64,000 bases of DNA, taken from Clostridia bacterium. Lineage in GTDB: Bacteria; Bacillota; Clostridia; Christensenellales; Borkfalkiaceae. Under the pieces are notes generated by a model. The model was not told where the DNA came from. It worked only from the letters and a program-made list of their open reading frames with translations, and did no database searches. This document shows positions 1 to 64,000 of this stretch, piece by piece (position 1 is the first letter of the stretch; each line of letters opens with the position of its first letter). Where the stretch lies: NCBI GenBank assembly GCA_017463325.1, contig JAFTPK010000011.1, positions 1 to 64,000 on the forward strand, read 5' to 3'. The translations under genes and the position numbers were made by a program.

Positions 1-1
1 G

Positions 2-148
2 CCCACAGGAACGCTTTACGGCGGCACCTCGGTAGTGGCATCGGGCAGCTCCACCAATGCGGCGTATATCAAATTCGTACCGAGCGACAACATCGCACTC
101 TCGACGACCTATGTAAAGCGCCCCGGAAGCTCCTCCTATTGTTTTTAG
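2..148 (+). CDS. C-terminal end of an unknown protein (partial)
   Basis: An open frame enters from the left edge and stops with TAG at 146-148, leaving 48 residues. The tail is rich in Ser, Thr, Gly and Tyr and contains motifs such as YIKFVPSDN and TTYVKRPGSSSYCF. This composition fits the beta-rich end of a secreted or surface protein, but no family can be named from so little. There is no start codon in the window, so its length, signal peptide and operon are unknown. It reads in the same direction as the carbohydrate locus that follows, but 493 bases and a terminator separate them. Confidence 0.55.
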   Translation, partial: PTGTLYGGTSVVASGSSTNAAYIKFVPSDNIALSTTYVKRPGSSSYCF

Positions 149-290
149 CACTTGTCTTTTTGACAGTTGGGTTAATTCGTCATTGCCGAAGATGCAAATA
201 AAAAGTACTTTTTGTCCCACACACATACCCTAAAAACGAGATTTTGTCCCACACATACATTTTGCACTCATAAAAAAGCTGTCAGTGCAT

Positions 291-330
291 AAAAAGACGA
301 GATTTATTCAATCTCGTCTTTTTTATTTTT
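291..330 (+). terminator. Rho-independent terminator
   Basis: A perfect 14-bp stem (291-304 with 310-323), five-base loop TATTC, and a run of T after the stem. The mirrored A-run means it could work in both directions. It closes whatever is transcribed from the left. Confidence 0.85.
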
Positions 331-549
331 AGCTCTTTTCCACCATGAATAAAAATAATAAAATCGTACTTTTTTGTAAGAAAAGGACTGCAACGTATAG
401 CACGAAAAAAGTTGATTTTCTTGCCTGCATTTTTCTTTTAAAGAATAAGGTTTTTTACAAAAATATCCACGCAAACAAGAAAAAAGTGTAAAAAAGCACA
501 CATAAACTATCAAAAAAGTACGAGCCTATTAAAAGAATGAATAAAAAAT

Positions 550-579
550 TTGACTTTTCTTCGGTATATTTTTTATAAT
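550..579 (+). promoter_or_regulatory. Sigma-A promoter for the GH42-like/AraC/isomerase operon
   Basis: TTGACT at 550-555 and TATAAT at 574-579, 18 bases apart. Predicted start is near 586, giving a leader of about 56 bases before the ATG at 642. Confidence 0.75.
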
Positions 580-641
580 GAAGAAAATAATATTTTTCCT
601 TTTTCAAAAAGATAAAGAAAAACGGACGGTGGGGAAAAGCT

Positions 642-2684
642 ATGAAAAGAAAGGAAAGAAACAAGTTGGGGGCAGACGGTCACGGCTATATTTTGCGCTA
701 CTATTTACCCGTAAAACCGAATTTTGAGGAGGCTTTTACGGAAAAGCGTTTTCAAGAATTGTTACGGTTTTGCAAAACGGCAAAGGTAAACGCCGTGATG
801 TTTTACGTCGCGCTCGACCCTGATTTTTATTATATGCCCGAGAGCGTTTTGTACGCGCAAAGTCAAAAGGAGCAAATGCTGCCTTATATTAAACGATTGC
901 GCGAGGCGGGAATCGGCTATCAAATCAATTTTCAAAACTTGCTAGGTGCACAAACGGCGGGGGCGGATTTTTCCGATAGGTTACCTTGGGAGTCGCTTGT
1001 TGATCAGTACGGACGCAAGGTTTCCTGCGGTTGTCCGCTTGGAAAACAGTTTAGAGAACAGACGGCGCAACGGCTGGCGATTTGGGCGGAAACCCGCCCC
1101 GACGTTTTATGGATCGCCGACGATTTCCGTTTGCACGGTCACGGCGCACATGTGTTGGCAGCACAAGAGGGAAAAAGCGCCTACGTCGATTATTATTGTT
1201 TTTGTGATGAACATATTGCTCGTTTCAATGAACGTCACGCCACTTCGTATACCCGCGAGGGCTTAGTTGCGGAGATTTTGCGTGAGGGGACGCCGTCTTG
1301 GGCGCGCGTTGCCTATTTGGATTTTCTGTTGGAAACCATGACGGAAACAGCGGCTTGGATCAGGGAATGCGTGCAAACGGTCAGCCCTGAAACAAAGCTT
1401 GCGCAGATGACGAGCGGCCCCAATTCACACGCCGCTGAGGGGAGAATTTGGGGGGATTTTTTGACGGCCTTAACGGGAAAACAGTCGCCTATTTTACGAC
1501 CTACGTTCGGCCCCTATCATGAATATAATCCCTTGGATTTTGCGTCGAGCTACGCGTTACTTTCTCAGCTTCGGGCGCAGCTGCGAGAAAGCTATGTGGG
1601 GGAGGTGGAGTACTGCCCCGAAATCGAGAACACCCGTTTTACTGTTTGGTCGAAATCGGCCGCGGCAACGGCGTATCAACTTGCCTTATCGGCGTTTATG
1701 GGCTGTAAGGAAACGACGCTTTCCTTACACGATTTAGAGGGTGGGGCTTTCTTTGACGAGCCTGCCTATACGAAAATGTTGAAAAAGCAAAAAGTGTTTT
1801 TAGATCGTTTGACTCGTTTGGACTTAAAAAACTGTCGAGAAATCGGCGTGCAGATTCCTACGAGCGAACGGGGCGGTCGATACTATAACGCTCGTAAAAA
1901 TGCAAATTTCGGCGTTCTGCGTGGTGGGGAGAGTTATATTCAATCTTACCTTTTAAAAATGGGGATTCCGTGCGCGTACGTAAATTTTTCCGAAATTGAT
2001 GCGTCCAAGGCAGTAGCCTTGGACGCCTACTCGGCAAATATCCTGCCTGACGAGCAATTGAAAAGTATTTTGAGCGGCCGCGTCTTTTTAGAGGGCGGTG
2101 CTGTGGAAAAGTTGTTGGAACGGGGTTACGGCGAGGCAATCGGCGTAAAAAGGGTGATGGCGCAAAAGGTTTGCGTGCAATCGGAAATCTTTTTGGGGCG
2201 GGCGCGCGTGGACGGTACGTATATTCGGGTACCGTCGCGAATTCCTGCGTATGCGTGGTTGACGGCCGAGTTTGAAGAGGGAGTGGAAGCGTTGGCGAAT
2301 TTTGTTGCGCCCAAGGGCGAACGCACGCCGTCACTATTGCGCTATGAGAATAAATGGGGCGGACAGGTGGCTGTTTACCTCGCAAAAAGCGATTTTGGCG
2401 ACGGCTTTTTCACCCATCACCGCGTTGCCCTTTGGAAAGACCTTTTCGGGTGGTTAGATTCAACCCTGCCCCGTCTGGACGCTACGGCGTACACGTTGTT
2501 TGCCGTGCGGGAAACGAAGGACAAGAAACAGTATTGTTTGGTTGCAAATTTATCGGCTGATCGGGCACACAGGTACGTGATTAATGGGAAAGCCGTTAAG
2601 GAAACGTTGGATTTGTATCAAACGGCGGTGTACGAAATCAAGGGTGAAAAGAGAAAAAGGATCGGAAAAACGAAAGCTTTATAA
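642..2684 (+). CDS. Putative glycoside hydrolase, GH42-like TIM barrel
   Basis: This 680-residue protein has no signal peptide, so it is probably cytoplasmic. Residues about 15-370 read like a TIM barrel with alternating strands and helices. The strand ending WIADDF (D160, D161) and the later EVEYCPEIE segment (E321, E323, E327) are where GH42-type enzymes carry their acid/base and nucleophile. A middle domain (about 390-500) resembles the trimerisation domain of GH42 beta-galactosidases, and a small beta domain ends the protein. The start is supported by GGGGAAAAGCT upstream. It is the first gene of an operon with an AraC regulator and sugar-metabolism genes, which supports a glycosidase role. 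Family assignment is by overall layout, not by a diagnostic motif, and the substrate is unknown. Confidence 0.6.
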   Translation: MKRKERNKLGADGHGYILRYYLPVKPNFEEAFTEKRFQELLRFCKTAKVNAVMFYVALDPDFYYMPESVLYAQSQKEQMLPYIKRLREAGIGYQINFQNLLGAQTAGADFSDRLPWESLVDQYGRKVSCGCPLGKQFREQTAQRLAIWAETRPDVLWIADDFRLHGHGAHVLAAQEGKSAYVDYYCFCDEHIARFNERHATSYTREGLVAEILREGTPSWARVAYLDFLLETMTETAAWIRECVQTVSPETKLAQMTSGPNSHAAEGRIWGDFLTALTGKQSPILRPTFGPYHEYNPLDFASSYALLSQLRAQLRESYVGEVEYCPEIENTRFTVWSKSAAATAYQLALSAFMGCKETTLSLHDLEGGAFFDEPAYTKMLKKQKVFLDRLTRLDLKNCREIGVQIPTSERGGRYYNARKNANFGVLRGGESYIQSYLLKMGIPCAYVNFSEIDASKAVALDAYSANILPDEQLKSILSGRVFLEGGAVEKLLERGYGEAIGVKRVMAQKVCVQSEIFLGRARVDGTYIRVPSRIPAYAWLTAEFEEGVEALANFVAPKGERTPSLLRYENKWGGQVAVYLAKSDFGDGFFTHHRVALWKDLFGWLDSTLPRLDATAYTLFAVRETKDKKQYCLVANLSADRAHRYVINGKAVKETLDLYQTAVYEIKGEKRKRIGKTKAL

Positions 2685-2707
2685 ATGTCAGGTAAGAGGG
2701 AAAAAGT

Positions 2708-3535
2708 ATGATCAATGAATACGTTTTTGATAAATATGGGCTAAATCATCACGAAATCGACATTTCCATCAATTTGGTTTCGGTATATGACAGCTTGGCA
2801 AAGCCCTTTTTTCGGGGGATTTATCACGATTATAAAAAGGAACTGACGAGGCAAAACGATTTTATCGGGCTTGTGCATTGCGTCAAGGGAAAGGGCAAAA
2901 TTGCCACACGGGGTGAGGAATTTGTCTTGGAGGAAAATCAGGCTCTGTTTGTGCATTATCACAATTGCGTTTGTTTTAGCTCGGAGGGTGGCGATTGGGC
3001 TTTTTACACCGTTTGGTTTCGTGTAAACAATTTAAAGATTGAGTTGGATCGAGTGTATGACGTTGCGGTGACTGACGGCGAGAAAACGACGATAGAGAGA
3101 ATGATTTACCTTTTAAACACCAACGAGTATTTGAACTGTTGTAAGGCAAATACATTGGCACAGGGCTTAATTTTGGATATTCTTTCGGCGGTGGGAAAAA
3201 CGGAAAAGGAATCTGTGTACGCCGACAGCATGAAAAAAGTCGCGTTGTACGTCAGTCAGCACGTCAACGAAAATATTAGCGTTGCCGATTTGGCGGCTGT
3301 TTGTGCCTTTTCGAGAAACTACTTTTTCGTCATCTTTAAACAGTTCTTTAAAATGTCGCCCAAGGCGTATATTCAACAGGAAAAAATCAAAAAAGCCGCG
3401 TTTTTACTGTTGCATACCTCTACGCCGATCGCGAATATCGCCGACGAGCTATCGTTCTATTCTCCGGCGCATTTTACAAGCTGTTTTAAAAAGTGTTACG
3501 GGGTGACGCCGTCGGAATTTCGTCGGCAAAAATAA
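2708..3535 (+). CDS. AraC-family transcriptional regulator
   Basis: 275 residues. The N-terminal half (about 20-130) is a cupin-type sensor domain of the AraC-binding class, with HCVKGKGKI and a pair of beta-rich repeats. The C-terminal 100 residues carry two helix-turn-helix units: ISVADLAAVCAFSRNYFFVIFK and the conserved second helix region TPIANIADELSFYSPAHFTSCF followed by YGVTPSEFRR, the family signature. It probably binds a sugar and activates this carbohydrate locus. The ribosome site is AGAGGG, and the stop lies 10 bases before the next start. Its operator is not proven. The inverted repeat at 6313-6332 is one candidate. Confidence 0.9.
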   Translation: MINEYVFDKYGLNHHEIDISINLVSVYDSLAKPFFRGIYHDYKKELTRQNDFIGLVHCVKGKGKIATRGEEFVLEENQALFVHYHNCVCFSSEGGDWAFYTVWFRVNNLKIELDRVYDVAVTDGEKTTIERMIYLLNTNEYLNCCKANTLAQGLILDILSAVGKTEKESVYADSMKKVALYVSQHVNENISVADLAAVCAFSRNYFFVIFKQFFKMSPKAYIQQEKIKKAAFLLLHTSTPIANIADELSFYSPAHFTSCFKKCYGVTPSEFRRQK

Positions 3536-3545
3536 GGAGGCGTAT

Positions 3546-4406
3546 ATGAAAAAAATTGGCATACTCATTCGTTACGAAAATGAATTACAGGAAAAACAAA
3601 ATTTCCGCGAACGCTTTGAAGAGGCACAGGCAATGGGCATAGATTGTTGCCAGCTCTGTTTTCCCGAAGGGGTGGGATATACGGAGGAGGTCGCGGAAAA
3701 AATTAACGCGGCGGTGCTCTCCACGGGTTTTGAAATCTCTCTGCTTTGGGCGGGGTGGACGGGTGCAAACGACCCCGTTTGGAATTTCACCAAAGGACCT
3801 ACTCATTTGGGAATCGTGCCCATGGCTTACCGCGCACAACGTGTAAAGCAGCTCCAAGAGGCATCCGAATTTGCCTTGAAAATCGGCGTTAAGGATATTG
3901 CGACGCACGTTGGGTTTATTCCGGAGAATATGACTGATCCCGCATATGTGCCGCTCGTGGAAGAACTGAAAGAGCTTTGCGCGCTGTACGCCTCGCGTGA
4001 CCAGAATTTCCTGTTTGAAACGGGACAGGAAACCCCTGTGACGCTGCTTCGTACCATTGAAAAAATCGGCTTGAACAACGCGTTTATCAATTTTGACACG
4101 GCAAATTTGATTTTGTACGGAAAGGGGAATTCGGTGGACGCCGTGCGCGTGTTTGGAAAATATGTCCGTAATACGCATATTAAAGACGGAGTGTATCCCA
4201 CCGACGGAATGAGCCTCGGACGCGAGGTAAAAGTGGGTGAGGGGCTTGCGAATTTTCCCGCTTTGATCGCTATTCTGGACGAGGCAGGGTATGAAGGACC
4301 GTATACGATCGAGCGGGAAATTGCAGGCGAGGCACAGAAGAAAGATATTCGAGAAACGGTTGTGTATTTGCGCGAGCTGTTTAAAAAGATAGAGGAGAAA
4401 AAATGA
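3546..4406 (+). CDS. Sugar phosphate isomerase/epimerase family TIM barrel
   Basis: 286 residues of the xylose-isomerase-like (AP endonuclease family 2) fold. Metal-ligand positions typical of this family can be seen: FETGQETP (Glu after strand 5), NFDTANL (Asp), NTHIKDG (His) and a terminal TIEREIAGE (Glu). Relatives include sugar epimerases, dehydratases and lyases acting on 3-keto sugars, so the exact reaction cannot be read off. AGGAGG overlaps the end of the AraC gene, and the stop overlaps the next start (ATGA). The coupling to a second barrel of the same family and an oxidoreductase suggests that the three enzymes act on one substrate in sequence. Confidence 0.85.
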   Translation: MKKIGILIRYENELQEKQNFRERFEEAQAMGIDCCQLCFPEGVGYTEEVAEKINAAVLSTGFEISLLWAGWTGANDPVWNFTKGPTHLGIVPMAYRAQRVKQLQEASEFALKIGVKDIATHVGFIPENMTDPAYVPLVEELKELCALYASRDQNFLFETGQETPVTLLRTIEKIGLNNAFINFDTANLILYGKGNSVDAVRVFGKYVRNTHIKDGVYPTDGMSLGREVKVGEGLANFPALIAILDEAGYEGPYTIEREIAGEAQKKDIRETVVYLRELFKKIEEKK

Positions 4407-5257
4407 AATTTTCCGTATTCTTTTTATATCTTCTCCGTGTGGCAGAGCAAGAAAAAATAACGCTCGACGAGGCGTTGCACTATGCCGCGGAACTTGGCTA
4501 TACGGCGGTGGATATTGATAAGGACGAGTTAAAAAACTATCCCGACGCCTTACGCCTCATCCGTAAAAACGGGCTTACCGTTTGCAACATATACGGCGAA
4601 TACGATCTTGTAAACGGCAAGTGCTCCGACGCTTGCGAGTTGATCGACTATGCAAAGCAAAGCGGCGCGAAAGTGGCGATGCTGCTTGCGGGGAGTTTTG
4701 ACGCTGGGGAATTGACGGCAGAGCACATAGCGTCCGACGGGGCGATGAAACGGTTTTTGCGCGAAAATGAAAAGGCCGTCCGCGCGCTGCACGCGATCAA
4801 GAAAACGGCCGCTTACGCAAAAACGCAGGGGGTGGCATTGACGGTGGAATCGTTTGGGGGTAATCGCAGTCTTACCTCGTATATTAGCCAAATCGAGTGG
4901 TTGCTCGACGAGGTGGAGGAGCTTCACTTTACCTTTGATATCGGGAATTTCTATTTAAACGGACAGGACATTTTTAAGGCGTATGAAAAATTTTCGTCCA
5001 AAAGTGTGCACGTGCATTGTAAGGATTATTTGACCGAGCCTTCCGTAGGGAGTAAAGAATTTTCGTACGCGAAAATTTCCGTACCCGTCGGGCAAGGGAA
5101 AGCCCCGACGAAAGAGCTTGTAAAAAGGTTTTTAAAAGAGGGCTACGACGGGTATTTCACCGTCGAGTATTTGGGAATAGACGGCACGGCTAAGGTATTG
5201 AAAGAGTCTATGGAATATTTAAAAACGATCGGTAAGAAAAAGGGGGAAGAAGAATGA
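4403..5257 (+). CDS. Second sugar phosphate isomerase/epimerase family TIM barrel
   Basis: 284 residues, same xylose-isomerase-like fold as the preceding gene but only distantly similar. Family features are TVESFGGN (Glu), FTFDIGNFYLNG (Asp), VHVHCKDY (His and Asp) and YFTVEYLG near the end (Glu), consistent with a divalent-metal site. It overlaps the previous gene by 4 bases and the next gene by 4 bases, so translation of all three is probably coupled. Possible roles are isomerisation, epimerisation or elimination of an oxidised sugar. The sequence does not decide among them. Confidence 0.85.
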   Translation: MKFSVFFLYLLRVAEQEKITLDEALHYAAELGYTAVDIDKDELKNYPDALRLIRKNGLTVCNIYGEYDLVNGKCSDACELIDYAKQSGAKVAMLLAGSFDAGELTAEHIASDGAMKRFLRENEKAVRALHAIKKTAAYAKTQGVALTVESFGGNRSLTSYISQIEWLLDEVEELHFTFDIGNFYLNGQDIFKAYEKFSSKSVHVHCKDYLTEPSVGSKEFSYAKISVPVGQGKAPTKELVKRFLKEGYDGYFTVEYLGIDGTAKVLKESMEYLKTIGKKKGEEE

Positions 5258-6237
5258 AAAAAATAAAAATCGGGATTTTGGGTTGTAACTACATGGGCAA
5301 AATGCACGCCGATTGCTATGGAGCGATCGAGGGCGTGGAAATCGTTGCTGTGGCGGACTTAAACGAAGAAACGGCGAAAAATGTGGCGGGCAGGTATGGA
5401 TCGAAAGTGTATACGGACGCAAAAAAGCTGATAGAAGAAACCGAGCTTGACGCGGTGGATATTTGCTTGCCTACCTTTTTACATGCACAATACGCGACCT
5501 TGGCTATGGATCGGGGAATTCCATACCTCTTTATCGAAAAGCCTGTGGCACTCAATCAAGAGGAATGTGCGTTATTATTGCAAAAACAAAAGGAAACGGG
5601 CTGCCGCGTGCAGGTAGGGCAGGTGATCCGCTTTTGGGATGAGTACGTCTATTTAAAAAAGCTGTTCGACGAAAAAATGTACGGAGATGTGGTGAATGCA
5701 AGTTTTAAAAGACTCAGCCCTTCGCCGACGTGGAGCAGCAATAACTGGATGAAGAACACCAAGCTTTCGGGCGGAGCGATCGTCGATTTGCATATCCATG
5801 ATATCGACTATATGCTCTATTTATTCGGTGAACCAAAAAAGAGCAGCTATGTCAAGAATATCCGCGGCGAGCATAACTCGTATATTACCACCGTTTGCGA
5901 GTACGAGAATTTTGTCGTGAGCGTGGAGGGGACTTGGTTTTTGCCGCCTAGTTATCCGTTTAATATGTATTATCGCGTAGTGTTTGAAAAGGCGGTTGTG
6001 GAATACGACAAAGGAAAGGTGACCGTCTACGACGAGAATGGGAGCTTTACGCCGAGCATTGAAAAATCTGCCGCGGTTTTTGGGGATTTCGAGGGTGGAA
6101 ACATTTCCGAACAGAGCGGATATATTAACGAGCTTACCTATTTTATCGACTGTATCAAAATGGATAAAGAAATCGAAAGGGCGCGGCTTTGTGACGGCGC
6201 GCGTTCCTTGGCGTTTATTTTGGACGAACTGAAATAA
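5254..6237 (+). CDS. Gfo/Idh/MocA-family NAD(P)-dependent oxidoreductase
   Basis: 327 residues. The N-terminal Rossmann fold begins KIGILGCNYMGKMHADCY (a G-x-x-x-x-G-x-x-H variant of the dinucleotide motif), followed by VADLNEETA, where the acidic residue would bind the ribose. EKPVALN is the family's conserved EKP motif with the catalytic-area lysine. The C-terminal alpha/beta domain contains GGAIVDLHIHDIDYMLYLFG, matching the usual G-G-x-x-x-D-x-x-x-H-x-x-D substrate motif. Such enzymes oxidise or reduce sugar or inositol hydroxyls. It is the last gene of the promoter-550 operon. Confidence 0.92.
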   Translation: MKKIKIGILGCNYMGKMHADCYGAIEGVEIVAVADLNEETAKNVAGRYGSKVYTDAKKLIEETELDAVDICLPTFLHAQYATLAMDRGIPYLFIEKPVALNQEECALLLQKQKETGCRVQVGQVIRFWDEYVYLKKLFDEKMYGDVVNASFKRLSPSPTWSSNNWMKNTKLSGGAIVDLHIHDIDYMLYLFGEPKKSSYVKNIRGEHNSYITTVCEYENFVVSVEGTWFLPPSYPFNMYYRVVFEKAVVEYDKGKVTVYDENGSFTPSIEKSAAVFGDFEGGNISEQSGYINELTYFIDCIKMDKEIERARLCDGARSLAFILDELK

Positions 6238-6240
6238 AAG

Positions 6241-6285
6241 TCCCCCGTTTTGGGCTTAAACGAGGGAGCGTAAACGGATTTTTTT
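6241..6285 (+). terminator. Possible terminator after the oxidoreductase gene
   Basis: Inverted repeat 6241-6250 with 6258-6267 (one C/A mismatch) and loop TGGGCTT. A T-run follows only about 11 bases later (6279-6285), so termination may be leaky. Confidence 0.45.
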
Positions 6286-6309
6286 GATAGTTTTTAATAC
6301 TTTCGTGTA

Positions 6310-6338
6310 TTGTCATACAGGTTGATGTATGATAAAAT
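6310..6338 (+). promoter_or_regulatory. Promoter with a candidate operator for the transport/hydrolase operon
   Basis: TTGTCA at 6310-6315 and TAAAAT at 6333-6338, spacer 17. A perfect 6-bp inverted repeat TCATAC / GTATGA (6313-6318 and 6327-6332, gap 8) fills the spacer, which is a usual place for a repressor or for local control of RNA polymerase. Confidence 0.65.
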
Positions 6339-6365
6339 AATGATAAGGAGCGTATCGAGGAAAAA

Positions 6366-8759
6366 ATGAGGCAGACGGGACTTTCAGTTTATATTTATGA
6401 AAATGCTGATGAAACCGTTCGAGCGGCGGCCGCGTCCTTTCGAGAGGTTGTTAATTTGGTGACGGGCGCTTTCGTGCAGGTGGAAACGAAAAGCGAATTC
6501 AAAGCGGTTGTAGACGGGTTTGTTTTCGCTACCTTTGAAATGCTTGGCGCGCTCAAAGCGGAGTTTGATAAAGAAGAGGGGGAAATTTCGGGCGATAGCT
6601 TTTTCGTTAAGAAACGTACGGGCGTCGTATTTGTACTTTCTCATAGCTCTCGCGGGGTATATTACGGCGTGCACGAGCTGCTTGAAAGAAATTTACCCGT
6701 TGTGTTTTCCCGCGGTGCGAAAGAAGAGGCGTTGCAGTATGTAAAAACGGCCGATAGTATTTTTGAAAAAGTGGATTTCAAGGGGGCGTGTCCGTTTTTA
6801 GTGCGATCTTGGAATATCTGCGGGATCGGCTCTGAGGGGAAAGGACACTTAGATGACGGCACGGCGGAGTATTTGGCAAAAAATAAATCGAACGCCGCCT
6901 TTCACGCGATCGACGAAGGCTGGCGAAATTTTGGGTTTTTCCATAACGGGAAACGGGTTTCGGGGGTACAGGTATTTGACGAACAGGCGAAACACCACCC
7001 CGAATATTTCATGACAGACTCAGACGGGCTGCCGAAAAAGGCGTTCGGAGGGTATGAGAGCTTTCCAAATTATTATAACGCCGAGGTTGCGAAATTTTTG
7101 GCTCGACGTTTGGTGGAGGCTATGCCGTCTGAAAACGGAGAGGATATATATCATTGGACTATGCCCGATAATTCCTATTTTTATATGCAGGAAAACGGGC
7201 GGCGGTTACATGAGCTTCCTTTTACCTGCGACGACGGCACCGTGGTCTATCCTCACGAACACAATTATAAGTCTACGGTGTATTTTAATTTCTTAAATCG
7301 AGTGGTGCGAGAGGCGAATAAATTACGACCGAATACTTATTTACAGGCGTTTGCGTACATTTACGCTGAGGCGGCGCCCAAGATCGAGGTGGACGAGCGG
7401 CTGATCGTAATGATCGCGCCCATTCATACCAACGATAGGTATTCGTATAACGATCCCCGTTCGCAGAGCAACAAGGGGATTCGTGACAATATCCTTGCTT
7501 GGTCGAAAAAGACGAAAAATTTATATTTGTACACCTACTGGCAGTCTTTTCAGGGCACCAAGTATTCCCGTCCGATCTTGCGGGTGGTCAAGGAAAATCT
7601 TTTGTGGTTTCAAGAGCTTGGCGTAAAAGGGGTGACGGTGGAATCCACGCTCGATTGTTCTTATCGTGAGGATTTGAGTGCGGCGCAAAAATATTCCCGA
7701 CTTTTTTATGATATGAACGAGGCCTATCTTTGGGCGGTTTCCAAGCTTTTATGGGAGCCTACTGCGGATATAAACTCGCTTTTGGATAGATACGCGGCAA
7801 TCGTTTATAAAGAGTGCGCCGCGGAAATGCGAGAATATTTCAAGCTGCTTGAAAAAGGCTGGGAAAGCAAGGACGCCAGCGTTTGGTATACGACGGGCGG
7901 GGATATTTATTACCTGCAGCTGATCGTAGACGCGGGGGTGGACGAAGATATTCTTCAAACGCTTGCACAGGCTTTGGAAAAGGCAAAAACACCGTCGGTC
8001 AAACGGAAAGTGGCGGCGATTTACGAGGTGGTTTCGGGAGAAATTGAGCGGTATCGTTCCTTCGTTAAGGAGGAGGCAGTTGCCATCTGCTACGAGGGGG
8101 AAAGGGACGAACTTTTGTCCGAACGCTCGCTTGATTACGTAACAAATGTGGAAAGCGTATGGAATCAGGCGAAGCCGCTTACCGTATTGCGCCATAGCCG
8201 CTCTATGGAATATTATCCTGAGGAGGCGAGTTTTTCTTGTCGAATGTTGTACGACGATCAAAATTTATACGTCGGGTACACGGTGTTTGACGAGGGGCTT
8301 GCGCGGATAGAGGAATGGGAGGGCAGAAAACGATGCTTCCGCGAGGACGGAAGCGAGGTGGTTGCCGTTTCAGAAACGTACGTTGGCGGGGATATTCTAA
8401 ATCAAGCGGTCTATTACGCTTATATCAGCGGATTTATGGACGCGACGAGAGAGGCGCAGGGGGAATTTTATCAAAACGACGGTGCGATTAAAAGTATGCC
8501 GCGACCCGACGGGGTGAGAACGGTGACGTTCGTGCACTTAGATGACGAGAAAAAGAAACGCTATCATTTCCACGTGCAGGTGATCCCGTTCGCTGCACTA
8601 GGGGAAACGGCGGGAACGGTAAAGCCGTACGGTTCGTTTACTTACGTTTCCGATAAATACGGATGCGCGGGTTGGCTGGGCTACGGGCTTTGGAGTAAAC
8701 AAAATTTTCAGCCTTTTTATTTAGAAACTACTGTAAGGAGTACAGAAAATGGAAAATAG
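6366..8759 (+). CDS. DUF4838 glycoside-hydrolase-like protein with CBM9-like tail
   Basis: 797 residues, no signal peptide. Residues about 1-140 form an alpha/beta domain like the N-terminal domain of GH67 and GH20 enzymes, ending in SHSSRGVYYGVHELLERNLP. Residues about 145-430 match the DUF4838 barrel: HHPEYFMTDSDGLPKK, NYYNAEVAKFLARRL, the HWTMPDNS strand and APIHTNDRYSYNDP. The end (about 600-797) resembles a CBM9/DOMON sandwich with MLYDDQNLYVGYTVFDE. DUF4838 proteins sit in glycan loci and are thought to be hydrolases, but the chemistry is unproven. It is the first gene after promoter 6310-6338 and overlaps the permease gene by 11 bases. Confidence 0.8.
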   Translation: MRQTGLSVYIYENADETVRAAAASFREVVNLVTGAFVQVETKSEFKAVVDGFVFATFEMLGALKAEFDKEEGEISGDSFFVKKRTGVVFVLSHSSRGVYYGVHELLERNLPVVFSRGAKEEALQYVKTADSIFEKVDFKGACPFLVRSWNICGIGSEGKGHLDDGTAEYLAKNKSNAAFHAIDEGWRNFGFFHNGKRVSGVQVFDEQAKHHPEYFMTDSDGLPKKAFGGYESFPNYYNAEVAKFLARRLVEAMPSENGEDIYHWTMPDNSYFYMQENGRRLHELPFTCDDGTVVYPHEHNYKSTVYFNFLNRVVREANKLRPNTYLQAFAYIYAEAAPKIEVDERLIVMIAPIHTNDRYSYNDPRSQSNKGIRDNILAWSKKTKNLYLYTYWQSFQGTKYSRPILRVVKENLLWFQELGVKGVTVESTLDCSYREDLSAAQKYSRLFYDMNEAYLWAVSKLLWEPTADINSLLDRYAAIVYKECAAEMREYFKLLEKGWESKDASVWYTTGGDIYYLQLIVDAGVDEDILQTLAQALEKAKTPSVKRKVAAIYEVVSGEIERYRSFVKEEAVAICYEGERDELLSERSLDYVTNVESVWNQAKPLTVLRHSRSMEYYPEEASFSCRMLYDDQNLYVGYTVFDEGLARIEEWEGRKRCFREDGSEVVAVSETYVGGDILNQAVYYAYISGFMDATREAQGEFYQNDGAIKSMPRPDGVRTVTFVHLDDEKKKRYHFHVQVIPFAALGETAGTVKPYGSFTYVSDKYGCAGWLGYGLWSKQNFQPFYLETTVRSTENGK

Positions 8760-9684
8760 AACGAATAAAAAACCGAGAAATCAACTTCGGCAAAGACAGC
8801 TCCTTTTTATTTGGGGCTGGCTTGCGGTGCCGTTGCTTTCGTGGATTCTTTGGTACTGGATCGTAAACGCGCAGTCGTTTATTCAGGCCTTTCAGGACCC
8901 TGACACGGGCGTTTGGTCAACGATCAATTTCGAGAACGTTTGGAAAAGCATCACGACCCCTATGACGGCTACGGGGGCGTACGGCTCGCTGCGGGTTGCG
9001 TTGACGAACACCTTGAAATATTTCTTTGTGAACGTGTTCTTGCAATATCCTATCCAAATCGTCGTTTGTTATTTCCTGTATAAGCAGGTAAAAGGTTATA
9101 AAATTTTTCGTTACATATTTTATTTGCCGGGGATTTTACCCGGGCTTGCGATCGTGTACGTGTTCAAGATTTTCGTGGCGAACGGCGGACCGATTGATTC
9201 GTTTTTACAGCTTTTTGGGAATTCGCTGCCCGCGGACGGTTTGCTGTCCTCGCCGAACACGGCAACGAACACCATTATAGTCTACGTTGTTTGGACGTGC
9301 GTTTGGGGGCACATGCTGCTTCTTTCGGGGGCCATGTACCGTATTCCCGTGGAAATGTTGGAGGCGGCGCGCTTGGAGGGGATCGGGCCTTGGCGGGAGC
9401 TTGTGTCGCTGATCTTGCCTTTGATTTGGCCGACTCTTTCCACGCTCATCATTTTGACGTGTACCTCCATTTTAGGGCAAGGCGGCCCCATTCTGCTGTT
9501 TACGGGGAATAATCAGTACGCGGGTACCACGACGATATCCTTTTGGATCTTTGGGAAAACGCTGTATAACGGCGAATACAATTTGGTTTCGGCAACGGGT
9601 TTGGTAATGACGGTGGTGTTCTGTCCGATCATTCTTTTGCTTAGAAAGCTGATGGATAAAATACCTGCGGTGGAATATAGATAG
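8749..9684 (+). CDS. ABC sugar transporter permease, UgpA/LplB type
   Basis: 311 residues with about six membrane helices (first at about 20-40, then clustered from 80 on). The conserved EAA loop that docks the ATPase is visible as EMLEAARLEGIGPWRELVSLILP. It forms a heterodimer with the next permease and works with the binding lipoprotein at 10630. The start follows AAGGAG inside the end of the DUF4838 gene. No ATPase gene is present in this window, so the importer must borrow one encoded elsewhere, as known for MsmX-type ATPases in Firmicutes. Confidence 0.93.
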   Translation: MENRTNKKPRNQLRQRQLLFIWGWLAVPLLSWILWYWIVNAQSFIQAFQDPDTGVWSTINFENVWKSITTPMTATGAYGSLRVALTNTLKYFFVNVFLQYPIQIVVCYFLYKQVKGYKIFRYIFYLPGILPGLAIVYVFKIFVANGGPIDSFLQLFGNSLPADGLLSSPNTATNTIIVYVVWTCVWGHMLLLSGAMYRIPVEMLEAARLEGIGPWRELVSLILPLIWPTLSTLIILTCTSILGQGGPILLFTGNNQYAGTTTISFWIFGKTLYNGEYNLVSATGLVMTVVFCPIILLLRKLMDKIPAVEYR

Positions 9685-9694
9685 GAGGGCGATT

Positions 9695-10591
9695 ATGAAA
9701 AAAGCAAAAGATAATAATTTCGTCTTTATGAAGAAGACGCGCGCAGAAAAGATTATTCATTCGATTGTATTCGTGATCTTTTTCCTGTATGCGACGTCGT
9801 TACTGATTCCACTTTTTTGGCTACTCGTTCAATCCTTACACCCCGTGGAGGGATACCTCGACGTCATTAACGATAAAGGCTATTTTGCCCTTCCGAGTAC
9901 GCTCGAATGGCAAAACTATGGAAAGGCGTTTACCATCATGGAATGGGAAGATACCAACATGATCGGTATGCTGTTCAACAGCCTTTGGTTTATTGTGATC
10001 GCTAACACGTGGTGCCTGTTTTGGCCTGTTATGGTTGGATACATCTTCGCTAAATACACCTTCCGCGGCAGAACCTTTATTCATTCGCTTGTAATTTTCA
10101 CCTTGACCGTGCCTGTCGTCGGTGTGACGGGCGCTATGATCAAGATCGTTACGGCAATGGGCTTGTATGACACGGGACCTCTGTTCGTTATTACGACAGG
10201 CGTCGGCGGCTTTGGGAGTGGATTTTTGATTTATTACGCGATTTTTAAAGGTTTGTCTTGGAGCTATGCGGAGTCCGTATTCATTGACGGTGGCGGCGAT
10301 TTTACGGCGTTTAGCTACGTCATGTTGCCTATGGCAATGCCTGCGATTTCGGCCATGATGGTTACGGGGGTGATCAGCGCGTGGAACGGGTACGAGCAAT
10401 TCATGTACTATTTGCCGTCCACGCCGCCCGTTGCGTTGGGGCTGTATTACCTCTCCGAACGTGCGCAAAGAGTGGGCGCGCCCACTTATTACGCGGGGCT
10501 AATTATGTCCTGTATTCCCGTCCTGATCATTTACGCGTTTATGGCGGACAAGATGATGAAAAACTTAACGATCGGCGGTTTGAAAGGTTAA
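9695..10591 (+). CDS. ABC sugar transporter permease, UgpE/LplC type
   Basis: 298 residues with about six membrane helices. An N-terminal helix (about 25-47) precedes a long outside loop with the motif SLHPVEGY. The EAA-type loop reads SVFIDGGGDFTAFSYVMLPMAMP, typical of the second permease of CUT1 sugar importers. TAGGAGGG lies 7 bases upstream of the start, 10 bases after the partner's stop. Substrate specificity cannot be read from permeases. The surrounding hydrolases suggest an oligosaccharide. Confidence 0.93.
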   Translation: MKKAKDNNFVFMKKTRAEKIIHSIVFVIFFLYATSLLIPLFWLLVQSLHPVEGYLDVINDKGYFALPSTLEWQNYGKAFTIMEWEDTNMIGMLFNSLWFIVIANTWCLFWPVMVGYIFAKYTFRGRTFIHSLVIFTLTVPVVGVTGAMIKIVTAMGLYDTGPLFVITTGVGGFGSGFLIYYAIFKGLSWSYAESVFIDGGGDFTAFSYVMLPMAMPAISAMMVTGVISAWNGYEQFMYYLPSTPPVALGLYYLSERAQRVGAPTYYAGLIMSCIPVLIIYAFMADKMMKNLTIGGLKG

Positions 10592-10629
10592 ACCGAATAG
10601 AAAAAAACAGAGAAAAAGGAGAGAAAATT

Positions 10630-12240
10630 ATGAAAAGAAAGATTGCAACAGGAATGGCGCTTTTGACGGCGGCTGCTTCTTTGGGAGCGTTTGCGGCGTG
10701 CGGCGGAAAATCGGGCGGGGAAACGCTCGACGTTTATTGTTTGGAAAAGGGATACGGTACCGCTTGGTTGGAAGCGACGCTCGATTTGTTTGAAGAGCAG
10801 CAATGGGTCAAAGAAAAATATCCGAATTTAAAGACTAAGTTGAGCGGGAATTCGGAGGACGGTTTTGCCCGTGAAAAGATTGAGGGCGGGAAATCGTATA
10901 ATGAATTCGACCTGCTGTTCGGGATAAATTTGCGTGATCAGGAGGCTAAGGGCTTTTTGGCTGATCTGACAGAGGGGGTCTATTATACGGAAGTACCGGG
11001 TGAAGAGGGGGTAAAGGTCATTGATAAAATGCCCGAGCGTGTGCAGGCAACAATGGTCAACTACCACTTGCCTGCCCGCACGGACGGAAAAAATAACTAC
11101 TCAGTGTTCAATTATATCGACGGTATTATGGGGCTTTTGTACAATCACGATCTTCTCGTAGAGGAGCTTGGTTTGCAGGTGCCCGTGACAACGAAAGAAT
11201 TCATGGCGGTAGCGGACAGTATCCAAACGACGGGCTACGATTCGTATGCGGGGAACGGCTTAAAAACGGTCATTATGAACTACGCTAGCCATAATTACTG
11301 GAATAGTGCGTACAAAATTTGGTGGGCGCAGTACGAGGGTATGGAGCAGTACGAAAATTTCTTCGAGGGCTACGACCCGATTGAGGAGAAGACCGATCAA
11401 ATGAGTGTACTCGATCAGGTGGGGAGAAAGAAATCGTTGGAAATGTTTGCGAGCATTTTAAGCGCGTATTCCTATGAAAATGCCGCCCAAACGATTGCAG
11501 AGCCGATTCTCATTCAAAACCGTTACTTGCGCGGCGAGGGGATCTTTCACTATAACGGCGACTATTTCTTTGACGAAACGATCATGGCGGGCGGTACCGA
11601 CCGCGGCTACGATATTCGTTTTATGAAAATGCCCGTGATCAGCTCGATTGTAGAAACGTTGGAAAATAAGGCTATGACGGATAAAATGCTTGCCTCCGTT
11701 ATTCACGAGATCGACGCCGATAAGACATATGACGAGTCGCAGGCAAAGACGAACGGCGTCAGCAAGGCCGATTACGAAAAGATTGCTTCCGCACGCTGTA
11801 TTTCGCTCTCTGCCAGCGTATTAGGACAGGTGGCTGTTGTTCCTGAGTATGCGGCGCATAAGGAAATTGCGATGGATTTCTTGCGTTTTATGTACACGGA
11901 TACGGCTATTCGCGAATTCACCATAGCGTCGGGCGGCGCGTGCTTGCCCTCCAAGTACGATTATATGGGCGACGCAAAGGTGGTGGCGTCCTTGAATAAC
12001 GTCTGTAAGTCTAAATTCGAGCTGCTGAAAGGCACTTCGCATTATCCCGTATCCTATTTTGTGAGCGAGGAAAATACCCGTTTGGGGGCGGCAGGTTTGC
12101 AAGCAATTAAATTTAGCGGCTTGGAATTCAACTTCTGCCGTGAGGAGAGTTATAGAATTTCCGTAGAGGATATTTTAAAGGACGAAAAGAGCCATTATCA
12201 AGGGAGCTGGGCACAGTTGATCGCTGCGGCGCGTCAATAA
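10630..12240 (+). CDS. Extracellular solute-binding lipoprotein of the sugar importer
   Basis: 536 residues from the ATG at 10630, which follows AAAGGAG. A longer in-frame start at 10381 lies inside the permease gene and is unlikely. The N-terminus is a lipoprotein signal (KRK, hydrophobic stretch, FAAC with Cys24 as the lipid site). The rest looks like a type-1 (cluster B) binding protein of about 500 residues, as in the LplA/large oligosaccharide-binding group, with many aromatic residues suited to sugar stacking. It would capture the substrate at the outer face and pass it to the two permeases encoded just upstream. Confidence 0.88.
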   Translation: MKRKIATGMALLTAAASLGAFAACGGKSGGETLDVYCLEKGYGTAWLEATLDLFEEQQWVKEKYPNLKTKLSGNSEDGFAREKIEGGKSYNEFDLLFGINLRDQEAKGFLADLTEGVYYTEVPGEEGVKVIDKMPERVQATMVNYHLPARTDGKNNYSVFNYIDGIMGLLYNHDLLVEELGLQVPVTTKEFMAVADSIQTTGYDSYAGNGLKTVIMNYASHNYWNSAYKIWWAQYEGMEQYENFFEGYDPIEEKTDQMSVLDQVGRKKSLEMFASILSAYSYENAAQTIAEPILIQNRYLRGEGIFHYNGDYFFDETIMAGGTDRGYDIRFMKMPVISSIVETLENKAMTDKMLASVIHEIDADKTYDESQAKTNGVSKADYEKIASARCISLSASVLGQVAVVPEYAAHKEIAMDFLRFMYTDTAIREFTIASGGACLPSKYDYMGDAKVVASLNNVCKSKFELLKGTSHYPVSYFVSEENTRLGAAGLQAIKFSGLEFNFCREESYRISVEDILKDEKSHYQGSWAQLIAAARQ

Positions 12241-12263
12241 TTAGTGACAATTTTGGAGCGACT

Positions 12264-14801
12264 ATGAAGAAAAAAATTCAAAAAACGATAGGCGGTATCC
12301 TTCTTTCGGCGCTGCTTTGTTCGGCTTGTGACAACGTGGCGTCTTCTGCCGCGGGAACGACTTACGCAAAGCTGAAAGACGTGGAGTTTTGGTCTACCTA
12401 TTCCACGGAAAAGGTGTTGCGGGAAAAGACCCTTTCCTATGAGGAGGTAAAAGGAGAGGCGGTCGTTTCCGTCACGGCCGTTCGCGGGGAGGAAGAGGCG
12501 ACGCAAATCATCATGACCTCGGGCGAGCTTCCCGTTAAGGAGTACGGCTTGACGGTAAGCGATTTGACAGACGGGGCGGGAAACCTCTTTTCCAAACAAA
12601 ATGTCAAGGTCTATCATCAAAAATACATCAGCGTCATTAAGGCGACGGAATATTATACGACAGCGGGATACTACCCCGACTGTCTTGTTCCTTATGAAAA
12701 GGTGAAAGCGGTGGGCGAAACGGGCTTTGCGGCGAATAACAATCAAGGGCTGTATATCAGCTTTGATATCCCGCTTGGTCAGCCTGCGGGCGTTTACGGT
12801 GGTTCTATTGCGGTCACGATTGGTGGAGAGGCGAAAAATATTCCCGTGACCTTGCGTGTTGCCGACGCTACTATCAGCGAGGAAACGCATACGCAAAGCG
12901 TGTTCTTGAACGAATGGTATTTTTACCGTGGCGAGCTAGACGAAACGGAAGAGATGTACGAGGCGTACAATCAAATGCTGTTTGAGTACAGGCTAGGCTG
13001 CAATAACGTGATTTTTGGCGAACGGGACGTGGAATATTACGCGGAAAAAGCTTGTGAGTATGCGCAAAATCCTAAGTGCTCCACTTATAATATCCCGTAT
13101 TTCTTTAAGGTTTGCAGCGAGAGTAATCCGTATATGCTTGGCGGTAAAGCGATCACCATTTCCAACGCGTACGACCCCGATTTGTTGCAGTTGTATTTGA
13201 AAACGATCGCGTACACGGGGTTGGAAAAAGGAGTAGATCCCTTTAAAAAAGCAGTCATTTACGGGTATGACGAGCCAGAACTTAACCTCGGCGTAGAAGG
13301 GGCGAAAAAGGCGATCCCGCAATGGGCGTATATCGTTAGACAATGTAAAAATATCGTCACGGAGGAACTACTTGCCGACGAAACTATTAAGGATCGGGAG
13401 CTGCTTGCAACCATTTTGGATAGCTTGGATAAAGTGCCGCATTTGTTGACGCAATGTACTTTCCTTAGCGATATTGAATACGATTTGGAGAGCATGGATA
13501 TTGTCTACACCCCCGAGTTCCAGTTTATTCAAACGCAGGAGGTGCAGGACATTTACCGTCTTGCGGCGGATAATCAGCTTTGGTGGTACGGTTGTAGCGC
13601 GCCCGATTATCCCTATCCCTCCTATCATATCGACGATACCCTGCTTTCGGCAAGAGTGCTCTCTTGGATGCAGGCTGATTATAACGTGCAGGGCAATTTG
13701 TACTGGGCGACGAATTCCTATTCCGCATCTGCGGAGGGGAAAACGGTGGAACAGCTCGACTATTACGATATGGGTATGCGTGGCTCGAATACCAACGGCG
13801 AGGGCTTTTTGCTCTATCCAGGGGCGAAGTACGGCGTGTACGGACCGTTGCCGTCCGTGCGGTTGGAGCAGATTCGCGATGGCTTGGAGGAGTATGAAAT
13901 GATTTACGCTCTTCGTGAAAAATACGCCGCCGTTTCCAAGGAAACGGGAATGCAGTTCAGCGAAGAGGGTGTTATGAAATATTTGTACGACCTTTTATAT
14001 ACGGGTACCAAAGTGGGCACGACGAGCGAAAATTTCCACACGCAACGCGCTATACTCATTTCCTTGTTAGAGCTTGCAAGCTCTGATGCGCGGGTGTGCG
14101 TTATGGATGTCAAAGAGGGACTTGGAAATTACTCGTTTAGCATGTACGCGGAAAAGGGGTACGTGTTGAAAGAGGGAGGCGTGGCTCTTACGGGCGGCGT
14201 GGCGAAAGGTAGCGGCTACGTATATACCTTTGAGTATTCCTTGAGCGAGGGGCGGTTGCTCGGCATTTCCGTGGACGTAAACGGAAAAGAATACGGTCTT
14301 ACCATGTCGTTTGGGAAAGGTGCCGTTGGATACGACGCGCAGTATATGTTTGAAAACGGAGTTGTGAAGAAACGGTATATTTCGGTGGAAACCGAGCTTG
14401 TAGACGCCAAAACGGTGAACGCACAAGCGGCGGAAGGCGCGAAATACGTACGACTGCACTTAGGCGCGGCGGACGCGGTGGCGCAGGACTTCCTGCTGAT
14501 TGACGATAATACAATCGGGAAACTTGGTAAAGAAAATAAGAAATATACGGTTCGTATCTACAATGCGTCTATGGAAAGTATTTCTGCAGAGCTGCTCATT
14601 AAATATGCGAGCGACAAGAAATACACCACATATACGACGCTTACCTTAAAACCCGGGGAGAATGTCTTGGAGGTGAATAACCTTGACGGCTTTAACTGGG
14701 CGAAACTTAAATCAATTCTGGAAATCCGCGTTATTGTCGGAGCAAAGGGCGACGCGGCGCGCGACTGTCTGTATTTGATGGATATGTCGGTGTATTCGTA
14801 A
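12264..14801 (+). CDS. DUF4091 (GH123-like) surface lipoprotein
   Basis: 845 residues. The signal ends LLCSAC (Cys22 as lipid site). The middle carries the DUF4091/GH123 layout: a beta-sandwich with NNQGLYISFDIPLGQPAGVYGG, then a TIM barrel (about 210-560) with YGYDEPE, a D-E pair of the type used by GH123 and GH20 for substrate-assisted catalysis. The family's closing signature follows: LLYPGAKYG then PSVRLEQIRDGLEEYEM. A beta-rich tail of about 240 residues may bind sugar. GH123 enzymes remove beta-GalNAc, but many DUF4091 relatives are uncharacterised. It is the only hydrolase of the locus with an export signal. Confidence 0.82.
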   Translation: MKKKIQKTIGGILLSALLCSACDNVASSAAGTTYAKLKDVEFWSTYSTEKVLREKTLSYEEVKGEAVVSVTAVRGEEEATQIIMTSGELPVKEYGLTVSDLTDGAGNLFSKQNVKVYHQKYISVIKATEYYTTAGYYPDCLVPYEKVKAVGETGFAANNNQGLYISFDIPLGQPAGVYGGSIAVTIGGEAKNIPVTLRVADATISEETHTQSVFLNEWYFYRGELDETEEMYEAYNQMLFEYRLGCNNVIFGERDVEYYAEKACEYAQNPKCSTYNIPYFFKVCSESNPYMLGGKAITISNAYDPDLLQLYLKTIAYTGLEKGVDPFKKAVIYGYDEPELNLGVEGAKKAIPQWAYIVRQCKNIVTEELLADETIKDRELLATILDSLDKVPHLLTQCTFLSDIEYDLESMDIVYTPEFQFIQTQEVQDIYRLAADNQLWWYGCSAPDYPYPSYHIDDTLLSARVLSWMQADYNVQGNLYWATNSYSASAEGKTVEQLDYYDMGMRGSNTNGEGFLLYPGAKYGVYGPLPSVRLEQIRDGLEEYEMIYALREKYAAVSKETGMQFSEEGVMKYLYDLLYTGTKVGTTSENFHTQRAILISLLELASSDARVCVMDVKEGLGNYSFSMYAEKGYVLKEGGVALTGGVAKGSGYVYTFEYSLSEGRLLGISVDVNGKEYGLTMSFGKGAVGYDAQYMFENGVVKKRYISVETELVDAKTVNAQAAEGAKYVRLHLGAADAVAQDFLLIDDNTIGKLGKENKKYTVRIYNASMESISAELLIKYASDKKYTTYTTLTLKPGENVLEVNNLDGFNWAKLKSILEIRVIVGAKGDAARDCLYLMDMSVYS

Positions 14802-14811
14802 GGAGGGAAAT

Positions 14812-16104
14812 ATGAGAAAGGAAATTAGAAGAAGTATTTCTCTACTTTGTACAGCGGCGGCGTTTACCGTGCTTGCTGTTTCTTGTGGCGGGCAGCCGAC
14901 GGAAACGTCGGAGAAGCCGAGTATTACGATAATGAACGGGTTTGAACATTTCGATCGCGACGTGCAACAAATTCGCGTTTTCAACCGTTTCGGACGGTTG
15001 GAGGTGAATATGGACGAAAAGTACGTGCGTTCTGGAAATTCCTCCTTGCACGTTCAGCCGTTCGGCGGACGTATCGCCGCAAGTACTTCAAATCCCTATT
15101 TTGTCATTCCTACGACGTCGGTACGGTTTCAGGAATACGCCTATAACAATTTTAAAGACGTCGAAACGCTCTGCTTTTGGGCGTATAACGCCGAGGCGGA
15201 GCCGCTGAACGTTGGGGTAAGTTTTCAAGCGGGGGATATCGGCGTGGTGGGCGGTCGTCCGTCTGCGGATAATGTGCAACGCACCGCCGTCGAATATTAC
15301 TCTTTAAAAAGCGGTTGGAATTATGTGGAATACGAAATACGGTCCGCGTATTTGGCAATGCACGGAGTGACGGTGGAAAACGTCAAGGGAATCGCGCTTG
15401 AATTTGATTACGTTTGGTCTAACGATTTTGCGGACGCGCCCGACGTGTATATCGACGATGTAAGCTTGCGTTATGCGGAGAAAAAGAAGATGGACGCGGT
15501 GGCGTTTGACGGCGAGAAAAAAACGTCGGATACGGGCGTGGAAAGCTGGTCGGTCTGCGATTTTGAAAAACCGTCGCAAAACTGGTATTTTTGGACGAGA
15601 ATGGCGGTGACGCCACCCGCAGCGCAGCCTGTGGTAAAGCAGGTGTTTGCGGGCGATTACGGTACGCTGGCGCAAGAGGGCGGGCAAGCGCTCTTGATCG
15701 GAGCAAAGCACGGCGGTAAGCAAAAAGGCGCGTATATCGGGGTGTTTTTGTATGCGGACGCATTGAAAGCGGCAATGGCTGCCGTAGGGGAGGATTTAAA
15801 AAACAATCCTCAAAATTATGCGTTCAAGTTTGACGCCTACAACGCGAGCGAGGTGACGACAGGCTTCTCGGTGGCGTTTGTGGGAACGGCTACGGGGGCA
15901 AATTTTACGATAGAGCCGCATACGTGGAAAACGTATACATCCTTGAACTTTGCCGAACTGAACGCCCGTTCGGACGACGTCAATAACCCGTATACGCAAA
16001 ATGTGGGCGACGTCCGATTTGCGTTCAGCGATTACAGCGCGTCGGGAAATTATGCCGACAGACCCGTGCTGATTGATAACGTACGGATAGAAAAAATAGC
16101 GTAA
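14812..16104 (+). CDS. Lipoprotein with two jelly-roll (carbohydrate-binding-like) domains
   Basis: 430 residues. The signal ends LAVSC (Cys25). Two beta-sandwich domains can be seen. Domain 1 (about 40-225) has FEHFDRD, VRSGNSSLHVQP, WNYVEYEI and the closing DVYIDDVSLRYAE. Domain 2 (about 240-430) starts SVCDFEKPSQNWYF and ends PVLIDNVRIEKIA. The pattern of FE-x-F at the start and ID-D/N-V at the end is typical of galactose-binding-like carbohydrate modules. No catalytic motif is visible. It probably holds glycan at the cell surface for the DUF4091 enzyme and the importer. It is 11 bases downstream of the DUF4091 gene with AGGAGG. Confidence 0.7.
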   Translation: MRKEIRRSISLLCTAAAFTVLAVSCGGQPTETSEKPSITIMNGFEHFDRDVQQIRVFNRFGRLEVNMDEKYVRSGNSSLHVQPFGGRIAASTSNPYFVIPTTSVRFQEYAYNNFKDVETLCFWAYNAEAEPLNVGVSFQAGDIGVVGGRPSADNVQRTAVEYYSLKSGWNYVEYEIRSAYLAMHGVTVENVKGIALEFDYVWSNDFADAPDVYIDDVSLRYAEKKKMDAVAFDGEKKTSDTGVESWSVCDFEKPSQNWYFWTRMAVTPPAAQPVVKQVFAGDYGTLAQEGGQALLIGAKHGGKQKGAYIGVFLYADALKAAMAAVGEDLKNNPQNYAFKFDAYNASEVTTGFSVAFVGTATGANFTIEPHTWKTYTSLNFAELNARSDDVNNPYTQNVGDVRFAFSDYSASGNYADRPVLIDNVRIEKIA

Positions 16105-16119
16105 GGAGAACGAGAGAGA

Positions 16120-17871
16120 ATGAAAAGAGGAATAAAAACTCGGATATTCGCGTTGCTGCTTGCGCTGTGCGCAACCCTTTCGTTTGTTTGCGGTTGTGCA
16201 GACGGGGGTGGTTCTTTGATAGAGGTAACTCTTGTCGGCTGGCAGGACGAACAGACAACGGCGAGCTATGGCTCGGAGTATACGTTGGAAAGCTACGCAC
16301 TTAGCGACAACGGCAAGGCATACACGGCGAAAGCAACCGTCAAGGACTCCAGAGGTAACGCGGTGGCGGTATCGTTCAATAAGTTCACCGTCCTCGATTA
16401 TGGTGGGTATACGGTGGAATACGTCGCCGCCCTCAACGGAAAGACGTATATGCGTACGGTGAGTATTGAGGTGACGGCGGCCGCGCCTATGTTAAGGGTG
16501 GAAGGGCAAATGGAGGCGTTTATTGACGAAACGGTTATTTTGCCTGTGCCCGAGGTGACCGATTATATCGACGGGACGATCGAGAGCTATCAAACGGAGG
16601 TATATAATCGCGCAGACGGCGGCGACGAGAAACAGGCTTATGACACGGAGGCGGGTACGTTCACGCCGAGTACGGCGGGGGATTATTATGTGGTGTATAC
16701 GACGGTCAACAGCCAAGGCGTGTTAGGTAGGGCGACAACGTCGATCAACGTAAAAGACCCGACGGACTATTTACCGTATGTCGTAAAGATCACGCAGGAA
16801 AATAAAAATCAGGTGTACTACGAGGGGAACGCGGGCCGTACGTCGTTTGTGAAAGCGACTACGGACGAGTTGAAAATAATGGAAGGCGAGTATACGGGCA
16901 ACGCGATACGCTTTAACGCGCAGTACGGCTACGACGGACAATTCCGCGTAAAAAATATCTATTCCCGCGCGACGCTTGAAAAACTCAAACAGACCTATCG
17001 CTACGTGTCGCTTTGGACGGCGTACAATATTGTACAAGACCCCAAAGAAGCGAGAACCATAGGGGAATTGTATTTCCTCGACGTCAACACGTCCACGAAT
17101 ACGAAATACACTACCTTTTGGACGAAAGCAAACCGTTTGGGTACCTACTATGCGGAGGGCAATCAAGTGTGGCAGAAATTGACGATTACCATCGACGAAT
17201 ACGCGTCCTTGGTGGAGGCGAACGGGTATAAATATTTCGTACTTTTCTGTCTTGCAAATCGCCACGATAAGCTTGACGAGCTGAATTCGGGCATTTACGT
17301 GGGGGATATCGTCTTTGAGGAGAGCTTGCAAATTCCCGAGCCGCTCCGATGTAACGGGCTTACTTACGCGAATTATACCTATAACGGAAATTCCAAGGAT
17401 TATACGACCTATTATACCGCGGCCGAGCTTTCTGAAATGGGCTTTACGGGCGGGTATACGGGGAATGCCGTTGCCTACAAGATCTTGGGTGGGCATAGCG
17501 GGCAATACCGCGTTAACAACACCCTTACGGCAGAGATGCTTGCGGCGAAGAAGGCGGAGGGCTTTGACGCCGTATCCCTTTGGGTTGCGTACGATCTACC
17601 CTTGACCGACCCTACCTCTAATGCCTACTGTATTAATTTCTTCGGGCAAAATTCCATTTTTGCCAAGGCGGGGATAATCGGCACGAAAAAGGCTGAGGCG
17701 CTTTCGGGAAAAGTTTGGAGAAAGGTGAGCATTTCCATTGACGATTATGCCGCGCTGATTGCGGAAAATCCCTCGTACGTCGTGCTCTTCTATTGCGGCG
17801 ACAGACAGGCGATTCTTGATCCTGCGGCGAGAATTTACGTGGGCGATATTGTTTTCGATAACCTTAATTGA
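16120..17871 (+). CDS. Lipoprotein with Ig-like domains and two copies of a shared binding-like module
   Basis: 583 residues. Signal with lipobox VCGC (Cys26). Residues about 30-215 look like two Ig-like domains. Two related modules of about 180 residues follow (about 218-410 and 412-583). Each has GEYTGNA or GGYTGNA, a strand VSLW-A-Y, the motif W-(Q/R)-K-(L/V)-(T/S)-I-(T/S)-I-D-(E/D)-Y and the ending IYVGDIVF. The same module occurs twice in the protein encoded at 18076. No enzyme motif is seen. A surface role in glycan binding is inferred from context and beta-rich character. No named family is recognised. Confidence 0.68.
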   Translation: MKRGIKTRIFALLLALCATLSFVCGCADGGGSLIEVTLVGWQDEQTTASYGSEYTLESYALSDNGKAYTAKATVKDSRGNAVAVSFNKFTVLDYGGYTVEYVAALNGKTYMRTVSIEVTAAAPMLRVEGQMEAFIDETVILPVPEVTDYIDGTIESYQTEVYNRADGGDEKQAYDTEAGTFTPSTAGDYYVVYTTVNSQGVLGRATTSINVKDPTDYLPYVVKITQENKNQVYYEGNAGRTSFVKATTDELKIMEGEYTGNAIRFNAQYGYDGQFRVKNIYSRATLEKLKQTYRYVSLWTAYNIVQDPKEARTIGELYFLDVNTSTNTKYTTFWTKANRLGTYYAEGNQVWQKLTITIDEYASLVEANGYKYFVLFCLANRHDKLDELNSGIYVGDIVFEESLQIPEPLRCNGLTYANYTYNGNSKDYTTYYTAAELSEMGFTGGYTGNAVAYKILGGHSGQYRVNNTLTAEMLAAKKAEGFDAVSLWVAYDLPLTDPTSNAYCINFFGQNSIFAKAGIIGTKKAEALSGKVWRKVSISIDDYAALIAENPSYVVLFYCGDRQAILDPAARIYVGDIVFDNLN

Positions 17872-17929
17872 AACGTGGCGGGCCTGCGTATCAAAATAAA
17901 AAAATAATGAAAAAACAGGAGGTTTTTTT

Positions 17930-18061
17930 ATGAAAAAAGAGTATCTGGAACCGTTGTTGCGCATTTGCGTAATGACAAACGAAGTGGTTCGTACGTCGGG
18001 GGAATCGATTTACGACACGGAGAACGGCGACCATCTGCAAGGATGGGGCGAGAACTGGTAA
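17930..18061 (+). CDS. 43-residue small protein with TSGESIYDTENGDH motif
   Basis: ATG at 17930 is preceded by a perfect AGGAGG seven bases upstream, and the frame ends TAA at 18059-18061, 14 bases before the next start. The peptide begins MKKEYLEPLLRICVM, continues NEVVRTSGESIYDTENG, and ends GWGENW. It has no signal peptide or membrane segment. From memory, short peptides of the plan MKK-Y-(x)-P-...-DV-(x)-TS-(G) followed by an acidic, Gly-rich tail are common and unexplained in gut Clostridia. This one appears to fit. Function is unknown. Its position directly before a secreted repeat protein suggests co-expression. Confidence 0.65.
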   Translation: MKKEYLEPLLRICVMTNEVVRTSGESIYDTENGDHLQGWGENW

Positions 18062-18075
18062 GGAGGGAAAACGTT

Positions 18076-20052
18076 ATGAAGAAAAGAAATCTGATCGCAG
18101 TACTTGCAACTTGTATGGTTTCCTGCGCTTGCCTTTCCGTAATTGCGCTTCCTACGCAGGCAGAGCTTGCTGAAAACTCGTTGAACGTTTCCACTATTGC
18201 TATGGCGCCCGGCGCAAGCGTGCGTGTAAACGCTGCAGGCGAGCATGCGGACAAGAAAGGGATCCGTTTCACGATGTATGTCAATCAGGACTATTACGAA
18301 AGCTTTACCGCTCCCGTAGTAGGTGTGTACGTACTTCCCGCGTCGCTTGTCGAGGCGGAGGATATGCTCTCGGAAACGACCGTTCCCGCAGCTGCAAATC
18401 ATTACTACACGGCGACGGTGGAAGAGCTTGCGGGCGACGACAAAGCGACGGTGGAGGACACCTATTCCTTTAACGCTGTCGTTTACGGGATTCCTGAAAC
18501 GGCGTACAATGTACAGATCATTGCCAACGGGTATATTGCCGAGGGGGAAGAAGGCGAAAAGACGTTCGCGGCGAACCCCGTTTCCCGTTCGGTGGCACAG
18601 GTGGCAAGCCTTGCGCTTGCAGACGGCGATACGAGAACGGGCTTGAACGATTACGTGAACGGCGTTGTAACGGAGAGCAATTTCTTGTTGGAGGAAGTTT
18701 CTACTCATAAGTATTCGGCGGAAAAGCCTGCTTTGAATAAAACGTTGCCTGAGAATTTGACGGCGATTTGGTCGAGCAGTAACGAGGCTGTTGCGACGGT
18801 AGATAAGGACGGCAACATCACTTGGGGTGAAACGCTTGGTACGACTACGATTACGGCGAAGCTTGGCACCGTTACCAAAACAGCAACGGCAACCTTGGCA
18901 GAACCGACGGTGGTGACGATTGATGACACGACCTCTTCGAGATTTACCCTCAACGGTGATAAGAGCGCGTCCAAAATGGGCGTAGTGAACGCGACTGACG
19001 TAGACGCAACGAGCGAATACAAGGGTATGGCGCAAAAATTCAAGAGCTGGAATTGCGCTACCTCGGGCGCGGGCTGGTCGATCAGCAATCAGTTCACGGC
19101 AGAGGAACTGACGGCGATCAAAAAGGATTATAATTTAGTTTCCATGTGGTTTGCAATCGACCTCACGGAAAAAACGACGGGTACGGCGGCAACCTCGTAT
19201 TTGACGGGAAAGGCAAGTAGTGGCGGTTATGCAAGCTTTGAAGATAACTTTTTGAGCTATGCAGGCGCAAGCAAACGCGTTTATTCGACGGACGAGGCAA
19301 ACGGCAAGTGGCAAAAGCTTACCATTTCCATTGAAGAATATATCGCGCTTGTTTCCGCGGATACGGGCGAAGTAGCGGTAGATAATAAAGTTTTGTTGCT
19401 TGGTATGACGTTAGAGGGGACGACGTTACAGGATAGCTCGTTTATCTACGTTGGCGATATCATCTTTGAATATGAGACGCCGACGGTGGTGGCGATTAGT
19501 TCTGCGACCTCTTCGAGATTTACGCTCAACGGTGACGCAAGCGCGTCTAAAATGGGCGTAGTGAACGCGACTGATGTAGACGCGACGAGCGAATACAAGG
19601 GCATGGCGCAAAAATTCAAGAGTTGGAATTGCGCTACCTCGGGCGCGGGCTGGTCGATCAGCAATCAGTTCACCGCAGAAGAATTGAACGCAATCAAAGA
19701 AAAGTACAACAGCGTTTCCATGTGGTTTGCATTCGATTTAACGGAGAAAACGGCGGGTACGGCGGCAACCTCGTATTTGACGGGGAAAGGTAGTGGCGGC
19801 TACGCAAACTTCAAGGATAACTTTTTGAGCTATGCGGGCGCAAGTAAACGCGTTTATTCGACGGACGAGGCAAACGGTAAGTGGCAAAAGCTTACCATTT
19901 CCATTGACGAATATATTGCACTTGCCTCCGCAAGTACGGGCGAAGTTGCCGTTGGAAACAAGGTATTATTGCTCGGTATGACGTTAGAGGGAACGACGTT
20001 GCAGGATAGTTCGTTTATCTATATCGGCGATATTTTCTTCGAGAACGTATAA
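18076..20052 (+). CDS. Secreted protein with Big_2-like domain and two near-identical binding-like modules
   Basis: 658 residues from the ATG at 18076, which has AGGAGG 9 bases upstream. An in-frame start at 17965 would overlap the small gene and lacks a site. The signal ends either as a lipoprotein (MVSC, Cys17) or by normal cleavage after ALPTQA. An N-terminal domain (about 35-205) includes KKGIRFTMYV and YSFNAVVYGIPETAYN. A Big_2-like Ig domain follows (about 215-277) with AIWSSSNEAVATVDKDG. Two modules of about 190 residues are then almost identical in protein and DNA (18907-19482 and 19483-20040). They share WQKLTISI(E/D)EY and IY(V/I)GDI(I/F)FE with the lipoprotein at 16120. Binding at the surface is inferred. 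Confidence 0.8.
   Translation: MKKRNLIAVLATCMVSCACLSVIALPTQAELAENSLNVSTIAMAPGASVRVNAAGEHADKKGIRFTMYVNQDYYESFTAPVVGVYVLPASLVEAEDMLSETTVPAAANHYYTATVEELAGDDKATVEDTYSFNAVVYGIPETAYNVQIIANGYIAEGEEGEKTFAANPVSRSVAQVASLALADGDTRTGLNDYVNGVVTESNFLLEEVSTHKYSAEKPALNKTLPENLTAIWSSSNEAVATVDKDGNITWGETLGTTTITAKLGTVTKTATATLAEPTVVTIDDTTSSRFTLNGDKSASKMGVVNATDVDATSEYKGMAQKFKSWNCATSGAGWSISNQFTAEELTAIKKDYNLVSMWFAIDLTEKTTGTAATSYLTGKASSGGYASFEDNFLSYAGASKRVYSTDEANGKWQKLTISIEEYIALVSADTGEVAVDNKVLLLGMTLEGTTLQDSSFIYVGDIIFEYETPTVVAISSATSSRFTLNGDASASKMGVVNATDVDATSEYKGMAQKFKSWNCATSGAGWSISNQFTAEELNAIKEKYNSVSMWFAFDLTEKTAGTAATSYLTGKGSGGYANFKDNFLSYAGASKRVYSTDEANGKWQKLTISIDEYIALASASTGEVAVGNKVLLLGMTLEGTTLQDSSFIYIGDIFFENV
18907..20040 (+). 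repeat. Tandem duplication of a 576-base module
   Basis: Unit 1 is 18907-19482 and unit 2 is 19483-20040, in frame (192 codons). Long stretches are identical, for example around AATGGGCGTAGTGAACGCGA and the segments encoding AGASKRVYSTDEANGKWQ. Unit 2 lacks one codon in the Gly/Ser stretch (KASSGG versus KGSGG). This looks like a recent duplication. Confidence 0.9.
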
Positions 20053-20073
20053 AAACCGATTAAAATAAAGGAT

Positions 20074-20102
20074 CCGACCGACGAATTCCCCTCGTCGGTC
20101 GG
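20074..20102 (+). terminator. Strong hairpin, possibly partial terminator or mRNA stabiliser
   Basis: A perfect 11-bp GC-rich stem (20074-20084 with 20092-20102) and seven-base loop, right after the secreted repeat protein. No T-run follows, so it may protect the 3' end or pause RNA polymerase rather than terminate. Confidence 0.5.
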
Positions 20103-20167
20103 GGTTCCTATACTCAAAAATGGGGAAAAGTAAGTAATTTTCAAGTAAGTTAGAGGAGAAAGCTGTC

Positions 20168-21733
20168 ATGAAACGATACGGCGTAATGCTTGACTGTTCG
20201 CGAAACGCGGTAATGAAAGTGAGCGAAGTCAAACGCTTTATGGACTGTATGAAAAAAATGGGGTATAACGCCCTTGAATTATACACGGAGGACACCTACG
20301 AGTTAGACGGTGAGCCTTATTTTGGGTATATGCGCGGGAGATATACGGGTGCGGAAATTCGCGAGATGGACGCTTACGCTAAGGCGCACGGCATTGAACT
20401 CATTCCCTGTATTCAAACCTTGGCGCATTTTACGGCGATCGTTCGCCATAGCGTGTATCGCGATATCGTAGATGTCAATGATATTTTGGTCGTTGACGAG
20501 CCGAAAACGTACGCGTTGATTGAGAAAATGTTCGCTTCGCTTGCCGAGAATTTTTCTTCTAGACAGGTTAATATCGGCATGGATGAGGCGCACCTCATGG
20601 GGAGAGGAAAATTTTTAGATAAATTTGGTTATCAGGATCGCTTTGACGTATTACTTCGTCATTTAAGAAAGGTTGTTTCGATCGCCGAAAAATACGGATT
20701 TCAAGTACATATGTGGAGCGATATGTTTTTCCGTTTGGCAAACCACGGCGACGCCTATGGGAAAAACGTCGTGATCCCCGCCGAGATCGTTTCCAAGATC
20801 CCGCAAGGAGTGAGCATGGCTTACTGGGATTATTATCACTACAAACAATCAGATTACGACGAGATGTTCCGCGCTTACGCGAGAATGGGCTGTCCCATTT
20901 GGTTTTTCGGGTCGGTGTGGACATGCTGCGGTTTCGTACCCCTTTGGGATAAGGTGTTACAGACCATGAAGCCCGCCATGAAAAGCGCGCGAGAGCACGG
21001 AATAGAGGATATCTTTTTGTGTGCGTGGGGGGACGGTGGAAAAGAGTGCTCGTATTTTGCCGCGTTGCCGTTGCTGTACGCCGCAAAGCAGTACGCAGAC
21101 GGGAATTTCGACGAGGAGAAGATTGCGGCGTCGTTCAAAGAAACGTTTGGGCTTTGTATGACGGATTTCGAGCTGCTTTCCAAAATCAACGGCGTGAAAA
21201 GTCGACGGGAATATTTTTCCTCCACCCATTTATACAACGATCCCTTACTGGGTATTAACGACTGTTTTGTAAAGGAAAACGGCGCTGTGCCTTACGCTGA
21301 GTATACCGCAAAACTGCACGAGGCAAAAGCCCGCGCGGGGGAATTTGCGTATGTGTTCGATTGCGCTGAAAAATTGAGCGCCGTTTTAGAGCTAAAATAC
21401 GATTTTGGCGTACGTTTACGCGAGGGGTATCATGCGAAAAGCGAGGAGGTACTTCGCACATGTGCAAAAGAATGTCAAGAAATTGTCTTACGTACGGAGG
21501 ATTTTTACGAGAGTTTGAAAACGCTTTGGCATATCGAAAACAAGCCGTTTGGATTTGAGGTGCAAACGCTCCGTATCGGCGCGGTATTGCAGAGAATGAA
21601 AGACTGTAAAATACGTATTGAGGAGTATTTGGAGGGCAGGGCGGCGTCCATTCCCGAATTAGAGGAGGAGCCTTTGCCGCACCCCGAATACGACGCGCAG
21701 TATTTGACGCTGTTCAGCGCGGGAAAGGTGTAA
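20168..21733 (+). CDS. GH20-like (beta-N-acetylhexosaminidase-type) glycoside hydrolase
   Basis: 521 residues, no signal peptide. The TIM barrel starts at the N-terminus (MKRYGVMLDCSRN) without the usual extra N-terminal domain. After strand 4 comes NIGMDEAHLMGRG with the adjacent Asp139-Glu140 pair that GH20 enzymes use for substrate-assisted catalysis. HMWSDMFF and SMAYWDYYHY are later barrel strands with the typical Trp-Asp motif. A helical C-terminal domain of about 150 residues follows. Related short GH20-like proteins act on N-acetylated or other hexosides, and the exact substrate is not visible. AGAGGAG precedes the start. It probably acts on imported fragments. Confidence 0.8.
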   Translation: MKRYGVMLDCSRNAVMKVSEVKRFMDCMKKMGYNALELYTEDTYELDGEPYFGYMRGRYTGAEIREMDAYAKAHGIELIPCIQTLAHFTAIVRHSVYRDIVDVNDILVVDEPKTYALIEKMFASLAENFSSRQVNIGMDEAHLMGRGKFLDKFGYQDRFDVLLRHLRKVVSIAEKYGFQVHMWSDMFFRLANHGDAYGKNVVIPAEIVSKIPQGVSMAYWDYYHYKQSDYDEMFRAYARMGCPIWFFGSVWTCCGFVPLWDKVLQTMKPAMKSAREHGIEDIFLCAWGDGGKECSYFAALPLLYAAKQYADGNFDEEKIAASFKETFGLCMTDFELLSKINGVKSRREYFSSTHLYNDPLLGINDCFVKENGAVPYAEYTAKLHEAKARAGEFAYVFDCAEKLSAVLELKYDFGVRLREGYHAKSEEVLRTCAKECQEIVLRTEDFYESLKTLWHIENKPFGFEVQTLRIGAVLQRMKDCKIRIEEYLEGRAASIPELEEEPLPHPEYDAQYLTLFSAGKV

Positions 21734-21736
21734 AAA

Positions 21737-22855
21737 ATGAAAACGAAAGTGATTACGCCGCACGACGGCTATGAATATTTTTTCGGCTATTACGATTTAC
21801 AGCCATACGACGGGGAAGAAAAATTCCATTTGGCTCACCGCGTCGCCTTTCTCGATAGGCACCCGAACGCCGCAGATGTCGCGGAGATAGGGGTGATCGA
21901 GCTGGCAACTCAACGCTTTATCAAGCTTGCTGAAACCCATTCTTGGAATTTTCAACAAGGGGCGTTACTCGTTTGGTTTGAAAGCGGGAAGAGTGTGCTG
22001 TTTAATGATTTTGACGGCGAAAAGCATATTTCCCGTGTGGTGGATATGGAGGGGAACGAGCTAAGACGCTACGACTATCCGCTTGGGAGCGTTTCCGCGG
22101 ATAGGACGAAAGGGCTTTCCATTAATTTCAGCCGTATTCACGATTTTAGAAAGGGGTATGGATACTCTAATATAAAAGACCCGTTTTATGAAGAAAACGC
22201 GCCCATAAGCGACGGTATTTTCCTTGTTGACCTCGTTACGGGAGAGGGGCGTTTGATCGCTTCGTATGCGGACATGGCTGCCGCATTTTCCGAAGAACCG
22301 TTTACGAACGGAAAGCTTGTGGTCAATCATATTACCTTTAATCCGTCGGGTACGGCGTTCGTTATTTTGCTGCGTAATTTTCCTGTAAATACCCCTAAAT
22401 GGGGCACGGTGCTTGCCGTGGGAGATTTGGACGGAAACTTTAAAAAGCTGACGAATTTTCAAGTAAATTCGCATTATTCTTTCCGTGGCGACGGGCTTGT
22501 CTATATTTGGTCTGGTCTGCCTGAGTATGGCGTGTACGTGTTCGATACCAAGACGGGAGAGCGAAAATTATTACATACGCCCGTGACGGATAAAGGGGAT
22601 ATTCACGTGAATTGCTCGAAAAGCGGCGATTGTTTTATCGGCGACGGGTATGTGGAGGCGGGCGGTGTGCGTTCCATTTACCGTTACGATTTTGCGCGTG
22701 AACGGATAGAAAAGCTGCTCTCTGTGTATTCCGTGCCTGTGACGGATACGGACATTCGTTGCGATTTGCACGCGAGATTTTCCCCGAGTGAGAAATATAT
22801 TTCTTATGATACGACGGAAAACGGCAAACGGGAGATTGTTCAAATAGAATTGTAA
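21737..22855 (+). CDS. Beta-propeller protein, oligogalacturonate-lyase-like layout
   Basis: 372 residues, no signal peptide, beginning three bases after the GH20-like gene with AAGGTG. The sequence shows repeated beta blades of the PD40/WD40-like kind: NFQQGALLVWF, NHITFNPSGTAFV, VNSHYSFRGDGLVYIW and HARFSPSEKYISYDT. The last blade resembles the H-x-(R/Q)-FSP motif seen in propeller lyases of family PL22. A lyase acting on acidic sugar is possible but unproven, and the metal-binding histidines of PL22 cannot be assigned with certainty. Last gene of the carbohydrate locus. Confidence 0.6.
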   Translation: MKTKVITPHDGYEYFFGYYDLQPYDGEEKFHLAHRVAFLDRHPNAADVAEIGVIELATQRFIKLAETHSWNFQQGALLVWFESGKSVLFNDFDGEKHISRVVDMEGNELRRYDYPLGSVSADRTKGLSINFSRIHDFRKGYGYSNIKDPFYEENAPISDGIFLVDLVTGEGRLIASYADMAAAFSEEPFTNGKLVVNHITFNPSGTAFVILLRNFPVNTPKWGTVLAVGDLDGNFKKLTNFQVNSHYSFRGDGLVYIWSGLPEYGVYVFDTKTGERKLLHTPVTDKGDIHVNCSKSGDCFIGDGYVEAGGVRSIYRYDFARERIEKLLSVYSVPVTDTDIRCDLHARFSPSEKYISYDTTENGKREIVQIEL

Positions 22856-22861
22856 AAAACG

Positions 22862-22887
22862 GCCGCAAGGAGTTTTCTCCTTGCGGC
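22862..22887 (+). terminator. Hairpin terminator ending the carbohydrate locus
   Basis: Perfect 11-bp stem GCCGCAAGGAG / CTCCTTGCGGC with TTTT loop, six bases after the propeller stop. The downstream T content is modest (ATAATTTTA). Confidence 0.7.
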
Positions 22888-22918
22888 GCATAATTTTACG
22901 GCATGGTTTAAGAAACAA

Positions 22919-22947
22919 TTGATTTTTTCCTTGGTAAGTGTTATAAT
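22919..22947 (+). promoter_or_regulatory. Sigma-A promoter for metF operon
   Basis: TTGATT at 22919-22924 and TATAAT at 22942-22947, spacer 17. The leader is about 20 bases, too short for an S-box or T-box riboswitch. Confidence 0.8.
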
Positions 22948-22973
22948 TAAGAAAAATCGTAGAGGCAACGACC

Positions 22974-23852
22974 ATGAAGATCAAAGATTTGCTTGCAAAA
23001 GAAACCCTCTCGCTCTCATTTGAGGTGTTTCCACCTAAAACCGAAAGCGCGTTTGACAGTATAAAGCACGCTACGGAAGAGATTGCGAAACTCAATCCTT
23101 CGTTTATGAGCGTGACGTATGGCGCGGGCGGGGGAACGAGTAAATATACCCTTGATATTGCCAAAAATATCAAAGAATTGTACGGCGTGCCGACTTTGGC
23201 GCACCTCACTTGCGTTTCCTCCACCAAGCAAACGGTTAGAGAAAGGATAGCTGACGTTAAGGCGGCGGGGATTGAAAACGTTATGGCTCTTCGCGGCGAT
23301 ATTCCTAAGGAGATGGAAAATCAAGATAGGAGCGGTTGGGCGTATCGGCACGCAATAGATTTGATCAGAGAGTTGAAAGAGGACGACCCTGATTTGTGTA
23401 TCGGGGGTGCGTGTTACCCCGAGGTTCACCCCGAAAGCGTCAATCAAAAAGAGGATTTACGATTTTTGAAAGAAAAGGTGGACGCAGGTTGCGACTTTTT
23501 GACGACGCAGATGTTTTTTGATAACAATCTTTTATATAATTTTTTATATAAAATTCGCGAGGCGGGTATTACCGTTCCCGTAATCCCCGGCATTATGCCC
23601 ATCACAAACGCAAAGCAGGTAGAGCGTGCAATCAAGCTCTCCGGCTCATTTATGCCGCAGCGTTTTAAGAGCTTGGTGGATAAATTCGGAACAACTCCCG
23701 ACGCTATGAAACAGGCGGGGATCGCCTACGCCACCGACCAAATTATCGACCTGTTTGCTAATGGGATCAAGAACGTACACGTGTATTCCATGAACAAGCC
23801 CGACGTGGCGAGAAAGATCGTAGAAAATCTTTCGGATATTTTAGGGAAATGA
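22974..23852 (+). CDS. metF: Methylenetetrahydrofolate reductase
   Basis: 292 residues, normal length for bacterial MetF. It reduces 5,10-methylene-THF to 5-methyl-THF, the methyl donor for methionine synthase encoded two genes downstream. Family motifs are SFEVFPPKT near the start, FMSVTYGAGGGTS, HLTCVSST, VMALRGD and FLTTQMFFDN, in the usual order of the FAD-binding TIM barrel. A Gly-Asp-Ile-Pro loop follows the LRGD strand. The stop overlaps the next start by 4 bases (ATGA), so the three methionine genes form one translation-coupled operon. No regulatory RNA is visible in the short leader. Confidence 0.96.
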   Translation: MKIKDLLAKETLSLSFEVFPPKTESAFDSIKHATEEIAKLNPSFMSVTYGAGGGTSKYTLDIAKNIKELYGVPTLAHLTCVSSTKQTVRERIADVKAAGIENVMALRGDIPKEMENQDRSGWAYRHAIDLIRELKEDDPDLCIGGACYPEVHPESVNQKEDLRFLKEKVDAGCDFLTTQMFFDNNLLYNFLYKIREAGITVPVIPGIMPITNAKQVERAIKLSGSFMPQRFKSLVDKFGTTPDAMKQAGIAYATDQIIDLFANGIKNVHVYSMNKPDVARKIVENLSDILGK

Positions 23853-24511
23853 GCGTTACGATTGTCAAGACCTATTTACCGCCTCCCTTTTGCGAAAGGG
23901 AGATTTTCCGTTATGCGGGCGGCGGTGCGGAGGACGAGGGGACGCGTTCGGCGGTGCTTTCCTGTATCGAGGAGGCGAAAGGGGCACTTATCTATAAGGT
24001 CTGTTACCGTGAGCTTCCCGTTTTCGTCGAGGGTAACGAGTGTGATTTCGGGGTGTTTTCTCTTTCCTCAAACTCGCTTGCTAAAAATTTGTCGGGCTGC
24101 CAAACGGTGATTTTGTTCGCGGCGACGGTGGGCGTGGGAATAGATAGGATGATCGGGAAATACGGGCGACTTTCTCCCTCGCGTGCCCTCTTGATGCAGG
24201 CGATCGGCGCCGAGCGTATCGAGTCGCTTTGCGGGCTTTTTTGCAGGGAAATACAAAAAGAAAAGGGGCTTTTGGCGCGGCCGCGGTTTAGTCCCGGGTA
24301 CGGCGATCTGCCCCTTGAAACGCAAAGGACGGTTTTTGAATTGCTTGATTGTCCGAAAAAAATCGGGGCGTATTTAAACGAAAGTCTGCTGATTTCTCCG
24401 ACGAAAACGGTGACGGCATTTCTTGGATTTGGGGCAACCGTGTCTGCGTCGAACGAGGAAAAATGCCGCGATTGCGGTCAACAAAGCTGTATATATAGGG
24501 ATACGAAATGA
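23849..24511 (+). CDS. Free-standing MetH reactivation-domain protein
   Basis: 220 residues matching the C-terminal AdoMet-binding activation domain of cobalamin-dependent methionine synthase. Recognisable parts are ATVGVGIDRMIGKYGRLSPS, QAIGAERIESLC, RPRFSPGYGDLPLETQ (the AdoMet-binding R-x-SPGYGD motif) and LLISPTKTVTAFLGFG. It ends with a Cys cluster (C-x-x-C-x4-C). The neighbouring MetH lacks this domain, so the protein should act in trans to re-methylate inactive cob(II)alamin using AdoMet and an electron donor. It overlaps metF and metH by 4 bases each. A similar split is known in other anaerobes. Confidence 0.88.
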   Translation: MSVTIVKTYLPPPFCEREIFRYAGGGAEDEGTRSAVLSCIEEAKGALIYKVCYRELPVFVEGNECDFGVFSLSSNSLAKNLSGCQTVILFAATVGVGIDRMIGKYGRLSPSRALLMQAIGAERIESLCGLFCREIQKEKGLLARPRFSPGYGDLPLETQRTVFELLDCPKKIGAYLNESLLISPTKTVTAFLGFGATVSASNEEKCRDCGQQSCIYRDTK

Positions 24512-26922
24512 ATTTTTTAGACTTTTTACAACAAAATATCGTTCTGCTTGACGGCGGTATGGGAACGCTTTTACAAGAGCGCGGTCTTGCGGCGGGGGAA
24601 AAGCCCGAGCGTTGGAATATCACCCACGCGGAGGAGATTGTAAACGTGCATAAGGCGTATTTTGACGCGGGCAGCAACGTCGTTTGCACGAATACGTTCG
24701 GGGCGAATACCTTGAAGTTTTCGGAGGAGGAGCTTGAAGAAATCGTTAAGGCGGCGCTTCAAAACGCTTGCGTTGCGAAGGAAAAAAGCCTATCTAAACA
24801 AGAAAAGTTTATCGCATTAGACGTCGGCCCGTCGGGAAGATTGCTTCGCCCGTACGGCGATTTGGATTTTGAGGACGCCGTAACGCTTTTTAAAAAGACG
24901 ATCGACCTCGGCGTGAAATACGGAGCAGAGCTTATTTTGATTGAAACCATGAGCGATTGCTACGAGGCGAAAGCGGCGCTTTTAGCGGCGAAAGAGAGCT
25001 ATAATTTGCCTGTGCTCGTTTCGGGAGCGTACGGTGCGGACGGGAAATTGACGACGGGCGCAACGCCCGCGGCGACGGTGGCGCTCTTGGAGGGTATGGG
25101 CGCGACTGCGGTGGGTGCAAATTGCTCGTTGGGGCCTAAACAGCTTGGCGGCGTTTTGGACGAATTGCTTGTGAACGCGTCCCTGCCCGTCTTGTTTAAG
25201 CCAAATGCGGGGCTTCCTAAGCTTGTGAACGGTAGAACGGAGTTTGACGTGACCGTGGAGGAATTTGCGCGAGAGATTGCGCTATCCGTAGAAAAGGGGG
25301 CGCGCCTGATCGGCGGTTGTTGCGGCACGACGCCCGCGTATATCCAAGCGGTGGCGCGGGCGATCAAAGGACTTGCGCCTAAGCCCTTGACGGATAAGGG
25401 ACGCACCGTCGTTTCCTCGTATACTCATGCGGTGGAGCTTGGGAACGCCCCCGTTTTGATCGGCGAACGGATCAATCCAACGGGTAAAAAGCGTTTAAAA
25501 CAGGCGCTTAGAGAGGGGGATATTGACTATTTGCTCGGCGAGGGCGTCGGGCAACAGGAAAAGGGAGTACAGCTTCTCGACGTCAACGTGGGGTTGCCTG
25601 AAATTGACGAAAAAGAAACCCTTCAAAGAGCGGTGGAGGAATTGCAGACGGTCGTCGATCTACCCCTTTCCGTCGATACTTCGTCCGTTTCCGCCATGGA
25701 GGCCGCGTTGCGCCGTTATAACGGCAAGGCGTTGATCAATTCCGTCAACGGGAAAAGGGAGTGCATGGAGGCGGTGTTTCCGCTTGTCAAAAAATACGGC
25801 GGCGTGGTGATTGCGCTCACCCTCGACGAGGACGGAATTCCCGAAAACGCAGGGGGCAGGGTTGCGATCGCCGAGAAAATTTTAAAGGTTGCAGAGCAAT
25901 ACGGCGTAGCGAAAAAGGATATTGTTTTCGATACGCTTGCTATGCCTGTAAGTGCGGATAAAAATGCGGCTAATAGTACGCTGACAGCCTTAAAGCGCAT
26001 TTCTTTGGAGCTTGGCTGTCATACCTCGCTCGGGGTTTCTAACGTTTCGTTCGGACTGCCCGAGCGGGATACGGTGAACGCGACGTTTTTTGCGCTTGCG
26101 CTAGAAAACGGACTGTCGGCGGCGATCGTAAATCCCTATTCCGCGGAGATGATGAAAACGTATTACGCATATAACGCTTTAAAGGGCTGGGACAAAAACT
26201 GCGCGGCGTACGTGGAAAAGGCGGCGGAGCTTTCCTCGCAGACGCCTCCCTCCTCCCAGTCCGTGCCTACGAAAGAAACGGAGGAGGAATACCGTTCCAA
26301 GCTGCAACGCGCCATTATCAAAGGGTTTAAGGATAGTGCAGGTGCGTTGACGAAAGAGCTTTTAAAAACGGCTGATCCGCTTGAAATCGTGCATCAAGAG
26401 ATTATTCCCGCGCTTAACACCGTCGGGGAGGGATTTGAGCAAAAGAAGATTTATTTGCCCCAGCTTTTGACGAGCGCGGAGGCGGCGGGGTGCGCGTTCG
26501 AGCAAATTAAAAGTTGCCTTGCCAAAAGCGGGGTGCGTAGGGACAGGCGTTCAACGTTCGTGCTTGCTACCGTGCACGGCGATATACACGATATCGGCAA
26601 GAATATCGTGAAGTTGCTTTTGGAAAATTACGGGTTCGACGTCGTGGATCTTGGGAAAGACGTGCCGCCTGAGAAAATCGTGGGGGAAACGGTAAAGCGG
26701 CGGGCGCCGATGGTAGGGTTAAGCGCGCTTATGACGACCACTTTGCCTGCCATGGAAGAAACCGTCCGTCAATTGCGCGAAAAGGCGCCTTGGTGTAAAA
26801 TCGTGGTGGGCGGGGCTGTATTGACGGAAGAATACGCTGAAAAACTGGGCGCGGATCAGTACGCAAAGGACGCCATGGAAACGGTGCGCTTTGCGGAAAG
26901 CGTTGAGGCGAGCGAGGGGTAA
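24508..26922 (+). CDS. metH: Cobalamin-dependent methionine synthase lacking the activation domain
   Basis: 804 residues. Order of domains: homocysteine-binding barrel (about 1-300) with zinc ligands C206 and C271-C272 in GGCCGTTP; pterin-binding barrel (about 310-580) with GERINPTGKK; helical cap and B12-binding domain (about 600-804) with DIHDIG, the D-x-H-x-x-G motif whose His694 is the lower cobalt ligand. The protein ends after the Rossmann B12 domain, about 330 residues short of E. coli MetH. The missing activation module is the preceding gene. It transfers the methyl of 5-methyl-THF to homocysteine. Confidence 0.95.
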   Translation: MNFLDFLQQNIVLLDGGMGTLLQERGLAAGEKPERWNITHAEEIVNVHKAYFDAGSNVVCTNTFGANTLKFSEEELEEIVKAALQNACVAKEKSLSKQEKFIALDVGPSGRLLRPYGDLDFEDAVTLFKKTIDLGVKYGAELILIETMSDCYEAKAALLAAKESYNLPVLVSGAYGADGKLTTGATPAATVALLEGMGATAVGANCSLGPKQLGGVLDELLVNASLPVLFKPNAGLPKLVNGRTEFDVTVEEFAREIALSVEKGARLIGGCCGTTPAYIQAVARAIKGLAPKPLTDKGRTVVSSYTHAVELGNAPVLIGERINPTGKKRLKQALREGDIDYLLGEGVGQQEKGVQLLDVNVGLPEIDEKETLQRAVEELQTVVDLPLSVDTSSVSAMEAALRRYNGKALINSVNGKRECMEAVFPLVKKYGGVVIALTLDEDGIPENAGGRVAIAEKILKVAEQYGVAKKDIVFDTLAMPVSADKNAANSTLTALKRISLELGCHTSLGVSNVSFGLPERDTVNATFFALALENGLSAAIVNPYSAEMMKTYYAYNALKGWDKNCAAYVEKAAELSSQTPPSSQSVPTKETEEEYRSKLQRAIIKGFKDSAGALTKELLKTADPLEIVHQEIIPALNTVGEGFEQKKIYLPQLLTSAEAAGCAFEQIKSCLAKSGVRRDRRSTFVLATVHGDIHDIGKNIVKLLLENYGFDVVDLGKDVPPEKIVGETVKRRAPMVGLSALMTTTLPAMEETVRQLREKAPWCKIVVGGAVLTEEYAEKLGADQYAKDAMETVRFAESVEASEG

Positions 26923-27008
26923 CGCCGCGCGTATATGCGTAGTGAAAGAGAAATTACGAAAAATTTTAAAAAAATACGCGGTTCGTCAAAAAAATTTCAA
27001 AAAAACTA

Positions 27009-27037
27009 TTGAAAAACGGAAAAAAATATGTTATACT
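27009..27037 (+). promoter_or_regulatory. Sigma-A promoter for the small membrane protein
   Basis: TTGAAA at 27009-27014 and TATACT at 27032-27037, spacer 17. Predicted start is near 27044, 25 bases before the ATG at 27069, leaving room for the AGGAGG site. Confidence 0.8.
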
Positions 27038-27068
27038 ATAAGTACTAAAACCCTTAGGAGGTAGTATT

Positions 27069-27293
27069 ATGACTTGGTTTAATAAGCAAAGCCGTCTTGT
27101 GCAGATCATTCTTTTGCTCATTCCCGGCATCAACTGGATCACCGAGATCGTTGTAAGATGGTCGACTTTCGCAAAGAAAGGCGGGCTTCTCCGTTTGATC
27201 ATCTGTATTCTCGTAACGATCCCCAGCGGTATCGTATTCGGGTGGATCGACTTGGTCTGGGTATTGCTTTTCAAAAAGCTTTGCCTGCAATAA
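27069..27293 (+). CDS. Small membrane protein of unknown function
   Basis: 74 residues with two hydrophobic segments (about 9-31 and 41-70) separated by a basic stretch RWSTFAKKGG. Its own promoter, an AGGAGG site 8 bases upstream and a terminator right after make a complete one-gene unit, which supports a real gene. The plan of a short two-helix protein resembles YqaE/Pmp3-type stress proteins in size only. The characteristic motifs of that family are not clearly present. Function unknown. Confidence 0.8.
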   Translation: MTWFNKQSRLVQIILLLIPGINWITEIVVRWSTFAKKGGLLRLIICILVTIPSGIVFGWIDLVWVLLFKKLCLQ

Positions 27294-27311
27294 CGGACTA
27301 CGAACGAAAAG

Positions 27312-27343
27312 AACGTATTGCCTCGGCAATACGTTTCTTTTTA
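27312..27343 (+). terminator. Rho-independent terminator
   Basis: Perfect 10-bp stem AACGTATTGC / GCAATACGTT with loop CTCG, followed by TCTTTTT. Confidence 0.85.
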
Positions 27344-27405
27344 TAAAAATATCGAAATGTAACAGGAAATGTTGCAAAATTTTTAATAATTCTTACGTCG
27401 TGCGG

Positions 27406-27434
27406 TTGATTTTTTTTCTTTGCGAGAGTAAAAT
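27406..27434 (+). promoter_or_regulatory. Sigma-A promoter for the XRE membrane regulator
   Basis: TTGATT at 27406-27411 and TAAAAT at 27429-27434, spacer 17, about 28 bases before the ATG at 27462. Confidence 0.75.
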
Positions 27435-27461
27435 GAAAGCATAAAAAACGGAGGTGACGTT

Positions 27462-28409
27462 ATGAGCTTTGGAGAAAACGTTGGATATTACAGAAAACGG
27501 CTTGGGATCACACAGGAGGAGCTTGCGGAACGCTTGTATGTGTCTAGACAGACGGTTTCGCGGTGGGAAACGGATTCCACCTTTCCCGACGTGGAAATGC
27601 TAATACGCCTTTGCGAGCTTTTTGGGTGCGATATGGATACCCTCGTCCGTAAAGACGCAAAAGTGGCAAACGGGCAAGCGGAAAGAAGTCCCGAGTCTCC
27701 TTCGGTTGATCTTTCCACATACGATAAACATATGAACGGGTTTGCCTTTTGGGTCGCTTTGGGCGTGGGACTGATTGTTTTCGGCGTAGCGTTATTATTC
27801 TTTTTTATTGCGTGGAACAAAGAACTGATCGGCTTGGTCGGGCTGTTTATTTGTATTGCGACGGCGGTGGCGGACTTTATCGTTTCGGGGATCGGGCACG
27901 GCAATTTCATGCGGGAAAATCCCGTTATGGCTGAGTATCCTGAGGAGAAAAGAAAAGCCGCTTTGAAAAAAATGCCGTGGTTGATCGCCGCGTCTACCGT
28001 GTTGATTTTCGTGGGGGTTATTCTTTTGCTCGTCATGTTATATAGCGAGCAATATTTGACGGTTGAGGACTGGGAATATTTTTCCGTCGCCGTCTTTATG
28101 AGCGTGATTTCCGTCAGCGTTTTTGGCTATGTTTATGCAGGGAGCTTATATTCAAAGTATAACGTGAAAGCGTACAACGAAGAATGCGTAAAGGAGGGCT
28201 TTGCAAAAGCGGAAGAAAACGGAGAAACGGGCAAAGGAAAAAAGATAAGCGAAACGATTTCTTCCGTTATTATGATGGCGGCGACCGTGATCTTTCTGCT
28301 TTGCGGATTTATCGGAAATTTGTGGCACCCCGCGTGGGTAGTCTTTCCCGTCGGCGGGATTCTTTGTGGGATTGTTTCGGTGATCGTCGAGGCGGTATTC
28401 AAAAAATAA
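27462..28409 (+). CDS. XRE-family helix-turn-helix protein with membrane domain
   Basis: 315 residues. Residues 5-62 form an XRE/Cro-type DNA-binding domain (RKRLGITQEELAERLYVSRQTVSRWE, then PDVEMLIRLCELFGCDMDTLV). After a linker there are two hydrophobic segments at about 93-140, two at about 175-225 and two near the C-terminus (about 265-313). A membrane-tethered repressor or signal sensor is likely, but the signal and targets are unknown. GGAGGTG precedes the start. It is the first of three XRE proteins with membrane parts in this window (others at 53694 and 56666). Confidence 0.85.
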   Translation: MSFGENVGYYRKRLGITQEELAERLYVSRQTVSRWETDSTFPDVEMLIRLCELFGCDMDTLVRKDAKVANGQAERSPESPSVDLSTYDKHMNGFAFWVALGVGLIVFGVALLFFFIAWNKELIGLVGLFICIATAVADFIVSGIGHGNFMRENPVMAEYPEEKRKAALKKMPWLIAASTVLIFVGVILLLVMLYSEQYLTVEDWEYFSVAVFMSVISVSVFGYVYAGSLYSKYNVKAYNEECVKEGFAKAEENGETGKGKKISETISSVIMMAATVIFLLCGFIGNLWHPAWVVFPVGGILCGIVSVIVEAVFKK

Positions 28410-28411
28410 AA

Positions 28412-28433
28412 GCAAACGCAACGTAGCGTTTGC
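28412..28433. terminator. Bidirectional terminator between convergent genes
   Basis: Perfect 8-bp stem GCAAACGC / GCGTTTGC with loop AACGTA. On the minus strand it is followed by TTTTATTTTTT, a strong terminator for the lipase gene. On the plus strand the tail CCTTTCT is weaker. Confidence 0.8.
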
Positions 28434-28439
28434 CCTTTC

Positions 28440-29063
28440 TCATTCTTTGTTTTGATATTCTTTTAATTCTTTGGAAATATTTTGCGGATAGTGCGCCTCG
28501 ATCGGGGCGTACTTTCCTTTTTTACCGATCTTTAACAGGCTGCCGACGTGGCTGTATCCTAAAAATGCGGGTGGCAGGTGCGTAACGAAATCATCAAGAT
28601 TGCGAATGACGGTAAATTTTTCCCAACGCTTTCGGACGGCGGGGGAAAGAATTCCCCAAAGCACTCTCGGACAACCAAAGCCGTACCCCTCTAAGGCGTT
28701 TTTGAGGTCGGGGCGGTGGTACCAAACGTATTCGTGGCATAAAAGGGCGAGAGCCGCGCCGTGGGAATAGCCTGCGATCACGACCCGCGAAACGCTCTTA
28801 TCCAAAACGGCGGGCGCAATAAAAGGTTCCAACTCTTTCCATACCTTTAAAAACCCGCGGTGGGCAAACCAAACCGTTTTTCCCATACGCTTATAAGCCT
28901 TGGCGGGGAAGTCGAGATTGTTTTTCCAGTCGGTTTTGCCGTCGGAATCCTCGAAAAAAAGATACAGGACGCCCTCTTTTTTAACCGTTTTATAATTTGC
29001 CGAAACGCCAACTTTTTCATAAGGTATGTACAAACACGTCGAAAATAAACGGTAAAGATCCAT
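28440..29063 (-). CDS. Class 3 lipase-like hydrolase
   Basis: 207 residues. The nucleophile elbow is IAGYSHGAALALL (G-Y-S-H-G, Ser100). GCPRV follows, then NLDDFVTHLPPAFLGYSHVG, matching the class 3 lipase pattern in which Asp158 and a later His (H191 in EAHYPQ) complete the triad. No signal peptide is seen, so it is probably cytoplasmic. It would cleave acyl esters, and the natural substrate is unknown. The start codon directly follows a hairpin at 29069-29101 that contains the only good ribosome site, so its expression may be low or conditional. Confidence 0.78.
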   Translation of the reverse strand: MDLYRLFSTCLYIPYEKVGVSANYKTVKKEGVLYLFFEDSDGKTDWKNNLDFPAKAYKRMGKTVWFAHRGFLKVWKELEPFIAPAVLDKSVSRVVIAGYSHGAALALLCHEYVWYHRPDLKNALEGYGFGCPRVLWGILSPAVRKRWEKFTVIRNLDDFVTHLPPAFLGYSHVGSLLKIGKKGKYAPIEAHYPQNISKELKEYQNKE

Positions 29064-29106
29064 AAAAACCCTCCCCCATGCAGAATATGCGTGAGGGAGG
29101 GAAAAA
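29064..29106 (-). terminator. Hairpin that ends the yjbQ transcript and covers the lipase ribosome site
   Basis: Arms 29069-29082 and 29088-29101 pair over 14 bp (one mismatch, one wobble). A/T runs flank both sides. On the minus strand the 3' arm reads GGGGGAGGG, then TTTTT, then the lipase ATG. Confidence 0.75.
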
Positions 29107-29120
29107 GTGACGGAATAAAA

Positions 29121-29666
29121 TTAGTCTTCGCCAAAAAGGGCGATCGTGAACGTTTTGTCGTCGCGACGGTCGTATTCCGCGAAAATGACGTCCTCGTATT
29201 TGCCGAGCACCAAAACGCCGTCCTTGATGATGACGGTTGCGCTTTTGCCGATCGTCATTGCTTTTAAGTGAGCGTCGGCGTTAAGGTCTTTGGTGTCCCA
29301 AATATTGTGCTTATATTTTTCGGGCTGATAGGGGAACTCTTCGCAAAGGTAACGGGTAAGATCTTCCATGATCCCCGTTTCAAAGTGGTTGACGTAAACG
29401 CTAGCCGTCGTGTGGTCGGAACAGCAAATAATGTAGCCGTTTTTAACGCCGTTTGCCTGAATAAAGCTATTTAAGAAACGGTTGAGGTTGACGAAGAAAA
29501 GGCGTTGTTTTTTCTTTTCGGTGTCGGCGTATTCTGCGGGGGGATAGTACACGAGGCTCTTCATAAGCTCTTGATAGGTCTGTTCGTTGTCGCTGTTGCT
29601 TCTCGCGAGTTTTTTGTACTTATCGGCGACCGCGGCGATCTTGATGGTTTTGATGATGGGTTTCAT
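29121..29666 (-). CDS. YjbQ-family protein (UPF0047)
   Basis: 181 residues, slightly longer than the usual 135-140 because of an N-terminal insertion around residues 20-60. The conserved features are present: SDHTTASVYVNHFE (the HTT-A motif), KYKHNIWDTKDLNADAHLKAM (the H and N-A-x-A-H positions), IGKSATVIIKDGVLVLGKYEDVIFAEYD and a final FTIALFGE. The family has a trimeric single-domain fold, and some members show weak thiamine-phosphate synthase activity in vitro. Its true role is unsettled. AGGAGG precedes the start. It lies 20 bases after the next minus-strand gene. Confidence 0.85.
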   Translation of the reverse strand: MKPIIKTIKIAAVADKYKKLARSNSDNEQTYQELMKSLVYYPPAEYADTEKKKQRLFFVNLNRFLNSFIQANGVKNGYIICCSDHTTASVYVNHFETGIMEDLTRYLCEEFPYQPEKYKHNIWDTKDLNADAHLKAMTIGKSATVIIKDGVLVLGKYEDVIFAEYDRRDDKTFTIALFGED

Positions 29667-29686
29667 GAGTTCCTCCTTAACGGTTT

Positions 29687-30151
29687 TTATCTGTTTTTCA
29701 TATCGAATTCGTAGAACAAGTGCATGATCCTCATACGGTAAACGGTGAGGATTTTTTCGCCCTCGCGGGGCGGGAGCTTTTCGTCTGCGACGAGCACCGA
29801 ATACATTACGTCGTCAATCGCGACCATGATTTTTTGTTTCAGCCCGTTACAGTCGTTTACGTTGAAAAAGGCTATGTAATTGATAGAGTTGTAGAAAAAA
29901 TCGAGCATAGCCTCGTTCAGGCGTTCGCATTTTTCTTGCTTGCTGGAATTGCCGTCTTGTAAAATGGCTTTCAAATCGTTGAAATGGTCGTTCGTTTTGG
30001 TGGGGGAGAGCACCTCCGATTGATACCAGCTTGTCTGTTTATTTTCCAGTTTTTCTCGCCGTGAACGCTGGGCTTCGACAAAGCTCATAATGAACACGGA
30101 CGCGGCACTTATGCCGGAAATGACGAGAGTGATTACGTTAACGGCATCCAT
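29687..30151 (-). CDS. Unknown protein with one N-terminal membrane helix
   Basis: 154 residues. Residues about 5-25 form a hydrophobic helix (NVITLVISGISAASVFIMSF), followed by a basic stretch EAQRSRREK, so the bulk is probably cytoplasmic and membrane-anchored. The remainder is helical and charged, with FFYNSINYIAFFN and KILTVYRMRIMHLFYEFD. No family is recognised. It overlaps the preceding gene by 14 bases and has AGGAGGGG inside it, so the two are translation-coupled and probably partners. Confidence 0.72.
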   Translation of the reverse strand: MDAVNVITLVISGISAASVFIMSFVEAQRSRREKLENKQTSWYQSEVLSPTKTNDHFNDLKAILQDGNSSKQEKCERLNEAMLDFFYNSINYIAFFNVNDCNGLKQKIMVAIDDVMYSVLVADEKLPPREGEKILTVYRMRIMHLFYEFDMKNR

Positions 30152-30926
30152 CGTAGTCTTCCCCTCCTTTTTCCATCGAGTCCATGATATTTTCGATCAT
30201 TGTTTCCACGTATTCTCGCATAGAGCGCAAAAGCTGTGGATTGTTACGAAAATCAAAGGTGTATTTTTTAAAAAACGCGTCGGCGATTTTCTTTTTGACG
30301 GCTACGTGCAATTCGTCCTGCGCTGCGTTTTTTCTGCACATTTCTTCAATCGTCTGACGGAAAAATCCGTAGAAGAAAGAGTAGCTGATAAAATGCGGGT
30401 CGGGATCGAGCGAGATTACGTAAGGAATGGGATCGGTTTCGTGTTGATGGAAGTGGGTTTCCTTTTCCCGTGCCGTTTGCCCGTTTCCGTAACCGATCAA
30501 GAACACCTTTTCCTCGCCGTCAGCCTCGCAAATAAAGGGCAGCTTTTCATAAAGGGAAATTCGCCACGGGTGATACGAGTTGGCGATATTTATTTCGTCT
30601 AAAATGTCAAGCAGCTCGTCCGCTTGATCTTCAAAGGACGCCGTCGCGATTTCACCCTTGATGTCGAACGAGAACCCGTCTAAATCAAAATCGTCCTTTT
30701 CGGCGGTCGCCTCTTTTAAGGTGGGCAAAGGCGCGCTTAAATCGAGCGCGTCCAGCGGGTCCTCCTCCGCCTCCTCTTGTTCCTCTTTCGGATCGCCAAA
30801 GTCGAGGTCGTCGAGAAGCTCGTCGTCCGTTTCTTTGGTTGAAGCGTTTTGCTCTTCTTCTGCAAGAAGATCGTTGAATAAGCCGTCTTCGTCAAGGAGA
30901 GGAGCTTTTTTCGTGCTTTCTTCCAT
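30138..30926 (-). CDS. Unknown cytoplasmic protein with very acidic N-terminal half
   Basis: 262 residues. The first 110 residues are dominated by Asp and Glu with repeated DLD/LDDL and LDALDL-type patches and are probably unstructured. The C-terminal 150 residues look folded: LLDILDEINIANSYHPWRISLYEKLPFICEA, a strand VFLIGYGNG, and a helical end. No known domain is recognised. It has its own promoter (30962-30990) and TTAGGAG at the ribosome site, and overlaps the membrane-anchored partner by 14 bases. The acidic tail could bind a basic partner, which is only a guess. Confidence 0.72.
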   Translation of the reverse strand: MEESTKKAPLLDEDGLFNDLLAEEEQNASTKETDDELLDDLDFGDPKEEQEEAEEDPLDALDLSAPLPTLKEATAEKDDFDLDGFSFDIKGEIATASFEDQADELLDILDEINIANSYHPWRISLYEKLPFICEADGEEKVFLIGYGNGQTAREKETHFHQHETDPIPYVISLDPDPHFISYSFFYGFFRQTIEEMCRKNAAQDELHVAVKKKIADAFFKKYTFDFRNNPQLLRSMREYVETMIENIMDSMEKGGEDYDGCR

Positions 30927-30961
30927 GATATACTCCTAAGTACTGATAATTATTCTCTTAT

Positions 30962-30990
30962 AGTATACCATGACTTTACGAATATTTCAA
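30962..30990 (-). promoter_or_regulatory. Sigma-A promoter for the minus-strand unknown gene pair
   Basis: On the minus strand TTGAAA (30990-30985), spacer 17, TATACT (30967-30962). It fires leftward, away from the MATE promoter. Confidence 0.75.
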
Positions 30991-31038
30991 GGTTTTTTCA
31001 CAAAATAATCAAATAATTTTTCGTTTAGCGTTTTTTAC

Positions 31039-31067
31039 TTGACATTTTTTAGGAAAAGGGATAGACT
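31039..31067 (+). promoter_or_regulatory. Sigma-A promoter for the MATE/fruK operon
   Basis: Perfect TTGACA at 31039-31044 and TAGACT at 31062-31067, spacer 17, about 30 bases before the MATE start. Confidence 0.75.
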
Positions 31068-31097
31068 AAAACAAACAAATTGACTTTAAAATAGGCT

Positions 31098-32426
31098 ATG
31101 AAAATACAAATTTCCGAAAATTTCACTTACAAAAAATTATTGCGCTTCACCTTTCCGTCGATTTTCATGATGATCTTCACTTCTATCTACGGGGTGGTGG
31201 ACGGCGTTTTCGTTTCAAATTTCGTCGGTAAAACTCCCTTTGCGGCGATCAACCTCATTATGCCTGTGTACATGGTGCTCGGCTCGTTGGGGTTTATGGT
31301 TGGCACAGGCGGGAGCGCGCTCGTATCCAAGCTGCTCGGCGAAGGGAAAACGGAGCGGGCAGGGGCGGTTTTTTCGTTGCTCATCTATTCGTCGTTCGTT
31401 TTCGGGGCGGTGTTTGCGACAGCCGCGTTTTTCCTGATCGGTCCTATTTCCGTGGCTCTCGGCGCGAAGGGGGAAATGTTGCAAGATTGCATTTTGTACG
31501 GCCGCATTTTGCTGCCGTTTATTCCTATCTATATTCTACAAAACGAATTTCAAAGTTTTTTGGTTGCGGCGGAACGACCTAAGCTGGGGCTGTGGATCAC
31601 GGTGGCGGCGGGTTGTACGAATATTTTTCTGGACGCGCTTTTCGTCGGCGTGTTCCCGTTTGGGCTTGCGGGTGCGGCGGTGGCAACGGCGATCAGTCAG
31701 TTTGTCGGCGGCGTCATTCCGCTCGTTTATTTTGTTCGTTCTAAAAAAAGCGTTTTGCGGTTGGGGAGGACGCGTTTTGACGGCGGCGCACTTATAAAAG
31801 CGTGCGCGAACGGTTCTTCGGAAATGATGGCGAATTTGTCCTCTTGCGTCGTCAACATTTTATATAACTTCCGTTTGATGCAGCTTGCGGGAGAGGACGG
31901 GCTTGCCGCGTACGGCGTGATTATGTACGTCAATTTTATTTTTATGGCGGTGTTCTTTGGCTATGCCGTCGGCTCCTCGCCCGTGATTAGCTATCATTAC
32001 GGCGCGGGCAACACGCAGGAGATCAAGAGCTTGAAAAAGAAAAGCCTCGTGATCGTCGCTTTGTCGGCGGTTGCTATGACGGCACTTGCCGAAGGACTTG
32101 CCTATCCGCTTGCAAAGCTGTTCGTTGGGTACGACAGTCAGCTTTTTTCTATGACTGTGCGAGGGTTTATGCTCTATTCCCTCTCTTTCCTCGTCATGGG
32201 CTTTAACATCTTCGGGTCTTCCTTCTTTACGGCACTAAACAACGGGGGCGTGTCCGCGATCATTTCCTTTTTGCGCACCTTTGCTTTTCAAATTCTTGCC
32301 ATTTATTTACTGCCCGAATTGCTTGCGCTTGACGGTATTTGGCTCGCGATTGTGTTTGCCGAGCTGCTCTCGATCGCCGTTACTGTGTTTTTCTTCGTGA
32401 CACAACGCTCGCGGTACGGATATTGA
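31098..32426 (+). CDS. MATE-family multidrug/metabolite efflux transporter
   Basis: 442 residues with twelve predicted membrane helices in two repeats of six. Family hallmarks are FPSIFMMIFTSIYGVVDGVFVSNFVG in helix 1-2, the loop GTGGSALVSKLLGEGKTERA, and in the second half YGAGNTQEIKSLKKKS. It exports cationic or aromatic compounds using a Na+ or H+ gradient. The substrate cannot be told. The ribosome site (AGG) is close and weak. The gene ends 9 bases before the sugar kinase gene and shares its terminator. Confidence 0.92.
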   Translation: MKIQISENFTYKKLLRFTFPSIFMMIFTSIYGVVDGVFVSNFVGKTPFAAINLIMPVYMVLGSLGFMVGTGGSALVSKLLGEGKTERAGAVFSLLIYSSFVFGAVFATAAFFLIGPISVALGAKGEMLQDCILYGRILLPFIPIYILQNEFQSFLVAAERPKLGLWITVAAGCTNIFLDALFVGVFPFGLAGAAVATAISQFVGGVIPLVYFVRSKKSVLRLGRTRFDGGALIKACANGSSEMMANLSSCVVNILYNFRLMQLAGEDGLAAYGVIMYVNFIFMAVFFGYAVGSSPVISYHYGAGNTQEIKSLKKKSLVIVALSAVAMTALAEGLAYPLAKLFVGYDSQLFSMTVRGFMLYSLSFLVMGFNIFGSSFFTALNNGGVSAIISFLRTFAFQILAIYLLPELLALDGIWLAIVFAELLSIAVTVFFFVTQRSRYGY

Positions 32427-32435
32427 GGAGGTTTT

Positions 32436-33359
32436 ATGATTATCACCGTTACTTTAAATCCCGCGCTTGATTATACGGTATGGACGGAAAATTTTACGCT
32501 TGGGGTCACCAACCGTGCGTCGGAGGCGTCGCTTAGAGTGGGTGGTAAGGGGATCAACGTATCCGCCGTGCTTTCCGCGTTTGGCGTTCCAACGCTTGCG
32601 CTTACGTTCGTGGCGGGCGAGATCGGTCGCGTGATCGAGCAAAAGCTTTCCGCTCTCGATTTTCCCTCGAAAACGATTTGGACGGCGGGGGAAAACCGCA
32701 TTAACGTTAAAATCAAATCGGGCGTGGAAACGGAGCTAAACGGAAAGGGCGTGGAGGTGACAAAGGAGGCGTACGACGCTTTAAAATCCGCGCTTAATGA
32801 AGCAAAACGTGGGGATATCGTTGTCCTCTCGGGGAGTGTGCCGAGCGGGTTAAAAAAGACGGTGTACGCCGATTTGATGCGGGAATTTTCCCTGCGCGGA
32901 GTGCGCTTTGTCGTGGACGGGACGGGGGAAGCCCTGAAAACGGCGTTGCCGTTGGAGCCGCTGCTTGTAAAGCCGAACGAAACGGAGTTGGGGGAGCTGT
33001 TCGGGGTACAAATAGAGAATAAAACGCAGGCAATCGAATACGCGAAAAAACTGTGCGAGATGGGGGCGCAAAATGCGCTCGTGTCGCTCGGAGCAGACGG
33101 GGCGGTTTTCGTTTCGCGAAACGGGGAGTGTTTCGTAAGCAACGCGCCGCAAGGAAAGGTGGTGGACACCGTCGGTGCGGGCGATAGCGTTGTGGCGGGC
33201 TTTTTGTACGCATTTGAGAGGGGCAGGGATTTAAATACTGCCTTTTTAACGGGGGTAGCGTCGGGGAGTGCGACGGCGTTTTCCCAAGGTCTTGCCACCA
33301 AAGAAAAAACGGAGGAATTGCTTGGGCAATTGCAAAACAGAACGAGGGGGAGCTTGTGA
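32436..33359 (+). CDS. fruK: 1-phosphofructokinase / tagatose-6-phosphate kinase type (PfkB family)
   Basis: 307 residues, PfkB-family carbohydrate kinase. The N-terminal signature is TVTLNPALDYTVW, with GGKGINVSAVLS as the first PfkB pattern. The catalytic DTVGAGDSVVAGF has the Asp250 base and the anion hole G247-A-G. VVLSGSVPSG and KPNETELGELFG match the FruK/LacC subfamily that phosphorylates fructose-1-phosphate or tagatose-6-phosphate. No PTS fructose permease or DeoR regulator lies next to it, so the choice between FruK and LacC is open. TGAGGAGG overlaps the MATE stop. Confidence 0.85.
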   Translation: MIITVTLNPALDYTVWTENFTLGVTNRASEASLRVGGKGINVSAVLSAFGVPTLALTFVAGEIGRVIEQKLSALDFPSKTIWTAGENRINVKIKSGVETELNGKGVEVTKEAYDALKSALNEAKRGDIVVLSGSVPSGLKKTVYADLMREFSLRGVRFVVDGTGEALKTALPLEPLLVKPNETELGELFGVQIENKTQAIEYAKKLCEMGAQNALVSLGADGAVFVSRNGECFVSNAPQGKVVDTVGAGDSVVAGFLYAFERGRDLNTAFLTGVASGSATAFSQGLATKEKTEELLGQLQNRTRGSL

Positions 33360-33382
33360 ATATATAAACGTTGAATATATGC

Positions 33383-33416
33383 AAAAAACGGATAGGCAAC
33401 AGCCTATCCGTTTTTT
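33383..33416. terminator. Bidirectional terminator between fruK and tRNA-Ser
   Basis: A perfect 15-bp stem (33383-33397 with 33402-33416), loop AACA, with A6 on one side and T6 on the other. It serves fruK rightward and the tRNA leftward. Confidence 0.92.
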
Positions 33417-33506
33417 GGCGCAGAAGACGAGATTTGAACTCGTGCCACCGTATCCGATGCTACTCCCTTAGCAGGGGAGCCCCTTGAGCCTCTTGGGTAC
33501 TTCTGC
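33416..33506 (-). tRNA. tRNA-Ser (anticodon GCT), CCA encoded
   Basis: Read on the minus strand: acceptor GCAGAAG pairs with CTTCTGC, discriminator G and CCA encoded. The anticodon stem CTCCC/GGGAG encloses loop CTGCTAA with anticodon GCT, which reads AGC and AGT serine codons. A long variable arm (class II) and T arm ACGAG-TTCAAAT-CTCGT follow. 91 bases including CCA. It has its own promoter. Confidence 0.95.
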
Positions 33507-33532
33507 ATAGCTTTTATTCAAAACGCTATAAT

Positions 33533-33561
33533 ACTATACCATATTTTTTTGTCCTTGTCAA
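33533..33561 (-). promoter_or_regulatory. Promoter for tRNA-Ser
   Basis: On the minus strand a perfect TTGACA (33561-33556), spacer 17, TATAGT (33538-33533), about 27 bases upstream of the tRNA 5' end. Confidence 0.85.
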
Positions 33562-33604
33562 AGCTTTTTGAAAGGAAAAATAAAAAAATCTTTATCTTTT
33601 TTTC

Positions 33605-33633
33605 TTGCGAAAATGCAAAGTGTGTGTTATAAT
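33605..33633 (+). promoter_or_regulatory. Sigma-A promoter for inorganic pyrophosphatase
   Basis: TTGCGA at 33605-33610 and TATAAT at 33628-33633, spacer 17. AGAGGAG follows in the short leader. Confidence 0.75.
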
Positions 33634-33656
33634 AGAAAAAAGAGGAGTATAAGTTT

Positions 33657-34199
33657 ATGAATATTTGGCACGACATTTCTAAAGAGCGCATCACCGCAAA
33701 ATCCTTTGAGTCCTTGATTGAAATCCCTAAGGGCTGTAAAGCGAAATACGAGCTTGACAAAGAAACGGGGCTGTTGCGGCTCGATCGGGTACTGTACACC
33801 TCGACGGTGTACCCCGCGAATTACGGGTTTATCCCCCGTACGCTCGCCGACGACGGCGATCCTTTGGACGTTCTCGTTCTTTGCGGCGAAACGATTTATC
33901 CCATGACCCTTGTCACTTGCTATCCGATCGGCGTTATTAAGATGGACGACGGCGGGGCGCTTGACGAAAAGATTATTGCGATTCCGTTTGACGACCCGAC
34001 GTATAAAAATTATTACGACATTCACGAGCTGCCCACCCATGTGTTTGACGAAATGATGCACTTTTTCGAGGTGTATAAATCGCTTGAACATAAGCTGACG
34101 ACGGTGAAAGAAATTTGTCACCGCGACGAGGCGGTGGACATCATCAATAAATGTATCGCTGCGTACGATCGGGTCTTCGGGAAGAAAAAACGTAAGTAA
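33657..34199 (+). CDS. ppa: Inorganic pyrophosphatase, family I
   Basis: 180 residues, normal for a bacterial soluble PPase. It hydrolyses pyrophosphate to phosphate and so drives biosynthesis. The family signature with metal-binding Asp residues is DDGDPLDVLVL. Other features are EIPKGCKAKYELD, YPANYGFIPRTLA, and DEKIIAIPFDDP with MHFFEVYKSLE near the end. It is a single-gene unit with its own promoter. A weak hairpin near 34205 may end the transcript, but no clear terminator is seen. Confidence 0.95.
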   Translation: MNIWHDISKERITAKSFESLIEIPKGCKAKYELDKETGLLRLDRVLYTSTVYPANYGFIPRTLADDGDPLDVLVLCGETIYPMTLVTCYPIGVIKMDDGGALDEKIIAIPFDDPTYKNYYDIHELPTHVFDEMMHFFEVYKSLEHKLTTVKEICHRDEAVDIINKCIAAYDRVFGKKKRK

Positions 34200-34275
34200 A
34201 AGAGCCGCGAAAGGACGGTTTTTCAAGATTTTTTATTTTTTTATAAAAAAATACGGAAAAAATCACGGTTGATTA

Positions 34276-34304
34276 TTGACAAATATCAAGAAAGATTGTA
34301 TAAT
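34276..34304 (+). promoter_or_regulatory. Consensus sigma-A promoter for the zinc-ribbon membrane protein
   Basis: Perfect TTGACA (34276-34281) and perfect TATAAT (34299-34304), spacer 17: the closest match to consensus in the window. A leader of about 70 bases contains a small hairpin CCGTA / TACGG (34336-34352). Confidence 0.9.
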
Positions 34305-34380
34305 AATACAAAGCGTGAAAAAATCGCTTGCCTCGCCGTAGGATTTTACGGACGGGGAAACGCGTTTAGGAGGTCGCTTT

Positions 34381-35994
34381 ATGACTGTCGGAAGCGAAAA
34401 TAGCAAAAAATACGTACAGAAGCGCACGACGCTTGCCCGTAAGCGGGCGCAGTTTGCTGGGACTCTTTATTTCCTCGGCACGTTGGCACTTGCCGTGCTT
34501 GCCTTTATGCCCTTGACGACGGAGATCGGCTGGGCTTACGGAACGCTTGGCTTGACCACGTTCTGGAAACCGTTTTTAGAGCTTGAAAAATTCAGCTCTA
34601 ATTTAGTCGGTGCTACCGTCAACGTGCTTGCGGCGGTGTTGTACGGATTGCCGCTGTTGATTTGTGTGTTTGGCGCGTTTTTCTCGCTTGCCAAGCTTGA
34701 CAATCTGTTCATGAAAGGCAATCGCCGTATCGGTTATAATCAAAACTATCTCGCATTGAAGAAAATGGCGAAGATTTTCTCGGCGGCGTACGCGTCTATT
34801 TCGGTGTGCTCGCTTTGCTTGATGTTAATTTCGGGCGCGACGTGGACATACTTATTCTATTTCGCGTCGTTGGGTTTCTTGCTTATTCACTTCATTTCGG
34901 GTATGGTCGGTGGTACGGTTAGCCGTTTCTCCCTTGAAAACGGGTTTGTAGAAACGCCCAGAAAGTATGGGCTGTTTTCCGTTTTCTTCCGCAACCTTGT
35001 TCAATTCGCGGCGTATACGGCGTTGGTGTATTTCTTTATTAGCATCAACTGGATCCCGATGGTGTTCGATTTCTTGAAGGACGGTTTTTTCGCTTCCATA
35101 TCCTCCATGACTTTTGCGCAGATCGTTGACGAGTTTGCATTCCCGATCGCCGAAGTGGTGATTTTGCTTTTGATGTTCATGCTTTTCCGTCATGCTTGCA
35201 ATCCTACCGAATTCGACATTGACGGCCCGAAAGCAAAGGGTAGAAAGACGGTACGCTTTGCGGCCTTTAACATTTTACTGATTTCCCTTGCCATGAACGG
35301 TATTGTCCTGTATTTGGCGACGAATAAGAATTTTGAGGCGCTCAACCGTTCGCTCTTGTACATTTCGGGGATTACGTTCGTGTTGTTCGTGCTCGAATGT
35401 ATTATGGGTAAGTGCCCGCGCATGAAAAAGAAATATAGAAATGCGCTCGATCCCGATCCCATTCCTTTGGCCGATCTTGACGAAGCGCCCGCTTTGGAAA
35501 AATCTGCTCCTACGCCCGCTCCTACATATTGTTGTCCTTTCAGCGGCACGGACGCAAACGGCAACGTCGTTACCCCCGTATTCGAGGGCTTGTCGCAGGG
35601 TGGTATTTATATTCAGCCCGACGGCTCGCAGGTCATGGTATTGCCTATTCTTGGCAATGCGGCTATGACGAAGCCTGCGGCAAAAACCGAGGCGAAACGC
35701 GCGCTTACCGAACATGAAAAGCACGTACGCGCGGTGACGGAAAAGTGGATTAGGGCGGCAAGAGAGCCTGTTCAAGAGGATACGACGAAATTTAATGCGG
35801 CGGCGTACGTTGAGGCGAACAAGCATTTGTTGCCTAAGGAAGAACCTGTTCCCGTGCAACCCAAAGAGGAAAAGGAATGGCAGGTGAAATGCCCTGAATG
35901 TGGCGCATTGCATAACGTAACGAAAACGGAAGGCACGGTAACGTGCAAAAAGTGCGGTGCAAAATTTGACCTCTACAAATGGAAAAAAGCGTAA
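34381..35994 (+). CDS. Unknown polytopic membrane protein with C-terminal zinc ribbon
   Basis: 537 residues. Eight or so hydrophobic segments lie between about 25 and 340. A Pro/Glu-rich cytoplasmic region follows (about 350-500). The last 30 residues form a zinc ribbon with two C-x-x-C pairs (KCPECG and CKKCG). Zinc ribbons at the end of membrane proteins are often regulatory or protein-binding. No family name is recognised. AGGAGG precedes the start, and the near-perfect promoter suggests strong constant expression. A strong terminator closes this one-gene unit. Confidence 0.82.
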   Translation: MTVGSENSKKYVQKRTTLARKRAQFAGTLYFLGTLALAVLAFMPLTTEIGWAYGTLGLTTFWKPFLELEKFSSNLVGATVNVLAAVLYGLPLLICVFGAFFSLAKLDNLFMKGNRRIGYNQNYLALKKMAKIFSAAYASISVCSLCLMLISGATWTYLFYFASLGFLLIHFISGMVGGTVSRFSLENGFVETPRKYGLFSVFFRNLVQFAAYTALVYFFISINWIPMVFDFLKDGFFASISSMTFAQIVDEFAFPIAEVVILLLMFMLFRHACNPTEFDIDGPKAKGRKTVRFAAFNILLISLAMNGIVLYLATNKNFEALNRSLLYISGITFVLFVLECIMGKCPRMKKKYRNALDPDPIPLADLDEAPALEKSAPTPAPTYCCPFSGTDANGNVVTPVFEGLSQGGIYIQPDGSQVMVLPILGNAAMTKPAAKTEAKRALTEHEKHVRAVTEKWIRAAREPVQEDTTKFNAAAYVEANKHLLPKEEPVPVQPKEEKEWQVKCPECGALHNVTKTEGTVTCKKCGAKFDLYKWKKA

Positions 35995-36005
35995 GCTGAA
36001 ATAAG

Positions 36006-36044
36006 AAAAAATCCTTTCTGCAAGCAAGCAGAAAGGATTTTTTT
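36006..36044. terminator. Bidirectional terminator between convergent genes
   Basis: Perfect 16-bp stem (36006-36021 with 36028-36043), six-base loop, A-run before and T-run after. It ends the plus-strand membrane-protein gene and the minus-strand spoIIE. Confidence 0.92.
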
Positions 36045-36062
36045 GTGCGTAGATCAAGCGGG

Positions 36063-38372
36063 TTAAGCCACCGACTTAAAGATACGGACGGCAAGGGCGG
36101 TCATATCGTCCTTAGGGATCCCGCCGTAACGTTCGGTGGCGGCGGCAAGAAGCTCGTCGGCTAACCGCTGCGGGTTGGAGGCGGGTACCGTTTTTAAAAA
36201 GTCATACAGCTCCCCGCTGGAAGAAAATGCGCTCGTAATCCCGTCGCTCAAAAAGAGGAGCGTGTCGTTCTCTTTGAGCGGGTAAGTGCCTACGCTCGGG
36301 TGGATACTTTCGAGAATTCCAAGGGGTAGACTTTCGCTTTCCAAAATTTTTAGCGAGGTGTCGGAGAGGATAAAGCCCATGGGCGAGCCGATTTTTACGA
36401 CGTCGGCGTTGCCGCGCTCTAAATCGACGATCGCAATATCTACGCACGCAAAGCTCTCTTCTTTGGAAAAGGTGAGCAATTTATTGACGGTGGAAAGAAT
36501 AAGCGCGGGTGGCATTTTTGCTCGGTAAAAGCTTTCGAGCAGAGAAATGGTACATTCGGAAATGCGTTTGGCGTATTCGCCGCTGCCCATACCGTCGGAG
36601 AGCGCGACGAGGAAACGTTTTTCGTCAATTCGCATGGTGGAATGGGTATCGCCGCTGAACGTTTCCCCTGCTTTCGTTTGACACGCTATGCCAAAGGCGG
36701 CGTCGTAGCGGGGTTTTTTGCGCAAAATACAACAAAATTTTTCTTTGCCTAAGGCAAGCTTTTCCGAAATGCTGAGGCTGATCCCGAAAAGCCCCGACGC
36801 GATTTTTGCGATCTTGCCAGCGTCCGCGTTTCCAAAGGTGACGAGGGAAACGGTGGGATTTTCTTCGCCGCCGTAAACAAGCACCTCGCTCGCTAAAATT
36901 CCTGCCTTGGAAAGGGCAACGACCAGCGCCTTTTCTTTTGTCGTACCGACGGTAAGCGGCTCACTTTGTTCTAAGGCGATATTTTTAATAATTTCGCTCA
37001 CCCCTTGCGCTTGATCGGCGAGGAGCTGTCTGCCGCACGCCGCGTTCTCCGCTTCCATCATATATTTGCGGTATTCGGCGAATTTTCGGTTGAGGGCGTA
37101 GAGCAGATCGCTTTGGCGTCCGCAAACGCGCGATAGCCCGACGGGCACGTCGATCATACTTACCTTTCCTTTAATACTGCCGATTTCAACGATTTTTTCA
37201 AGGTCGTTTTTTAGACCCGCCTCTCGACAGGTACCGTACCCGCTACACCGCTTGCAAATTTCGTTTTCAACGCTTTGGAGTATGTAGTTTTTCGCGCCGC
37301 TTTCCGCATCGCTGCTGCCAAGCGCGGTAAAGGTGGTTTGTATTTCTCGAAAGAGGGCGGAGATTTCAAAGAGCTGTTCCCCGATCGCCGCGCGATTTCG
37401 GTTGATGGCAATTCTAGAAAGCTGTTTTTCTTTATAAAAAGCAAGGGCGTTTTCAGGTTTTGTGAACGCGGCTTGCGGCAGTATGACGAATAGGAGAGCG
37501 GGGAGTAGTGCAGACAGTAACGCGGAAACGAGCGCGCCCGTCGGGTAGGCGTAGACCCCGCCTACGTATGCGTAAAAGATAAAGACGACGAGCATGGCAC
37601 AAACGGCGCTGAGCCGTCCCGCGCGGGAGAATACGGCAATCGCTGCGCCGTAGACGAAAAAGCGTTCTACGCTCACCTCTGCAACCAAGAGGGGAGGCAG
37701 GGAAAACAAAAAGGAGAATAGGAGCGGCGAGGAATCCTTGGTGAGGTGACCGATTGTAAGAAGAGCGAAAAAACAGACCCCCATGTACGCGTCCACGCCG
37801 CAAAACCGACAAAATCCAACGCCGATAAAAAAGTAAGAGATTGCAAGAAAAACCGTTTCGTCTGCCTTTAAACGGCATTTCAAAAACTTGTTTTTCAGGG
37901 CGCGCATTGCCACCGTGAAAACGGCGACGAGCATAACGATTAAAAGGGCGATAAAGGACTTTTGTACAAGCGGCTCGTTTAAAAAGGAAATGGAAAAAGG
38001 CAAAGAATAAGCTTGAAAAGGAGCGAAAAGGACGAAACCGATTAGACCTAAAAAGCAGGCGCTGAAAGTGAGAGCAACTCCGTTTCCTTCGCGGCGACCC
38101 CAAAAGCGGTTTTTGATCAGGAATGTGAAGAGGAGAAGTAGGGCTTGTCCGCCGTAAAGGGCGACGCGAACAAAATCGAACTCAAAAAAAGAGGATAAAA
38201 AGTAGGCTAGGGTGGGCAATGCGGGCGGTAGCCCTGCGGCAAGCAGGGCGTATAAAAGGGCAAGCCCAAACGGCTCGGCTTGTACACCGACGAACGGAAG
38301 GGAAAGTAGAGCCAAGACAGCTAGCAGATAAATGGGGAGAGAAGAAATTTCAAAGCGTTTTAAACGGTGCAT
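36063..38372 (-). CDS. spoIIE: Stage II sporulation protein E (PP2C phosphatase)
   Basis: 769 residues, close to the usual 800+ of SpoIIE. About ten membrane helices occupy residues 10-320. A central regulatory region has a Cys cluster (ICKRCSGYGTC). The C-terminal PP2C-type phosphatase domain (about 560-769) contains FLVALSDGMGSGEYAKRIS with metal-binding Asp, LLFLSDGITSAF, and PKDDMTALAVRIF. SpoIIE dephosphorylates SpoIIAA at the sporulation septum and so activates sigma-F in the forespore. Its presence suggests that the organism can form endospores. See the long-spacer promoter at 38410-38443. Confidence 0.93.
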   Translation of the reverse strand: MHRLKRFEISSLPIYLLAVLALLSLPFVGVQAEPFGLALLYALLAAGLPPALPTLAYFLSSFFEFDFVRVALYGGQALLLLFTFLIKNRFWGRREGNGVALTFSACFLGLIGFVLFAPFQAYSLPFSISFLNEPLVQKSFIALLIVMLVAVFTVAMRALKNKFLKCRLKADETVFLAISYFFIGVGFCRFCGVDAYMGVCFFALLTIGHLTKDSSPLLFSFLFSLPPLLVAEVSVERFFVYGAAIAVFSRAGRLSAVCAMLVVFIFYAYVGGVYAYPTGALVSALLSALLPALLFVILPQAAFTKPENALAFYKEKQLSRIAINRNRAAIGEQLFEISALFREIQTTFTALGSSDAESGAKNYILQSVENEICKRCSGYGTCREAGLKNDLEKIVEIGSIKGKVSMIDVPVGLSRVCGRQSDLLYALNRKFAEYRKYMMEAENAACGRQLLADQAQGVSEIIKNIALEQSEPLTVGTTKEKALVVALSKAGILASEVLVYGGEENPTVSLVTFGNADAGKIAKIASGLFGISLSISEKLALGKEKFCCILRKKPRYDAAFGIACQTKAGETFSGDTHSTMRIDEKRFLVALSDGMGSGEYAKRISECTISLLESFYRAKMPPALILSTVNKLLTFSKEESFACVDIAIVDLERGNADVVKIGSPMGFILSDTSLKILESESLPLGILESIHPSVGTYPLKENDTLLFLSDGITSAFSSSGELYDFLKTVPASNPQRLADELLAAATERYGGIPKDDMTALAVRIFKSVA

Positions 38373-38409
38373 AAAAAAACCTCGTATATTTATATATTTA
38401 TTTTCTTAT

Positions 38410-38464
38410 AGTGTAACGGATTTTTTTATGAAAAATGTGGCAAAGAGAGGGGAAATAGGTCGAA
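38410..38464 (-). promoter_or_regulatory. Candidate Spo0A-type promoter of spoIIE
   Basis: On the minus strand TTGCCA (38443-38438) and TACACT (38415-38410) are 22 bases apart, too long for ordinary sigma-A use but like the 21-22 base spacing known for Spo0A-activated spoIIE and spoIIG promoters. GGTCGAA at 38458-38464 on the plus strand matches the 0A box TGTCGAA at six of seven positions. Confidence 0.45.
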
Positions 38465-38469
38465 AAAGA

Positions 38470-38501
38470 AAAAAAATTACGCGCTTTTTCAGGCGCGTAA
38501 T
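38470..38501 (-). terminator. Terminator of mazF
   Basis: On the minus strand a 9-bp stem ATTACGCGC / GCGCGTAAT with an eight-base loop, followed by a run of T. Confidence 0.85.
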
Positions 38502-38504
38502 CGT

Positions 38505-38855
38505 TTAATTATCCACGGGAAAACCGAGGCTGATCAAAATCGCCCGATTGACCCGAAGCATTGTGGCAGGCGGTAATTCCCCGATCCGTTCTTTCAGCCT
38601 GCGTTTGTCTAAGGTACGGATCTGTTCGAGCAAGATCACGCTGTCTTTTGCTAGTCCGTAAGCGGAGGGCAATTCGATATGCGTGGGGAGCTTTGCTTTT
38701 CCCGTTCTACTCGTCACGGCGGCGGCAATGATAGTCGGGGAGTATTTGTTTCCGACGTCGTTTTGTACGACGAGGACGGGACGGATCCCGCCCTGTTCGC
38801 TGCCGACGACGGGGGATAGATCTGCGTAATACAGTTCGCCTCTTTTTACGGTCAT
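38505..38855 (-). CDS. mazF: MazF/PemK-family endoribonuclease toxin
   Basis: 116 residues, matching EndoA/NdoA of Firmicutes. Motifs are [27 protein letters not shown] (with the catalytic-site Arg and the G-x-EQGG-x-RP signature), [17 protein letters not shown] with the usual Thr, and [15 protein letters not shown]. It cuts mRNA at short specific sequences and is normally held by a MazE antitoxin encoded just upstream. No MazE gene is found: the 158 bases upstream hold only the pgi terminator and a -10 like TATACT. GAGGTG precedes the start. In Firmicutes this toxin can sit near housekeeping genes. Confidence 0.93.
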
Positions 38856-38961
38856 ATTTTCACCTCTTCGGCAAACCCTCCCATACTGATAGTATATGTA
38901 GCGGCTTGCCCGTTCTGTTCTAAGTATTCCCGTAAAAATATTCTTTTATACAAGTGGGGAT

Positions 38962-38995
38962 AAAAAAACTGCCGCGGGCAAATTACCCACGGCAG
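38962..38995 (-). terminator. Terminator of pgi
   Basis: On the minus strand CTGCCGTGGG pairs with CCCGCGGCAG (one G-T pair), seven-base loop, followed by T7. Confidence 0.88.
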
Positions 38996-39013
38996 GTATG
39001 CGTTCAAATCAGT

Positions 39014-40447
39014 TTATACGATATATTTTTCGTTCTTTTCGCCTTTTTGGTCAAGCTCCTTTTTCTTCTCCTCATAGCCCGCTTTTCCGAGGAGCGCAAA
39101 CGTTGCCTTTTTGCCTTCTTCGACGCCGGGTTGATTAAAGGTGTCGATATTTAACATTGCGCCCGCATACGCCGTTTGCAGCTCGAACAAGAATAAAAGC
39201 TGTCCAAGGGTGAACGCGTTAAGCTCCGGAATCCACAGGGTGTAGTTGAGGCGACCCGCTTTCGTTAAGGCGTAAGCGGTGGCGGCGTTTTCCGCTTGGA
39301 TCAGTTCCTCCATGGTATGCCCGCCGAGGAAGGCTACGTCAGGGATATTTTCACAGCCGTGGGGAATAGGCATTTCACAGCCGTATTTTTTCAGCGACAG
39401 GAAAGTGACCACCTTGTCGTAAGGACCTTCGGTGTAGAGCTGAACTTGCGAATGTTGATCGGTAACGCCGAGCGATTTGACGGGGGTCTGCCCGACGTTG
39501 CAGGGAGTGCCGTCGAGGCGCACGTTTTTACCGAGGGATTCCGCCCAAAGCTGGCAATACCAGTCGGCGAGGAATTTCAGGTTGTCGGAATAAGGCATCA
39601 TGACGCCCACGTTTTTCCCTTCTTCCATGGCGGCGATCTGTAAAACGGCGCAAGCAAGCGCGGGGTTTTTGCCGATCGTCGGCGTTTTGCAAAGTCCGTC
39701 CATATACGCCGCGCCTGCAAGCAGACCTTTGATATCAATGCCGAGCACCGCCGCGGGAAGAAGCCCCACGGGGCAAAGCTGCGAAAATCTTCCGCCAACG
39801 CCGTCGGGGAGGACGTAGCTCTTAATTCCGCCAAGCTCGTCGGAAATCTTTTTCAAATTCCCTTTTTTGGCGTCGGTGGTGAAAATAACGTTGTCCTTTA
39901 CGCTGACGCCCGCTTTTTGGAGCAGGTCGAGAATAATCAAATACTGCGTCATGGTTTCGCTGGTTGCGCCCGATTTGGAAATGACGTTAAAGCAGGTTTT
40001 TGTCGGGTCAATGACGTCGAGAAGATCTCTCATTCTTACGGGATCCACGTTGTCCTCTACGTAGAATTTCGGACCCTTTCTCTTGTATTTAGGCAAATCG
40101 TTGTAATGTAAATGGCAAAGCGCGTTAAACGCCATAATGGGACCGAGCGCACTCCCGCCGATCCCGAGTACGACGAAGCACTCAAATTTCTTTCTCACCG
40201 TTTTTGCGGTGGCAAGAATGTCGGCAACGATCTCGTCCTGATTGTAGGGGAGTTCCGTCCAACCCATATACAGCTCGTCTTTGCCGCGATTTTCTTTTAC
40301 GTAGTCAAACGCCTCTTTTGCTTTTGCCGCGTAAGAGCGCAGTTTTTTGTCGGAAAACCCTTTGTCGCCAAGTGCGGCTTCCGTCATATTGTTGTAATCG
40401 AGCGTCACTCGCATAGAGCCACGCCATTCTCTCGTTTTGTAACCCAT
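39014..40447 (-). CDS. pgi: Glucose-6-phosphate isomerase
   Basis: 477 residues. It interconverts glucose-6-phosphate and fructose-6-phosphate in glycolysis and gluconeogenesis. The family signatures are VVLGIGGSALGP in the first SIS domain, VISKSGATSETMTQYL, and in the second domain the catalytic segment with HGCENIP. The shorter (about 450 residue) Gram-positive type is evident. ACGGAGGT sits 7 bases before the first ATG at 40447. A second ATG 33 bases later lacks a site, so the longer form is kept. Single-gene unit with promoter and terminator. Confidence 0.95.
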   Translation of the reverse strand: MGYKTREWRGSMRVTLDYNNMTEAALGDKGFSDKKLRSYAAKAKEAFDYVKENRGKDELYMGWTELPYNQDEIVADILATAKTVRKKFECFVVLGIGGSALGPIMAFNALCHLHYNDLPKYKRKGPKFYVEDNVDPVRMRDLLDVIDPTKTCFNVISKSGATSETMTQYLIILDLLQKAGVSVKDNVIFTTDAKKGNLKKISDELGGIKSYVLPDGVGGRFSQLCPVGLLPAAVLGIDIKGLLAGAAYMDGLCKTPTIGKNPALACAVLQIAAMEEGKNVGVMMPYSDNLKFLADWYCQLWAESLGKNVRLDGTPCNVGQTPVKSLGVTDQHSQVQLYTEGPYDKVVTFLSLKKYGCEMPIPHGCENIPDVAFLGGHTMEELIQAENAATAYALTKAGRLNYTLWIPELNAFTLGQLLFLFELQTAYAGAMLNIDTFNQPGVEEGKKATFALLGKAGYEEKKKELDQKGEKNEKYIV

Positions 40448-40470
40448 AATAGTACCTCCGTTTTTCTTCT

Positions 40471-40499
40471 ATTGTACCGCAAAAATGCGTTTCTGTCAA
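40471..40499 (-). promoter_or_regulatory. Sigma-A promoter for pgi
   Basis: On the minus strand perfect TTGACA (40499-40494), spacer 17, TACAAT (40476-40471). Confidence 0.85.
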
Positions 40500-40529
40500 G
40501 GGCGCGGCGGGTTTTTATGGGAAAAATTT

Positions 40530-42014
40530 TCAAGCGCGATCACTTTTTTGAAAAAGCCCGAAGAGGAAAAACAGGAGGAGGGTAACGGCGAGGACGGAAA
40601 GAGCGGCGAAAAAAAGTGCGTACGGCTCGCCAAAAAAGCGTAAGAAAACCCCAAGGCTTGCTTTTCCAAACAACGAGGGCGGGAGGACTAAAAGAACGGC
40701 TGCGATGGATTTTTTATAAAAGGCTTTGCTTACGGAAGAGCGTTTGAGTAAAAAAGCAAGAGCGCAAATTGCCCCAAGGAGAAATTCGAGGGCTAAACCG
40801 ACGATATACGCGTAAATGCCGCAGACGTTCGGCAGGAAAAAAACGGCGAGCAAAAAAAGCGCGGAGCCAAAACAGGAAAAGACAAAGCTCTGCTTTTCAA
40901 AGCCCATGGAATTGAGCATACTTTGCGTGATCGCGCAAAGGCTCATGGGGAGAAGTAGAGCACCCGAGCGAGAGAGCATTTCGCCAGCGAGTTCGTTGCC
41001 ATAGGCAAGCCGTCCTAGCTCTTCTCCCACGGCGTTGAAAAGAGGAATTAGTCCGCACGCCAAAAGAACGGTGAACAAAAGTCCTTTTTCCACCCCTCTT
41101 GAAAGCTTGGCTGCGTCTTTTCTATGATAGGCTTCGGACAAATCGGGTACGAGTACGGTGGCAAGGGAACCGACGATGGTCATAGGCATTGTGAGCAGGG
41201 GTAAAACCATACCTGTTGCCACCCCGTACGCAGCGAGAGCCTCCCCCTCCGTCATGCCCGTTTTTACGAGAAAGAGGGGGAGCAGGGTCGAAACGACGGC
41301 ACCAACGAGGGTAGAACCGCTACGCACCGCCGTGATGGGTGCGGCGGAGAAAAGGAGAGGCTTTAAATCGCGGGGAGGGCAAAAACGGAATTTTTGTTTT
41401 AGGAGGGTGAAGAGGGAAAAAAGAAAAGAAAGAAAGCAAGAAATGCTCATGGCGAGGGCGGCGCGGGTTGCACCGCCAACGGGGGTGAACGGTCCTGTTA
41501 AAAGCAGTAGTCCCGCGCCGAGGACGGTCATAACAATTTCCTCGAAAAACTCTAAAAGAGCAGGGGCGGCAAATTGCTTGTTGCCGAAAAAAAAGCCTTT
41601 GATGACGGCGTAGGCACAGGCGGGTGAAAGAGAAAGGACGAGCAGCTTTAAAGGAGCGCCGCCTCTTGCAAGAGCGGGGATTTTGTCGGAAAAGAGGAGA
41701 AAGAAAAGGGTGAGGGGGAGGGTAACGAATAGGGAAAGAAGAAGTGCGGAGGAGAGAACGCCTCCGTTTTTTCTGTCGCCGTTTTCGGCATTGTTTTTTG
41801 CGACCGTCCTTGACAGCGTAACGGGTAGCCCGCCTCCGCCGAGGGTGCGCAGCATAAAAAAATAAGAAACGGCTACTTGATATACGCCCAACCCCTCCGC
41901 GCCGAGCAGCCTTGCAAGCGCGATACGGTAAACGAAGCCAAGCCCCCGTTCCAACACGGAGAGGGCGGAAAGAAGAAGAGTGTTTTGATAAAGTCCAGCG
42001 GGTTTTTTCATCAT
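40530..42014 (-). CDS. SpoVB/MurJ-like polysaccharide-type flippase
   Basis: 494 residues from the ATG at 42014 (after TAGGAT). An upstream ATG at 42107 would add 31 residues and run into the opposite-strand LysM gene, so it is rejected. There are about fourteen membrane helices of the MOP flippase superfamily. The N-terminus YQNTLLLSALSVLERGLGFVYRIALARLLGAEGLGVYQ is typical of SpoVB and related lipid-II flippases of spore cortex synthesis, but MurJ or polysaccharide exporters look alike. GGGGLPVTLSRTVAK is the usual loop. With spoIIE nearby a cortex role is plausible but not shown. Confidence 0.8.
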   Translation of the reverse strand: MMKKPAGLYQNTLLLSALSVLERGLGFVYRIALARLLGAEGLGVYQVAVSYFFMLRTLGGGGLPVTLSRTVAKNNAENGDRKNGGVLSSALLLSLFVTLPLTLFFLLFSDKIPALARGGAPLKLLVLSLSPACAYAVIKGFFFGNKQFAAPALLEFFEEIVMTVLGAGLLLLTGPFTPVGGATRAALAMSISCFLSFLFSLFTLLKQKFRFCPPRDLKPLLFSAAPITAVRSGSTLVGAVVSTLLPLFLVKTGMTEGEALAAYGVATGMVLPLLTMPMTIVGSLATVLVPDLSEAYHRKDAAKLSRGVEKGLLFTVLLACGLIPLFNAVGEELGRLAYGNELAGEMLSRSGALLLPMSLCAITQSMLNSMGFEKQSFVFSCFGSALFLLAVFFLPNVCGIYAYIVGLALEFLLGAICALAFLLKRSSVSKAFYKKSIAAVLLVLPPSLFGKASLGVFLRFFGEPYALFFAALSVLAVTLLLFFLFGLFQKSDRA

Positions 42015-42085
42015 TTTTATCCTACGAACGATCGTTTGTGAATATGAGGGAATAAAAGAAAATTTTTCGCATAGGATAAAGAGGA
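42015..42085. promoter_or_regulatory. Divergent control region with a 16-base near-palindrome
   Basis: ACGAACGATCGTTTGT at 42024-42039 contains a perfect 10-base palindrome (AACGATCGTT, 42027-42036). It lies between the divergent flippase and LysM genes, where a shared operator could sit. No clear sigma-A promoter is visible on either strand. Confidence 0.35.
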
Positions 42086-42364
42086 ATGTTAAAACGGTTA
42101 CAAACAAAACGGTATAAGGTAAAGCGCGGACAGACGGCGGCGTCGCTTGCGGCGGCGTGCGGAGTGAACGTGTATTTTTTCGTCAAGGCAAACGGATTAA
42201 AGGAGGAGCTTTACGAGGGGCAGCTCGTCCACTTGCCCGACGCGGGGAATTTATATACGGTAAGGGCGGGGGATACGCCCGCGCTGCTTTGCGGAAGTAA
42301 GGAAGGGTATGAAAAAAGAAACGGAACGGAAATTTTTTATCCCGGTATGCGAGTGCTGTTATAG
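42086..42364 (+). CDS. Small protein with two LysM domains
   Basis: 92 residues without a signal peptide. LysM 1 (about 9-50) reads YKVKRGQTAASLAAACGVNVYFFVKANGL, then EGQLVHLP. LysM 2 (about 56-92) reads YTVRAGDTPALLCGS, then FYPGMRVLL. LysM domains bind N-acetylglucosamine polymers such as peptidoglycan. The absence of an export signal resembles spore coat proteins made in the mother cell, which need none. The neighbours (flippase, cysteine-rich protein) also fit spore formation, but this is inference. AGAGG precedes the start. Confidence 0.82.
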   Translation: MLKRLQTKRYKVKRGQTAASLAAACGVNVYFFVKANGLKEELYEGQLVHLPDAGNLYTVRAGDTPALLCGSKEGYEKRNGTEIFYPGMRVLL

Positions 42365-42431
42365 TCCGTCACCATTTATAAAAAAAGGGGCATATAATGT
42401 AGTAATCAATCGAACGACAAGGAGGTAAACA

Positions 42432-43088
42432 ATGTCCTTTTTTTCTAATTTTCAATCGGATAAATGTCCCTGCCAGATTACGGGCAATCCGTTGAACGGC
42501 CTCACCGAAAAGGTATGTATTCAAGCGGAGAAAATTTTTGACGCAGGGATCAAACAGACCCAGCTTACGAATTACGTTCTCACGTTGGAAGATTTTACGC
42601 CCGAAAATCCCGTGTTCCCGTTGACTTTCGTCAGCGCGCGTTCCGTGGAGGCGGAAGCTACCGTCACCGATCTTACGATCGACCGTTTAAACGATAAGCA
42701 TTGCGCGCGCGTGCAAGCCACCGTGTCCGTGCCCGTCGAGGTGCTCTACACCGACGCGAACGGCGTAGACGGCAGGGCAACGGCAACCGTGACCATGGAC
42801 GAAGACGTGCTTCTTTACGTACCTGCCCCCTCCATTATGCCTTTTACGCTTCGCGCGATCGTTAGTGCGGTGGTACCTGATGCGACCTTCAATGCGGAAA
42901 CGGGTACGTTTACGGCGCAGGTGTGCGTGACGGTCATTTTGAAGATCGCCATGCCCGTGGAGATTCTCGTTCCCTCGTACGGCTATTGTGCGATTCCGCC
43001 CTTACAGGAATACTCGCAAGAGGTTTGTGCAGGCTTTTTCGAGCTGCCCTTGTATCCGCAGGGGAAACCGCGTTGCGGCAAGTGCTAA
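42432..43088 (+). CDS. Conserved Clostridia-type cysteine-rich protein, unknown function
   Basis: 218 residues, no signal or membrane segment. The start region has DKCPCQITGNPLNGLTEKVCIQAEKIFDAG, and the end has a CGKC tail. The centre is beta-rich with alternating Val, Thr and Ala. I recall similar proteins with the N-P-L-x-G-L-x-E-K-V-C motif across Clostridia, always unnamed. Cysteines at both ends and a beta core would suit a cross-linked coat protein, a guess supported only by location. AGGAGGT precedes the start. The -10 CATATAAT at 42391-42398 has no sigma-A -35 partner but fits the CATA-start of mother-cell sigma factors. Confidence 0.75.
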   Translation: MSFFSNFQSDKCPCQITGNPLNGLTEKVCIQAEKIFDAGIKQTQLTNYVLTLEDFTPENPVFPLTFVSARSVEAEATVTDLTIDRLNDKHCARVQATVSVPVEVLYTDANGVDGRATATVTMDEDVLLYVPAPSIMPFTLRAIVSAVVPDATFNAETGTFTAQVCVTVILKIAMPVEILVPSYGYCAIPPLQEYSQEVCAGFFELPLYPQGKPRCGKC

Positions 43089-43124
43089 AACCGCTTTACA
43101 TAGGCACTTAAAAATTTCCTATCG

Positions 43125-43150
43125 GCCGCCCGAAATTCGGGCGGCTTTTT
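43125..43150 (+). terminator. Rho-independent terminator
   Basis: Perfect 8-bp GC stem GCCGCCCG / CGGGCGGC with loop AAATT and T5. It ends the cysteine-rich protein gene, 2 bases before the next -35 box. Confidence 0.9.
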
Positions 43151-43151
43151 C

Positions 43152-43180
43152 TTGCTTTTTGAAAGAAAATCTGTTATAAT
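43152..43180 (+). promoter_or_regulatory. Promoter for the metallophosphoesterase, leaderless arrangement
   Basis: TTGCTT at 43152-43157 and perfect TATAAT at 43175-43180, spacer 17. The ATG at 43187 begins seven bases after the -10 box, the normal distance of the transcription start itself, so the mRNA should have no leader. Confidence 0.8.
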
Positions 43181-43186
43181 AACGGC

Positions 43187-43954
43187 ATGAAGATTTATGC
43201 GATCGGTGATCTGCACCTGTCTACGAACTCCGAAAAGCCGATGGATATTTTCGGGGCGGGTTGGGAAAATCACTTTAAAAAAATCAAAAACGACTGGGAA
43301 AGAAAGGTGACGGACGAAGATATCGTGCTGATTCCCGGCGACATCAGCTGGGCAATGAAGTTGGAGGACGCCCTTGCCGATTTGGAGCTGCTTGCGCCGT
43401 TGAAAGGGAAAAAGGTGTTCATTCGCGGCAATCACGATTACTGGTGGAACGGCATTTCTAAAATCCGCGCCGCCGCTCCTACCGAGCAGTTCTTTTTCCT
43501 GCAAACGGACGCGATCAGAATAGAAAATTTCGTGTTCGTCGGTTCGCGCGGGTGGACTTGCCCCGGAAGCCCTGATTTTACCGAGCGCGACGAAAAGCTG
43601 TATAAGCGGGAGGCGGAGCGTTTTCGGCTTGCCTTAATCGAGGGGGAAAAGCTGAAAAAAGAGGGGGATACGCTGATCGCGCTCGTCCATTACCCTCCCT
43701 TTAATTTAAAGCGGGAGGAGTCGGCGTTTACAATGCTTTTTAAAGAGTACGGAGTGGATAAGGCGGTGTTCGGGCATTTGCACGGCTCTGCATTCTTTCC
43801 TATGTGTACGCAAAAGGACGGGATCGAGTATCTTCTCACTTCGTGTGATAAGACGGGATTTCAGTTGGTGGAAGTCCACCCGCGCGGAAATTTGGAAAAT
43901 TTCCGTGGCAATCCCCGCTCGAACCCTTTACAAGCGGGGAAAAATATGGTATAA
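43187..43954 (+). CDS. Calcineurin-like metallophosphoesterase
   Basis: 255 residues. The five metal-binding motifs are all present: GDLHL (D8, H10), PGDISW, RGNHDYWW, LVHYPP and FGHLHG. Two Mn or Fe ions would activate water to cleave a phosphoester, and the substrate is unknown. The start codon coincides with the predicted transcription start, and no ribosome site exists upstream, which points to a leaderless mRNA. The 3' end carries the promoter of the pyr operon (43927-43955). Confidence 0.9.
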   Translation: MKIYAIGDLHLSTNSEKPMDIFGAGWENHFKKIKNDWERKVTDEDIVLIPGDISWAMKLEDALADLELLAPLKGKKVFIRGNHDYWWNGISKIRAAAPTEQFFFLQTDAIRIENFVFVGSRGWTCPGSPDFTERDEKLYKREAERFRLALIEGEKLKKEGDTLIALVHYPPFNLKREESAFTMLFKEYGVDKAVFGHLHGSAFFPMCTQKDGIEYLLTSCDKTGFQLVEVHPRGNLENFRGNPRSNPLQAGKNMV

Positions 43955-43955
43955 T
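43927..43955 (+). promoter_or_regulatory. Promoter of the pyr operon
   Basis: TTTACA at 43927-43932 and perfect TATAAT at 43950-43955, spacer 17, lying inside the end of the metallophosphoesterase gene. Predicted start is near 43962. Confidence 0.78.
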
Positions 43956-43956
43956 T

Positions 43957-43987
43957 AGCCTTGGAAAAAATACGCCAAGGCTTTTTT
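43957..43987 (+). terminator. Terminator of the upstream gene, overlapping the pyr transcription start
   Basis: AGCCTTGG (43957-43964) pairs with CCAAGGCT (43975-43982), ten-base loop, then a T-run. RNA started at about 43962 lacks most of the left arm, so the hairpin should stop only read-through from upstream. Confidence 0.75.
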
Positions 43988-44018
43988 ACGGCAAAAAATA
44001 CAGAGCGGGAGAAAGAGT

Positions 44019-44948
44019 ATGCTCAAAAGAAAAGATATGTTGGGGCTGATCGACACGAGCGCGGAAGAGATCGACGAGATCTTGACGCTTGCGGCGGCCA
44101 TGAAAGCAAAGCTTCGCGCGGGAGAGAAGAAATTCGACGATCTTGCGGGAAAGACCTGCACCGTCCTCTTTTACGAAAATTCCACGAGAACGCGGACGAG
44201 CTTCGAGCAAGCGGCGAAATATCTCGGCGCGACAACGGTCAATATCGCCGCGGCAACCTCGTCGGTGGCGAAAGGGGAAACCCTCGTGGATACGGGAAAG
44301 ACGTTGGACGCACAGCGCAACGATTTTATCGTCATGCGCCATCCTATGGGAGGCGCGCCCTATCTTCTCGCAAAGACGGTAAAGGCGAGCGTTCTCAATG
44401 CAGGTGACGGCATGAACGAGCATCCGTCGCAAGCCCTTCTCGATATGCTCACCATGCGGGAGGAGTTCGGTACGCTGCGCGGGTTAAAGGTGGCGATTTT
44501 GGGCGACATCAAACATTCGCGCGTCGCCAAATCGAATTTGTTCGGTCTGAAAAAAATGGGCGCGGAGGTGACTATGTTCGCTCCCGAAACCCTGATTCCT
44601 AAGGACGTGGACAAGTTGGGGGCAAAGCTGTGTGTTTCAAGGGAAGAGGCGCTTGACGGCGCGGACGTTGTGATGGGGCTTCGGATCCAACTCGAACGCC
44701 AGCAGGCGGGCAATTTCCCCTCGCTTGGGGAATACGCGGCATTTTACGGCGTGGACGAAAAGACGCTCGGTTACGCTAAGCCCAACGCAATCGTGCTGCA
44801 CCCCGGGCCTGTGAATCGCGGCGTAGAGCTTACGAGCGGCGTGATCGACCACGAGCGGAGCCGTATCGAGGAACAGGTGCTGTCGGGCGTTGCCGTCCGT
44901 ATGGCGCTGATGAAGCTTTTGAACGAATACAGAGAACGCAATTGTTAA
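44019..44948 (+). CDS. pyrB: Aspartate carbamoyltransferase catalytic chain
   Basis: 309 residues. It joins carbamoyl phosphate and aspartate in step 2 of pyrimidine synthesis. Carbamoyl-phosphate site STRTRTSFE (residues 55-63), then TSSVAKGETLVDT (the 80s-loop Ser and Lys), MRHPMGGAPY, and HPSQALLDM. The aspartate site is seen in GLRIQLERQ and HPGPVNRGVE. No pyrI regulatory chain follows. GGGAG precedes the ATG. It is the first gene of pyrB-C-F-K-unknown-D-E. Confidence 0.96.
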   Translation: MLKRKDMLGLIDTSAEEIDEILTLAAAMKAKLRAGEKKFDDLAGKTCTVLFYENSTRTRTSFEQAAKYLGATTVNIAAATSSVAKGETLVDTGKTLDAQRNDFIVMRHPMGGAPYLLAKTVKASVLNAGDGMNEHPSQALLDMLTMREEFGTLRGLKVAILGDIKHSRVAKSNLFGLKKMGAEVTMFAPETLIPKDVDKLGAKLCVSREEALDGADVVMGLRIQLERQQAGNFPSLGEYAAFYGVDEKTLGYAKPNAIVLHPGPVNRGVELTSGVIDHERSRIEEQVLSGVAVRMALMKLLNEYRERNC

Positions 44949-44961
44949 AAGGAGAAGAGAG

Positions 44962-46224
44962 ATGATCGTTAGAAACGGTAACGTGGTTTTTAGAACGGGG
45001 GTCGAAAAAAAAGACGTTCTCTTGAAAGACGGCAAGATTATCAAGATTGCGGACTATATCGAAAGTGACGGCGAAAGGGAGATCGACGCGAGCGGCTTGC
45101 ACGTTTTTCCCGGGCTTATTGATATGCACGTGCATTTACGGGAGCCTGGCTTTGAACGCAAGGAAAATATTGAGAGCGGCGCGCGGGCGGCGGTCAAGGG
45201 CGGATTTACGCAAATTTGCTGTATGCCCAACACCAACCCCGTTGCGGATAATAAGGTAGTGATTAGCTATATCGTCAATCGCGCGAAAGAGGTAGGGCTT
45301 TGTAAAGTACGCCCGATCGGCGCGATCACAAAAGGAGAAAAGGGCGAGGAGCTTGCAGGGATCGGCGGTATGAAAAAAGCGGGTGCCGTAGCGATTTCCG
45401 ACGACGGAGTGACGGTAAAGGATACCCGTTTGATGTACAACGCTATGCAATACGCAAAGGGCTTTGGGTTGAAATGCCTGTGCCATTGCGAGGATAAATC
45501 GCTTGTGGACGGCGGTGTTGTCAACGAGGGACTGAGCGCGACGATCGCAGGGTTGAAAGGCATATCGCGGGCGAGCGAGGATATTGTGATCGCTCGGGAA
45601 ATTGCCCTTGCCGAGAGCCTCGACTGCCCCGTGCATATCTGTCACGTTTCGACGCATAGCGGGGTACGGCTCATTCGCGACGCCAAGCGTGCGGGGATCA
45701 AGGTGACGGCGGAAACCTGCCCGCATTACTATTCGGTGACGGACGAGATCGTTCGCACCTACGATACGAACACCAAGGTAAATCCTCCCATTCGCGAAGA
45801 GATTGACAAGCAGGCGATTTTGGCGGGCTTAAAGGACGGTACGTTAGATTGTATCGTGACCGACCACGCCCCCCACCACGAGGACGACAAGAACGTCGAA
45901 TACAATCTTGCGGCGTTCGGGATTAGCGGCATTGAAACCTCGCTCGGCTTCGCCCTCAAATACCTGTACGAGGCGGGCGTATTGACCCTTTCCGAAATTG
46001 CGGAAAAGATGTCCTACAATCCCGCGCAAATCTTGGGGCTTGACGGCGGCGAGATCGCGGAAGGCAAGGCGGCAGATCTGACGATCGTAAACGTGGACGA
46101 AAGCTTTGTGGTGGATAGCTCGAAATTCGAGAGCAAGGGTAAAAATACGCCGTTTAACGGCTACGAACTGCGCGGGGTGGTGAAATATACCCTCGTGGAC
46201 GGCGACGTCAAATATCAAGCGTAA
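44962..46224 (+). CDS. pyrC: Dihydroorotase
   Basis: 420 residues, type I (long, amidohydrolase) class typical of Firmicutes. It closes carbamoyl aspartate to dihydroorotate. Metal site: DMHVHLREPG (H56, H58, R60), FCH-type HCEDKS, HICHVST, and TDHAPHHEDD with the catalytic Asp. AAGGAG precedes the start, 13 bases after pyrB. Gene order fits a biosynthetic operon. Confidence 0.96.
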   Translation: MIVRNGNVVFRTGVEKKDVLLKDGKIIKIADYIESDGEREIDASGLHVFPGLIDMHVHLREPGFERKENIESGARAAVKGGFTQICCMPNTNPVADNKVVISYIVNRAKEVGLCKVRPIGAITKGEKGEELAGIGGMKKAGAVAISDDGVTVKDTRLMYNAMQYAKGFGLKCLCHCEDKSLVDGGVVNEGLSATIAGLKGISRASEDIVIAREIALAESLDCPVHICHVSTHSGVRLIRDAKRAGIKVTAETCPHYYSVTDEIVRTYDTNTKVNPPIREEIDKQAILAGLKDGTLDCIVTDHAPHHEDDKNVEYNLAAFGISGIETSLGFALKYLYEAGVLTLSEIAEKMSYNPAQILGLDGGEIAEGKAADLTIVNVDESFVVDSSKFESKGKNTPFNGYELRGVVKYTLVDGDVKYQA

Positions 46225-46234
46225 GGAGAATAGT

Positions 46235-47143
46235 ATGATTACCGATCAACTTATTGAAAAAATCGTTGCAATGCAAAACCCGACCTGTGTAGGTCTTGAC
46301 ACCCTCTTCGACTATTTGCCCGACGGTATGAAAGCGGGGGCGGTCAGCTTTGAGGACGCCGCGGAGCGTATCTTTGAATTTAATAAAAAACTGATCGACA
46401 CCCTGTATCCCGTAGTGCCCTCCGTAAAGGTGCAGATCGCTTACTACGAAATGTACGGCGTTGCGGGCATGAAGGCGTATGAGGAAACGCTCAAATACGC
46501 GGCGGAAAAGGGGCTGGTCGTCATTGCAGATGCAAAGCGTAACGACATAGGCTCTACGGCGTCCTGTTATGCAAAGACCTTCCTTGGCGAAACGGAGGTG
46601 AATGGAAACGCCTACAAGCCTTTCCCTGCCGATTACGTCACCGTCAACGGGTATTTGGGTACGGACGGGATCGCGCCGTTTGTGGAACAATGTGAAAAGA
46701 ACGACAAAGGCATTTTCGTCCTTGTAAAGACCTCCAACCCGTCAAGCGGGGAATTGCAAAACCTCGTCCTCGAAAACGGCAAAGCCGTGTACGAATACAT
46801 GGGTGGCCTCGTAGAGAAATGGGGAGAGAGCACGATCGGCAAGTACGGCTATTCGGCTGTCGGTGCGGTGGTAGGGGCGACGCACCCGCAGGAGGCGGCG
46901 CGCCTTCGCGAGCTGTTGCCGCACACCTTCTTCCTGATCCCCGGCTACGGCGCGCAGGGCGGGAACGCGGAAATGCTGAAAAGCTGCTTTGGCAAAAACG
47001 GGCTTGGGGGCGTTGTCAACAATTCCCGCGGGATCCTTTGCGCATACAAGAAAAACGGCGGCACCTATTACGAAGCGGCGCTTGCGGCGTGTAAGGCAAT
47101 GCAGGCAGACCTTTCGTCCGTGATCGGGAAAATGAGTTATTGA
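46235..47143 (+). CDS. pyrF: Orotidine-5'-phosphate decarboxylase, long (type 2) form
   Basis: 302 residues, longer than the common 230-240 residue form. It converts OMP to UMP. The catalytic array is DAKRNDIGSTA (D99, K101, D104), with CVGLDTLFDYLP at the start and LIPGYGAQGGN as the phosphate loop. AAGGAG precedes the start. The stop is 4 bases from pyrK. Confidence 0.95.
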   Translation: MITDQLIEKIVAMQNPTCVGLDTLFDYLPDGMKAGAVSFEDAAERIFEFNKKLIDTLYPVVPSVKVQIAYYEMYGVAGMKAYEETLKYAAEKGLVVIADAKRNDIGSTASCYAKTFLGETEVNGNAYKPFPADYVTVNGYLGTDGIAPFVEQCEKNDKGIFVLVKTSNPSSGELQNLVLENGKAVYEYMGGLVEKWGESTIGKYGYSAVGAVVGATHPQEAARLRELLPHTFFLIPGYGAQGGNAEMLKSCFGKNGLGGVVNNSRGILCAYKKNGGTYYEAALAACKAMQADLSSVIGKMSY

Positions 47144-47147
47144 GATT

Positions 47148-47903
47148 ATGAAAGAGTATCAGGCAGTTATCGTAGAAAATAAAGAAATTGCAAACGGCAT
47201 TTGTTCGGTGACCTTTGCGCTTCCTGTGGCGACTAAGGTGCGCGCGGGGCAGTTTGGGGATATTGCCGTCGGCGGCACACATCTTCTTCGCCGTCCGATC
47301 GCGATTTGTAAAGTGGAAGAAAACCTCGTCACCTTTTGCTATCAGGTAAAAGGGGAGGGTACGCAAAGGCTCAAAGAAATGAAAGTGGGCGAGGAAACCT
47401 CCGTACTTATGCCGCTTGGAAACGGGTTTTTCGTCGAGGAAACGGAAAAGGAAGTTGCCCTCGTGGGCGGCGGTGTGGGGATTTTTCCCTTGATTTCCGT
47501 GCTTCGGGAATATGCGGGCAAAAAGACGATCAACGCGTACATGGGTTTTAGAAACAAGGGCGCCGTGTGCGGGTTAGAGGAATTTGAAAAGGCGGATAAG
47601 TTCGTCGGTGTGACGGACGATGGCAGCTACGGCGAAAAAATGAACTCGGTACAGGCGTTCGCGGCTGACTTAGAAAAAGGCTACCGCCCCGACGTCGTGC
47701 TTTCCTGTGGGCCGCTGCCTATGCTCAAAGCACTCAAAAAGCTTGTGGAAGAAAAAAATATCCCCTGCTACGTTTCCTTAGAGGAGAGAATGGGTTGCGG
47801 GATCGGTGCCTGTCTTGTTTGCGTGTGCGATTTGAGTAGCGGCGCAAAAGCAAGAGTGTGTAAGGACGGCCCTGTCTTTAACGTGACAGAGGTAGAGCTT
47901 TAA
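47148..47903 (+). CDS. pyrK: Dihydroorotate dehydrogenase B, electron-transfer subunit
   Basis: 251 residues. It carries FAD and a [2Fe-2S] cluster and passes electrons from PyrD to NAD+. An FAD domain with LRRPIAI is followed by an NAD domain with ALVGGGVGIFP-type glycine loop. The cluster ligands are C217, C222, C225 and C238. The ribosome site is poor, so translation probably depends on pyrF. The TAA stop shares its last A with the next ATG. Confidence 0.94.
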   Translation: MKEYQAVIVENKEIANGICSVTFALPVATKVRAGQFGDIAVGGTHLLRRPIAICKVEENLVTFCYQVKGEGTQRLKEMKVGEETSVLMPLGNGFFVEETEKEVALVGGGVGIFPLISVLREYAGKKTINAYMGFRNKGAVCGLEEFEKADKFVGVTDDGSYGEKMNSVQAFAADLEKGYRPDVVLSCGPLPMLKALKKLVEEKNIPCYVSLEERMGCGIGACLVCVCDLSSGAKARVCKDGPVFNVTEVEL

Positions 47904-48358
47904 TGGAGGTGCTCGCGAGAAAAAAACGGGGCATGACCGTATTGTACGCGATTGTCGGCGTTATCACCGCGGCGTTGTTTACGGTTTCGGTTACAATTTT
48001 GCCGAAATCGGCAGACCCGTTCGTTATCCTTTTGATCGGACTGTTTGGCGTGGTATGCGTAGGGCTTTGCGTAAAAGAGTGCGTGCTCTCGGCGAGGACG
48101 CCCGACGTCATTTTACAAACGGACGGAAAGACGCTCTACCTGCCAAAAGGCAAACAGATTTCCGTGCTTGCCGTGCAAAAGGTGGAATATAAGCGTGCTT
48201 CGGCTCGCGGGTTTCAATATGATTACGGGAAATTGATGCTGATCACGGCGAACGGACGGTATACGTTTCATTACGTGGACGAGGTGGTAGAGGCGCATAA
48301 CGCGCTGATTGCGCTGATGATGAAGCTGCGCGAGGAAAAGACGGAGAAAGAGGAATAA
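47903..48358 (+). CDS. Unknown two-helix membrane protein inside the pyr operon
   Basis: 151 residues. Two hydrophobic segments at about 12-33 and 39-60 are followed by a cytoplasmic beta-rich domain of about 85 residues (DVILQTDGKTLYLP, VEYKRASARGFQYDYGKLMLITANG, YTFHYVDEV) that resembles bacterial PH-like domains. It starts on the last base of pyrK and ends 3 bases before pyrD, splitting two subunits of one enzyme. No known pyrimidine gene matches. A role in membrane placement of the PyrK-PyrD complex or in uptake is possible but unsupported. It could also be a passenger. Confidence 0.75.
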   Translation: MEVLARKKRGMTVLYAIVGVITAALFTVSVTILPKSADPFVILLIGLFGVVCVGLCVKECVLSARTPDVILQTDGKTLYLPKGKQISVLAVQKVEYKRASARGFQYDYGKLMLITANGRYTFHYVDEVVEAHNALIALMMKLREEKTEKEE

Positions 48359-48361
48359 ACT

Positions 48362-49279
48362 ATGGCGAATTTATCAGTAAATCTTTGCGGGGTGGCTTTG
48401 AAAAACCCCGTGATCGCGGCGTCGGGCACCTTTGGGTTCGGTCGTGAATTTCATGAACTGTACGATATAGGAACGCTTGGCGGCGTTTCCACGAAAGGCT
48501 TGACGAACGAGCTTCGGCTGGGTAACCCCACCCCCCGTATTGCGGAGAGCAGAGGGGTAATTCTCAACGCCGTGGGCTTGCAAAACCCCGGGGTAAAGCA
48601 CTTTATTGACTACGACCTTGACTGGCTGAAAGGTACGGGTACGGCGGTGATCGCCAACGTTGCGGGCAAGACCTTGGAGGACTATCAAGCGATTTGCGAA
48701 ACGCTGGACGGAAAGGTGGACATGATCGAGCTGAACATTTCCTGTCCCAACGTCAAAAGTGGCGGCATGGCGTTCGGTATTAAGCCTGAAACGGTGGAGG
48801 AAGTGACGCGGGTCGCAAAAAGCGGCTTAAAAAAGACCCCTTTGATGGTCAAGCTTTCGCCCAACGTGGAAAGCATTGCCACCAACGCGCTTGCGGCGCA
48901 GAGCGGCGGTGCCGATTGCGTGTCGCTCATCAATACTCTGACGGGCATGGCGATCGACATTGAGCGAAGAAAGCCTATTATCGCCAACAACACGGGCGGC
49001 GTATCAGGCGCGGGGGTAAAGCCGATTGCGGTGCGTATGGTTTACGAGGTGGCGCAGGCGGTGAAAATTCCCGTTGTCGGTATGGGCGGGATCACGCGCG
49101 CGGAGGACGCGATCGAATTTTTAATGGCGGGCGCGACGGCGGTGCAGGTGGGTACGGCGAATTTTACCGACCCGTATGCTATGCCTAAAATCATTCAAGG
49201 CTTGGACGCGTGGTGCGATAAGCACGGCGTGAAAAACGTTTCCGAATTGACGGGAACGCTTACCCTCAATCAAAGATAA
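48362..49279 (+). CDS. pyrD: Dihydroorotate dehydrogenase B, catalytic subunit
   Basis: 305 residues, class 1B FMN barrel. It oxidises dihydroorotate to orotate. The N-terminus LKNPVIAASGTFGFG, the FMN region NISCPNVKSGG with catalytic Cys (C-P-N), NTLTGMAID, GGVSGAGVKPIAVRMVYE and VGMGGI are all typical. AGAGGAA precedes the start. It works with PyrK, from which it is separated here by one gene. Confidence 0.96.
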   Translation: MANLSVNLCGVALKNPVIAASGTFGFGREFHELYDIGTLGGVSTKGLTNELRLGNPTPRIAESRGVILNAVGLQNPGVKHFIDYDLDWLKGTGTAVIANVAGKTLEDYQAICETLDGKVDMIELNISCPNVKSGGMAFGIKPETVEEVTRVAKSGLKKTPLMVKLSPNVESIATNALAAQSGGADCVSLINTLTGMAIDIERRKPIIANNTGGVSGAGVKPIAVRMVYEVAQAVKIPVVGMGGITRAEDAIEFLMAGATAVQVGTANFTDPYAMPKIIQGLDAWCDKHGVKNVSELTGTLTLNQR

Positions 49280-49293
49280 AGGAGAGAAAGAAA

Positions 49294-49959
49294 ATGGCAC
49301 TTACGTATAAGCAAGAATTTATTCGTTTCATGGTAGATAACGGGGTTCTGCGTTTTGGCGAGTTTACTTTAAAAAGCGGTAGAAAGGCTCCCTATTTCAT
49401 CAATACGGGCAATTATAAGACGGGCAAACAGCTTGCAAAGCTCGGCGAATACTACGCGGCGTGTATCGAAAACAACGGCTTGGAAGCGGAAACGCTTGTA
49501 GGCCCCGCGTATAAAGGGATTCCCCTTTCCGTCGCAACGGCAATCGCTTTGGCGAGCGGCTATAATAAGGAACTCAATTACTGTTTCGACCGTAAGGAGA
49601 TCAAGGATCACGGCGAGGGTGGTCTGTTCGTTGGGAAACAGCTTCAAGACGGAGAAAAGGTAATTATTATCGAGGACGTAATGACGTCGGGGAAAGCGCT
49701 TCGCGAGATTTTGCCTAAGCTTGCCGCGGCGGCAACCGTTGATATCGTCGGTATGATTATTTCCGTGGACAGAAATGAAAAGGCGCTTGACAGCGAGAAG
49801 TCGGCGGTGCGTCAGGCGAAAGAGGAATACGGCGTGGACGTGTACTCGGTCGTCACTATGAACGACATTATCGAGGCGATCGAACAGGGCGTGATCGAGG
49901 GGAAAGAGCACCTTCCCGCTATGTACGAATATCGCGCGCAATACGGAGCAAAAGAGTAA
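49294..49959 (+). CDS. pyrE: Orotate phosphoribosyltransferase
   Basis: 221 residues. It adds ribose-5-phosphate from PRPP to orotate. The PRPP-binding motif is VIIIEDVMTSGKALRE. FDRKEIKDHGEGG is the flexible catalytic loop with Lys. FTLKSGRKAPYFINTGN is the usual N-terminal region. AAAGGAG precedes the start. The stop directly abuts galM. Confidence 0.96.
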   Translation: MALTYKQEFIRFMVDNGVLRFGEFTLKSGRKAPYFINTGNYKTGKQLAKLGEYYAACIENNGLEAETLVGPAYKGIPLSVATAIALASGYNKELNYCFDRKEIKDHGEGGLFVGKQLQDGEKVIIIEDVMTSGKALREILPKLAAAATVDIVGMIISVDRNEKALDSEKSAVRQAKEEYGVDVYSVVTMNDIIEAIEQGVIEGKEHLPAMYEYRAQYGAKE

Positions 49960-51027
49960 ATGAAGACGAAAGTTACGGCAAAGCCGTTTGGGATTTTACA
50001 AGACGGGCGGGAAGTGACCGCTTATACGCTGCATAGCGGCGAGAGCTACGTGACGGTGCTCGATTTGGGCGGGATCGTCCATAGCGTCGTCGTGCCCGAT
50101 CAAGCGGGTGCGCTCGTTGACGTGGCGCTCGGCTACGACACACCGCAAGAATATTTTGATAAGGGCGGCAGTCTTGGCGTGATTTGCGGTCGGTTTGCCA
50201 ACCGTATCGAAAAGGGCAATTTGACGGTGGACGGCACGACCTATCATTTGTATACGAGCGATCGCGGCAACCATATCCACGGCGGCAAGGTTGGCTTTGC
50301 CAAAAAAATTTGGCAAGCGGAGATCATAACGGATAAAGCGGGGAACGAGGAGCTTTCCCTTTCCCTGTATTCGCCTGACGGAGAAGAAAATTATCCGGGG
50401 AATTTAAAGGTGCAAGTCATTTATTCGTTCGTGGACGGGGCGTTGACGCTAGACTATATCGCCCTCTCGGATAAGGCGACGGCGATCAACCTCACTAACC
50501 ACGCATATTTCAATTTGAACGGGGCAGGGTCGGGTTCAGCGCTGTTGCACACCCTTTGGCTGGATGCGGAGAGCTACCTTTCGACGGACGCTACTATGAT
50601 TCCGCGCGCCGTAAAAAAGGTGGCGGGAACCCCCTTTGATTTCCGTGTTCCCAAAACGGTGAAAGAAGGCGACGAGCTTTTGTCTTCGGACGAGGATCTG
50701 CAAAAAGGGCAGGGGTTCGATCATTGTTTCCTTTTGAAAAAGGGGAGAGATCGTTCTCGTCCGTTTGCAATTCTTCGCGGGGAGAAGACGGGGATAGAGC
50801 TGCAATGCTTTACCACGCAGCCCTCCGTGCAGCTGTACGCGGGTAACTTTTTAAAAATGGAAGGCAAGGGCGGCAAATATTACGGGCGTTGCGACGGGCT
50901 TTGCTTGGAAACGCAAGAACCGCCCGATAACGTAAACCAGCCGCCTCTTCAAGAATACGGCTATTCGGTGTATGCGGCAGGGGAAGTGTATCATTATATC
51001 ACTCGTTTCGCGTTTGGAACAGTATAA
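49960..51027 (+). CDS. galM: Aldose 1-epimerase (mutarotase)
   Basis: 355 residues. It interconverts alpha and beta anomers of aldoses such as glucose and galactose. Family motifs are GVICGRFANRIEKG, NHIHGG with the conserved His, INLTNHAYFNLNG (second catalytic His), GQGFDHCF, and ETQEPPDNVNQP with the catalytic Glu. It begins right after the pyrE stop with a weak ribosome site, so translation is likely coupled. Its metabolic link to pyrimidines is unclear. Confidence 0.94.
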   Translation: MKTKVTAKPFGILQDGREVTAYTLHSGESYVTVLDLGGIVHSVVVPDQAGALVDVALGYDTPQEYFDKGGSLGVICGRFANRIEKGNLTVDGTTYHLYTSDRGNHIHGGKVGFAKKIWQAEIITDKAGNEELSLSLYSPDGEENYPGNLKVQVIYSFVDGALTLDYIALSDKATAINLTNHAYFNLNGAGSGSALLHTLWLDAESYLSTDATMIPRAVKKVAGTPFDFRVPKTVKEGDELLSSDEDLQKGQGFDHCFLLKKGRDRSRPFAILRGEKTGIELQCFTTQPSVQLYAGNFLKMEGKGGKYYGRCDGLCLETQEPPDNVNQPPLQEYGYSVYAAGEVYHYITRFAFGTV

Positions 51028-51036
51028 GGAGAAAGC

Positions 51037-52083
51037 ATGAAAAATATTATTTTGACGGGGGATCGCCCCTCGGGGAAATTGCATATCGGGCATTACGTAG
51101 GTTCGCTCAAACGCCGTGTGGAGCTGCAAAACAGCGGCAAATTTGATAAGATTTATATTATGATTGCGGACGCGCAAGCGCTTACCGATAATTTTAATAA
51201 CCCCGAAAAGGTACGCGCGAATATCACGGAAGTGGCGCTTGATTATATGGCTTGCGGGATTGATCCTGCAAAATCGACTATCTTCGTGCAATCGCATATC
51301 GCGGAGCTGACAGAGCTGACCTTTTATTATATGAACCTCGTCACTCTTTCCCGTTTGCAGAGAAACCCGACGGTAAAGGCGGAGATCAAGCAGAAAAATT
51401 TTGAGATGTCCCTGCCTATGGGCTTTTTAACCTATCCCGTGTCGCAGGCGGCGGATATTACGGCGTTCGGGGCGAACACGGTGCCTGTGGGGGAAGATCA
51501 GCTTCCTATGATCGAGCAGGCGCGTGAGATCGTCAGAAGCTTTAACGGGCTGTACGGCGAAACGCTGATCGAGCCGAAAGCGGTACTCCCCGAGAGTAAG
51601 TCCTGTTTACGGCTTCCGGGTACGGACGGTATGGCGAAAATGAGTAAATCGCTTGGGAACTGTATTTATCTTTCGGACAGCGCGGACGAGATCAAGCGTA
51701 AGGTGATGGGAATGTATACCGACCCCAACCATATCAAGGTCACCGATCCCGGCGACACCGAGCATAACCCCACCTTTATTTATTTGGACGCCTTTTCGAC
51801 GGACGAGCATTTCAAAAAATATCTTCCCGAATACGCAAATCTTGCCGAATTGAAAGCGCATTACGAGCGCGGCGGCTTAGGGGATATGAAAGTAAAGCGC
51901 TTGCTCAACGAGGTTATGCAAGAAACGCTTGCACCCATCAGAGCGAGAAGAGAGGAGCTTGCCAAGGATATTCCCGCCGTTTGGGAGATGCTGAAAAAGG
52001 GCAGCTTCGAGGCGCGCGAGGTTGCGGCAGAAATGCTTTCCAAAGTGAAAAAGGCAATGAAGATTGATTACTTTAACGAGTAA
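51037..52083 (+). CDS. trpS: Tryptophanyl-tRNA synthetase
   Basis: 348 residues, class I synthetase of normal length. The HIGH motif appears as [11 protein letters not shown] and the KMSKS motif as residues 201-205. GDRPSG is the bacterial N-terminal signature. AAGGAG precedes the start, 9 bases after galM, so it is probably read from the pyr operon. No T-box leader is present, since there is no space for one. Confidence 0.95.
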
Positions 52084-52140
52084 ATGAACGGGGCAGGTAC
52101 GCCTTGAATAAAATAAAAGAACGAACATAGAGGTAATAAT

Positions 52141-53571
52141 ATGGCAAAGGAAAATCAATTTGTAGAACAGATCGCAGACATTGAAACGGATTTCCCGCAA
52201 TGGTATACCGACGTGGTTTTAAAGACCAAGCTCGTCGATTACGGTCCCGTCAAGGGCACCATGGTCATTCGTCCGTACGGGTATGCGATTTGGGAAAATA
52301 TCCAAAGAGAGCTTGACGGCAGATTTAAAAAGCAGGGGGTACAAAACGCCTACTTCCCCTTGCTGATCCCCATGAGCTTTTTTACGAAAGAGGCGGAGCA
52401 CGTCGAGGGGTTTGCCCCCGAAGTGGCGGTGGTCACGCACGCGGGCGGCGAAAAGCTTGCCGAGCCGCTTGCGATCCGTCCGACCTCGGAAACGATTATC
52501 GGTACTATGATGGCGAAATGGATACAGTCGTATCGAGATCTGCCCATGAAAGTCAATCAATGGTGTAACGTCATGCGCTGGGAAAAAACCACCCGTCCTT
52601 TCCTTAGAACGAGCGAATTTTTATGGCAGGAGGGACATACGGCGCACGCAACGGCGGAGGAGGCCGAGGCGGAAACGCTTACCATGCTCGGCGTATATAA
52701 GGAATTTGTAGAAAACTGTCTTGCTATCCCCGTCATCACGGGTAAAAAGACGGAAAAGGAACGCTTTGCGGGTGCCGTCGCTACCTATACCATGGAGGCA
52801 ATGATGCACGACGGGAAGAGCTTACAATCGGGCACCTCCCACTACATGGGACAAAATTTTGCAAAGGCGTTCGACATTCAATATCTTGGGAACGAGGGCA
52901 GCTTGCAGCACGCGTACACGACCTCTTGGGGGGTTTCGACGAGATTGATCGGCGCAGTGATTATGACGCACGGCGACGAACGTGGGCTGGTGCTCCCTCC
53001 CGTCGTGGCACCTACGCAATGCGTGATCGTCCCCATTGCCGCAAGAAAGGGCGGCGTGATCGAGGCTTGCGAAGCGCTTAAAGCGCAGTTGGAGGAGGCG
53101 GGGATCCGCGTGACGCTCGACGCGTCCGATAACAGCCCCGGCTGGAAATTCAACGAATGGGAAATGAAAGGGGTGCCTCTTCGTATCGAGCTTGGTCCCC
53201 GCGATATCGAGGCTGGCAAAATGCTGCTTGCCCGTCGCGATACGCTTGAAAAGAGCGAGGCTGCTTTGGAAAACGCGGCGGCAAGCGTCAAGGAAATGCT
53301 TGTGGAAATTCAGAAGAATATGCTTGAAAAAGCGCGGGCGCATAGAGATAACCGTATCGTTTATGCCGACGATATGGCAGGCATTTTAGCGGCCGTAGAA
53401 AAAGGGAATTTCGTGAAAGCGGGCTGGTGCGGCTGTCGCGCTTGCGAGGATAAGGTAAAGGAAGAAACGGCGGCGACTTCGCGCGTGATCGTAGAAGGCG
53501 AGAGCAAAGAAACCTGCGCTGTTTGCGGCAAACCTGCTAAAAACGTCATTATTTACGCAAGAGCTTATTAA
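52141..53571 (+). CDS. proS: Prolyl-tRNA synthetase, type 3 (eukaryote/archaea-like)
   Basis: 476 residues. The class II motifs are visible: motif 2 MRWEKTTRPFLRTSEFLWQEGHTAH and motif 3 near DERGLVLPP. The short form lacks the editing insertion of bacterial-type ProRS and has the type 3 C-terminal domain with cysteines (CGCRACEDK, CAVCGK), a plan also seen in some Clostridia and mycoplasmas. AGAGGT precedes the start. The 57-base gap after trpS shows only a weak promoter-like TTGAAT, so it may be co-transcribed. Confidence 0.95.
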   Translation: MAKENQFVEQIADIETDFPQWYTDVVLKTKLVDYGPVKGTMVIRPYGYAIWENIQRELDGRFKKQGVQNAYFPLLIPMSFFTKEAEHVEGFAPEVAVVTHAGGEKLAEPLAIRPTSETIIGTMMAKWIQSYRDLPMKVNQWCNVMRWEKTTRPFLRTSEFLWQEGHTAHATAEEAEAETLTMLGVYKEFVENCLAIPVITGKKTEKERFAGAVATYTMEAMMHDGKSLQSGTSHYMGQNFAKAFDIQYLGNEGSLQHAYTTSWGVSTRLIGAVIMTHGDERGLVLPPVVAPTQCVIVPIAARKGGVIEACEALKAQLEEAGIRVTLDASDNSPGWKFNEWEMKGVPLRIELGPRDIEAGKMLLARRDTLEKSEAALENAAASVKEMLVEIQKNMLEKARAHRDNRIVYADDMAGILAAVEKGNFVKAGWCGCRACEDKVKEETAATSRVIVEGESKETCAVCGKPAKNVIIYARAY

Positions 53572-53583
53572 AAGCTACGAAAG

Positions 53584-53619
53584 AAAACGCTCTGCCTCTA
53601 CGAAAGGTAGAGTGTTTTT
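53584..53619 (+). terminator. Rho-independent terminator of the pyr-trpS-proS unit
   Basis: A 14-bp stem (two G-T pairs) between 53584-53597 and 53605-53618 with a seven-base loop, running into a T-run. Confidence 0.85.
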
Positions 53620-53693
53620 CATGCAAATTCCACGGGGCGTGGGTGGTCTTTTTCTTTCTCGTATAGTATAATCGTCATAAAGGAGGTCTGCTT

Positions 53694-54302
53694 ATGGATC
53701 AAGTAAAAATCGGAAGGTTCATCAAAGAGCTTCGCAAGGAGGAGGGGCTGACGCAAGCCGAGCTTGCGGAGCGGCTGCATATTTCGGATAAAACGGTTTC
53801 TAAATGGGAAACGGGGAACGGGCTGCCCGAAGTAGGCTTAATGCTGCCGCTTTGCGAGGTTTTGAAAATCAGCGTCAACGAATTGCTTTCCGCAGAAAAG
53901 CTTGACGAAAAACAATATCATCAAAAAGCAGAAGAAAACATTATGAGCTTAATGAACGAAAAGGCGGAAGCAAAAAGAAAATTGATTTTAGAAGTGGTCG
54001 TAATCTTTATTACGCTACTTTCCTCGATCACCCTTATTATGCTTGCAGGGTATTTGGAAATGGAAACTTGGGTAAGAATCCTCTTGATTGTGATTGCGGT
54101 TGTCGTGATGGTCGGTGGAATCTTGGTGGCGGCTGTTCTTGAAATGACGGTGGGCGGCTTTGAGTGCCGACATTGCGGGGAGTATTTTGAACCTGACGCG
54201 TTTTCCTATTTAATGGGTGCGCACACGATTATGCACCGCCGTTTAAAATGTCCGCATTGCGGCAAAAAAAGCTGGTGCAAACGTCGCTTGACAAAAGAAT
54301 AA
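53694..54302 (+). CDS. XRE-family regulator with two membrane helices and a zinc ribbon
   Basis: 202 residues. Residues 6-62 form the XRE domain (RKEEGLTQAELAERLHISDKTVSKWETG). Two membrane helices at about 98-118 and 125-150 follow. The tail has a zinc ribbon built from CRHCG and CPHCG. This plan is common among small Clostridial regulators of unknown signal. TATAAT at 53667-53672 is the likely -10 (the -35 is poor), and AGGAGG precedes the start. A terminator follows, so it is a single-gene unit. Confidence 0.87.
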   Translation: MDQVKIGRFIKELRKEEGLTQAELAERLHISDKTVSKWETGNGLPEVGLMLPLCEVLKISVNELLSAEKLDEKQYHQKAEENIMSLMNEKAEAKRKLILEVVVIFITLLSSITLIMLAGYLEMETWVRILLIVIAVVVMVGGILVAAVLEMTVGGFECRHCGEYFEPDAFSYLMGAHTIMHRRLKCPHCGKKSWCKRRLTKE

Positions 54303-54329
54303 CCCCGTTTTCCCTTTTCTAAAAACGTC

Positions 54330-54366
54330 ATAAGCGGTGAAAATATATTCGCCGCTTATATTTTTT
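54330..54366 (+). terminator. Rho-independent terminator
   Basis: A 12-bp stem (one G-T pair) between 54330-54341 and 54348-54359, loop AATATA, followed by ATTTTTT. Confidence 0.88.
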
Positions 54367-54387
54367 CAAAAAATATCGAACAAATGT

Positions 54388-54416
54388 TTGACTTTTTTAA
54401 GAAATCGTGGTACACT
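54388..54416 (+). promoter_or_regulatory. Promoter of the radical SAM gene, nearly leaderless
   Basis: TTGACT at 54388-54393 and TACACT at 54411-54416, spacer 17. Transcription should start at about 54423, 0-4 bases before the ATG at 54426. Confidence 0.75.
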
Positions 54417-54425
54417 ATGGGTACT

Positions 54426-55793
54426 ATGATAGATGAAAAAAGACTGAAAATTTTAGTGGACGGGGCGAAATACGACGTTTCCTGTTCTTCCTCCGGTTCG
54501 CGCCGTAAAAACGTTGCGGGCGGGATAGGAAACGCGGCGTTCGGGGGGATTTGCCATTCATTTACCCGTGACGGTCGGTGCATTTCGCTGTTGAAATTGC
54601 TGCTTAGCAACGATTGTGTATTTGACTGTAAGTACTGTCCGAACCGTCGAAGTGCGGACGTGCCTCGGGCGAGCGTCACCCCCGAAGAGGTGTGCGAGCT
54701 TGTCATTGAATTTTATAAGCGCAACTACATAGAGGGGCTGTTTTTGTCCTCGGCGGTGATGAAAAATTCCGACTATACTATGGAGCTGCTCATTCGTACC
54801 GTCAAACTTTTACGGGAAGAACACCGCTTTAACGGCTATATCCATTTAAAGGGGATCCCGTATGCAGACCCTGCGTTGGAGCGGGAGGCGGCGCGCTACG
54901 TGGACAGAATGAGCTATAACGTCGAATTGCCCAGCGAAAGTAGCTTAAAGCTTCTTGCCCCACAAAAGAGCAAAGAGAGCGTCTTTTTGCCTATGGGAAG
55001 ATTGAGCGAGGAAAAGCGGGAGCTTGCGCTTGAAAAGAAAAAACAGACGGGCAGGTGCGAGTTGAAAGGTACGGGGAGGTTTCTTCCCGCAGGGCAAACG
55101 ACGCAAATGATCGTCGGCGCGTCGCCCGAAAAGGACGGGCAAATTTTAAGGCTTTCGGAGGCAATGTATCGAAAATTCGACTTGAAGCGGGTGTATTTTT
55201 CCTCCTATATCCCTGTCGTAAACGACCCCTTATTACCGACCAAACAGGCAGGACTTTTGCGGGAACATAGACTGTATCAAGCCGACTGGCTTATGCGCTT
55301 TTACGGTTTTGAGAGTGAGGAGATCGTCGGGACGGGGGAAAATCTTTCCACCGAATACGACCCAAAGTGCGCGTGGGCGCTTAAAAATATGCACCTTTTT
55401 CCCGTGGAGATCAATACGGCGAGCGTGGAAACGCTGCTACGGGTGCCGGGGATCGGAGCAAAGGGGGCGTACAAAATCGTGGCGGCAAGGCGGCATGCTG
55501 CACTTACCTTTGCGGACCTTAAAAAAATGAGGATCGTTGTCAAGCGGGCGCGGCATTTTATTACTTGCGGCGGTAAATTTTATGGTTTGGAGGGAACGGA
55601 GCGGGTAGGCTTGGCGCTCAGCGCGGCTGAGCGGACGGACAATGCCGTGCAACTCTCTCTTTTTGAGAGCGAGGAGAGATTTCTTCCCGAAGCGAACAGC
55701 TTTTTAAGTTTAAAAACAGAGGAAACGGAGAAGAAATTTTTGCTCTCCTCTACGGCTGAAATTGCCCGTTCGGCGTTGCTTGGGGAATTGTAA
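54426..55793 (+). CDS. Putative DNA modification/repair radical SAM protein (TIGR03916 type)
   Basis: 455 residues from the ATG at 54426. A longer frame from 54384 would overlap the promoter. The 4Fe-4S/AdoMet cluster motif is C64-x3-C68-x2-C71 (DCVFDCKYCPNRR). KYDVSCSSSGSRR at the N-terminus and CHSFTRDGRCISLLK are family hallmarks. The C-terminal helix-hairpin-helix NTASVETLLRVPGIGAKGAYKI suggests DNA binding. The family always pairs with a TIGR03915 protein, here the next gene. No ribosome site precedes the start, consistent with a leaderless mRNA. The actual reaction is unknown. Confidence 0.9.
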   Translation: MIDEKRLKILVDGAKYDVSCSSSGSRRKNVAGGIGNAAFGGICHSFTRDGRCISLLKLLLSNDCVFDCKYCPNRRSADVPRASVTPEEVCELVIEFYKRNYIEGLFLSSAVMKNSDYTMELLIRTVKLLREEHRFNGYIHLKGIPYADPALEREAARYVDRMSYNVELPSESSLKLLAPQKSKESVFLPMGRLSEEKRELALEKKKQTGRCELKGTGRFLPAGQTTQMIVGASPEKDGQILRLSEAMYRKFDLKRVYFSSYIPVVNDPLLPTKQAGLLREHRLYQADWLMRFYGFESEEIVGTGENLSTEYDPKCAWALKNMHLFPVEINTASVETLLRVPGIGAKGAYKIVAARRHAALTFADLKKMRIVVKRARHFITCGGKFYGLEGTERVGLALSAAERTDNAVQLSLFESEERFLPEANSFLSLKTEETEKKFLLSSTAEIARSALLGEL

Positions 55794-55816
55794 AAGGAGG
55801 GGGCAGGTACGAGTTT

Positions 55817-56554
55817 ATGAGAAAAATTTACCTTTTAGACGGTACGACAGACGGTTTCTTTACCGCCGTTTTCGACGCCTATAAGGAGGAAAAAGCATAT
55901 TTAACTAAGCAAAAAAACGTTCAGGTCGGGTTGTTTGACGAGTGCATCAGCGTCAACGCGGACGAAGAAAAAGCGGGTAGAGTGCAAAAAAAGCTGCGAT
56001 CAATTTCCTCCCAAGGCTATAACGAGGTGTTGCAAATTTTGAGGACGAACTTAGAGGACGGGGCGCAAATCGCTTTTCAATATTTGAAGTTGTTGGTGGC
56101 TTACGGTGGCGCGGCGAGGAGCCGTTTAACCGAGCCTACTGTGCGACGCGCGCTTGAACTTTGCGGGCAGGTATGGACGGAGGTGCATAGGTTAAAGGGA
56201 TTTTTGCGCTTTCAGGAAACGGCAACAGGGCTGCTTTACGCCCATTGCAAGCCCGATAACGACGTGGTGGAGCTGCTTATGCCTCACTTTATCGCGAGAT
56301 TGCACGGAATTCCGTTCGTTATTCACGACGTCGCTCGTTCGATTGCGGGGTTGTACGACGGCTCAGCATGGACGGTGGCAGCGGTGGGCGAGGCGGAGAT
56401 TGCGCTTTCGGAAAAGGAAATTTCCTTTTCGTCGCTTTGGAAAAACTACTATCGAACGGTCGCCATTCCATCGCGAAAGAACGTGCGGCAACAGAAAAAT
56501 TATATGCCTACGCGGTACTGGTCGACGCTCGTAGAGGATCCGCGGGAGGAATAA
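55817..56554 (+). CDS. TIGR03915-family putative DNA-metabolism protein (DUF4130)
   Basis: 245 residues. The family motifs are YLLDGTTDGFFTAVFDAY at the start, WTEVHRLKGFLRFQE in the centre, LLMPHFIARL, and PTRYWSTLVE at the end, near the lysine/Met-rich tail KNYMPTRY. Proteins of this family are found almost only beside the TIGR03916 radical SAM protein and resemble UdgX-like/uracil-glycosylase associated partners. The role is inferred as DNA repair. GGAGGGGGC precedes the start, 23 bases after the partner. A terminator ends the pair. Confidence 0.9.
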   Translation: MRKIYLLDGTTDGFFTAVFDAYKEEKAYLTKQKNVQVGLFDECISVNADEEKAGRVQKKLRSISSQGYNEVLQILRTNLEDGAQIAFQYLKLLVAYGGAARSRLTEPTVRRALELCGQVWTEVHRLKGFLRFQETATGLLYAHCKPDNDVVELLMPHFIARLHGIPFVIHDVARSIAGLYDGSAWTVAAVGEAEIALSEKEISFSSLWKNYYRTVAIPSRKNVRQQKNYMPTRYWSTLVEDPREE

Positions 56555-56583
56555 TCGACGAAAAATGACGAAAAAATACAATT

Positions 56584-56609
56584 CTCTCTCTTAATAAGAG
56601 AGAGTTTTT
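56584..56609 (+). terminator. Rho-independent terminator
   Basis: Perfect 9-bp stem CTCTCTCTT / AAGAGAGAG, loop AAT, then T5. Confidence 0.88.
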
Positions 56610-56630
56610 CTTATTTTCTAAGCTGACCGC

Positions 56631-56659
56631 TTGACGAGCCGTAAAAAAAATGGTATGAT
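56631..56659 (+). promoter_or_regulatory. Promoter of the XRE-mcsA-mcsB-clpC operon, leaderless arrangement
   Basis: TTGACG at 56631-56636 and TATGAT at 56654-56659, spacer 17. The ATG at 56666 begins exactly seven bases after the -10 box. No CtsR heptad pair (GGTCAAA type) is seen. Confidence 0.78.
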
Positions 56660-56665
56660 AGTAGT

Positions 56666-57328
56666 ATGGAAGAGAATACCGTAATAACAAAACAAATTGC
56701 AAAGAACCTGACCGTGCTCCGCAAGCGTGCCAAGCTGACGCAAGCGGAGGTTGCGGAGAAAATCAACTACTCGGACAAATCCGTTTCCAAATGGGAATCG
56801 GCGGGCGGGGTACCGGATATTTTTATCCTGATACAGCTCGCTAAGCTCTACGGCGTCACCGTAAACGAGATCGTAGGGGAGAAATCGCCCGTGCCGCCCA
56901 AGGAGGGGAAGACGGGTTTGCACGTACTCATTATGCTACTTTCCGCGGGAATCGTATGGCTTGTGGCGGTGTGCGTATTTGCTTTACTGCAAGTACTGCC
57001 CGTCAAGGGGGCGTGGTGGTTGGCGTTTATTTACGCGTTGCCGATCAACGCCATTGTATTCGTGGTCTTTGCCTGTATTTGGAAATATAAGATGTTGCAT
57101 TTTGTGTCCGTTTCCACGCTGATTTGGACGGGGCTTTTAAGCCTGTATCTAAGCATTGCGCTCATTCCGAAAACGCTTGTAGCGTTGGAGAGTCTTTGGC
57201 CTATCTTTTTGATCGGGGTGCCGTTGCAGGTACTGGCGATCTTGTGGGCGTTTTTCCGCTACTCCGTGTTCAAGCGAAGAAAGGCGGCGAACGCGCAAAA
57301 GGAAAGGGAGAAAATCGTAGAGGAATAA
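56666..57328 (+). CDS. XRE-family regulator with membrane domain, in the ctsR position
   Basis: 220 residues. Residues 10-66 form the XRE domain (LRKRAKLTQAEVAEKINYSDKSVSKWESAGG). Five or so hydrophobic segments follow between about 90 and 205. It is the first gene of the operon that continues with mcsA, mcsB and clpC, a place where Firmicutes normally encode the repressor CtsR. It is not homologous to CtsR. The promoter lies seven bases before the ATG and no ribosome site is present, so translation should be leaderless. Whether it controls the operon is unknown. Confidence 0.88.
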   Translation: MEENTVITKQIAKNLTVLRKRAKLTQAEVAEKINYSDKSVSKWESAGGVPDIFILIQLAKLYGVTVNEIVGEKSPVPPKEGKTGLHVLIMLLSAGIVWLVAVCVFALLQVLPVKGAWWLAFIYALPINAIVFVVFACIWKYKMLHFVSVSTLIWTGLLSLYLSIALIPKTLVALESLWPIFLIGVPLQVLAILWAFFRYSVFKRRKAANAQKEREKIVEE

Positions 57329-57330
57329 TC

Positions 57331-57801
57331 ATGCTTTGTTGTAAATGCAAAAAAAATCAAGCGACGAAAACGTTCGTCAGCGGCAGCGGCGCGAAACGGA
57401 AGGAGGAATACTACTGTTTCGAGTGCTATCGCGAGCGGTTTTTGTCTGTGGAATACGACGGCGAGGAAAACGGCCGCTCTTTTGAGGTTTGCCCCTATTG
57501 TGGGGTAAAGGCGGAGGAGTTTCGCCGTAGCGGCCTCGTCGGCTGCGCGAAATGCTATAAGACGATCGGGAAAGCGGTTTTGCCCGCGCTGATCGGTATG
57601 CAGGGCGCGGTGGTGCACGTTGGGAAAGAGGGAGCGGCGACGGAGGAGGAGCACGTAAACCTCCGTTTGATCGAGTTGAAATTATTATACGAGGCCTATC
57701 GCGGCGAGGGGAATACGGAACGCGCCCGCGCCGTTGCCGAGGAATATGCAAGGACGCAGGACGGCCTGTTCGTAGGAGGGAAAAGTGGAGCACTCACCTG
57801 A
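57331..57801 (+). CDS. mcsA: McsA, activator of protein-arginine kinase
   Basis: 156 residues from the ATG at 57331 (AGAGGA upstream). A longer in-frame start at 57124 would overlap the regulator gene and is rejected. Two zinc fingers of C-x-x-C type are seen (MLCCKCKKNQ with CFEC, and CPYCG with CAKC). A C-terminal UvrB/UvrC-type helix pair follows (VNLRLIELKLLYEAYRGEGNTERARAVAEEYAR). McsA activates McsB and helps deliver proteins to ClpC. Its end overlaps mcsB by 17 bases. Confidence 0.9.
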   Translation: MLCCKCKKNQATKTFVSGSGAKRKEEYYCFECYRERFLSVEYDGEENGRSFEVCPYCGVKAEEFRRSGLVGCAKCYKTIGKAVLPALIGMQGAVVHVGKEGAATEEEHVNLRLIELKLLYEAYRGEGNTERARAVAEEYARTQDGLFVGGKSGALT

Positions 57802-58810
57802 ATTTATTGCGACCACCGTCGTTTCCACGCGTATCCGTTTGGCGCGTAATCTTCGCGCCTATCCGTTCCCTGTCAAGTTAAAGCGTGCGCAAGCGGAGGA
57901 GATCGTTCGGATTGTGCGCGGTGCGCTTTCGGAGATCGACGACGGGTTTGTGGAATACGATATGTGGAATACGGACGCCCAGCAAATACGCCTATTGCAA
58001 GAGCAGCACCTTATCAGCCCCGCGCTCGCGGCAAGGCAGGGCGGCGCGGCTTTCGTATCGGCAGACAGACACGTTTCGGTAATGGTCAACGAAGAGGATC
58101 ATTTGCGGGAGCAGTATATTTTAAAGGGCTTTAATCCCTATCGCGCGTACGAGCGCATGAACGGTTTGGACGACGCGTTACAATGTCGGCTTGATTTTGC
58201 GTACGATAAGCGGCTTGGGTATTTGACCGCTTGCCCGAGCAACGTCGGTACGGGAATGCGGGCGTCGGTGCTTTTGTTTTTACCGGGGTTGGAGCGGAGC
58301 AACGTTTTGAAAAATTTATTGCCGTCGTTAAAGGCGAGCGGCATGACCGTGCGCGGTATGTTCGGCGAGGGAACGGCAGCCGAGGGCTTTTCTTATCAGG
58401 TTTCCAACGAACGCACCATCGGTATGAGCGAAAAGGAAATTCTCGATCAGACCATGCAAATCACCATGAAACTTTGTGATTTGGAGCTTCGGGAGCGGGA
58501 AAAGATGCGCGCGTCGGATAAGATTGCTTTAAAGGACGGCTGTTTGCGGGCGTACGGTTTGCTTACCAACTGTGCCGTATTGCCGCTGAAAGAGCTGACG
58601 GAGGGCATGGTAAAAATCAAGCTGGGGCTTGCGCTTGGGTTTTTCAACGCGCCCAACGCCGAGGCGTTCAACGACTTTTTGGAGGATATGCGCCCTGCCT
58701 CCTTTCGCCTCGAAAACGGGTTGCAGGGGGCGAGCGAGCGGGAGTGTGACCTGCAACGGGCGGAAATCGTACACAGGGTTTTGCCCGAGCTAATCGTGAG
58801 AGTGGAGTAA
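57785..58810 (+). CDS. mcsB: Protein-arginine kinase McsB
   Basis: 341 residues, GTG start at 57785 with AGGAGG upstream. ATP:guanido phosphotransferase fold: VSTRIRLARNL with ATP-contacting Arg residues, VMVNEEDHLR (the acidic pair of the active site), GYLTACPSNVGTGMRASV (the family's Cys-containing CPSN-x-G-T-G-x-R motif). It phosphorylates arginines on proteins, marking them for ClpC/ClpP breakdown. Co-expressed with mcsA and clpC. Confidence 0.95.
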   Translation: MEHSPEFIATTVVSTRIRLARNLRAYPFPVKLKRAQAEEIVRIVRGALSEIDDGFVEYDMWNTDAQQIRLLQEQHLISPALAARQGGAAFVSADRHVSVMVNEEDHLREQYILKGFNPYRAYERMNGLDDALQCRLDFAYDKRLGYLTACPSNVGTGMRASVLLFLPGLERSNVLKNLLPSLKASGMTVRGMFGEGTAAEGFSYQVSNERTIGMSEKEILDQTMQITMKLCDLELREREKMRASDKIALKDGCLRAYGLLTNCAVLPLKELTEGMVKIKLGLALGFFNAPNAEAFNDFLEDMRPASFRLENGLQGASERECDLQRAEIVHRVLPELIVRVE

Positions 58811-58813
58811 GAT

Positions 58814-61372
58814 ATGGCAAACAAGGATAATTTGACGAGTAATTTAAACGAGGCGCTTGAAATCGCGCAAAAGATCACGCTGGAAAAGGGCGCGGTGTAC
58901 GTAGGAAGCGAACACCTCGTCTACGCCTTTTTGCGGCTCCCCGAAAGTGTAGCGGGCGGGCTGTTAAACGACGCGGGCGTGGCTTTTTCTGCGTACGAGG
59001 CGGTATTTTTCCGTACGATCGACGTCCGTATGACGGAGGAGGGCATGACCAAGCGTACCAAAATGATGTTCAGTCGCGCCATGGGGCTTGCCTCTGAATT
59101 GCACATGACGACGGGTACGGCGCATCTTTTGTATGCGGTGCTTGACGACAGTACCTGTATGGCGGTGCGGATCCTCAATAAGTTGGGGGTGGACGTTGAT
59201 ACGCTGAAAGTTAAAACGGAAATGGCAATACGCACGTTCAAAAGGCGGGGGGAGAGCGTAGAAGAGGAAGAAAAGCCCCGTTTCTCCGTTCCTGTTTTTC
59301 CAAGCTCGCCGCAAGAAAGCGGCGGTGCGGGCAATTCGGCGCCCGCGAAAGAGAGCCTATTTTCCAAGGATAGCTCGAAAAAAAGCCCCGCGTACGAACG
59401 GCTGATTCAATACGGTACGGATATGACCGAGCGGGCAAAGCAGGGCAAAATTGACCCCGTGATCGGACGAAAAAAGGAAATGGAAAAGGTAGTGCAGGTG
59501 CTTTCCCGTCGCTCGAAAAACAATCCCGTTTTGATCGGGGAACCGGGGGTGGGGAAGAGCGCGATCGTCGAGGGGTTGGCTATGCTGATCGCCGAGGGAA
59601 AGGTGCCTCCGCAGTTATACAATAAAACGGTGCTTTCGGTGGATATTCCGGGAATGCTTGCGGGCGCGAAGTACCGCGGCGAGTTTGAGGAAAGGCTGAA
59701 AGACTTCGTAGACAGCGTGATAGCAGACGGGGATATCGTCATGTTTATCGACGAGATCCATACAATCGTCGGCGCGGGCGCGTCGGCGGATAACAGCATG
59801 GATGCGGCAAATATTTTAAAGCCTTTGCTTGCAAGAGGGGAGGTGCAGCTGATTGGCGCGACGACGATTGAGGAGTATCGGAAGTATATCGAAAAGGACG
59901 CCGCGCTCGAACGCCGCTTTACCCCCGTTATGGTGGAGGAGCCGACGGAGGACGAGGCGATCGGCATTTTAAAAGGACTTCGTTCGCGCTACGAAAAGCA
60001 CCACGGGATTGTGATCGGCGACGATGCGATCGAGGCGGCGGTAAAGCTTTCCGTTCGCTATATCAGCGACCGATTTTTGCCCGACAAAGCCATTGATCTA
60101 ATGGACGAGGCGGCGGCGCGGGCGCGTATTTACAGCGGCGGCGAGGACGAGAGCGTCAAGGAGCTTGAATTAGAAATTCTCTCGCTTGAAGAGGGGAAGA
60201 GCCGTGCGGCGGCTGTCGGGGACTTTGCGGCGGCAAATCAGCTATTGAAAGAAAAGGAAACGCTTGAAGAGAAAAAGCGGGCGATCAAGCAAGCGCAGTC
60301 GCTCGTCCGTTTTGCGGACGGACGTATGGGGATCGGCCGAGAACAGGTGGCGGCGATCGTCGCTACCCGCACCAACGTTCCTCTTTTGCAGATTACGCAA
60401 GAGGAGGGTGAAAAGCTTATGAAATTAGAGGAGCGCTTGCACGAGCGGATTGTCGGACAAAACGAGGGGGTAAGCGCGGTGGCGAAAGCGATACGCCGTG
60501 CCCGCGCAGGTCTGAAAGACCCTTCCCGTCCGATCGGCTCTTTCATCTTCGTTGGACCGACGGGGGTGGGGAAAACCGATCTTTGCAAGGCGCTTGCTGA
60601 GGCGCTTTTTGGGAGCGAGGAGCAGATGATTCGCCTTGATATGAGCGAATATATGGAAAAACAGGCGGTATCTAAGCTGATCGGCGCGCCTCCCGGATAT
60701 GCGGGGTTTGACGATTTGCAATCGGGGCAGCTCACCGAAAAGGTGCGTACCAAGCCCTATTGCGTGGTACTGTTCGACGAGATTGAAAAGGCGCACCCCG
60801 ACGTGTTTAATCTGCTTTTGCAAATTCTCGACGACGGGCGTTTGACGGATAGCAAGGGTAGAACGGTGAGCTTTAAAAATGCGGTCATTATTCTCACCTC
60901 CAACGTCGGCGCGGCGCTTTCGCAAAGCGAGCGTACGGGCGTGTACGGCTTTGGGAGCGATATGGACGACAAAGCGGTGGACGGTAAGCAGTACGAGGAG
61001 ATGAAAGAAAATATCACCAAGGCGCTCAAAGAGAAATTCCGTCCCGAATTTTTAAACCGTATGGACGACGTGATCGTTTTCCACCGTTTGACGGAGGCGG
61101 AGGCGGCACAGATCGGCGGAAAAATGATTTCGTCGCTGATGAAACGCTTACACGAACAGCGCGGGATTTTGCTCACCGTCACCGAACGAGCCAAACGCGC
61201 ACTTGTGAAAGAGGGCTATGACAGTCAGTACGGCGCGCGGCCGTTGAAACGGGTGATTCGCCGTCGAATTGAAGATAAGCTTTCAGAGGAAATTTTACTT
61301 GGGCGAATTCGCGGCGGGCAAAAGGTTGTTGTCGATCACGACGGCACGGAGTACTTTTTTGAAACGGAATAA
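58814..61372 (+). CDS. clpC: ClpC AAA+ unfoldase
   Basis: 852 residues. N-domain (about 1-150, two Clp repeats), first AAA+ with Walker A GEPGVGKS (242-249), a UvrB-like coiled middle domain (about 440-495), second AAA+ with Walker A GPTGVGKT (581-588), and a final D2-small domain with [10 protein letters not shown]. It unfolds proteins for ClpP, including those arginine-phosphorylated by McsB. GGAG precedes the start, and the stop lies 11 bases before aroC. Confidence 0.96.
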
Positions 61373-61383
61373 GGAGTAGGGAT

Positions 61384-62529
61384 ATGGCAAATTTACGTTT
61401 GACGACGGCGGGCGAATCGCACGGTAAGGCCTTGGTGGCGATCGTTGAAGGCTTACCTGCCCACCTCAAAATAGACAAAACGGCGATCGACGCCGAGCTT
61501 GCTCTTCGCCAAAGCGGGTATGGTCGCGGCGGCAGACAGAAGATCGAATGCGACCGCGTGGAGATTTTGACGGGGGTAAGAAACGGCGAAACGTTGGGCA
61601 GTCCCGTCACCCTTTGCATTTATAATAAAGACTATCAAAACTGGGAAAACTGTATGTCGGACGGTGGGTGTGACGAGGGGAAAATGGCGCAGCGCGCGCT
61701 TACTAAGGTTCGCCCTGGGCACGCCGATCTTACGGGCTGTGAAAAATTCGCGTGGGAAGACGCGCGGAATATTTTAGAGCGCGCCTCTGCCCGTGAAACG
61801 GCGATCCGCGTGGCGGCGGGCGGGCTGTTCAAGGCTTATCTTACCGCGCTTGGCGTGGAGATCGGCGGCTACGTCAAGGAAATTTGCGGCGTCAAGGACG
61901 AAAAAACGTATGCTTTTGACGAGCTGAAAAAAGCCAAGCAAACGGAAACGGGTATGTTGGACGAAGTGGCTGCAGAAAGAGCGAAAGAAAGGATAAACGC
62001 GCTGAAAAATGCGGGGGATACGGCGGGCGGCGTCGTCGAGGTGCGCGTTCGCGGCTTGAAGAGCGGGTTTGGAAGTATGATGACGTACGGCGAAAAGCTG
62101 GACGCAAGGCTTGCCTGCGCGTTGATGGGAATTCAAGCGGTCAAGGGCGTGGAGTTTGGCGAGGGATTTGCGGTTGGCTCGAAGAGCGGCGCAGCCGTGC
62201 ACGACGAAATTTTCTTTGAGGAAAAAAGGGGCTTTTATCGTGAAACCAACCGCGCGGGCGGGATCGAGGGCGGCATGAGCAACGGGGAGGAGATCGTTGT
62301 AAGGCTTGCCATGAAACCTATTCCAACGCTGATGAAAGGGCTTCGGACGGTGGATCTTCGGAGGAAAGAGGCTTGCGTAGCGGCAAGCGAACGGAGCGAC
62401 GTCTGTGCGATTTTCGCTATGGAAATTATTGCGGAGGCGGCTGTGGCGGAGGTGATCGCAACCGCCGTAGCAGAGCGGCTTGGCGGAGATACGGCGGCGC
62501 AGGTGAAAGAACGGTACGATAGGTTGTGA
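61384..62529 (+). CDS. aroC: Chorismate synthase
   Basis: 381 residues. It makes chorismate from EPSP with reduced FMN as cofactor. Signatures are GESHGKALVAIVEGLP, RQSGYGRGGRQKIECD, RPGHADLTG, and RETNRAGGIEGGMSNGE. The catalytic His is in GESHG. AAGGAG precedes the start. It begins 11 bases after clpC with no visible terminator, so aromatic biosynthesis may be read through from the stress operon. Confidence 0.96.
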   Translation: MANLRLTTAGESHGKALVAIVEGLPAHLKIDKTAIDAELALRQSGYGRGGRQKIECDRVEILTGVRNGETLGSPVTLCIYNKDYQNWENCMSDGGCDEGKMAQRALTKVRPGHADLTGCEKFAWEDARNILERASARETAIRVAAGGLFKAYLTALGVEIGGYVKEICGVKDEKTYAFDELKKAKQTETGMLDEVAAERAKERINALKNAGDTAGGVVEVRVRGLKSGFGSMMTYGEKLDARLACALMGIQAVKGVEFGEGFAVGSKSGAAVHDEIFFEEKRGFYRETNRAGGIEGGMSNGEEIVVRLAMKPIPTLMKGLRTVDLRRKEACVAASERSDVCAIFAMEIIAEAAVAEVIATAVAERLGGDTAAQVKERYDRL

Positions 62530-62530
62530 T

Positions 62531-63586
62531 ATGGAAAAGCTTACGCTAAATGCACCCTCGGCAAAGGGGGAAATTTATATCGGCAAGGGCGCCGTGCAAA
62601 AATATTTGCGCGACTTGACCGTCGGGCAAAAAAATTTCGTTCTCACCGACGATAACGTGTACGCCTTATATAAAGACTTTTTTGCCGAGTATTTCTCTGA
62701 CGCCGAGGTGTTCGTAATGCCTGCGGGCGAGGAGAATAAAAATTTTATCACTTTGCAACGCGGGGCGGAAAAAATGATCGCGGCGGGGCTTCGTAGGACC
62801 TCGCGGCTGTTCGCGGTCGGCGGCGGGGTGGTCGGCGACGTGGGCGGTTTGCTTGCGGCGCTATATATGCGCGGGATTAACTACGTACAAGTACCTACGA
62901 CTTTGTTGGCGCAGGTGGACAGTAGCGTAGGCGGGAAAACGGCAATCGACTTTGTTGGTGTTAAAAACGTACTAGGCGCCTTTTATCAGCCGCAGACGGT
63001 GCTTGTCGATCCTATGTTTTTGGGAACGCTGCCCAAGCGGGAATGGAAATGCGGCGTGGGCGAGATCGTGAAATACGCCGCGCTAAGCGAAGATATTTTT
63101 GCAAAGCTTTACGCAGGGAAAGACAAGCTCTTTCATACGGAATTTCTTGCTTCGCTTACGGCTGATTGTATTCGTCATAAGGCGGGCGTGGTAGAGCGCG
63201 ACGAAAGGGAGCTTGGCGAAAGAAAGTCACTTAACGTTGGGCATACGACAGGCCACGCAATCGAGCTTTTTTACGGTCTTTCGCACGGCGAAAGCGTCTT
63301 GTACGGCATGAAAGCGGAAACCGTGGTCGCGATCAATCGAGGCGTTTGCGAAAAAGAATACGGCGAAAAATTGCTTTCGATCGTGGAAAGCGCGCTCTTG
63401 CTTGCCCCGCAGTCGTCGCCCGATTTTACTCGTTTTTGCGCGGCTGCGCTCTTGGCAAAATCGGATAAAAAGAACGGCGAGGACGGCAAAATCGTTATGT
63501 CGGTGGCGAAAACGGCGGGCGAATGGAACTTGCTCGCTTTGCCTGAAAAGGAGTACGTTACCGAGATTACGGAGGCGCTTTTATGA
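62531..63586 (+). CDS. aroB: 3-dehydroquinate synthase
   Basis: 351 residues. It converts DAHP to 3-dehydroquinate using NAD and a metal. The NAD loop GGGVVGDVGG, the motif VPTTLLAQVDSSVGGKT, and the metal ligands in the region NVGHTTGHAIE and HGESVLYGM are typical. The start is 1 base after the aroC stop, and the stop overlaps aroA (ATGA). Confidence 0.95.
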   Translation: MEKLTLNAPSAKGEIYIGKGAVQKYLRDLTVGQKNFVLTDDNVYALYKDFFAEYFSDAEVFVMPAGEENKNFITLQRGAEKMIAAGLRRTSRLFAVGGGVVGDVGGLLAALYMRGINYVQVPTTLLAQVDSSVGGKTAIDFVGVKNVLGAFYQPQTVLVDPMFLGTLPKREWKCGVGEIVKYAALSEDIFAKLYAGKDKLFHTEFLASLTADCIRHKAGVVERDERELGERKSLNVGHTTGHAIELFYGLSHGESVLYGMKAETVVAINRGVCEKEYGEKLLSIVESALLLAPQSSPDFTRFCAAALLAKSDKKNGEDGKIVMSVAKTAGEWNLLALPEKEYVTEITEALL

Positions 63587-64000
63587 CGGTCGAGGTAAAA
63601 AACAGAGATTGTTTCGAGGGGGAATTTTCCCTCCCGGGGGATAAATCGGTGACCCACCGTGCAGTTATGCTCAACGGCGCGGCGAGCGGTGAAGCGGTCG
63701 TAAGCGGCGCGTTGATCGCCGAGGATTGCCTGTCCACCTGTAACTGTTTAAGAAAGCTCGGCGCGAGAATAGAGCGGGAGGGCGATACGGTATTCGTGCG
63801 CGGTTGTGAAGACTTTCGCTCGGGCGTGGAGCTTGATTGCGGTAATTCGGGCACGACCATGCGCCTGCTTACGGGGCTTTTGTCAGGAAAGGGAATTGAG
63901 GCGAAATTGTACGGTGATCCATCGCTTTCCTCGCGACCCATGCGGCGGGTAGCGGAGCCGCTTTTAGAGCTTGGTGCAAGGGTGGAAACGACGGACGGCT
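63583..64000 (+). CDS. aroA: EPSP synthase (3-phosphoshikimate 1-carboxyvinyltransferase), cut by window end
   Basis: The first 139 codons run off the right edge. The N-terminal motif PGDKSVTHRAVML with the catalytic Lys, LDCGNSGTTMRLLTGLLSG (the glyphosate-site region), and GDPSLSSRPMRRVAEPLLELGA are all diagnostic. The start overlaps the aroB stop by 4 bases. It follows aroC and aroB, completing three shikimate steps in one run. Confidence 0.95.
   Translation, partial: MTVEVKNRDCFEGEFSLPGDKSVTHRAVMLNGAASGEAVVSGALIAEDCLSTCNCLRKLGARIEREGDTVFVRGCEDFRSGVELDCGNSGTTMRLLTGLLSGKGIEAKLYGDPSLSSRPMRRVAEPLLELGARVETTDG

Follow-up and report, generated by a model that had tools for sequence, protein, structure and literature searches.

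The 43-codon open reading frame (ORF) studied here lies in a 64,000-nucleotide stretch of clostridial DNA, hereafter called the window, and very probably encodes an LPP-type RiPP precursor (LPP, Linear Polyphosphorylated Peptide), which is one of approximately 11 dispersed paralogues served by a single, unlinked cassette. A sequence-only reading of the window had likened the ORF to an unexplained class of short clostridial peptides; this class can be assigned to the LPP-type precursors because it is linked to, and co-occurs with, a cassette consisting of an HprK-like kinase, an RRE protein, an SpI-like protease and an ABC exporter. The evidence is computational and covers the coding status of the ORF, its family, the cassette, co-occurrence, linkage in other genomes, the peptide-binding residues of the RRE and the register between a conserved Tyr and a conserved Ser. 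Unannotated short ORFs of gut Clostridia would thereby become a defined kind of molecule with testable chemistry, and a strong functional clue would be gained for LPPs, to which no role is assigned in the available text of their description (Popov et al. 2026, Nat Commun 17:6633, PMC13381572): in these bacteria, the precursor genes occur in company with large secreted proteins and operons for glycan breakdown. Since these genes are remote from the enzymes by which they can be recognized, the family readily escapes notice, and one cassette would serve up to 18 precursors in one genome.

The peptide gene and its operon

The ORF starts with an ATG at position 17930 and ends with a TAA at 18059-18061, and the next ATG follows at 18076, 14 nt past the stop codon (Table 1). 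Direct reading confirmed this layout, including the AGGAGG 7 nt upstream, as it had been described from the sequence alone. The contact between the second Shine-Dalgarno (SD) sequence and the stop codon recurs at two related loci, L080 and L082, and translational coupling of the peptide with the downstream gene is likely. Strong SD sequences are also found upstream of most homologues. In the 64-kb window, the peptide ORF is the only ATG ORF of 30 to 75 codons with a full AGGAGG that is free of annotated genes; however, the SD sequence by itself is not decisive, because mononucleotide shuffles of the window length are expected to yield approximately 1.6 comparable ORFs. This expectation would also fit an untranslated chance ORF, an explanation whose probability is negligible in view of the family conservation, the pN/pS ratio and the synteny described below, which decide that the ORF is a real gene. 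The peptide had been called unannotatable, and indeed no Pfam or NCBIfam model recognizes it; a PDB search with the peptide profile gave a viral protein as its sole match, which arose by chance. A 74-amino-acid hydrophobic small ORF, also with a full AGGAGG, is present on the forward strand at 27069-27293 of the window and is apparently a separate gene for a small membrane protein.

Table 1. Coordinates of the peptide gene, its operon in the window and the cassette of the same genome.
Feature	Location	Strand	Basis or remark
Peptide gene, probable LPP-type precursor, 43 aa and stop, MKKEYLEPLLRICVMTNEVVRTSGESIYDTENGDHLQGWGENW	17930..18061	+	direct reading, multi-copy family, selection, synteny
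SD AGGAGG of the peptide gene	17917..17922	+	direct reading; 7-nt T spacer before ATG
Predicted leader, residues 1-20	17930..17989	+	inferred from the Y-to-S register of LppA (PMC13381572)
Predicted core, residues 21-43, RTSGESIYDTENGDHLQGWGENW	17990..18058	+	register versus LppA
SD GGAGGG of the next gene	18062..18067	+	direct reading; touches the peptide stop codon
Secreted partner, 658 aa	18076..20052	+	signal peptide, Big_2, conserved N-terminal region (GASVRL..GIRF) covered by no model
Upstream secreted protein, 583 aa	16120..17871	+	58 nt ahead of the peptide; syntenic in L080
Secreted/lipoprotein-like protein, 430 aa	14812..16104	+	syntenic in L080 and L081
GH123 glycoside hydrolase	12264..14801	+	present also in peptide loci L081 and L087
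GH20	20168-21733		downstream of the 658-aa partner
HprK-like kinase	L183, contig C5, 10076-10795	-	own genome
PqqD/RRE	L183, contig C5, 9799-10062	-	own genome
SpI-like protease	L183, contig C5, 9304-9786	-	own genome
ABC exporter	L183, contig C5, 7631-9307	-	own genome

The peptide gene is embedded in what its predicted gene content identifies as an N-acetylhexosamine-type glycan operon, which also encodes an ABC sugar transporter upstream of the peptide. The Big_2 domain of the 658-aa partner covers residues 231-273 (7e-05), and the 430-aa protein has weak similarity to an SGBP_B glycan-binding domain (E = 9e-4, below the cut-off).

A multi-copy peptide family beside secreted proteins

A search of relatives with the single sequence returned weak matches, which were short ORFs with the same motif, located mostly beside genes for secreted proteins. 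Since these matches were weak, a profile (A1) was built from 12 divergent homologues of the same genus. It detects the peptide in 47 of 57 genus genomes, with up to 18 copies per genome, and at a loose cut-off profile matches are found in 54 of 101 genomes sampled across the family; all gene-content statistics are based on HMM searches of MAGs. Approximately 100 copies were taken together with their surroundings, giving 101 members, 99 of which are distinct; the source genome carries about 11 dispersed copies. Across an alignment of 62 members, M1 never varies, and conservation reaches at least 90% for Y5 and S23. The family Tyr is present in 92 of 97 peptides, and the same number has a Ser at +17 to +19 from it (46 at +18, 58 at +19), while a Pro at +3 is found in 53 of the 97, about half lacking the Pro of YxxP. 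The tails vary, contain many D, G, E, N, F and W residues but hardly any Cys, and are acidic, with a mean net charge of -4.4. The search motif suggested earlier, Y-x-P ... TSG ... D-x-x-x-G, thus has to be replaced by Y-x-x-P and a Ser 18 or 19 residues past the Tyr, followed by a variable tail.

The pooled pN/pS of 15 close peptide pairs is 0.29, with synonymous sites near saturation, and the amino acid sequence of the peptide is therefore under selection. Locus L080 of genome G013 is syntenic with the window operon and contains both secreted neighbours, the peptide and then a 629-aa partner; the counterpart of the 430-aa protein is 43% identical, and the 629-aa partner is 32% identical across its length. 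Two GH123-bearing operons (L081 and L087) likewise carry a family peptide. Conservation of the frame in relatives had been named as the check for a true small gene: the syntenic loci retain the reading frame, which, together with the 47 genomes and the pN/pS, supports the gene. Loci L096 (G019) and L097 (G061) have an identical peptide, identical neighbour distances and the same downstream 1612-aa gene, and either stem from very close species or reflect a contamination common to both MAGs.

A signal-peptide gene starting at most 40 nt downstream, or an ORF of at least 300 amino acids ending at most 40 nt upstream, accompanies 84 of the 101 copies, and the gaps to these neighbours cluster at 12-16 nt or are start-stop overlaps. 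The next gene after the peptide has a signal peptide, as called by a crude in-house rule, for 58 of 98 peptides, whereas among the other genes in these loci this holds for 47 of 241 (P = 3e-12), a background which is itself rich in secreted proteins; many upstream neighbours extend beyond the fetched stretch, with their N-termini outside it. The peptides had been expected upstream of secreted proteins, which holds for most copies, whereas roughly a quarter are located directly downstream of a large ORF.

This arrangement bears on the question whether the ORF merely serves as an upstream coupling ORF, i.e. a bicistronic design or attenuator which opens the ribosome-binding site of the secreted gene and whose amino acids matter little. 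The strong SD sequence, the short gap, the second SD sequence that overlaps or touches the stop codon, and the prevalence of downstream gaps of 12-16 nt or start-stop overlaps would all suit such a function. It is nevertheless very unlikely, since the residues are under strong purifying selection, some peptides lie inside cassette operons and, at L072 and L077, the peptide is found only downstream of a secreted gene, without a co-directional gene after it. Because several copies sit only 3' of a secreted gene, the peptide is more than a leader ORF, and a role as attenuator or uORF was rejected as the main function on the grounds of selection and downstream placement; coupling may be a secondary effect of the ORF.

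The secreted partners have little in common. Many of those directly 3' of the peptide share an N-terminal GASVRL..GIRF region and Big_2 domains, and other partners have no Pfam match. The suggested pattern of short clostridial peptides near secreted, often Big_2-type proteins thus recurs across the copies. The GASVRL..GIRF region, for which no Pfam model exists, spans 18076-18900 in the window and is found in the relatives L073, L076, L078, L080 and L083; an AF2 prediction of the first 290 residues of the partner, based on seven sequences, reached a pLDDT of 58. At another locus of the same genome (L346, contig C16, 804-5630), a family peptide (5499-5630) with its secreted partner of 1293 aa directly follows two proteins whose signal sequences are TasA/CalY-like (..TTFAWFTD.. 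and ..TTYAWFTG..).

The processing cassette and its association with the peptide

The K-x-Y-x-x-P motif raised the suspicion of an RRE-bound leader. One small protein per genome matches PF05402 (PqqD) in 32 of the 57 genomes of the genus, including 11 of the best 12, and its gene is part of a conserved operon that encodes an HprK-like kinase, the PqqD/RRE protein, an SpI-like protease and an ABC exporter. In the source genome, this operon is located on contig C5 and the window peptide on contig C8, and the two are unlinked. The RRE protein consists of 87 amino acids (PF05402, 2e-17); its only sequence match in the PDB is 9x8z_B, which is LppB. The Tyr/Pro-binding residues N33 and D70 of LppB correspond to N35 and D72, and among the 14 RRE proteins of set A3 the Asn is present in all and the Asp in most. 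The kinase was assigned by its fold because a PDB sequence search returned nothing, and Pfam gave no match either: the AF2 model has a pLDDT of 95, its Foldseek matches are HPr kinase/phosphorylase (HprK/P) and PEPCK, and an SGTGKSTH-like P-loop and a GTPWxGK region show little or no variation. The best NCBIfam match of the protease, TIGR02228 (7e-6), is below the cut-off, and its PDB sequence matches are due to chance; S25 and H63 have an SpI-like spacing of 38 residues (39 in LppS), with a tentative placement of the catalytic Asp. The exporter has 558 amino acids and matches MsbA_lipidA best (1e-74, below the cut-off).

A protein with an NTP_transf_5 domain (PF14907) is encoded once in the source genome, away from the cassette on contig C6 (1.3e-46), and is also present in all but one of the best 12 genomes. 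Its gene adjoins the cassette in G071, G060 and G072, is unlinked in most genomes, and lies within capsule/exopolysaccharide-like loci in G001 and G013. In two genomes of genus g18 (G127, locus L207, and G117, locus L208), the RRE gene follows a dehydrogenase-like gene, with neither kinase nor protease beside it, and these genomes have 10-14 precursor copies. A SPASM/radical-SAM maturase was rejected as the enzyme responsible for the modification, since nearly all genomes encode a SPASM protein regardless of the peptide, and do so outside the cassette.

In the family sample of 101 genomes, the peptide (profile A2, E <= 0.1) is found in 42 of the 45 genomes that encode a discrete RRE (E <= 1e-9), compared to 6 of 56 without (Fisher 5e-18, a value inflated by kinship among the genomes). 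Presence and absence covary within single genera as well: in g27, both are present in G082 and both absent from G099. G011, a 94% complete genome of the same genus as the window, lacks the peptide, the RRE and NTP_transf_5, as if the system had been lost at once. Exceptions are G043, G137 and G158, which have an RRE without a detectable peptide, and up to six genomes, some of them fragmented MAGs, with a peptide and no RRE.

Direct linkage is found in other genomes. The peptide lies directly ahead of the RRE gene in G082, and peptide, kinase, RRE and protease genes form one run in G085 and G101; in G085, a 1927-aa secreted protein is encoded 14 nt upstream of the peptide. The best out-of-family match among 299 phylum genomes, in G433 from another family, shares one operon with the kinase, RRE and protease genes of that genome, while two further matches are weaker and inside longer frames. 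A scan of named genomes with the RRE alignment retrieved MAGs of Clostridia from ruminant, deer, goat and chicken hindgut as well as Lachnospira, Terrisporobacter and Saccharofermentans; near these RRE genes, 17 ORFs with Y/F/W-x-x-P are on the same strand and 5 on the opposite strand, a suggestive count that includes chance ORFs. Relatives of Lachnospira (L310, L334 and L326) encode two different YxxP peptides in tandem (4316-4658 in L310), with a large secreted protein on one side and kinase, RRE and protease genes on the other. In a Saccharofermentans MAG (L289), the leader MKYVKPEAEIINIENEDIVVAS equals the family leader and is followed by a long core rich in Cys; beside this precursor lie genes for a radical SAM/SPASM enzyme, for an HprK-like fragment and for a PqqD protein (features at 3170-3442, 3559-4836 and 5246-6004). 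Because L289 joins the same leader to a Cys-rich core, the N-terminus can be regarded as the leader and the tail as the core, and the predicted leader family is common to phospho-type and radical-SAM-type systems. Terrisporobacter mayombei DSM 6539, a cultured strain, encodes a PqqD protein, a radical SAM enzyme, a 110-aa YxxP precursor, an HprK-like kinase, an SpI-like protease and an ABC exporter in consecutive genes (L333, 6001-10978).

These data also address a role of the peptide as an unmodified small partner, that is, a cytosolic chaperone or regulator which binds the neighbouring secreted protein. The tight pairing in 84 of 101 copies and the location of most copies away from any modifying enzyme would be in line with this idea. 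It is, however, unlikely: the presence of the peptide tracks that of the RRE gene, three lineages have copies within a kinase-RRE-protease operon, the same leader precedes a Cys-rich core at a locus with a radical SAM gene, and Tyr and Ser are as far apart as in LppA.

Proposed pathway and comparison with known RiPP systems

According to the available text of the LPP description (PMC13381572), LPP precursors are 35-200 amino acids long, with a conserved N-terminus including YxxP and a variable C-terminus, and one to three of them are encoded within each published lpp cluster. The leader consensus of LppA is YxxPxVLxHQxIxFETxxS. LppK, an HprK, adds several phosphates to core Ser3 and does not accept an S3T exchange; in LppB, the RRE, D70 bonds Tyr-16 and N33 holds the backbone at Pro-13; LppS, an SpI-like (archaeal-type signal-peptidase-like) Ser/His enzyme, cuts after T-1 and requires LppB; LppD is an MsbA-like exporter and LppN an NTP_transf_5 protein (PMC13381572).

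The window peptide agrees with this scheme in its length of 43 amino acids, its conserved N-terminus and its variable tail. Y5 and P8 correspond to Y-16 and P-13 of LppA, i.e. to the YxxP motif bound by the RRE, and the 18 residues from Y5 to S23 (codon 17996-17998) equal the distance from Tyr-16 to Ser3; in the family, this spacing is 18 or 19, compared to 18 in LppA. The inner LPP consensus HQxIxFET, which belongs to the published logo and is not a stated requirement (PMC13381572), is missing in the window family: the window peptide has LLRICVMTNEVV between P8 and the core, and only a hydrophobic residue at -11 matches the logo. The machinery is likewise LPP-like, with a discrete RRE of the N33/D70 type, an HprK-like kinase, a Ser/His SpI-like peptidase, an MsbA-like exporter and an NTP_transf_5 protein, and, as in the published clusters, no macrolactam cyclase was seen at the cassette loci.

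By homology to the published system, the RRE would capture the leader through Y5-x-x-P8, the kinase would add one or more phosphates to S23, and the RRE would present the peptide to the protease, which would cut near V20|R21; the ABC protein would then export an acidic, aromatic core of approximately 23 residues. Gene order suggests that each precursor is co-expressed with the adjacent secreted protein via translational coupling, and the matured phosphopeptide would therefore probably act outside the cell, in concert with this protein or on a surface or glycan common to both. It is tempting to speculate, although we consider it doubtful, that the pathway is a genome-wide outfitting of secreted proteins, in which every large secreted or surface protein would come with a cognate precursor and a single cassette would convert all of these into exported polyphosphorylated, perhaps glycan-linked peptides which, at the cell surface, bind, anchor or mark the partner.

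Paeninodin-like lasso peptide systems also possess a discrete RRE (B1), an HprK-like kinase, an NTP transferase and leader recognition via [Y/W]xxP. A lasso precursor with a macrolactam-cyclised tail could thus be considered: among NCBIfam models, lasso_PqqD_Bac matches the RRE best, albeit below the cut-off, and an 8-residue ring could be closed between G24 and E31. However, the window leader has a Tyr instead of the Trp of paeninodin-like leaders, and the Asn and Asp of the RRE are replaced by Gly and Gln in paeninodin RREs. The lasso B2 peptidase (PF13471) is found above the cut-off in none of the 57 genus genomes and has no match in the source genome, an Asn-synthetase-like macrolactam cyclase was not seen around the cassettes of the genus, and the paralogues conserve neither core position 1 nor a ring acceptor residue. 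With an SpI-like protease in the place of B2, a lasso identity was rejected as extremely improbable.

The LPP-type cassette also resembles PqqD/radical-SAM RiPP systems: an RRE, an HprK-like kinase and a YxxP leader recur in L333 and L289, the SpI-like protease and ABC exporter recur in L333, and the family leader recurs in L289. These systems differ in their radical SAM enzyme and Cys-containing precursors, whereas the cassette of the window family is without a radical SAM gene. Many unlinked precursor genes that are served in trans by one maturation machinery are also found in prochlorosin-type systems, whose chemistry differs, with a lanthipeptide synthetase and Cys-containing cores. To our knowledge, prochlorosin-type precursors are not paired with secreted proteins.

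The organization in the window lineage differs from that of published LPPs in several respects. Published LPPs come from Bacilli, whereas the hosts here are clostridial gut MAGs. The precursor is part of the cluster in LPP systems, and also in G082, G085, G101 and G433, but not in the source genome; in the window lineage, 1-18 precursors are scattered, mostly beside large secreted proteins, and one unlinked cassette is present, with the NTP transferase gene likewise unlinked in most genomes, including the source genome. The main text of PMC13381572, as far as available, makes no mention of Clostridia, secreted proteins, surface or orphan precursors, and a literature search with most subscription journals and all preprints outside its scope found no other publication on dispersed LPP-type precursors. 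Taken together, the comparison suggests that what is probably new is an LPP-type system in which the precursors are dispersed genome-wide, amplified and paired with secreted proteins, and in which the cassette acts in trans.
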